Below, one piece after another: positions 1-64,000 of a DNA stretch of 64,000 nucleotides. Position 1 is the first letter of the stretch, and every line of letters starts with the position of its first letter. The position numbers were made by a program, and so were the translations under genes. The notes below the pieces were generated by a model, which was not told where the DNA came from, ran no database searches, and saw only the letters and a program-made list of their open reading frames with translations. This DNA comes from Strigops habroptila (taxonomy: Eukaryota; Chordata; Aves; Psittaciformes; Psittacidae), in NCBI RefSeq assembly GCF_004027225.2, contig NC_044277.2, positions 35,124,812-35,188,811 of the forward strand, written 5' to 3'.

Positions 1-3000
1 TGCCAGAGCTGACAAAGACAAGAAGCTGTCAGTGCTGCAGCAATTAGATTAAATTCGCTTTAAAAGACAGGTTTTTTTTGCAGCCCCTGTATTGTGGGGC
101 TGCCAGCATGGAAGGTATGTGCACAGGGCTGCAACCTCTGCTGGTGTTGGTGTATCTGTGTAGTACCTCCGGCACCGTAAAGAGGAATGCTTTGCTTTAT
201 TTGACCCATGGGGCACTGACTATACATGTGGTGGTAGGAGGACGGACCAACATGGCCCGCTCCTGCCTGCAGGGTTGCAGTGGGGTTTGGGAGCAGAGCC
301 TTGTGGTTAAACACCAAAGACAACAAACACCCAGGCTGAGGTTCTCTTTCCCTTACCCAGCTTCTAATGACATTTTCCCATGAATGACAAAATGGGAATT
401 TCCAGGTGATAGCAAGTTTCCTATTTCCTCATTCCATGATCCATCAACTCTTACAGCTTTGCAGAGAGCTGCATTCAGGCTGCAGACATCTCAGGTGTGT
501 CAGCACTGTGCTTGTGTCTTCTCTCTTGCAGAAGTGGCCGATGCGTTCCAGGTTATACATCGGAGCCACAGGGCAGTTTCTGACTCACTCAGCACAAGGA
601 GATGGTGCAAACCAAGGAGAAACATCAACAACTTCACAAATCTAACCTCCCTTCTGGCTTTTAAAAAATAATTATTTATTACACTTTATATATTTAAGTT
701 AAAAATAGTATCTATAGACAAGCTGCAATTCCTGAAATACTGTTTATAGAGAAGGAATTGATTCTTAAACGTAATTAATACCTCATTAAGTTAATGTGAT
801 GTGTGGTTGGTTTGTATCACAGAGGGCACTGCTGGGGTCTGAATGGAGGGATTAGGGAAGGTGAGTGCAGCCGGTGCCAGCAGAAGTGGCTGCTGGTGGG
901 GCGGGACACTGCACCCTCCGGGACAAGTGCTGGAGGGGTGCGCTGCAGAGAGGAGGGGAGAAGGCAGGCGGCAGTGAGAGCAGAGCGCTGCGGGCTCGGG
1001 CGGAAAGCAAAGGGCAAGCCTCAAAACAGCAATCAGAATCCCGCCTGCACTTTCTGCACTGCATAAAGCCGATGCTGGGAGTCCCACTGACCATGGCTGT
1101 CAGGCCAGGGCTTCATCCTTTGGGGAATCTTAAATGTGCAGAGCTATTCCCAGAAGGGTGGATTCATGTTCACCTCCAGTATAAATGTGCTGAGGTCTGT
1201 CCTGCAGCGCCTTGTCCAACAGCCACCAGCTGCTCTGCACATCAAGTATCGCTTGTGTCAATCCATACGATTGTGGTGCATGTTTAAAGCGTGTTTAGAT
1301 GTTTTCCCCTGCACAATCACGTCTGTCCAAGACACTGAGGTGCGTTTCTCTTGTCTTTTAGTGGGCTCATGCATTGAAACAAATGAACTTCACGTTGAAG
1401 TCTGAGGAGTTGGCTTGTTCACAGCACATTTTTCACTTAAGCATCATCTGTATTTAGGCAGGAAAAGTTGAAACTAAGCGCACAAGTGCCATCTGATGTC
1501 TGTTCTGTAAAACACTGTATCACTTGTTAATGCCAAGGTAAACCTTTTATTAAACATTATTCAGTGAACATTATGTACTTACTGAGTTGCAAAATCTGTG
1601 CCTGTTTTTCATTGTACAGGACCAGTAGTTTCTAATGGTAATACACTTTCTAATAGTAATATTCTGCATTTAGAGTAACTTCTTTCTGAAGACTTCATGG
1701 TTTAAGTTTTAAAATCACATTTAGGAAAAAGGAAAACAAAAATACTATCAAGAACAACCTTTATATATAGCATATATGTGTGTATATATATATAATCTAT
1801 TGCTCTCAGTCTTGAGTCTAACCTGTGATGTCTTCCGGAGGTGCTGAGCTGAGTGCCCAGGTTCACAGAACCCCAGGCCTCTGGTAAAAGAGAGGATCAT
1901 TGGAAAGAGCTGGACAAACCATATAGGATGGCAGTATGGCAAAAGTGTGAGCTGCCACCGCCCCTGCAGCAGTCTGAGCTTTTAGCAAGATTATTCTCTT
2001 GAATAGTAAACATACTTTAAATATTTGAAATACATTTAATATAGATTTTAGGCATCTACTTCTTATTTACAGCTGTAAGTGGTTTATTAAGATATGATGG
2101 TTACACGCCAGGGCACCGCTCAACACACGAGCTATTCCACTCTGTGCAAAAATACATACAAAAGAGTAGTTTTGCGCACAGAAATATCTACTCGGAGAGA
2201 AGAGCGTGACTTTTAAAAGTGTATGTGCTTTCCCTAGTAGTAACAAGTGGGTTAGTACAACCTCCTATCATGGGGATGGTTATTTGTATGTTGGGTTCTT
2301 AATGAGGAGATGTGAAGAAGTTGTAAAGGTGACGACAGTGAAGTAAGAGGAGAGAGCGACAGAGCAGTGAGGGTTCCCAGGAGGGCTCAGCTGTATGAGA
2401 TGAGGGTGTGAGACACACATCAGACTGATAAAATGCCAAGTAGCGACACAGAAGCACCCAGAATTCAGGCTAGTTTTGTGTGTAACTGAGACCTAAACGG
2501 GTGGCATCAGCTCAGGGGAAAAAGGGCAAGCGAAACCTCAGCCAGAAGTCAGCATCAAACCTTCAGCTGCCGCTGTGGAGCAGCGCTGCGACAGTAAAAA
2601 CAGACCATGTATGAACCAAGCATGCAGAACAGCGTGACTAAAACACAAACTGCAGTGATGGTTTGCATCAACTGCGTGCTCTCACCTAGCACAGAGGTGC
2701 TGGTTACTTCACAGGCTCTTAAATACCTGGAAGGGACAGAATTCCAGAAAGTCAAAAAAAGGGGGGGGGGGGGGGGAGATCTCTTCCCTGCTGTTTTTAA
2801 AGGCCTCTTTCCTTAAACGTAAATGAAAGATTCAGACTGCTTATCCATGAAGCAAGCATGAAAAATGGATAGGGATAAGGGTTAAAATCATGAATGGAGG
2901 GTATGGAGAAGACATCTCTACTCAAACTCTGACTACAGTAACGGTGCAGCATTCACAGTGCTCGGAAGCCAGCCAGAGTGGCCGAGCAGCAAACACCATG

Positions 3001-3930
3001 GCTACCGTGCACCCGTGCCTGCAGAAGTTGTGGCGACAGAGGTGACAGCACAAACACCTCAGCAGTGTTGTAGAGATGCATTAAAGGCCAGTGAGAATCT
3101 GCAGTTACAACAGCAGTTCTTTACTTGGTAAGAACTCCCCATCATTATGTGCTGGGATTTTTTATTCCAAGACACTATTCAGCATCAGGTGCACATTGTC
3201 ATGCCTTTTCCCCCAGCACCAAGACACCAGGTTGGGAAACCCACTTCCTTCCACCAGTGCGAGAGCCCATCTTCCAGAAATCTACACCAGGATCAAAACA
3301 GACTCTCTGAACCTGTTTGTTTCAAACCTGGTGTCTGATCCAGTGCTAGGTTTCTTAGGAACAGTTCATACCCTTATATACCGAAACATAACAGTTTGGC
3401 ATTGGCACTGCAAATAACTGCTTAGGAATAAAACTCTATAGTGCTCACACACTGCTATCAGAAGGAACCGTTTTTTGTGGAGTCACATATTAGCAAACCT
3501 CGGTTACTGAAATCCCAGGGAAGGAAGTCCCATTCCTTCAGCGGGATGGGACCGGCAAACCTTAATGGCCGTATCCAATTAACCTGCGTGTGCACAGCCT
3601 GCTGCACACCGATCTCTGTTCCCCACACCCCCTATTGCAGCTGTAACTGCAGCGCCGTGCCCTCCAGCCACACACCGCTGTCCCTTAGCACATATCCTGC
3701 CAATCGCTCCTCTCTCCCCGAGAGACCCGTAGGACAAAGCATTCATTGTGCTGGTGTAAACCAAGGGATGACAACACCAGAAAGACGAACTTTCCATGGC
3801 TCTGACTTCTCAAAGGCTGACTGTTCAGCGAGAACGGAAGCGTTTTAAACGCTGGGTTGTGTATGAGACACAGCGAAAAGAAGGCGAAGGTGCTTCCTCC
3901 CCTGGCAGTCCTGCCTGTAACCCGCCTGGA
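1..3930. other. Intergenic flank, no gene recognised
   Basis: I see no exon with a recognisable protein family and no RNA gene here. Open frames in this stretch are short, overlap on both strands and lack conserved motifs. There is a somewhat GC-richer patch at about 820-1030, an AT-dinucleotide patch near 1,760-1,795 and a long G run (listed separately). In human the next gene on this side is TCF24; no bHLH coding exon was seen, so it lies outside the window or only its untranslated sequence is present. Confidence 0.5.
2754..2776. repeat. Homopolymer pair A7-G16
   Basis: Seven A followed directly by sixteen G. Such runs are length-unstable and hard to sequence, so the exact length may be an assembly estimate. 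No gene is associated with it. Confidence 0.9.
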
Positions 3931-4060
3931 ACAACCCGCCCCGGGTGAGGCTCCGCCCCGCCGCAAAGCGCCGCGGTGCCGCGCGGCCTTCCCCGCCCCT
4001 GCCGCGCGGCCTATTTAAGGGGGTCCCGGCGAGGCTCGGCCTTTCTGCGCGGCCCGGGGC
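3930..4060 (+). promoter_or_regulatory. SNHG6 promoter: GC-rich, TATA-like box, 5'TOP start
   Basis: A GC- and CpG-rich block starts near 3,890 and continues to about 4,330. A TATA-like TATTTAAG lies at 4,012-4,019, and about 28 bases downstream is a C followed by a pyrimidine tract (CCTTTCT, start near 4,040). A TATA-like element just before a C-plus-oligopyrimidine start is the layout of 5'TOP genes, the class to which snoRNA host genes belong. The exact start is inferred, as no transcript was seen. Confidence 0.65.
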
Positions 4061-4098
4061 GCTGGGGCGCGGCGGTGGGGATGCGGGGCGCCCTGCGG

Positions 4099-4139
4099 CG
4101 GGTGCCCCTCTCGGCGGGTGCCCCTCTCGGCGGGTGCCC
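4099..4139 (+). repeat. GC-rich 16-bp tandem repeat
   Basis: A 16-bp unit beginning CGGGTGCCCC and ending CTCTCGG occurs twice in tandem (4,099-4,130), followed by a partial third unit. It lies in the inferred first exon or first intron of SNHG6, inside the CpG island. Confidence 0.85.
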
Positions 4140-4392
4140 GGCGGCGGGGGCGGTGCTGCCGGTGGCTCTGTGGCTTGTGAGCGGTTCCGTCCGTGCCGCA
4201 GCGGTAGCTTGGGCCGCCGGGCGCTCCGGCAGCGGCAGGGCGGTGGCTGGCGGCCCGGGGAGCGATGCACTCGGCCTCAGAGCTGCTGCCGCTGCCTCCC
4301 GAGGCAGCTCCTTCGGCAGAGCATGTGCGCGCCCGAGCAGCAGAGCGGTTCCCCGTTTCTCTCACAGGGGTTAGAACTGCTCTCTGCTGTTC

Positions 4393-4459
4393 AGCGGCAG
4401 AGGGGTTGGAGCTGGATGATATTTAAGGTCCCTTCCAACCCAAACCATGCTATGATTAT
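4393..4459 (+). mobile_element. CR1 LINE 3'-end fragment
   Basis: A short piece of the CR1 3' terminus: a stretch like GTTGGAGCTGGATGATATTT, then AAGGTCCCTTCCAACCC and CCATGCTATGATTAT. This order is typical of the bird CR1 tail. It lies in the 5' part of the SNHG6 gene. Confidence 0.85.
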
Positions 4460-6154
4460 AAATCCAATTCTGGCAGCACAAAACAATAACTATAAGCTGA
4501 GGAACTGAAGGGGCGGGTCGCTGGCACCGTTCCCTTAACGGCGTAAGGCATCACTTAAAAGGTGAGCGATTATCACCCTGTTGTAACTGCGTTGTTGTTT
4601 TGGTTGCCAAGCGTAGTGGCTGTGTGCTAACAACAGTGGAGTTGCGGAGTTCAGCCTGACACCCAGTAGCCACAAAGGGACATGCGTGTGTCTTGTGAGA
4701 GCAAGAGGGACCTTGTTAGTGCGTGCTGCTCTGCTGCCAGCGGGCTGCGGTGGTTGCTTTGGGTTAGCTCTAGATTCATCAAGTCTTCAAAGGAATGACA
4801 GATCAGACATCCAGAGAGACTCGGTTTTGCTGATAAATCATTTTCATTGACAGATGTGTGTCCTAATTCTGAAGATAAATGGTCTCTTTTCTGCTTTTGG
4901 GAATTTGGCAAGTGGTGTAGGTGACCCTGGCCATGCCCTTTGGGGGCAGGACCCCAGGGCTCAGTGGTCTCTTTGGCCATGCTCTCCTGCCAGGACCATT
5001 GTGTGAGTGCTGACCCTAACTCAAGTGATAGGGAAACAGGTCAGCAGTGGTGGGTGAGCGGGGGTTAGAGGCTGTGCCCTGCTGGGGTACCCCTCTCCCC
5101 AGGGCTGGCTGTTTCTCAGGAGCAGTGCAGCAGTCCTGCAATCAGTCATTGTTTGCACGGGAGCTTGCTCTAGGCGAGTCTTGTCTAACCGCCAGCTCAG
5201 CTGGCGCTGTCAGGAGTTTTTTCCCCAGGTAATGACAAAGCCAGCAGTGAGGTTGGTATTTGTTTGACTGGCTTACTTTCCCCAAGGACTTGTCGGTGCT
5301 TTTGGCTACTGGCTCAGCAGTGGAGTTCACTAAATTAAATGTCTTGTCTTTTCACTGTTTCAGGCAGCAAGTGAAGTTATGAGTTTGTTACAAGGTTTGG
5401 GAATCATCAGTCTGGACTCTGCCATGCTGTTGCCTTGCAAGCAGAAAGATGTCATGTCAATTCTGGAGCTACAGAAGTAATTATTTTTTCCTGTGCCTAA
5501 AAATATTGAGGAAAGCCTCCTGAAATCTAGATCTAGAGTTCTGAAGATGTTTTATGGCTTGTAAATTCTCTTACAGATGAAGGAACAGGGAGGAATAGGC
5601 TTGCATGTAGTGTTAAGAGTTTGAAACTCAATAACAGAAGCTGTTATGCCAGCTATAAAACGTCCTGGACTTGCTGCCTGGAACTAATCAGGTGCAACCC
5701 AAGAACCCTGAAGGAATTGTAAGGGGGAGGTTTGTAATAGTATCGGAGAATCTAGTTTTTAACTGGGGTGAGAAACAAGGCTTCTGCTGTGGAGAACTAA
5801 CAGATGCTCGTTGGGAGTGAGAGACTGAGGAACAGTGTGTTCACATCACTGCCCCTGCTGCCACTTGACTGTGTCAGTCTGTTGGAATATATCTCAAAGG
5901 GAAAGGCGGCTGCAGCACTGAACTGCGCCTCTAGATTGGCACCTAGGGCTTGAATTAACAGGGAGGGACCTGCATTTCTGTGCCCAGAGAGAGCTGTTTT
6001 GTTTCTGGCTCTGCTGAACCCATTCTGTGCTTAACGGTTACAAACAAGGTTCTCCTTCAGTTTACAGAAGTGAGTCTCTTGAGACAAACAAATCCCCTTG
6101 TGTTCGATACCTCGGGAACATTACAACAGCCTTACAACAGGCAGGAACCTGTTC

Positions 6155-6233
6155 GCTGGCACGATGATGCTAACACTTTGCCGTTTACCCAACTGAAATG
6201 TGTGATGAGCAGTGTTGTATCTGAGGTGCCAGC
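6155..6233 (+). ncRNA. SNORD87: SNORD87 (U87) box C/D snoRNA, copy 1
   Basis: This is a box C/D snoRNA expected to guide 2'-O-methylation of 28S rRNA at the site assigned to human U87 (G3723). The terminal stem GCTGGCAC / GTGCCAGC closes the unit. Box C is ATGATGC at 6,164-6,170 (one mismatch to consensus), D' is CTGA at 6,193-6,196, C' is GTGATGA at 6,202-6,208 and D is CTGA at 6,221-6,224. The guide upstream of D' includes GCCGTTTACCC, complementary to the conserved 28S sequence GGGTAAACGGC. The fifth base upstream of D' pairs with a G, as the targeting rule requires. It sits about 65 bases before a 3' splice site of the host gene. Confidence 0.9.
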
Positions 6234-6643
6234 TAATTAGGAGGGGTTTTCTACTTTGATTTGCTACCATTGATTCTGATTTTATTATCCTTTTAAAGGT
6301 GCTGTGACATCAGATGACCTTCTCCACTGTCTCCAAACCCTGTGTATGCACATACAGCCAACAGCAGACTGCATCCACCTCTAGAAGAATGGGTGTTTAA
6401 GGTGGTAAGTTGCTCTTTTACAATGCTAGTTAAGTAACCAGTAAGCGGTACTGGTGAAGGCCTGTAGTGGCCACATTTGCTGCTGCCTGGAGCTGTGTGG
6501 GCTTCCATCAGCTGGAGGTGTGGCCTGTTGGTCAGGGACACTTTTGGACCACTGGCTGACTTTACTCTCCTTCAGTTGTGGTACTGCTGCTTGTCATCTT
6601 CTGTTTTGCTTAAAACATCCCAGAAGAAACTGGGGAGACGTAA

Positions 6644-6764
6644 GGGTATGGCCGGGTTGGACGGGGCTTTGAGCAACCTCGTCTAGTGGAAGGTTCCCCT
6701 GCCTGTGGCGGGGGGGTGAAACGGGATGATCTTTAATGTCACAAACCATTCCATGATTCTATAA
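6644..6764 (+). mobile_element. CR1 LINE 3'-end fragment
   Basis: Typical CR1 tail order: a GGTTGGACGGGGCTTTGAGC segment, then a GTCTAGTGGAAGG segment, a CCTGCC(T)GTGGC segment and the terminal CCATGATTCTATAA. It is inserted in the host-gene intron that also holds SNORD87 copy 2, upstream of that snoRNA. Confidence 0.9.
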
Positions 6765-6884
6765 TAAAAAGCTGTGCTCCTGTTGGAGAATACTCTTTTC
6801 TGAGGACACAACCTCCTTAATATGGCTTTTCAAAAATAGTGATTTATAAAGGTGTTGTATTAAGTTTATTCTAGAAGACCTGTT

Positions 6885-6963
6885 GCTGGCATAATGATGA
6901 AATCTTTGCCGTTTACCCATCTGAATTTTTTGTGATGTGTATCTTTGGCTCTGATGTGCCAGT
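6885..6963 (+). ncRNA. SNORD87: SNORD87 (U87) box C/D snoRNA, copy 2
   Basis: A second U87-type snoRNA about 730 bp downstream of the first. Box C is a perfect ATGATGA (6,894-6,900), the guide again contains TTTGCCGTTTACCCA, D' is CTGA at 6,921-6,924, C' is GTGATGT at 6,932-6,938 (one mismatch) and D is CTGA at 6,951-6,954. The closing stem is CTGGCA / TGCCAG. The guide is identical to copy 1 but the region between C' and D has diverged. Flanks share ACCTGTT and GCTGGC with copy 1, which suggests duplication of the snoRNA with some surrounding intron. It ends about 94 bases before a host-gene acceptor. Confidence 0.88.
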
Positions 6964-7310
6964 ACAGTTAGTAACTTTGTGTAAGATCAATTAAGGGAAC
7001 AGAAAACTAATCTTGAAATTCCCTTTTTTTTGTTTCCCTGTTGTTGCTGTCTTTAGCTTGAACACAGCAGCCTGAAATGTGGAGTTCTAATGCACTTGGA
7101 AATGCTTTCCTGGCCCTTCCTGTTCCTCAGAAATATGGCTTGATTCAACAGCAAGGCAGGGGAGCAGCTGTTCTGTGAACAATCCTCAGATGATGTTCAG
7201 CTGAAACTCTAGAAAGGGAAACAGCCCTGTGGGCACTTGGAGAACTCAGTATGAATACCTAACTGTACCAAATTGAAGAAAATTGAATAAATTGAGTGTT
7301 AAAACCTGTA

Positions 7311-8343
7311 GAAGAACTGTCTAAATGAGTGTTTACACTGTTAGTAGTGGCAGCTTTCCTGCTTGCCTTCATGGCAGTGTGTGTATGAGTAAAATCTCGG
7401 GTTTGTGTTTTCAGTGACTAGTGTTTTGTCGAGGCGCTGTGAGTGGTACATCCTGCTGGATGCCCTGGCTAGGAGTCACACCGAGCAAACCTTTGGTGTC
7501 CAGCTTGTTAAAGCTGACGGGGAAACCTGTACAATTTTTCTGCTGCCTCTTTTTAACCCAGGCCCTCGTGGATGTAAAATCTGGCCAGTGTTCTGCCTAT
7601 TGCCATATTGATGTTAGGAAGACAGAATTCAGGAAAGTCCATAGTTGGAGAAGCATGTGGTGTCTCAGCCACTTCATCTTCTACCACACCATTCTTTACA
7701 CTTGTTTTTGCAGTGAGGTAGATAGAGTTGATCTCACTGAGCTGCCTACCCACCAGATTGCCTGACAGCTTTTTTGTTTCACTTTCCTGTAGGGTTCTAC
7801 TCTCCCCTGCAGTCTATACAAAGTAATGTGGAAATAGTGAGGTTTTTTAGACTGCAGGAGCACACTTGGCATCCTGCTCTAATATGGTGCTGTAATGTAA
7901 AACTAAGACACAGAACATCAAGCAGTATGGTGACGCTTTTATACATTTTACAGAGCACGAGTAATTTAAGAAAGTTGGCTTAAGCCGGAAAATGTACCAC
8001 CCCTCATTGAGTGGTGTATTTAAAAAGAAGCAACAAGAGAAACTTTTTGGAGAGAGTTCATGGAGTTGAAATGAAACATTAGATTCTAAACTCCTGGTTT
8101 AATTCTTAGTTGTAGTCTTATTAAAAGCCCTGCTTTATTCCTCGCTTAACTGTGGACGAACAGTGGTAGCCAGGAAGTAAAGTTCAGGTTCTGGCTTTAT
8201 TCTGAAGCTGTGGCCTTCCAGGATGAAGATGTCACTCCTGCCTCTAAAACAACACTGTCACAAAACTTGTGATTAAATCTTGTCAACCATGCTTTATCCC
8301 TTAGCAAACCAGCACTGACCTGTCTGACAAAAACACTAAAAAC
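7311..8343. other. Gap between convergent 3' ends of SNHG6 and MCMDC2
   Basis: No recognised gene. A stretch at about 7,405-7,765 on the + strand is open in two frames and follows a good acceptor-like pyrimidine tract ending TTTTCAG at about 7,414. It could be an alternative downstream exon of the host RNA, but I recognise no protein family in it. The rest looks like unique, AT-rich sequence. Confidence 0.45.
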
Positions 8344-8349
8344 TTTATT
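8344..8349 (-). terminator. Candidate MCMDC2 poly(A) signal
   Basis: TTTATT on the + strand, that is AATAAA on the minus strand, 72 bases downstream of the MCMDC2 stop codon. It is the first canonical signal after the stop. Further ones on the same strand lie near 8,133 and 8,196, so a longer 3' UTR is possible. Confidence 0.55.
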
Positions 8350-8420
8350 AGTTGTATATTTCTAACTGCAGTCTCAGAAGGCTAAAGACTCAGGCTTTAC
8401 TTACTTACACAATGGACTTT

Positions 8421-8587
8421 TCACTCTTCATTAGTGTTAATGTGAATTCCTGGGCCATATGCACCAATGAACTTCAGCAGTTGATGGTGACACTGCATGA
8501 GGTAACTGTCTCTCTGTTGCAGGGAGTTTTCATCACTGAGGTCAAATGGAAATACAGGATTTGGTGCTATGCATAATGCAGACTTGC
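8421..8587 (-). CDS. MCMDC2: MCMDC2 coding exon 14 (last)
   Basis: Encodes the C-terminus, including APNPVFPFDL and FIGAYGPG, and ends in TGA at 8,423-8,421. The acceptor is TTGCTTAG; phase 1 entry agrees with exon 13. The end HINTNEE differs from the human TTIFSSDE. Confidence 0.93.
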
Positions 8588-11500
8588 CTAAGCAAAGAAG
8601 AAAGAGACTTATGCTGAAAGATGTGATAAACTTCTGCCAGATTTGATAAACTTCCCTTCGAAGGGAAAAGAAAGCTGTGACACAGATTACTTAAATGGCA
8701 ACATAAAAGATTGTGTTGTGGAGTGTTACATGGTAATTCTTGTCTCACTGCCAAATTTGTGTATGAACCAATGTGACTGTGATGCTAGATAAACAACCTG
8801 CAACCCTTGTCTACTGTTTCCCCAGGGAGGGAAGTCTGCCAGCATGAAGGACAGCACTGACTGTGTGGCAAAGTCAACTGAAAGACCTGACACAAGTCTT
8901 CAGTGCAACTTCTGGACTTTGATTTGACATGAACTATTATTGCAATCAATTGATACAAACTTTTTTCAAACTGACAAAATCTGAAAACTCTGTACCCAAG
9001 ACTAAAGACTGAGTTGCATTATTTACCGTGTTTTAGGGTCAGAGATGATTCAAGTAACAAGACGGCAATCAACGCATCTTCTTCAAGTACTTTCTTTCTT
9101 AGACTTAGTTTAGCATGAGCCTTAGACAGTGAAATCCTGACACATGAATACAAGCATGTCAGAAATAAATATTGCGGACATGAATGTAGTATGTACTGTG
9201 CTGCTTCAAGCGCTTCCAAACCTCAAAAGTTAACACAAGTGGGTTTTTCCTATACCTTGGCTGTGTAAACTCCCCCCAGATACTGTGTGGTTATACTTGT
9301 CACTGACGAGGTGTGTGTTACTAGGCATGCTTTTCTTATGCTCTGAAAGCAGTGGAAGCTGGCATATTATATACTGTTAATAACTTTGCTTGTGTAATAC
9401 CAAGCTGTAATAATTAAAATCCGATTTTTGTTTTCCTAGATAGCTTTAATATTGAAAATTGTTTCTTAAATCCCTGGGCCTTTTGCCTGGTGAAGTTCCT
9501 TAAACTTTTTTCTTTTCGACATCAATATAGAAAATGTTATTTATAAATGGTAAATGAGATTCTTTACACTTGAACTTTTCAAAACTTAGCGTCCTGTCTA
9601 GATTTGTACTTAACAAGCTCCTGAGCAGCTCAGCACAATTTCTATTTGAAATGTAGATGTGTTTCCTTTACGATGAAAAGTAGGACATACAGAATTTTTA
9701 GTGCAGATGCTGATAATGTTGATCCATGCACAGAATCTCTTCTCACTCTGCGACTTGCGAGATAGTAGCCCTGAATGAGGCTTTCTGCTTCTGGACTTAG
9801 TTCAACATGAAGATTCTTAGCAAACGAAATAAACTGGAGAGGGGGTATACATTTTAATATTTAACTGGAAAATGAAGAATTTACCTTTTTCACACCTTTT
9901 AACATGCCACTGGCATAGTAATACAGTTTAGGTGGTATATTCTACCAATAGTCTTTGTAAAGACAGATGTCACCATTCAGCTATGGATGAGGATGGATCT
10001 CAGATGCTAAACAGCATTATCTGTTAATTATTCTAGAGATATGAACATTTTATTTAGAAAGGAATATTAACTTTTACTACTGATTGTAAACTGCACTGGT
10101 TGAAAGTAGATATTGGAGATCAGTTCTCCTATCAGTGGTAACTGATAGGAGATGTTTTTCAGAAACAAGATAAATGGATTTATGATGCTGGCCCTTTTAA
10201 AGAACTGCAGCTAATGTTATCAATGATCCTGTTAGTGCTAGTGGGAATATGGGGGGGAATAAGGGTAGAACGTGAGTGTTAGCAGTCAGAATGTGTGGAG
10301 AGAACTTTCCAATCCCAGAAACATTGTGATATTCCCAAGTATAATGCACTTCTAAATTACTGTGTAGGATTTTTTACCTCCTCATAATCCTGCATTCTGA
10401 ACTGCTGGGAGACTTTGTACAGCATGGCTTCAGGATGAATGGCTTTTTTCAAGATATGGTGTACCAGAGGTGAAGATAGTTGACATGAAGGAAACTCATC
10501 GTGTATCAAAAGCCCAAAACCATCTACAAGGTTAGGTGGAATCAAACTCATGTCCTAGAGGGAAGACCCAAAGAAAGAAAACAACTACTTCAGTTTGGTA
10601 TCAAATATCTTCTAAAATGAGCTAAAGTCACTGAAGTTGTGACTTTTTGGGAAATACAAATTTGATTGTTTTCATTATTTCATGAGTGGAAATAACCATA
10701 AACACATGGCTGCTGTAGCACAGTTGGTCGTAACAAGGCACGTGCTTTACCATCTGTCCAATTAAAAAGTTGTCCTTTTGTATATGTTTCTTTGAGGAAG
10801 AATCCACATAAGACCAAAAGTTGGTCTGAAGTGAAATAGTAACTTGCTGGTCAGCCTCTTCTCCATACTTCTTCCCAGGAATGAAGACCGTTGTTGCTCT
10901 GCTCTCTAGGACTAGGATAAGAAAAAATACATCAGTTTGACTATAAATCCTAATACCCACACACACTATCTGAAGCCAGTCACGATTATGTATTTCACTG
11001 AATTGTCACGATCAATGGAGTGATCTCTGCCTGGGTAGCAAATGTAAGCTTACAGGACCTGGGCTTTTTTGTCCTGGTTTCTGTACACAGACTTATTAAA
11101 ACCAGCTTACAGCTTTTCCCAGCATTTGAGTGCCATAAACTGGAACAAACCTAGCCATAAATTTGCATGTTTGTTTTGTTCTGTCCCCTCATTTGTTATT
11201 AGGTGTGAGATTACCGGAGTGTAGAAGTTCAAGTTTATCCCTTTTATATGAAGCCAAGCCTCCTATGTAGCAGATGCCACCCTTGGCCAGCACAGCACTG
11301 CAAGCTTGAATACTGGCGCTTCCAGTTCCGTGTTTGTCTTTGGACACGGAAGGGAAAATGTCACTGTAAGGTGGGTGTCGTATGCCACGAGGCAGAAGAC
11401 AGAGGCTGTAATTCAGAAGCCTAGAACATTAAACAACTGTCAGTGACAAAGTGTTAAATTATCATTCAGTTTTTCAAAATTTAACAACTTAATGCTTTAT

Positions 11501-14500
11501 AATGATATTTACATATATTAAGACTCACTTAGAAGCAACAACAACCACAAACCCAACCCTTAACAGAAAACCAGTGTCAAAACTAAATGTTTAAAGTAAC
11601 TTTGGACATAAATGTAGAAGGCCAAGCCTTCTCTGCAACAGCTGCCAGCAGGACTATGTTTCTTATGGATTTAACACGAGGCAAATTGTGGCTTGCAATA
11701 GAAGCAATTCCTAGGAAGTCAAAGAAGTCTCATAATTTAACCCCGTATTGTCAACTCCTGTTCCTCTTCTAAAAAACTTTTCCAGCTATCTAGAAGGGCA
11801 GAGGATTAGTAATCCTGGCCATCTGGGATAAATGAGAAGGCTGGGTGGGAACTTGCAAGCTCTGCCTGCACTTACTATTAGCTTCAAAAATACTAAATTT
11901 TTCCATTCTAACCTATGTGAAAAATAAGGAATCTCTTTACCTATCAATTACCAGCGTGTCACTTGTCACAATCAACAGATCCAGGTAATCTGCATTTTCT
12001 TTGTCACACGTCTGTACCAGACTCAGCAATATTGCCAGCTTGAGAGTATTGTAAGTGCCTGGTGGAACAACTTGAGAAGCAAAGATATTGGCAAGGATGG
12101 CAGTAAACCTCCAGCATGAACTTGCAGTCAGTGAGAGCAGATACTTAAAATTGTCACTGACAAAAGAAGGACCTAATGAAAACAAAGTATGGGTTAATGA
12201 ACGCTTAGTAAGACAGCTATGCAGATATATTAGAACACTAAAAATCACCATTTTAGTCTTGATGCAAAACTTACTTACAAAAAATATGTTTATGTTTCAA
12301 GCACAAACTGAGAATGTAAACACCTGACACCATTAATTTTACTACTAAAATGGTAGCAGACATGACCTGCTAGAACCGACAGAATAAGAAAGGAATAACT
12401 AAAATATCAGGTTTATCTAATGTATGATTTCAAAATATCTTCCAATGGATAGGAAAATTTGGAAAGAGAAGTTGAAGAACTGCAATAAGTAATCATGTAG
12501 TTTCCCAGTGTTTGGAAAGCAGGCAAAGGAAGATGTTCTCAAGGGACAGAAAGCATTGCAGACAGTGAGCGGAAAGTCCCAGAGTGGTTTTGTAACCTGG
12601 ACCTTTAGATAACAGAAAACTGGATCAGTTCTCAAGATACTGTTCTAGAAGATTTTTAATGGAACTTTCTTACCACTTGGTTTACAGAGCTGTATGCTGT
12701 TGACTTCTATACATGCTGTAGCTTGTAAGCCATTCTGTACACAAGCTGGAATTCCTATAATCTTGTAGTGGTTTCCTATTTTCATTTTATTGGCCAGTTC
12801 ATCTAGAAATCAAAAAAAAGGAGGGGGAGGAGAGAAACCTGCAGATGTGTGAGGGCATAAACCAGTTAAAAAGACATGGTCAGAAACCCAGATTCTGAAT
12901 GGTTCTCTTTTATGCTTTAATTGCAGGAAACAACAGTTGGCTGCCAGGTTCACCATAACAGCCTAGAATAAAATGAAGCATGCAATTATAATTGATTAGT
13001 GCAAAAGGTAAGGAAGGCACAAGGGGTGAGGAAAAGCAGGCTCCTGATAAGGCAAATGGATGGCGCATTTAGTTTTGCATTGAAAAGAAAATGGGCAGTC
13101 GTTTGCAAGCATGCATTCCTACTCTGAAACTTGTGGTGACACTGGGATCAGTTACTGTCCTATCTGATGTCAGAAAAAAAGATACAATAAAAAGGTGAGT
13201 TTCAGAAAGACACACAAATGCCTTTGGGAAGATTTGTATTTCTGTGTTTCTTAAAAAGAAAAAAAAACCCCACATTTATTTTTTGGAAAGGAAAGCTACA
13301 TCCAACCATGTCTGAATCTCAGCTGTGAGACTCTGTCTGACCTCACTGATCACTGAAGCCACTGGAAATTTAATGCATGGAGAACTCAAAGTATCTCACC
13401 CATTGAGTGTTTTTATTATTTTCATAATTTTATTATTATTAGGGGTTTTTTTTTCTACTTAGCTTTCAATAAATTAACCATATAATTCCATAGACTTTTT
13501 GAATGGTGGGTGTTTTGGAGGTTTTTTTAAGAGAATTAATGGAATTATGTTGAGGAGTTGTGATTTTAGTTGGATATTCACACTGCAAACCATTTAATGT
13601 TTGCAGTGCAAGGTAGTGGTAGCAGAAGCCAAAAATCCTGACAGAATGTGGAACACAGCTAGATTGAGGAAGGATGTTAAAAATGCGTGAAGTTGGCACA
13701 AATCACTGTGACCAAAGGAAGTAGCAAGGAGGAAAAAACAAGCTGCAGTTAGGATGTGATGCTGCAGAGCTGGCCAGGGGATTTTATTCAGATAAAAGTG
13801 AACACAACAGTTTTGCCATGTGCACTCTTCAATCACCTGTGTATACTGTTTAGTCATCTACATTTAGGTATTTTTCCCTCCTAATCTTATTAAATAACTG
13901 CAATGTAAGTTATGACTTTCACCATTTTGTCTGGACAAATGACCTGTAAGGCAAATGCAAGGGATTGTAACCGTTCAATTCTAACCCATTTTTGACAAAA
14001 CTCCAAAAGTCAGCTTACCTCTCAAGAAAACTGTGAAGGTCTGAATCCTGAAATGTGATTTATCATTGGAATATCCTTTCAAAGCATTCAGAACTTTTGC
14101 ATCAATCATTTCAACTATTTGCTTATCTTTCAAAACAAAGGCAAAGAAAAGGTTAATTATCTGGAAAACAGTATGGCTTTTATTATTGTTATTTTTATTA
14201 AATGACTTTATTTTTATTTTATGTTTCTATGATTTTCGGGCTTTTTCCACTTCACTATTTTGCTTACTCACTGCTTAACAGAAGTAGGAAAGAAACAGAT
14301 CTAAAAATAAAACTACATAGGTCCTACCACCAAGTACTCTAAATTTCATGTCTTCCTGCAGTGGCGAAGAACACAAGCTACACACAAAATCATTCCTCAC
14401 TGTGGCAGACTCTGTAGCTCCAGGCAGATGCACTCTTATGTATCTAAACCCTAAAAAGAAATTATTTATGGAACATTTACAATGAGGACATGGCTTTCAT

Positions 14501-16551
14501 TTTAAATTTCCCATTTTGAATAGACGTGACATCCCATCCCTGGAAGTGCTGAAGGCCAGCCTGAATGGGACTTCGTGTGATGTAGTATAGTGGGACGTGT
14601 CCCTGCCCATGGCAGGGGGTTTGGAACCAGATGACCTTTAAGGTCCATTCCAACCCAAACCATGCCATGCTTCTGTGGTTAAAATACTGGACACTGAAAT
14701 GCCAAATATATCATGTGTTTCTTTGGATGAGCATACGTTCATGTACTATGCCTCCCCTAAAATGATCTGTATCATTTACTGCAGGCTGACCACAAGATGG
14801 CAGGAGTTCCTACCGCACATTCGCAAGCAGAAGAGCTTGGCGCGGCTTGCTGAGCGGCGGGGAGGAAGCCACTGCCTCTGCCTGCCCTGGCAACGCCGCG
14901 GAAAAATGGATATTCATTACTAAAGGTACGTGCCCTCGTAAAGACATCACTATGATTTATTCTGCAGCCTCCTAACTGTGGGATTTAGCTTCTCTTTTAT
15001 TTATTTACGGTCTCTGTTACAGGAAGTAAACAAAACAGCCTTTAAAGTCCTTAAGGCCTAATCCTGCCACAAGCGGTTCAGTAATATTACTCAAAGAAGT
15101 AGTTCCACTGAAGTGAGCTACTTATTAAAACAAACTTGTTCTGTGCTAGCAGCTTTTGCCCATCACTTAAGGATACTGTTCTACAGTATATTACACACAG
15201 AAACACAGGTTCCAAGAAAAAAAAGTATTCTGCTAGCTTAGCTTTTTTTTTCTTTCAGATAGTTTATATAAGATATGTTGCCAATATAATTTAATGAACT
15301 ATCTCCATCATTAGGAAAATGGATTGCTGGCATAGCTGTGCTTCCAAAACCTTTAATAATGCTGAGCAACCACTGGCAGGGTCCACTGCTTTCAATTAAC
15401 AAAAATGATACTGTGCTCATTACAGAAATGTATGCATAATAAGACTGCATAGAAGAATGCCTTTGTCATGCTGGGGTTTTACCTCTGAAATTATCAAAAT
15501 TACTATAAAGCTTCTGAAATAGTACTGATTTTTTTTTTTTACTACCTTTAGAAAATTGGCAGGTTTCCTCAGTACAAAGAAATCTTGCTCCTTGTGTGTA
15601 TTTCGTTACAATTCCCATTGCAATTGCTATTCCTTCAGACATGTAAAATCTTTGAGATGTGTAATTAAAGGGAAACGCAGCAAGGCTCAGAACGTAACTT
15701 GGTAAAGGTGGCAAATGGGTTGGTTTCAGCAATATACTGATCTAACAAGAGAGACAATCACATTAATACCATCCAAATATGTTTGTTTGTTTGTTTTAAA
15801 ACCACTTTACTTACATGGACAATCACACAATGCGATACATGGCTACTAGAAAAATAAATCAGAAATGCGTGAAGAGTAATGAGGTTTCATATTAATCACC
15901 TCCAAATTCTTGCAATAGGGTTGGGTGAGATTTCCAGCTATTTTTAATTACAACTAATACTACAGCCCAAGGGAAAAATGAAAAATGAAAAGTTAATATA
16001 AAAATAATACTAGTTAATATTTCACCATACTTGAAAGATTTAAGATCTAAATGGAAGAAAACTGCAGCCTCACCTGGGCCTCTGTCTGCAGTTGTTCAAT
16101 TAATGATAATGTCTTAATAGCTATGAAGCACACCTGTGATTGACAAATCATTTCGTTTTAGAGAGGAAAATCTAGTTAAAATGTAGAAGACGTACTTTTT
16201 TCTACTCTTGTCTATCAAGCAATACTTACTGACTGGAAAATCTGTGCAGCTTGTATGGGATTATGAAGAATGTGGTTTCCAAGAGTTGCATCTAATTCAG
16301 CAATATCAGAAGGATTTATTGAAATAATGAAATGATAAACAGCGTAACTTTGTTTTGAGTCTGTAGGAGCAAGAAGTATCTTAAATAAAAAATAACAAGA
16401 GATCTGTGTAACATTACATATCAATTTAACAGACTATCTGTTGAGTAATACCACTGTATTTTTTGCAATCCTGCACGAATTTCTGAAGGCCACCGCTTCT
16501 GTCCAGGTAAACAAGGGCAACTTCCCTCATCTTCTGTATTTCACGATGCAT
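8421..16551 (-). CDS. MCMDC2: MCM domain-containing protein 2, 14 coding exons, intact
   Basis: MCMDC2 is a divergent relative of the MCM helicase subunits. Mouse work links it to meiotic double-strand break repair and chromosome pairing. Coding exons, 5' to 3' on the minus strand: 16551-16452, 16360-16230, 16133-16074, 15741-15546, 14450-14328, 14126-14019, 12802-12674, 12172-11941, 11420-11215, 10911-10751, 10554-10378, 9833-9691, 9136-9027, 8587-8421. Every junction is GT-AG and all phases agree, giving 2,043 bases, or 680 residues plus TGA; I recall the human protein as 681. Translated exons align along their whole length to the human protein. The Walker A position of true MCMs reads GGLASYKRDKL, which keeps a lysine but lacks the GDPGxxKS pattern, so ATPase activity is doubtful, as in other MCMDC2 proteins. 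The start ATG at 16,551 is chosen by alignment; an in-frame ATG seven codons later is the alternative. Confidence 0.95.
9027..9136 (-). CDS. MCMDC2: MCMDC2 coding exon 13
   Basis: Encodes SLSKAHAKLSLRKKVLEED and LESSLTLKHG, the MCM-type C-terminal helical region. The acceptor is TGTGTCAG and the donor GTAAAT. Phase in 2, out 1. Confidence 0.95.
9691..9833 (-). CDS. MCMDC2: MCMDC2 coding exon 12
   Basis: Encodes SFAKNLHVELSPEAE, GYYLASRRVRRDS and LSASALKIL. The acceptor is CTCTCCAG and the donor GTATGT. Phase in 0, out 2. The intron downstream to exon 13 (9,137-9,690) holds no feature I recognise. Confidence 0.95.
10125..10152. repeat. Perfect 12-bp inverted repeat, 4-base loop
   Basis: Arms TCTCCTATCAGT (10,125-10,136) and its exact reverse complement (10,141-10,152), separated by GGTA. 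It lies in the MCMDC2 intron between coding exons 11 and 12 (9,834-10,377), which otherwise shows nothing. Confidence 0.95.
10378..10554 (-). CDS. MCMDC2: MCMDC2 coding exon 11
   Basis: Encodes DMSLIPPNLVDGFGLLIHDE and later LVHHILKKAIHPEAMLY. The acceptor is CCCTCTAG and the donor GTAAAA. Phase 0 at both ends, 177 bases. Confidence 0.95.
10751..10911 (-). CDS. MCMDC2: MCMDC2 coding exon 10
   Basis: Encodes ESRATTVFIPGKKYGEEADQ and FWSYVDSSSKK, ending LIGQM. This is the region after the degenerate Walker A segment. The acceptor is TATCCTAG and the donor GTAAAG. Phase in 1, out 0. Confidence 0.95.
11215..11420 (-). CDS. MCMDC2: MCMDC2 coding exon 9 (degenerate Walker A)
   Basis: Encodes LLPRGIRHPPYSDIFPS, then GTGSASIQACSAVLAKGGIC and YIGGLASYKRDKLELL. 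The last part sits where MCM helicases have GDPGxxKS. An 8-bp inverted repeat (TTCCGTGT / ACACGGAA, about 11,335-11,360) lies within the exon. The acceptor is GTTCTAG and the donor GTAATC. Phase in 2, out 1. Confidence 0.95.
11941..12172 (-). CDS. MCMDC2: MCMDC2 coding exon 8
   Basis: The longest coding exon (232 bases). It encodes LLSLTASSCWRFTAILANIF, then SQVVPPGTYNTLKLAILLSL and LLIVTSDTLVIDR. The acceptor is TTCATTAG and the donor GTAAAG. Phase in 1, out 2. The 520-base intron downstream (11,421-11,940) holds nothing I recognise. Confidence 0.96.
12674..12802 (-). CDS. MCMDC2: MCMDC2 coding exon 7
   Basis: Encodes DELANKMKIGNHYKIIGIPA and CIEVNSIQLC. The acceptor is ATTTCTAG and the donor GTAAGA; 129 bases in phase 1. 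The downstream 501-base intron (12,173-12,673) shows nothing notable. Confidence 0.94.
12803..14018 (-). other. MCMDC2: MCMDC2 intron 6, one small hairpin
   Basis: AT-rich intron of about 1.2 kb. It contains a perfect 10-bp inverted repeat at 13,581-13,608 (arms CACTGCAAAC / GTTTGCAGTG, 8-base loop). No coding exon or mobile element is recognised. Confidence 0.8.
14019..14126 (-). CDS. MCMDC2: MCMDC2 coding exon 6
   Basis: Encodes DKQIVEMIDAKVLNALKGYS and FRIQTFTVFLR. The acceptor is TTGAAAG, a weaker pyrimidine tract, and the donor GTAAGC. 108 bases in phase 1. Confidence 0.94.
14328..14450 (-). CDS. MCMDC2: MCMDC2 coding exon 5
   Basis: Encodes RYIRVHLPGATESATVRNDF and then VCSLCSSPLQEDMKFRVLG, the zinc-ribbon-like segment of the MCM N-terminal domain. 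The acceptor is CTTTTTAG and the donor GTAGGA. 123 bases in phase 1. Confidence 0.95.
14524..14677 (+). mobile_element. CR1 LINE 3'-end fragment
   Basis: Recognisable CR1 tail: GACATCCCATCCCTGGAAGT, then GGCCAGCCTGAATGGGACTT, CCTGCCCATGGCAGGGGGTT, GACCTTTAAGGTCC and the terminal CCATGCTTCTGTGG. It lies antisense within a MCMDC2 intron and is 5'-truncated, as most CR1 copies are. Confidence 0.93.
14790..14803 (+). promoter_or_regulatory. CTCF-like motif in GC-rich patch
   Basis: CCACAAGATGGCAG matches the CTCF core consensus (CCASYAGRKGGCRS) at all but one position. It opens a GC-rich patch (14,790-14,930, with several CpG) inside an AT-rich intron. Binding is inferred only. Confidence 0.45.
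15546..15741 (-). CDS. MCMDC2: MCMDC2 coding exon 4
   Basis: Encodes KPTHLPPLPSYVLSL, then NYTSQRFYMSEGIAIAMG and VTKYTQGARFLCTEETC. The acceptor is TCTTGTTAG and the donor GTAGTA, followed by an A-run. Phase in 0, out 1. Confidence 0.96.
16074..16133 (-). CDS. MCMDC2: MCMDC2 coding exon 3
   Basis: A 60-base exon encoding VCFIAIKTLSLIEQLQTEAQ, colinear with the human protein. The acceptor is AATCACAG and the donor GTGAGG. Phase 0 at both ends. Confidence 0.93.
16230..16360 (-). CDS. MCMDC2: MCMDC2 coding exon 2
   Basis: Encodes DSKQSYAVYHFIISINPSDI then LDATLGNHILHNPIQAAQIF. The acceptor is CTCCTACAG and the donor GTAAGT. Phase in 1, out 0. Confidence 0.96.
16452..16551 (-). CDS. MCMDC2: MCMDC2 coding exon 1 (start codon)
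   Basis: Starts MHREIQKMREVALVYLDRSG and continues LQKFVQDCKKYS, parallel to the human N-terminus. The exon itself begins at about 16,597 after the acceptor TTCTTCACAG, leaving 46 bases of 5' UTR. The donor is GTATTA. Confidence 0.93.
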
Positions 16552-16597
16552 CTTCCCAGGCAGACCTCTGCGCTCTTTATCGAAATGTTGGGATAAA

Positions 16598-17900
16598 CTG
16601 TGAAGAAATGATGTCAGACCTGGCCATGCTATGATAATAATAAAGGTATATATTAACAAAGCCATACAAAGTTAAAATAAGTCTCTTTTTCAAACTGTGT
16701 AATTCTCTGAAGGATTTTTAAAATTCAGGGGAAAGTTCTTTCCAATGGCTGAAGCATACTACATTCCCAAACTAAATTCCTAAAGAATGCTCTGTTGTTT
16801 TCTTTTTTCAGTGATTTATTTCACTGCTCAATTCACTAACCCATGAAATGAAGGCTTGCATTTTAACTTAACCTCTCCTCTATGTTATTAGGTATATTCA
16901 GCCCATCAAAAGCAGGACTTAAACTCCTCCCTTATCTGAGATGTCTGTCTTAGCTGCTAAAAGTGCAAAACTGTACGACACTTTTTTCCCTTTTTAAATC
17001 TGACCTTCCTACTGTGCTGTTACCTCCTGTATTACCCACTTCAGGTGCTGATCTTGCACACACTTACTGCCATCCATGTACACAAAAGATCAGTCCCAAC
17101 TCCCATAGGCAAAGCTGTAAGAACTACAGTTTTGGATTGGAGGCTGACTGTGCTCTTCAGTGCTCCTCTCATTGTGTACCTCTGCGTATTTTCTTTTATT
17201 TTTTAAAGCAGAATCTCATGCCATGAAGCACTACTTTGCCGAATTTAGAGGGAGAATTACTAAGACCAAAATACGGCATTTTGTATATACATATCTGTTT
17301 TACTGCCTTACAGATTTTCTTCCACAAAGCGTCCGTTGCCCTCTCCGTAGATGACCAATATGAAATGCCACTTCAATCTTCAAAACCAGATTTAGCTTCC
17401 TGGTAGAGGGCACAACACAGAATTACTGGGCTGATGAGGAAGCAAAGCTCATAGAATATGAAAGATCCCGTGTAGGAGTTCACAGAACTGGCTTTGGGAG
17501 GACAAACATATCAATATCAGAGAGGAGTAGCTGGATACCAGTGCAGCACTAGTGTGGCGGCAGTGTAAACTCTATTGTCTGACAGTTGTATGCTGTGGGC
17601 TGGTAGATGTGTTTAGTGCCCAAAGTATCACATTTTAAGAACAAATTGAAAGAGAATTTATAGTAAAGTTTGTTTTTTTTTCCCAGTTTCTTTAGGATTA
17701 CTGCTACATAATTACTGATCCATCCCTCAAAATGTTTATCAAGAAGGGGTTAAAAAACCACACACAGATTCACCATACCTCCCTGTGTTCCCCGGGCTAG
17801 AAGGAAGGGACGCCAAACACGACTAGGAAGGACTAAGCTATGGTCCCAGTCATTGTGCACTAAATACTGTCATCGCCTAAGCTTCAGAAAGTCTGACCAG
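16598..17900 (-). other. MCMDC2: MCMDC2 5' intron
   Basis: Presumed intron between the non-coding first exon in the CpG island and the start-codon exon. AT-rich; no coding exon, RNA gene or mobile element recognised. Confidence 0.55.
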
Positions 17901-18420
17901 TCCCACCACGGAGGTGATGGTGCTCATCGGTGCCCCCCCCAGCCAGCGATACCCAGCACCGCCTCCTGGCTTCCAGCTCCTGCCACCAGCACCCCCTCCT
18001 CACAGACCTCACGGGCGCTGTCCCCCAAATACTCCACAGGCTTCCTACGCCGCCCTCTTCAGCACTGCTGTGTCGGCAGCAGTGGGTACAGAGCGACCGG
18101 CCTGTTCACACCGCAGCGGGCAGAGGGTCGTGGCGCCTTACCCCCAGGGCGCCGGTGGGCCCGCGACAAAGGCGAGCGGGGCCGCTTACGGGGCGCTCCC
18201 TCAGGCCCTCAGCCGGGGCGGCCCAGGCGGGAAAGGCGCCACAGCTCCCCCCCGGCCCGGCCCCACCCCGGCCTCCTGAGGCGCCGCTGCCGGGGCTCTG
18301 AAGGGCAGCGCCGGGATTGAAAACGACTCCCGAGAGGCAGCGGCTGCACAAGCGCACCAGGCAGCGCCTCTGCGGGGCGGCTCTGCCCCGTTAAACACGG
18401 CTACTGTGGTGCACGGCCAC
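17900..18420 (-). promoter_or_regulatory. MCMDC2: CpG-island promoter of MCMDC2
   Basis: A GC- and CpG-dense block in an otherwise AT-rich region, directly upstream of the MCMDC2 start-codon exon. A good minus-strand donor (GTAAGC, + strand 18,189-18,184) could end a non-coding first exon at 18,190. The start site lies probably between about 18,250 and 18,400; no TATA box is evident. Overlapping long open frames here on both strands reflect the GC content and not coding. Confidence 0.65.
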
Positions 18421-19990
18421 CGCTTTACTGTGGCCAGCGTAGGAGGCAGGTCACTAGGAAAGGGTCAGGCACTCATAGCGTAGCAAGTACTATAAAATAA
18501 TGTACTTGTGAAACCATTTTCTCTCATTAATAAATACTGCATATCTCACTGCTGCCTTTAGCATGCCAGCCATCTGCAAACTTACCTCGCAGGACAGTAC
18601 CTCTACACTTTCTTCTGCTGTATTTCATTCAGTTCACGTTTTTACAACTGCCATGCATTTCAGTCAGTCCATCTTGCTGCTTCTCCCCCTCTCTTCCCAG
18701 GCCAAAACACCAGAAAACACAAAGGCGGTGCATCATTCCTTTGCTTCTGTGGCAACAGGAGAGGTCTGCTCCTTGCAGGGTTGGGATGCACCTCTGGAAG
18801 GGGAGGAACAACTTCACTAAGGACAGGCAAAACCCCTTGTGTTAGTCACATAAAGACAAATTTTACCTCCCTTTATTACCTATCTGCTGCAACAGGAAGG
18901 GAGACCACAGATGGTTCCTGTGTAGGCTCTCCATCAATCTCCTATCCAGGCTTTACCACAACTATTGCTTCAGACTTCACTTGTCAGCACCAGCACTGGA
19001 TGAAGGAGCTGTAACACTGAACCTGTCTTACTTTGAAACCCATCATCATGGGATGGAGAGAGATGTGGAACAAGAGCACTAGATGCGGAGGCTTTATTGC
19101 CTGAGGTTGTACACAGTTATCTTCACAAGTCCTGAGCTGAACGAGGCGTTTCACAACATGAACTTACAGTACAAGAAACAAAATGAAGTATTGCAAGTGG
19201 TATGTTTAACAAATTCACACTTCACCAAAAAGGCAGAGCCTGCTGAAGGAAAAAGCTTAATAAGCTATTACTAAGCTGCTCTCCTAGAAATAACTTTAAC
19301 TATCACCACCATCTTAAAAAGGCAAGAAACCCTTAATTCGTGATAAAACCCCCCAAAACCCTGCACACAGTCACGCAGCTAGGTACAGACATCTTGGAAA
19401 CACAAGACAAAGTAAAAGGGGTGCTACCTTCCCCAGCAACAACTTCTTAAGTATCCCCTCTCCTTCCCATCTCTCTACAGCACTGTACTTCCTTGCCATA
19501 AAGATAAGGCAGTGACAGTACCCCACGACGATTTCAGCAGTATACAGAGTGAAAATGTGGTATGAGAATGGACGCTTCTCTTCTTAAAATCGATTTCTGC
19601 TTCCAAGTCCATCAGAAAGACATGGGGTTTTCGTGTTTTGTTTGTTTGGGGCTTTTTTTTGTTTTATTTTTCAAAAAGGATAATGCTGCTGCTTCCTCAT
19701 GATTATAATAGCAAGGATTACAGGTAGTTGCTGGTTGTCCTGAACATCTGCACAGCTACTTCCAAACCTCTCAACATTCCAGAGCAGCACCACAGTAAAT
19801 GAGAGCCAACCCATTACTTCACTCCCACAAACGATGCAGGTCCTTCCTTCCATGCCTGTGTAAATTCTTACTTCTTTTACCCAACCACTCTTTCCAACAC
19901 CTCATGTAGCAACTGCTCAGCATCACTTCAGCACTATGCAGAAGTTAGTTCTATAGGAGATACTCCTCCAGATAAGCACAGAATCCTGTT
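18421..19990. other. Spacer between MCMDC2 promoter and SGK3 3' end
   Basis: About 1.5 kb without a recognised gene. Candidate minus-strand AATAAA signals lie near 18,873, 19,091 and 19,661, so the SGK3 3' UTR may extend into this stretch. No mobile element was recognised. Confidence 0.45.
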
Positions 19991-21479
19991 TCAGTTTTCA
20001 CTTGTCTAATGTTTCACTGTTATAACATTAATTTCAAAAGAATTAAGATTTGATACATTATTTTCCCCAACATTCTCAATTTTTAACTGACCTTCATGCA
20101 ATATGGATAGCATTTCTCTTAGCTAGGTCTTGGTAAAAAATGAGATGATTTAGATATTGAAACTTATCTTTTACTCATCAGTGTCTTAGCAAACTTCTCT
20201 CAAATCAAGACATTTAACAGAATATATTTATGAACAAAAAACACAGAACATTGAGTAACAGACAAAAATAAGTTGTTATTTACAAGTAATATATATAATA
20301 AAACTACTACTGTGATAGGCATTTATACACTGTAACTGCAGTCAATTTTTGCATTGTTTAAAAAAATTTCCTTAAACAGAAATTGTTCAGTTATCAGTTT
20401 GTCCATACACGTGTATGTTATGAGAAATACAACAGCTTTTCACATTTTTAAAATTATCAGCGTAATTTACATTTCCCCCCCCCCCCCCCAATATCAAGTG
20501 AAGATTTTAAAATGGTGCAAACTGGAACACAAAGACAAGTAGCTATGACCGTTGAAATACAATCAATTTGGGACATATTAGTGTTTCGAACTGTAAATCT
20601 GTGAGAAAAATCCCTAGTATTTGGCATGGTCCCCTCACCACCCACCCCCGAAAGGTCAAAGCAAGATAGCCTTTTAAAGTAACAGTGATTATTGCATATT
20701 AGATCTTTGGAAAAGCAGAGTTTTAACCAAGAATATTTTTAATGTAGTTGAAATATAGATGTATTTACCTCAGGGAGGAAAGAAGAGTAGAACACATGAT
20801 CAGTAATATTATCGAATCAATCCAGTTAATTTTTTCCATCCTTGCTTTGAGTTATCCCCTATACCTTAGATAATCCAGTGGAGTGAATGGTATTTCAGCA
20901 AGTGCAAGAGCAACAATCCAGTTTTACATGACCGCCTTTTCATTCTCTAGAAGTCCTTTAAGAATCTGGGTCTTAACTTCTATTAACCCCACATTTAAGT
21001 GCTGACAGGTAAATTAACATATATTTCGAACTGATGTAATAGGGAAAACGTTTACCTTTCTTAAACCAGGATATACAAAAGACAATTTGCATAGTTACAA
21101 TTCAAGCACAAATAGGTACAAAAGCATTTATAAATTTACTAAATTTGCTGCTGTTTGTGCCAGGCAAATCTTAGACAGGTATGAATGTAAACTTGGAAGG
21201 GACTGAGGAGAACAGTCAGTGTTTTTTGCTTAAAATATATGTAGAGAATGCTTTTTAAAGGTTTTAAAAAATATTTTCTGCAGCAGGAACAAACAGTTCA
21301 AACCCCAAAGAAAGCCATCCAAAATGCCCAAATTCCTCCTATACAGCAGAGAAAGTTTGTTCATAGGTTTCAAACCTACATACAAAACGAGGCACTAGTT
21401 ACGCTATTTTGGAATGTGTCCATAACCCTAACATTTCAGCTCACCCCAAGACTTCCAAAACACCATGGCTTCTAACTTC
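19990..21479 (-). other. SGK3: Probable SGK3 3' UTR
   Basis: AT-rich sequence directly downstream of the SGK3 stop codon with no other gene. An ATTAAA signal on the minus strand lies near 20,740 and AATAAA near 19,661, so the true end is not fixed. The low limit given is arbitrary. Confidence 0.4.
20475..20489. repeat. C15 homopolymer
   Basis: Fifteen consecutive C on the + strand, which would be a G15 run in an SGK3 transcript if the 3' UTR reaches this far. The length may vary or be mis-assembled. Confidence 0.9.
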
Positions 21480-49615
<28,136 letters not shown>

Positions 49616-49637
49616 TGTATATGTTCTTTTGAGGAAT

Positions 49638-52600
49638 CTGTTACAGGACCCTGCCTCAGGCGTTGCAATCAGAAGGTATCTTCAACGGTATTGATCCAAG
49701 ATACACAGTTTTCTTGAGAAAATGTGAATTCCATCATGTAATCTTAAAGTGAACACAAAAGTAAAGTTAAATACAGGAACACTTAACTCACAGTGCTAAA
49801 ACCTGTGTGACAAGAACTGTTCCTGGTAGGAAACGCACTTTAATATGCACATATACGGTCATAACCATTATTAGTTTGCAAACAGTTTCATGCTTGTGGT
49901 CCTTCGCTGTTTCACTGAAATAATTCACATTCTCTGGAGACAGAAGTGAACCCTCTCTCCCCCCCAAAAAAATAAGTATCACTGAGTTGTGCAGACATAC
50001 TAGAAACTGATCTGGGCCTACTACAGACAATACTCTGAAGGAACAAAGATAGAGCACAGAAAAATAATTAAAGATGACAACCTGGTATCAACCTCTGAGA
50101 AAAGTCACGAACACGTACATTCAGAACAGTTTACCTCCAAAACAAAGGTTTTCAACTGCAGAAGCCTGTACCAGAGGGCATTTCAGATTTGTCAGAACAT
50201 GCTGAGTGTATTTAATTATCACATCAGAGATGAAAGACGACATGAGAAAAAAATCATTTATTCACGTGAATTTTAGAGAGGGACACAGCACCATGCGTCT
50301 GCCTGAGTATTTACCTCCTCTGCCCTCTCTTCCTCCATACTTGCCATACTCCATTCCCTTTAGTAGAAGTTAAAGCTCACTTCCTTGCAGAACTTGAAAA
50401 AGGCACAAGCAGAGGATAAAGCCATCGAAAAGGCAGAGAGCTCAGTATTAACTAGATGCCCCTTCACTCACTGAGCTACACACCTGCCTCAAGTACTAGC
50501 AAATTGTTTACTGGACCCCAGTGCGAACAACAGGAACTTCAGCATTGCCTAAGAGCAGCCAAAATTAACACTACGTAGCTGCAACCCTCTGCTCAGACAT
50601 GCACGGCCATCTGAAATGTTTCAGCGAGTGCAGCTCAGCTTTTGGAACACTTCTGTGTCTGACCAAGTTACAAACATGAGAGAAGTTTTTTAGAAAGAGA
50701 AGACCTCAGTTCTCTTCAAAACACCCAGAGGAAAGGAGTGCCCAGTTCAACATTTAACTATTTTCTTAAAACAGGGAAGTATAAAACTGAACTGTGTATT
50801 TCGTATCATAAATTTCCAAAAAGCACAGACTAATCCAACGTAATTCTGCTGCTAGAGAGACACCCATATTTACGTTGGCACGAAGGCCAAAGCCCCTGGA
50901 ATACAGTGTAAAGATTTGTTCTTGATACCCAACTAGTCTCGGTCAATCAATTGACTATTTTTCTTGTTCTTAAAAGTCAGATCATGTCTCTGGTTCAGAC
51001 TTCATGTTGTTATTCCTCCTCTGGCCATTAAAAATTTAGTAATTTTCAAAGATCTGGTGACTTTAAGCAAAACAGTGTTTGAAACCACGGTAATCACAGC
51101 TAAGTACTAGATCGTTCATACTGCAACATATTCACAGAATTATTACATCTGCATTTACTTTGATTGTTCCCTACTTCACTGATTAGGTAACTATAGGGTT
51201 GAGCAGGGTTAAACACACACACACCCACCCGCCCCCCTTTATTTGACTATAACACAGCTCAAAGCCAGTTACACAGACCTTAAGTTCCAAATTGGTTTCT
51301 CTTTTCCTGTGGCAAATGATGGTTAAAGGCTTTATTACAACAAGGCACAGTTCCCATTTTCCACATTTTTCTATTGGCATGGGATTAAGACTGTTCTTCA
51401 CCCATTGCCACACACTTAAATTAAGATTTAAAGGTTAACTGTGCTCTTCTCCATCATAAGAGGTTCACTAAAACAGTCAATAGGCATCACTTTCATAAGT
51501 GTTTCACAAAGCTTAGACTTTACTAAGCACTTACGTCAACCTTTAGCCATTTCAGGTCCAGCGCCAGGAGCTGAGCACAGGTCCCTGTGTTTTATCTGTC
51601 CTCCTGCTCATCACAGAAAAACAAGTAAAGCTTTAAAACAGATTAGGTGTTCCCTGAGTAATATCACTCGCTGTCTTTCTCCTCTTGCAAAGTGACATTC
51701 TTTACAAAGGTTCCTAACATGTCTGCATTCATTCTCACAACATAGGATGTACTTCACTTTTTATTCTTAGTGTCATAGTTTTAAATACCAGTACGGGAAC
51801 AGTATGGATTACATGATGTAGTCCAAAGAAGATCACTTGGAAGACTAAGCTTTAATCCAGATCTGAAGTTGAAAGATCTACAGAAAACAAAAGGAGGAAG
51901 TGTCACCCAGATTAATTCAGGAAGAGTTTATTCATCTTACAGGGGAGAAGAACAATAAACCATCTGACAAGCTGAAACTGCAATATTCATATTTCTTTCT
52001 TTAAGCTGCCTCAAAGATCACCGGCTGTGATATTTTCTTTCCCCAAGGCATCTCCTTTGAGTTTTGCTTGCATCAACAACACTCTGCTGACCCAACAAAC
52101 TTGGAAGAAATGCATTTCCAGTTTGCCAGAACATCCAACCTTTCTTTTAATTTTTACTTGCCATGAGCATATCAGCTCTTGAGAGCTTCTTATACCTGAA
52201 CTGTAGGTCTGACTGTAGAAATGGGGATAGATTTGCCTTAGTCTTTGCTGTGCTGTAGTTTAGGAGCAGTGGTTTACTGTGTGAAGTAATAACAGACAGC
52301 AAACAGTAGAGACGTATTTTCAACCACAGCATCAAAAGCACAAACTGCAGTGTCTTGAGGGCTGCCAGACAGGAGTGAATTAAACAGACCCTTGCCAGCT
52401 GAGAAGTCTCTGCCTCTGGTTATAGCTTTTCCTCTAACTAAAACTAAGTAGCCGTTGGCCTCAACTTTGGTAACAGGCAGACAGGAGAAGAAACTTCAGA
52501 AACCAGGTAGCAAAATAAATCCCCTTAAACCATACTTGGTCACTAGTTAAAGAGTATGAAGACAGGGTAACACCAAGACCAGTGTTGCTCAGAAACAGCT

Positions 52601-55600
52601 ATTGCTTTTAAGTTGCTGCAGTATCTAGGCCTGGAACAGGGGAAAGCACAAATAATTGCTTTAGAGGAGAACAAAAGTTACGCATCCTCCTGGAACAGTT
52701 TCAAGCCTGTCAACAGCTACACTGCCCATTCTCTCCATGGTGCTGTCAAAAAGCGAGCAGTATTTTCACTGTTTCCTGCAGGAAGCCACAGCAATGTTAA
52801 ATTTCAGGCTGACCCTTGCCTCTGTTGAAGTAAGAGCACGGCAATAACAGAACCCTGACACTGTGAGACCTTATATAGGTCTACTATACCCACAAATAGA
52901 GAATTTTCTGAATGTCTGACAGCAAAATATTTTGTGCAACTCTGTAATAGCTACATGCAACAGGCAAACATTGCATAATTTAGGGACAAGCGGCAACCTC
53001 CTTTTAGTCCTTTCTACATAAACTAGGATAAAACTGCATTAGAAAAGGTTTCTAAAGTTTAATCAGATTGTTTTATTCTGCACCGAAACATTTTCTTTTC
53101 TTTATTAAATTGTAATGGCCTGAAGATGACACCATCGTGTAACAAAAACTTGCGCTCTGGGTGCTCATGTGTCAATCTCTGCCAAAAATGTTCAAAACTA
53201 GATCAGGAAGCTGTGCTCTCACCAGCTGCAGCCAAATTGCCTTAAACGCCTCTGAGGCCAGTGCAAATCAGCTATCATACTCTGACTCTGAGTAACACAA
53301 GGGAAGCAGAGACAGGAACAGTCAAAAACCCTAAAAGACAGTCTCCCTGCAAACATGCCTGGAAGAATCACCAGGACCCATACGCACCCACTGGAACAGA
53401 ACAGGCATTTCCCTATACACTAATCATCTGCCTCAAACCAGCTGCTAAAAATCCCACCTGAATGTGATTCCAATTACAAAAGAAACCTGCATATAAAGAA
53501 ACAGAAAGCAAGATATAGGAGCCTGTCTTATTGTTCTCTATAAACTTTATTTCCTCTTACTCTAGAGAAAGTATCATCTTTGGCATATTTTTCATCACTT
53601 CCTCAGTCTTCTTCACAATTATCCTGACAATGATTCAACATATCACTGGACATTAGACAATCTTTGAGAAAGCCCAGAAAAGCAACTTTTCTTCAACCTC
53701 TGTATGGTGAAATAGAGTATCCCACTCTTTTGTTACCAGAGAAGCATCCAATACACAGGAAATAGGAGACAAGATATTCAGAATCCAATGAAACAGAAAC
53801 ACTGAATGAGGAGAGCCAGGGACTGGAAGAGAAGTCACTTGCTTCAGAAAGAGACAAAAGCAAAACACAGATTGCGTATCTGTAAAGGGAGATGAATGGC
53901 CAGAAGCTGTTGAATAACTAGGTTCTGAAGAACACAGGTTTCACACAGGCCACATACATATGACACTTAATACAAGAACACTAAACACCAGCACAGACCT
54001 CTAGAAATATTCCATCTTAAGAAAAACCAAAATACTCTGGCCAATCCTTGGCTTATCTCTACACTCCCTTCTAACTACAGTTTGAGGAGAATTGAGAATT
54101 CAGCCACTGGTATAAAGGAAAAAGCCTGCTCCCTGTTTACACACCCACCCACTACCTTGCATTTCTTAAAAATCTCTAGTAGCACCACTGTGGAAAGCAA
54201 ACCACTATGGTGCAGCAGTGTGGGCAAAGTCCCAGCCAACTGATTCTTTCTACTTGTAGAAAATGATAGCAGGTAAAGTGAAAACTCAACCAAGGGTAAG
54301 AAATGAGTAACTCCTCTTCTTCTTGTCTCTATCAAACTTACTTTGGAGCAGTCATGCAAACATTTCCTTCCCACGATTCTACTGCACCCAAGAGCATCCC
54401 TTCTGCCCCACCTCCCAAAATGAGCTCCAGTAAATCACTCTAACTGGCACATAACAAGATTTGTGGCTTGGACTGGCTCTATTTGCATTCATGTTTATTA
54501 CATGACAGAACACAGGTTCTTTGCTGTGGTAAGCAAACCCCCAAGTAATAGAATGGGTCTAAAGAACAAATACTGCCAATAAGAGGCAGCTGCCTTTCAA
54601 TCCTGAACACAGGCCCATCATAATTTCATCTTTAGCCTTTGTCCACAGTTATCTGGAAAGGTCACTATGTGCCTCAGACTGTACGACTTACACAAACAGC
54701 AGAGCACATGGGTTTAAAAAATGAAGTTTGCATTACACTTGTTACCTGCACATTTCCTGGCATGCTTCCTCAGCCTTCCTACACACCAGGACCAATGACA
54801 TTTAAATATAGATGCCTAAGGATGCAGAGACGAAAAGCAGTAGCAACAGCACTGTGAACGACTTTCAAGAGGTCTTACAGACAGCTGATACCAGCCACTT
54901 GCAGCATGGTCAATTCTACATAAGAGGGCAGTCAGACTTCAGTAAACACAAAGCAAATAATCCCAGCCTCGTTTTGCCCCTTGGTGAAAACTAAGGGAGA
55001 GAATGCCAAATTTCATTTCCACATATACTGCCCATTTTTTTACATGACCTTCAACAAAAGTCACCAACTATCCTCCCTCTGTCTCACTACATAAACACAG
55101 CAGAATCCTGATCTATTTAAGATTGATGTTTACTGCTAATGCATCGAACATGGACAGTTACTGGATTTTATGTACTATAATTGGCAAAAGAGTAAAATCC
55201 GTTCAAGAGAATATATCTGGATTCTAAAATAATGAAATATGTAAATCCAAGCTACAGTTCACAATTCAGAAAACACACTTCTGAAGTCTGTGCTCTACAG
55301 AATTCACACTGCCTTGAACCACAAAGCTGTTGGATAATGAAAAGCAACAACTTAAATATTGGAATATAAAAGGCAAGTAAGAGAAAGAGCCTTCAGCAAC
55401 ATCCAAACTGCATGCCCAGTCCACTGCCACTTGATTCCTCACATTACATCAGTGCGACCACAGTTAGTCTTTCATGTCCATTCTTCAAGGACAGTTTACA
55501 AACTCCTGCAGGCAAAAGCATACGCTGACCTCTCACCTATTTCAGTGCTGCACAGAGAGCAAGTAAGAAGGTGTTTCAATTCTGTAAGGATTCAGAGCAC

Positions 55601-56690
55601 AGTTGTTTATGCATGTAGAACAGAATTTGGTGCAATAACGTCAGATGTGGTGAGGCTGTAATTTACAATCACAGGTGGGAATCAAGGTTGGAAAGCAATT
55701 TTACCACAATCCATCATCATCATCATCACATAACCACTAGCGCCTACTTCTTCAGCTTTCAAGTTGTCAAGGGGGTTAAAACAACCAGTAATTCTCATTG
55801 ACATGTACAAGTTAAACACGCTGTATTTCTGACCTAAACCAGCATCTCAAAATATCTTTTAAGAAATAGGTCAGCTTTCCAGCCTTATTAGAAATACCAT
55901 GTATGGAGACTGCCTTGACAACATTAACAGTGAACTTTCCAAAATGCTTTCCAAGAGCTAATAACATTTTTTCCTGAAATCTAAAGAACCTTAAAACCTT
56001 CAGAAAAAACACTCCTCCACACACGCGTTCCTTTTTTATCATTAGTTCATATTGCAATCATTGAAGAGATTGACGTGCACACGAGGACTTTAACAAAATA
56101 CAAACTTAAAAAAATCAGAACCGTATTTAGACACCCAGACTGAAACACCACCAACATTTAAAGAACGCAAAATAGAGTAACAACAGCCTTTAAGAATACA
56201 GACTCATTCTGCATGAGCCTATAAACAGAATTTGGGACTATGTTTGAAAAGAGTTGTAAAAAAAAAAAGAACAAACCCCACTCAGCTACAAGAGTACTGC
56301 AGCAAGTGATTTTCACAGGAACCTTCAGTGCCAAGTAACTGGAAGAACCGTAACGGCATGCAAGTGACATTACTGTCTTGAAACGAAATGCACTGCCAGC
56401 ACAAAAACGTATCTTAAGTTTAAATGGGATTAAGAAATGAACATTCCACATTGCAAAATTACTGCACGTCCAGAAGCAGGACAGTTACACCTCTAAGAGC
56501 TGCTAGAGGAGGAAAATTCACACAAATACTAAGAAAGACGAGCTGTCAGAACAATTTTATCCTTAACGCTTTAAAACTGCTTTTTAGTTAACCTCTACAC
56601 AGTTAAACTCTTCAAGGGTACCTGAATCCCTGCAAGACCCTGCCTAAAAAGCTTTACTTTTTCAGGACGAGACCTCAGCGGTATTCTCCC
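49638..56690 (-). other. SGK3: SGK3 5' intron(s), 7 kb
   Basis: Between the start-codon exon and the CpG-island promoter. I see no coding exon; further non-coding SGK3 exons could be hidden here. A short (CAT)n microsatellite lies at 55,712-55,728 and a CA/CCCACC-type tract near 51,212-51,236. Open frames in the region are short and unconserved by eye. Confidence 0.6.
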
Positions 56691-57560
56691 TCAGGTTCGC
56701 CGCGCTCTTTCAAAACACCGGTTACTACTGCGAGCCACCCGGAGGAAGAGGAGCAAACGCCGTGCAGGTAACACCCGGGGCATGCCCTTTCGCCCAGCGA
56801 CTACCAGAGCAGCGCCGCCACTACACCGCACCCGCACCTACCTCCTCGCAAGCGAGGCCACCGGCTCCGCTGCCCGCGGCGCGGCTCGGGAGCGGCCCCA
56901 CGCTGCTCACCGCCACCCAACAACCGCGCCTCGGCTCCCTGCTCTCTAGGAAGTTACTACTCTCTCACATCCCCGGCCCGGCGGCGCCGCGCTGCTGCGG
57001 CTGCCCCCGCCGGATCCCGCTGCCGCCGCTCCCCGGCGCGGCCATCTCCTGCCGCGCGCCCAGAACCCCGCCGGCTAGCGCACACGCGGCCTCAGCGGTG
57101 GAAAAGACAAGCGAGAGGCGGCTCCACCGAGGGCAGGAGGCGGAGAGAGGGCCGGGAGCGGGGCCGCCACCGCGGGGAGCGCGCCCGGCGGGCCCCCGTG
57201 CCTCACGGCAACGGCTCCCCGCTCCCTCCCTCCCTCCGCCCGCTCACGCACCCCGCACGTGCGGCCGTCGCTCCGGAGGGCGGGCGAGAGGAGCCGACGT
57301 TTAACCCCCAGTTAACTGCCTCCAGCGGGGAGGGGAGGCACCGAGCGCCGGGCCCAGCCCCACAGCGCCGGGAGGAGGCGAACGAACGCGGCGCGGCGCG
57401 GCCCAGCCCACTCACGGACGCGCCCGCGGGGCCAGCGCCCGGCCGCGGCCGCCCCCGCGGCGCCAGGCTGCGGCCCGGCTCTCCGCCCACCGCCCCAGGG
57501 CCCACCGCGGGGCCCAGGCACCGTCCTGCCCCGGGCTGTTGGCCGAGGTGACCTCCCCAC
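56690..57560 (-). promoter_or_regulatory. SGK3: CpG-island promoter and first exon of SGK3
   Basis: The strongest GC- and CpG-dense block in the window, upstream of SGK3. Several minus-strand donors could end a non-coding first exon: GTGAGT at + strand 57,415-57,410, GTAGGT near 56,840 and GTGAGC near 56,907. No TATA box is evident, as is usual for such promoters. Long frames on both strands here (such as 56,762-57,304 on the + strand) are Pro/Arg/Ala-rich by-products of GC content. The island might also serve a divergent + strand transcript, but none is supported. Confidence 0.65.
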
Positions 57561-57564
57561 ACAC

Positions 57565-60500
57565 ACCTCCCTCGTAATGAAAAGTTTTAAATTTCCTCTA
57601 AAATGAGTTTTAAATCCCGCCCCGCGGCCCCTGGGGGATGCTCCCGCTTCTGCTGGGCGGCTCCCCACAGAAACTCTGGAAAAGGCAGTAGCGCAGCCGC
57701 GGCCAAGCTGCCCCTCTGGTAAAAATAGTCTAAAAAGCCACCCAAAACAAAACCCTGCGCACAAAAGGGGGTTTCAGTTTTAACTCTTCGGTGCGTTCAG
57801 GGGTGCCCGCAATCCACTGGCAAGGCTGTCAGTAAACCAACCAGCTGCTGTAATGAAAGCTCTCCCCTTCTGTATGTGCAGAAGGAATTAGCAGAAAAAT
57901 TAGAGAGGTCTGTATAATGCCTAGCACTTTTTAGGGCACTGTTTCTGCACGCTCTGAAATGGGAGGGTAAGTTTCAATACCCCAGTTAAAATGCAACTAG
58001 TCCTCTTAAAACAACGTGTAACTTGGTAAGGTTTTCCTGAGCAGATTGAGGCCATAAAACAGTTATAAAAATACAAGTTCCAGGGGGAAAAAAAAGGTCT
58101 TTCAACACCGGTATCACTTCCACTTTATTTCACTAACTAGATCTAGAAGCCAGGAGTGAGCATGGGTTCAGTTTAACAGAGCAGGCCACTGCACCCAGTG
58201 AGTTAAAACCTCCTGTCTACTGCAGGTCTGCTATGGTCTCTGAACACGTAGGTTCATCATTCATACAAAACTTAAGAGGAAAACAGTATCTAATGCAAAT
58301 GGTAATGCTCAGGATGAGGTAAAAGTCTATGCCATTTTAGCTTCCTCCATATAAATACCTGAAATGATTCTCAGGATTTCCACTGCTGTGTAAAGAAGGA
58401 GCAAGTATGAAAACACCATATCCCATTCCACTGTTTTAACTGATGTAACACCCAAGTGCCCCCAAAACCCCACAGGTTTTCATCAGAAAATTGTTCTATT
58501 GATTATGGAGAAGCCCCATGTTCTACAAGCCTGTCTTCACAAGACTTGCATTAGGGCCTGACGAGACATGACTATGCTTATTTCAACAGTCACAGGTATT
58601 GGCAAGTATCTGGCAAGCAGTAATTTGGGAGATCCTGTTTCTGAACGCTCCTGCTGCAGAAGTTTTCCTGACTCGTGTCAGGCACTGACAGTGATCCAAG
58701 CACTCTCCCAGAACAAACCAGAGAAGCAGCCTATTTAAAATACGTCAGTGTTTGGATTAGCGTGTTGTAACTGAGCACCCACAGGCTACAAGTCAACTGC
58801 ATCATAAGCTTCCATTTCAGTAGAGCCCGCACAGAAAAACATGAAGAATTTTCCCATCCTAACCTGCCTTTCATGATTTTGGAGTTCCGTATTTTTGTGT
58901 AGGCATTGCTAGATCCGGACACTCTGCATTATAGCAACAGCCTTCTCTTGCTTGTTCAGATTGGGCAAGGTATTTGCCTTACATTCACAGAGAGGTTTTA
59001 AAGAAACTTCGTTAGCACTTCTTGTGAAGCCCAGAGCAGAATGCTTTTGAACTTCAGTCAGAAGAACTTACTGGCAAATAATCAGGTAATATGTATTCAA
59101 GAGCTGTTTTACTTTACAGCTGTTTTGCAGCATCCTGTTCTGTCTGGCTGATAGTTTTCAGTTAATCATTCACTTGTCAGTAGATCAGCTGAATGGAGCC
59201 ACTGGACTCATTTACAGTTAGTAGAAGGGCCTCAACCCAGGAAAGCCAAGGTGATGACCCTGGCCTAGGAATAATTTAACTGTCTACCTGGCCACAGAGT
59301 GTAAGCCCTAAACCTCCTACCAAAGAGCGGCTATTTGTCCTTCCTCACAGTTAAAAACTCCCTGAAGACTGGGCTGTCAAATGGTTAATTTTAAGCAGTT
59401 CCTCCTGCTGTTCTGGAGCTGTGCTCAATCTTAACTAATCAGAGAGCAGCAGCGTGGTACCTATCCTTAAATTGATATTTGCCTGACTGAATTAGGAAGC
59501 ATGGTAATTTGCCTAGTGCATCATACTGTGCAAAACACTGCTAAGGTCCTAAAAAAATAAATCCTAATTTACAGATTTGCTTGATGAGCTTTTAAAGGAT
59601 AATGTTCTAATGTTAAGGTGGATACCTGGTGGTTTAACTGCATAGCACACACAGAAACACACAGAACTCAACTTGCCTTTTAACAGAAGTTAAAGGTCAG
59701 CATTTGCTCTGAGATTTTTGTACCCAGGAACTCCCTTGCATTCCCCATTTTTGTTTCCCAGGCAAGTAATACACACAAAGACTCTCGCTTCCTCTGCTTT
59801 GCAGTACTTCGCTTCTAAAGAATGTTAGAAATCCATGTACTGTGCTGTCATCCCAAATATTTAAAGACTTTGCTGAAGAATACCAATGACTGGGTAGTGG
59901 GGGTGGAAAAGAAGAAGAAAGGATAGAAATGAAGGACCCATCTCCAACCCGCTGCAAGTGCAAGAGGTCACAGAAATGCATGGTACCTTTGACATGTTTC
60001 TCCAAGTCTAGTATGATCAGGTAGCAACAATCTGAACAATTAGATTCTGGTTTTACTGGAAATATCCTTGAATTAGTATGAGAACCTTGTCCCTGACCAA
60101 AGATCGTAAGTCTAGTTTTACAACAGAAAGAGAACTATACAGACAAAGACACAGTATAGAATACATTACAAGACAAGGACAAGCAGGAATGCAAACGACT
60201 TGTTCAAACATAGCCAGGGGCTTTGCTGGCGAACACAGTTCCGTATGTATATTCTGTGATACTTTAATATATATTCAAGTATTCACACAACAAGCTCAGC
60301 CCAAACCACTTGACAAGCCTAGTCCAATATTTTTATTTATTGCTAAAACACTGGGTCAGTTGAGTAACACCTCAAAATCATTACCTCACTATCACCTTCG
60401 AACACCACAACACCACAGCTTTCCGTTTCAGTTCCTGCATCTTAAAGAGTATCTCGGCCTATCACTTTGAACACCAAGCTTTCTATCCTATTCCTCACAA

Positions 60501-63500
60501 TCAGGGACAACACAACCTCCTCGCCCCAAAACAGACCGTCAATAGTCATTACATTTGGACACTAGGATGAGATCGTGGTTTGGAATTAACAACTACCTCT
60601 TCTGTGACAGTATCCCACATACCAGCAACTGCAGTTAAACCACATGCACGTCTGTTTAAAGCCCTCCAAAAGGCATTAACATGACACTGCAATAGATAGG
60701 AAGTGATCTTTTAAAGTAATTATTGTTAGCCTTTAGCCTATAAACCCCTAAACTTAAGTCTTCACTCAGGAAACAACTGATGGCCATTGTAGTTAACTTT
60801 GCATGTGCCAATTGTTCTAATCAAAGAACCCAGCTCCCGGCAAGTTGTATCCACCTACATAGCACTGAGCAGTCTGAAGACATCACCCTTTGGAAAGCCT
60901 GAGGCAGCAATGGATGGGCCTCATAATGACGCAGCCACCACAACTCAGGGCAAATATTGTCTAACACCCGGGATTCTGGCAGTCTCAAAGACCCCATAAA
61001 ATGTATGAAGACAGATATTCACCCACCCTTTTCTATCAGTTACTCTCACACCGCTTCCCAGACTCTTGTTTGGAGGCTAATTAATCCATGTTCATACTCT
61101 ACTGCCTGCTTATGAACAGGACTTTGAAGAGGCTTCGGAATGGGCCAGCTGGGACCAGGCATTCAGCACTGTGAAGCATGACACCCAAGAGGCATGTATT
61201 GGAGAAAACGGTCTTCTGGTAGACTCCATGGACACATGAGGTTACCAGAAAGCATGGGCTACCAAGGACAAAACCAAGTAAGAGACAAGAGTCAGTGGGA
61301 AAGTGATCTAGCTGGAAGCCTGAGGGTTAAAACTGTGCAAGAAATGCCAGCTGGACAAGATTTAAACCTCACAGTGCACATGCAAGCAACAGTGTCACCA
61401 GGTAACCGTTCTTTACCAAAGCTGGTTTTGTAACACTTAATGCATGTATGCATATTAATAGCTTTCATTTAACTCATTTTCACGGTTGTGTGCCTGTGCT
61501 TATTAGAGAAGTCTGAATAATGGTTCAGTTTTATATGAGCTGCACAGGGGAAATGTTTTTTTTCTGTACTTCGTTTTGTATGCTACATCAACTACAAAAT
61601 GTCTTCAGATTACAGAGACAGTCTTTCAATTTGAAGAAATGAAATGCATACTTGAAAGACCAATTCATTGCAAACATATACTTCAACCCCTTCTCCCAAA
61701 CAAACCAACCCACCCACCCAAAACTACTACAAGCCACCTAAACAAGTATGAGTGAAAGATTCAGTATAATCTCTTGACAAATCATAAGAACTTAGCAAGT
61801 AAAATGAGGCTTCCCAACCCTGAACAACATTCACAGTGAACTGACAGTTTTCCAGCACTCCAGACACAAAGAAGACGATCCATGTATTACAAGAAGAATG
61901 TCCTGGAGCACAGAGGCTGGTGAAGATCAAAACCAGGATCTGCAACACTACATGGACTCACACTTAGCGTAGCAAACACTACAGGCCAAAATAATGAAAA
62001 ACTATAAAACACCGTAATGAAGGGCATAATTTCACAAACATCACAGAGTATGCATAACATGAACCAGAAGAATGACAGGAGCACCACATCAAAGAAATTC
62101 TTCACAGAAGCTAAGAAGAAAACTGGTTTAAACCAATTGAAGCATATACTAAAGATGAACACTTGCACACAAGCAAGCATTATGCCAAAAGCAGCAGCAT
62201 CACAAGGAATTAAGGAAAAATAGATAAAGCTGAAAGATGAAAAAGGCGAGTTTATCCCTACCCAGGGTAACACGTATGACAAGTATGTTGTTGTGTATCT
62301 TGGAATGAAGATTCCCTGCCAGTGCTCTTCAGAGCAATTATGCTTTTTGTTAAAAATACATTAAGCTTTCAGCCTATTCAGCAGTGTACTTACATGCTGG
62401 GATGATGAAGCCAACATCTGAGTGTTTCTCTGGGCAAGAGTAACTGTAGTAAACAGCAAATAAAATACTCTCAATCACACGGAGAAGTCCCACTAGGGAG
62501 GAGTTCAGTGGCACCTCTCTTAAGTGTGTTGACATTTACAATGCTTACAGCACACGTATCTGATCCTTCCGAGAAGCAGTATCTGCACTCTGAATGTTCA
62601 GCAGACCTACATGGAACTTCTTAACATCTACAGCCTGGCCTGAACAGTAACTCTTACTTGTCTGCTGAGTATTCAGATCTCCAAAACAAATGCAAACAGT
62701 TCAGGTTCCACCTGGTACCACCTCCAGGCAGAAGAGGCATATCTGGAGAAAATTAGAGGTATGGCAGCTGTATGTACCTCAGACACAGCACAGATGTCCC
62801 TCATCAGGTTGATACCGACATATTCCATACCAGTTTCACATTTTAACCAAATACACAAATATTAGAGAACACACAGACATGCAAACCAATTTACCGTCAC
62901 AAGCATTAAATGGGTTTTTAAAAGATGGAAAACAAATTGAAAACATGAAGACATGTAAGGCCATAAGTTACTCTTTTTTCCTTTAATGTAAGAGTTTTGC
63001 TTGTCTACATTTTGTGATTAGTTGACGCCTCTGTATATTTTCATAAATGTATTTAGGAAAATTAATTCCTTTTGTACAACACTATGTTGTAACTAACAGC
63101 CCCCCTGGGTAATTTGATGTAGGCAAGCGATTTTTGGAAGAAACTGCATAAATGCATGGTAAAATTTCAAGATAAAAAAGCAGTATCAGGCAATGAATTA
63201 TCATATCTGCATTTTCAATACATGCATCTGTATTTCTCTCCCTTCATCCTCTTCAAGTTCTTTATTTCCCTCATGCATACATCAAAATGTATTATTATTG
63301 CTGTATCAATCATTTTGGAGTGGGGTTTTTTCCAGTTAGGGCAAGTTGAACAATGTATTTTGTTATAAAGCAAACAATATAAGATTAGTTTCTAAAAATT
63401 ACTTATGCAAGGCATTTGAAGTCAATGGTGAAGTGCACATGAACCGTCTGACAAAGCTCACTTCTGACCAAAACCCTGATGTTCACATCCTGTTCACTTA

Positions 63501-64000
63501 TCCATGCACTAGCTGGCAGGGTTCCACCCGGAGATGTCATCCAGCTACAGCCATGTCAGTGGGTTAAGCACCACCAACTGAGGGCACATGGACATACACT
63601 AGTACTCATTGCCCAGATCTCTTTTTCTTGCCTTACGCCTATCCTCACTCATCGCAAGCTTGCAGTCTGGAGCACGAACCCAAGCAAAATCTCCATAAAT
63701 TAGTTCTGCACAAAATAGTTCAACTACGAGGAGTAGAGTAATAGCATGAATGCTAAGCTCCCAATAGCCTAGCTTACCTTAGTTTTCAGTTATCTTAGAG
63801 TTGAACAGTGTGCATACTGTGTCAAGCCGCCTCCACCTGCTTCCACGGAAGCATGGAAGATTTACATGGGTTCCAAGAATATAAGAAAAAATAAGTTCAT
63901 TGGACTTGACTTAACCACCAAGTTCTTTAAGGGTGAGTACATATATAATGAAAGGACAAAGATAGCTGGCTCTCTTATAGATTTATAGCAACATATGTCT
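57565..64000. other. Upstream flank of SGK3, no gene recognised
   Basis: About 6.4 kb without a recognised coding exon, RNA gene or mobile element. A 131-codon hydrophobic open frame on the minus strand (61,887-62,282) is read as chance. In human the neighbour beyond SGK3 is C8orf44/VCPIP1; no VCPIP1 coding sequence was seen, so it probably lies outside the window. Confidence 0.5.

Follow-up and report, generated by a model that had tools for sequence, protein, structure and literature searches.

Two paralogous SNORD87 units in successive predicted introns of a probable SNHG6 orthologue of Strigops habroptila

A 64,000-nucleotide stretch of the Strigops habroptila genome (assembly GCF_004027225.2, contig NC_044277.2, positions 35,124,812 to 35,188,811; hereafter the window) harbours two box C/D snoRNA units of the SNORD87 (U87) family. 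Both are probably intact, paralogous genes, the likeliest host of which is the bird orthologue of SNHG6, a non-coding gene, and they would guide, redundantly, the methylation of the 28S rRNA nucleotide equivalent to human G3723. We assign this joint reading a probability of roughly 0.93. The family match, the boxes and stems, the guide, its pairing with eukaryotic LSU rRNA and the two matches in the assembly are all observed in the sequence.

Copy 1 (6155..6233) and copy 2 (6885..6963), both on the plus strand, match the Rfam covariance model of SNORD87, RF00439, over its whole length (model positions 1-85 of 85). Their scores in a search of the whole window are 44.2 bits (E 1.2e-5) and 46.0 bits (E 4.1e-6), respectively, and the E values are 4.1e-7 and 1.3e-7 when the search space is 2.1 kb. 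These full-length matches, together with the four boxes and the stems, confirm the identity that the first-pass annotation had proposed for both units, at exactly the same ends. At the gathering threshold no match was found in the window, both scores being below the cut-off of 50 bits, which is a curation threshold and not a biological feature.

Each copy has the C, D', C' and D boxes and the closing terminal stem of box C/D snoRNAs. In copy 1, a stem of eight pairs (6155-6162/6226-6233, plus strand) encloses box C (ATGATGC, 6164-6170), D' (6193-6196), C' (GTGATGA, 6202-6208) and D (6221-6224). The stem of copy 2 (6885-6892/6956-6963, plus strand) also comprises eight pairs, two of them wobble, with the outer pairs CUGU/ACAG in the predicted fold; its boxes are C (ATGATGA, 6894-6900), D' (6921-6924), C' (GTGATGT, 6932-6938) and D (6951-6954). 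The last base is thus off consensus in box C of copy 1 (C) and in C' of copy 2 (T), the other C or C' box of each copy being perfect, as had been noticed in the first pass. Both copies fold more stably than any of 200 dinucleotide shuffles (z -4.29 for copy 1, -4.24 for copy 2). A loose scan for C-D'-C'-D arrangements closed by six or more contiguous stem pairs returned these two units as its only matches in the window; 60 random windows generated with a first-order Markov model contained no match.

The guide GCCGTTTACCC lies upstream of D' at 6180..6190 in copy 1 and at 6908..6918 in copy 2 (plus strand), and the same guide is found in the Rfam alignment of family sn2343. It forms the same duplex with LSU rRNA in both copies, with 11 Watson-Crick and two G-U pairs. 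We tested it against two non-bird sequences, L001 and L002, which are eukaryotic rRNA contigs inside the bacterial MAG records JABSRU010000113.1 and JAESRW010000139.1 and apparently represent contamination of these MAGs. L002 contains 18S, 5.8S and 28S. A eukaryotic LSU rRNA pattern had no match in viral contigs, and a shorter form of it had two in genome contigs; an LSU segment gave three partial rRNA-like matches in the Strigops assembly, none of them across the target.

In L001 and L002 the best LSU site for both D' guides is GGGTAAACGGC, and none of 40 shuffled guides per copy paired as well. With the 15-nt guide segment TTTGCCGTTTACCCA identical between the copies, the notion that both carry the same intact guide is well founded. 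The nucleotide methylated by a box C/D snoRNA is the one opposite the fifth base upstream of D', and the third G of GGGTAAACGGC pairs with that base. Complementarity around the G3723 segment, with the correct D' spacing, was found in both of these non-bird rRNAs. The position of the duplex agrees with the published SNORD87 target: according to Makarova and Kramerov (2011, PMC3349704), G-3723 is a methylated nucleotide for which SNORD87 can serve as guide.

The two copies are 77% identical across 88 nt (blastn between the introns, E 3e-13). Their box cores and stems are nearly identical; differences are found in the spacers and in the C'-D segment, the latter having diverged more than the identical guide, as described earlier. 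On the 5' side, the similarity reaches approximately 7 nt beyond the stem (ACCTGTT), on the 3' side only a few bases, and the next best blastn match between the introns is 12 nt long (E 0.074). The shared flank invoked in the first-pass annotation as a sign of local duplication is real but short, with about 7 nt outside the RNA. A local duplication is plausible. Because the similarity ends so close to the stem, this duplication may either be old, with flanks that have since drifted, or have moved little beyond the RNA itself.

The divergence of the copies also bears on whether both are functional. One of them alone might work, the second being a pseudogene in decay that has kept boxes of intact appearance, as could be suspected from the 77% identity over 88 nt and from the single off-consensus base that each copy has in C or C'. 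Nevertheless, these bases occupy the last position of the box, which lies outside the k-turn core, and neither copy has lost its guide, D', D, box cores or closing stem. Intact functional parts, together with differing spacers and intron flanks devoid of clear similarity, fit selection on both copies. We therefore consider decay of one copy improbable.

The unlike C'-D segments had also raised the possibility that the D-box guides serve another target. The best D-guide duplexes, both in L002, are 10 nt long for copy 1 and 11 nt for copy 2, with two G-U pairs each. As a control, each guide was subjected to 40 mononucleotide shuffles, the targets being the two non-bird rRNA contigs, with no snRNA among them; 24 of 40 (copy 1) and 19 of 40 (copy 2) shuffled guides paired equally well with L001 and L002. 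Target prediction thus lends no support beyond shuffles to a second target in these rRNAs, and a division of labour, with the differing D-box guides assigned to the methylation of another RNA, is very improbable.

Both copies in their intact form would reside in successive introns of a single host gene, the exons of which were delineated from splice motifs alone. A putative promoter on the plus strand combines a TATA-like motif (TATTTAA, 4012-4018) with a 5'TOP-like CCTTTCT (4040-4046) 28 nt downstream, in a GC-rich stretch (0.702 in 3751-4250). This arrangement resembles the 5'TOP promoters of snoRNA host genes. Directly 3' of the presumed start site, approximately three 16-bp tandem units (CGGCGGGTGCCCCTCT) are found at 4091-4139. 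All predicted exons and introns are likewise on the plus strand. A likely exon upstream of copy 1 spans 5364..5476, as judged by eye from an acceptor TTTCACTGTTTCAG ending at 5363 and a donor GTAATT at 5477. The intron harbouring copy 1 would follow (5477..6298, with its acceptor AG ending at 6298), then an exon between the copies (6299..6404, donor GTAAGT at 6405), the intron harbouring copy 2 (6405..7056, acceptor AG ending at 7056) and the last exon (7057..7300, end approximate, with AATAAA at 7286). The snoRNA ends are 65 nt (copy 1) and 93 nt (copy 2) from the acceptor AG, in keeping with the 65-94 nt and the consecutive introns described in the first pass. The putative intron 1, at 4400-4460, and the intron of copy 2, at approximately 6640-6770, contain what we take to be 3'-end fragments of CR1-like elements. 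Over 20 nt, the two fragments are 85% alike.

The neighbourhood of the locus bears on the identity of the host. SGK3-type exons are found on the minus strand from approximately 34.8 to 21.5 kb (window positions 21510-34812). They include a PX-domain piece (34714-34812, minus strand) that matches the Sgk3 structure 1xte (E 2.3e-8) and a Pkinase_C piece (21510-21647, minus strand) in an SGK3-like kinase exon; for the kinase pieces, the best matches in a PDB sequence search are Sgk1 structures, and Pfam is also positive. In human, the host of SNORD87 is SNHG6, and SGK3 is located near it with MCMDC2 between them. We did not find MCMDC2 on the minus strand, either with Pfam in the three frames of 8500-23499, a search confined to that strand, or by PDB sequence search in the three frames of 9000-21500. 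Pfam analyses of ten plus-strand stretches revealed a single family, reverse transcriptase, in the form of a fragment inside the SGK3 region (25201-26300, plus strand, RVT_1, E 6.1e-14) that is perhaps from an old CR1-type retrotransposon. The SGK3 exons nearby fit a host that is most likely the bird SNHG6 orthologue, as suggested in the first pass; that no MCMDC2 turned up on the minus strand counts against it.

We searched for further copies at several scales. In the whole assembly (1,148,577,936 bases in 89 contigs), a DNA similarity search with copy 1 and the pattern RTGATG-gap-GCCGTTTACCC-NN-CTGA both returned the same two copies, with no match for the pattern control; there are thus at least two. 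In the window, a model built from both copies (R1) matched these two only. Applied unfiltered to 4000-9500, it gave 13 matches. Apart from the two copies, one lay on the reverse strand of copy 1, where the stem accounts for it (16.5 bits, E 0.0085), and the remaining ten scored at most 8.6 bits. Allowing up to three mismatches, the 15-nt guide segment was found in the window in the two copies and once on the minus strand (304-318, with three mismatches; 1.6 such matches are expected by chance). A third copy in the putative intron 1, as in the chicken intron list discussed below, was considered and rejected, as the window searches gave none there. An Rfam search of 4300-5900 gave five weak matches, none of them to SNORD87.

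Several SNORD87 genes have been described in other vertebrates. According to Shao et al. (2009, PMC2653536), chicken GGgCD46 has three isoforms located in introns 1, 2 and 3 of the host EST BU308261, an 11-nt antisense element at D' and the target 28S-G-3233; its mammalian homolog is HBII-276, and almost all chicken snoRNA paralogs originated by intragenic duplication. The paper of Makarova and Kramerov (PMC3349704) equates GGN34, one of the RNAs cloned from chicken, with SNORD87C and GGgCD46a; GGgCD46 is thus SNORD87. It also gives 71% identity between human and chicken SNORD87, and 'No' for the identification of chicken SNORD87C by Rfam search. Its SNORD87 gene counts are four each for Xenopus and zebrafish, two for chicken and one for human, and it cites them to illustrate a low-copy trend in placental mammals, the generality of which is disputed in a response printed with the paper. 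The chicken counts of the two papers conflict, with three isoforms in one and two genes in the other. SNORD87 is not mentioned in the accessible main text of an avian survey (PMC4378963), and beyond these three papers our literature search found no further title on SNORD87 in birds.

The Strigops locus resembles that of chicken GGgCD46 in its family, its 11-nt D' element, its predicted 28S G target and the presence of several copies in successive host introns. The chicken isoforms occupy introns 1, 2 and 3, whereas Strigops has two copies, with none detected in the putative intron 1; its count equals the two chicken genes of Makarova and Kramerov. Xenopus and zebrafish have four genes each, as listed there, and all these non-mammalian vertebrates have more than one. 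Human SNORD87 shares the family, guide, target, probable SNHG6 host and nearby SGK3, but is a single gene. The first-pass annotation was right about that single human gene (PMC3349704). Its suggestion that the second copy is a novelty does not hold, given the chicken isoforms in three introns of one EST (PMC2653536) and the four genes each of frog and zebrafish (PMC3349704). A second copy is not present in all amniotes, as human has one; yet with published counts above one in chicken, frog and zebrafish, the second copy is unlikely to be new. That bird lineages vary in the copy number of SNORD87 in SNHG6, Strigops having two and chicken possibly three, by intron-by-intron gain and loss, with the guide kept by selection, is a tentative idea that we regard as rather doubtful.

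For the function of the locus, we infer the following from sequence, including host expression and splicing. Each SNORD87 copy would be released from its own spliced intron and would bind the C/D snoRNP proteins SNU13/15.5K, NOP56, NOP58 and fibrillarin. The guide upstream of D' would then target the 28S G that corresponds to human G3723 for 2'-O-methylation, a site for which the two copies would be redundant.

The locus is of an already described kind, with more than one SNORD87 in a bird host gene; it is real but ordinary, and our analysis mainly documents a known locus type in one more genome. A threshold-based Rfam scan lists neither copy. Since both are under the gathering threshold, the lack of SNORD87 in such an annotation should not be taken as loss of the gene.
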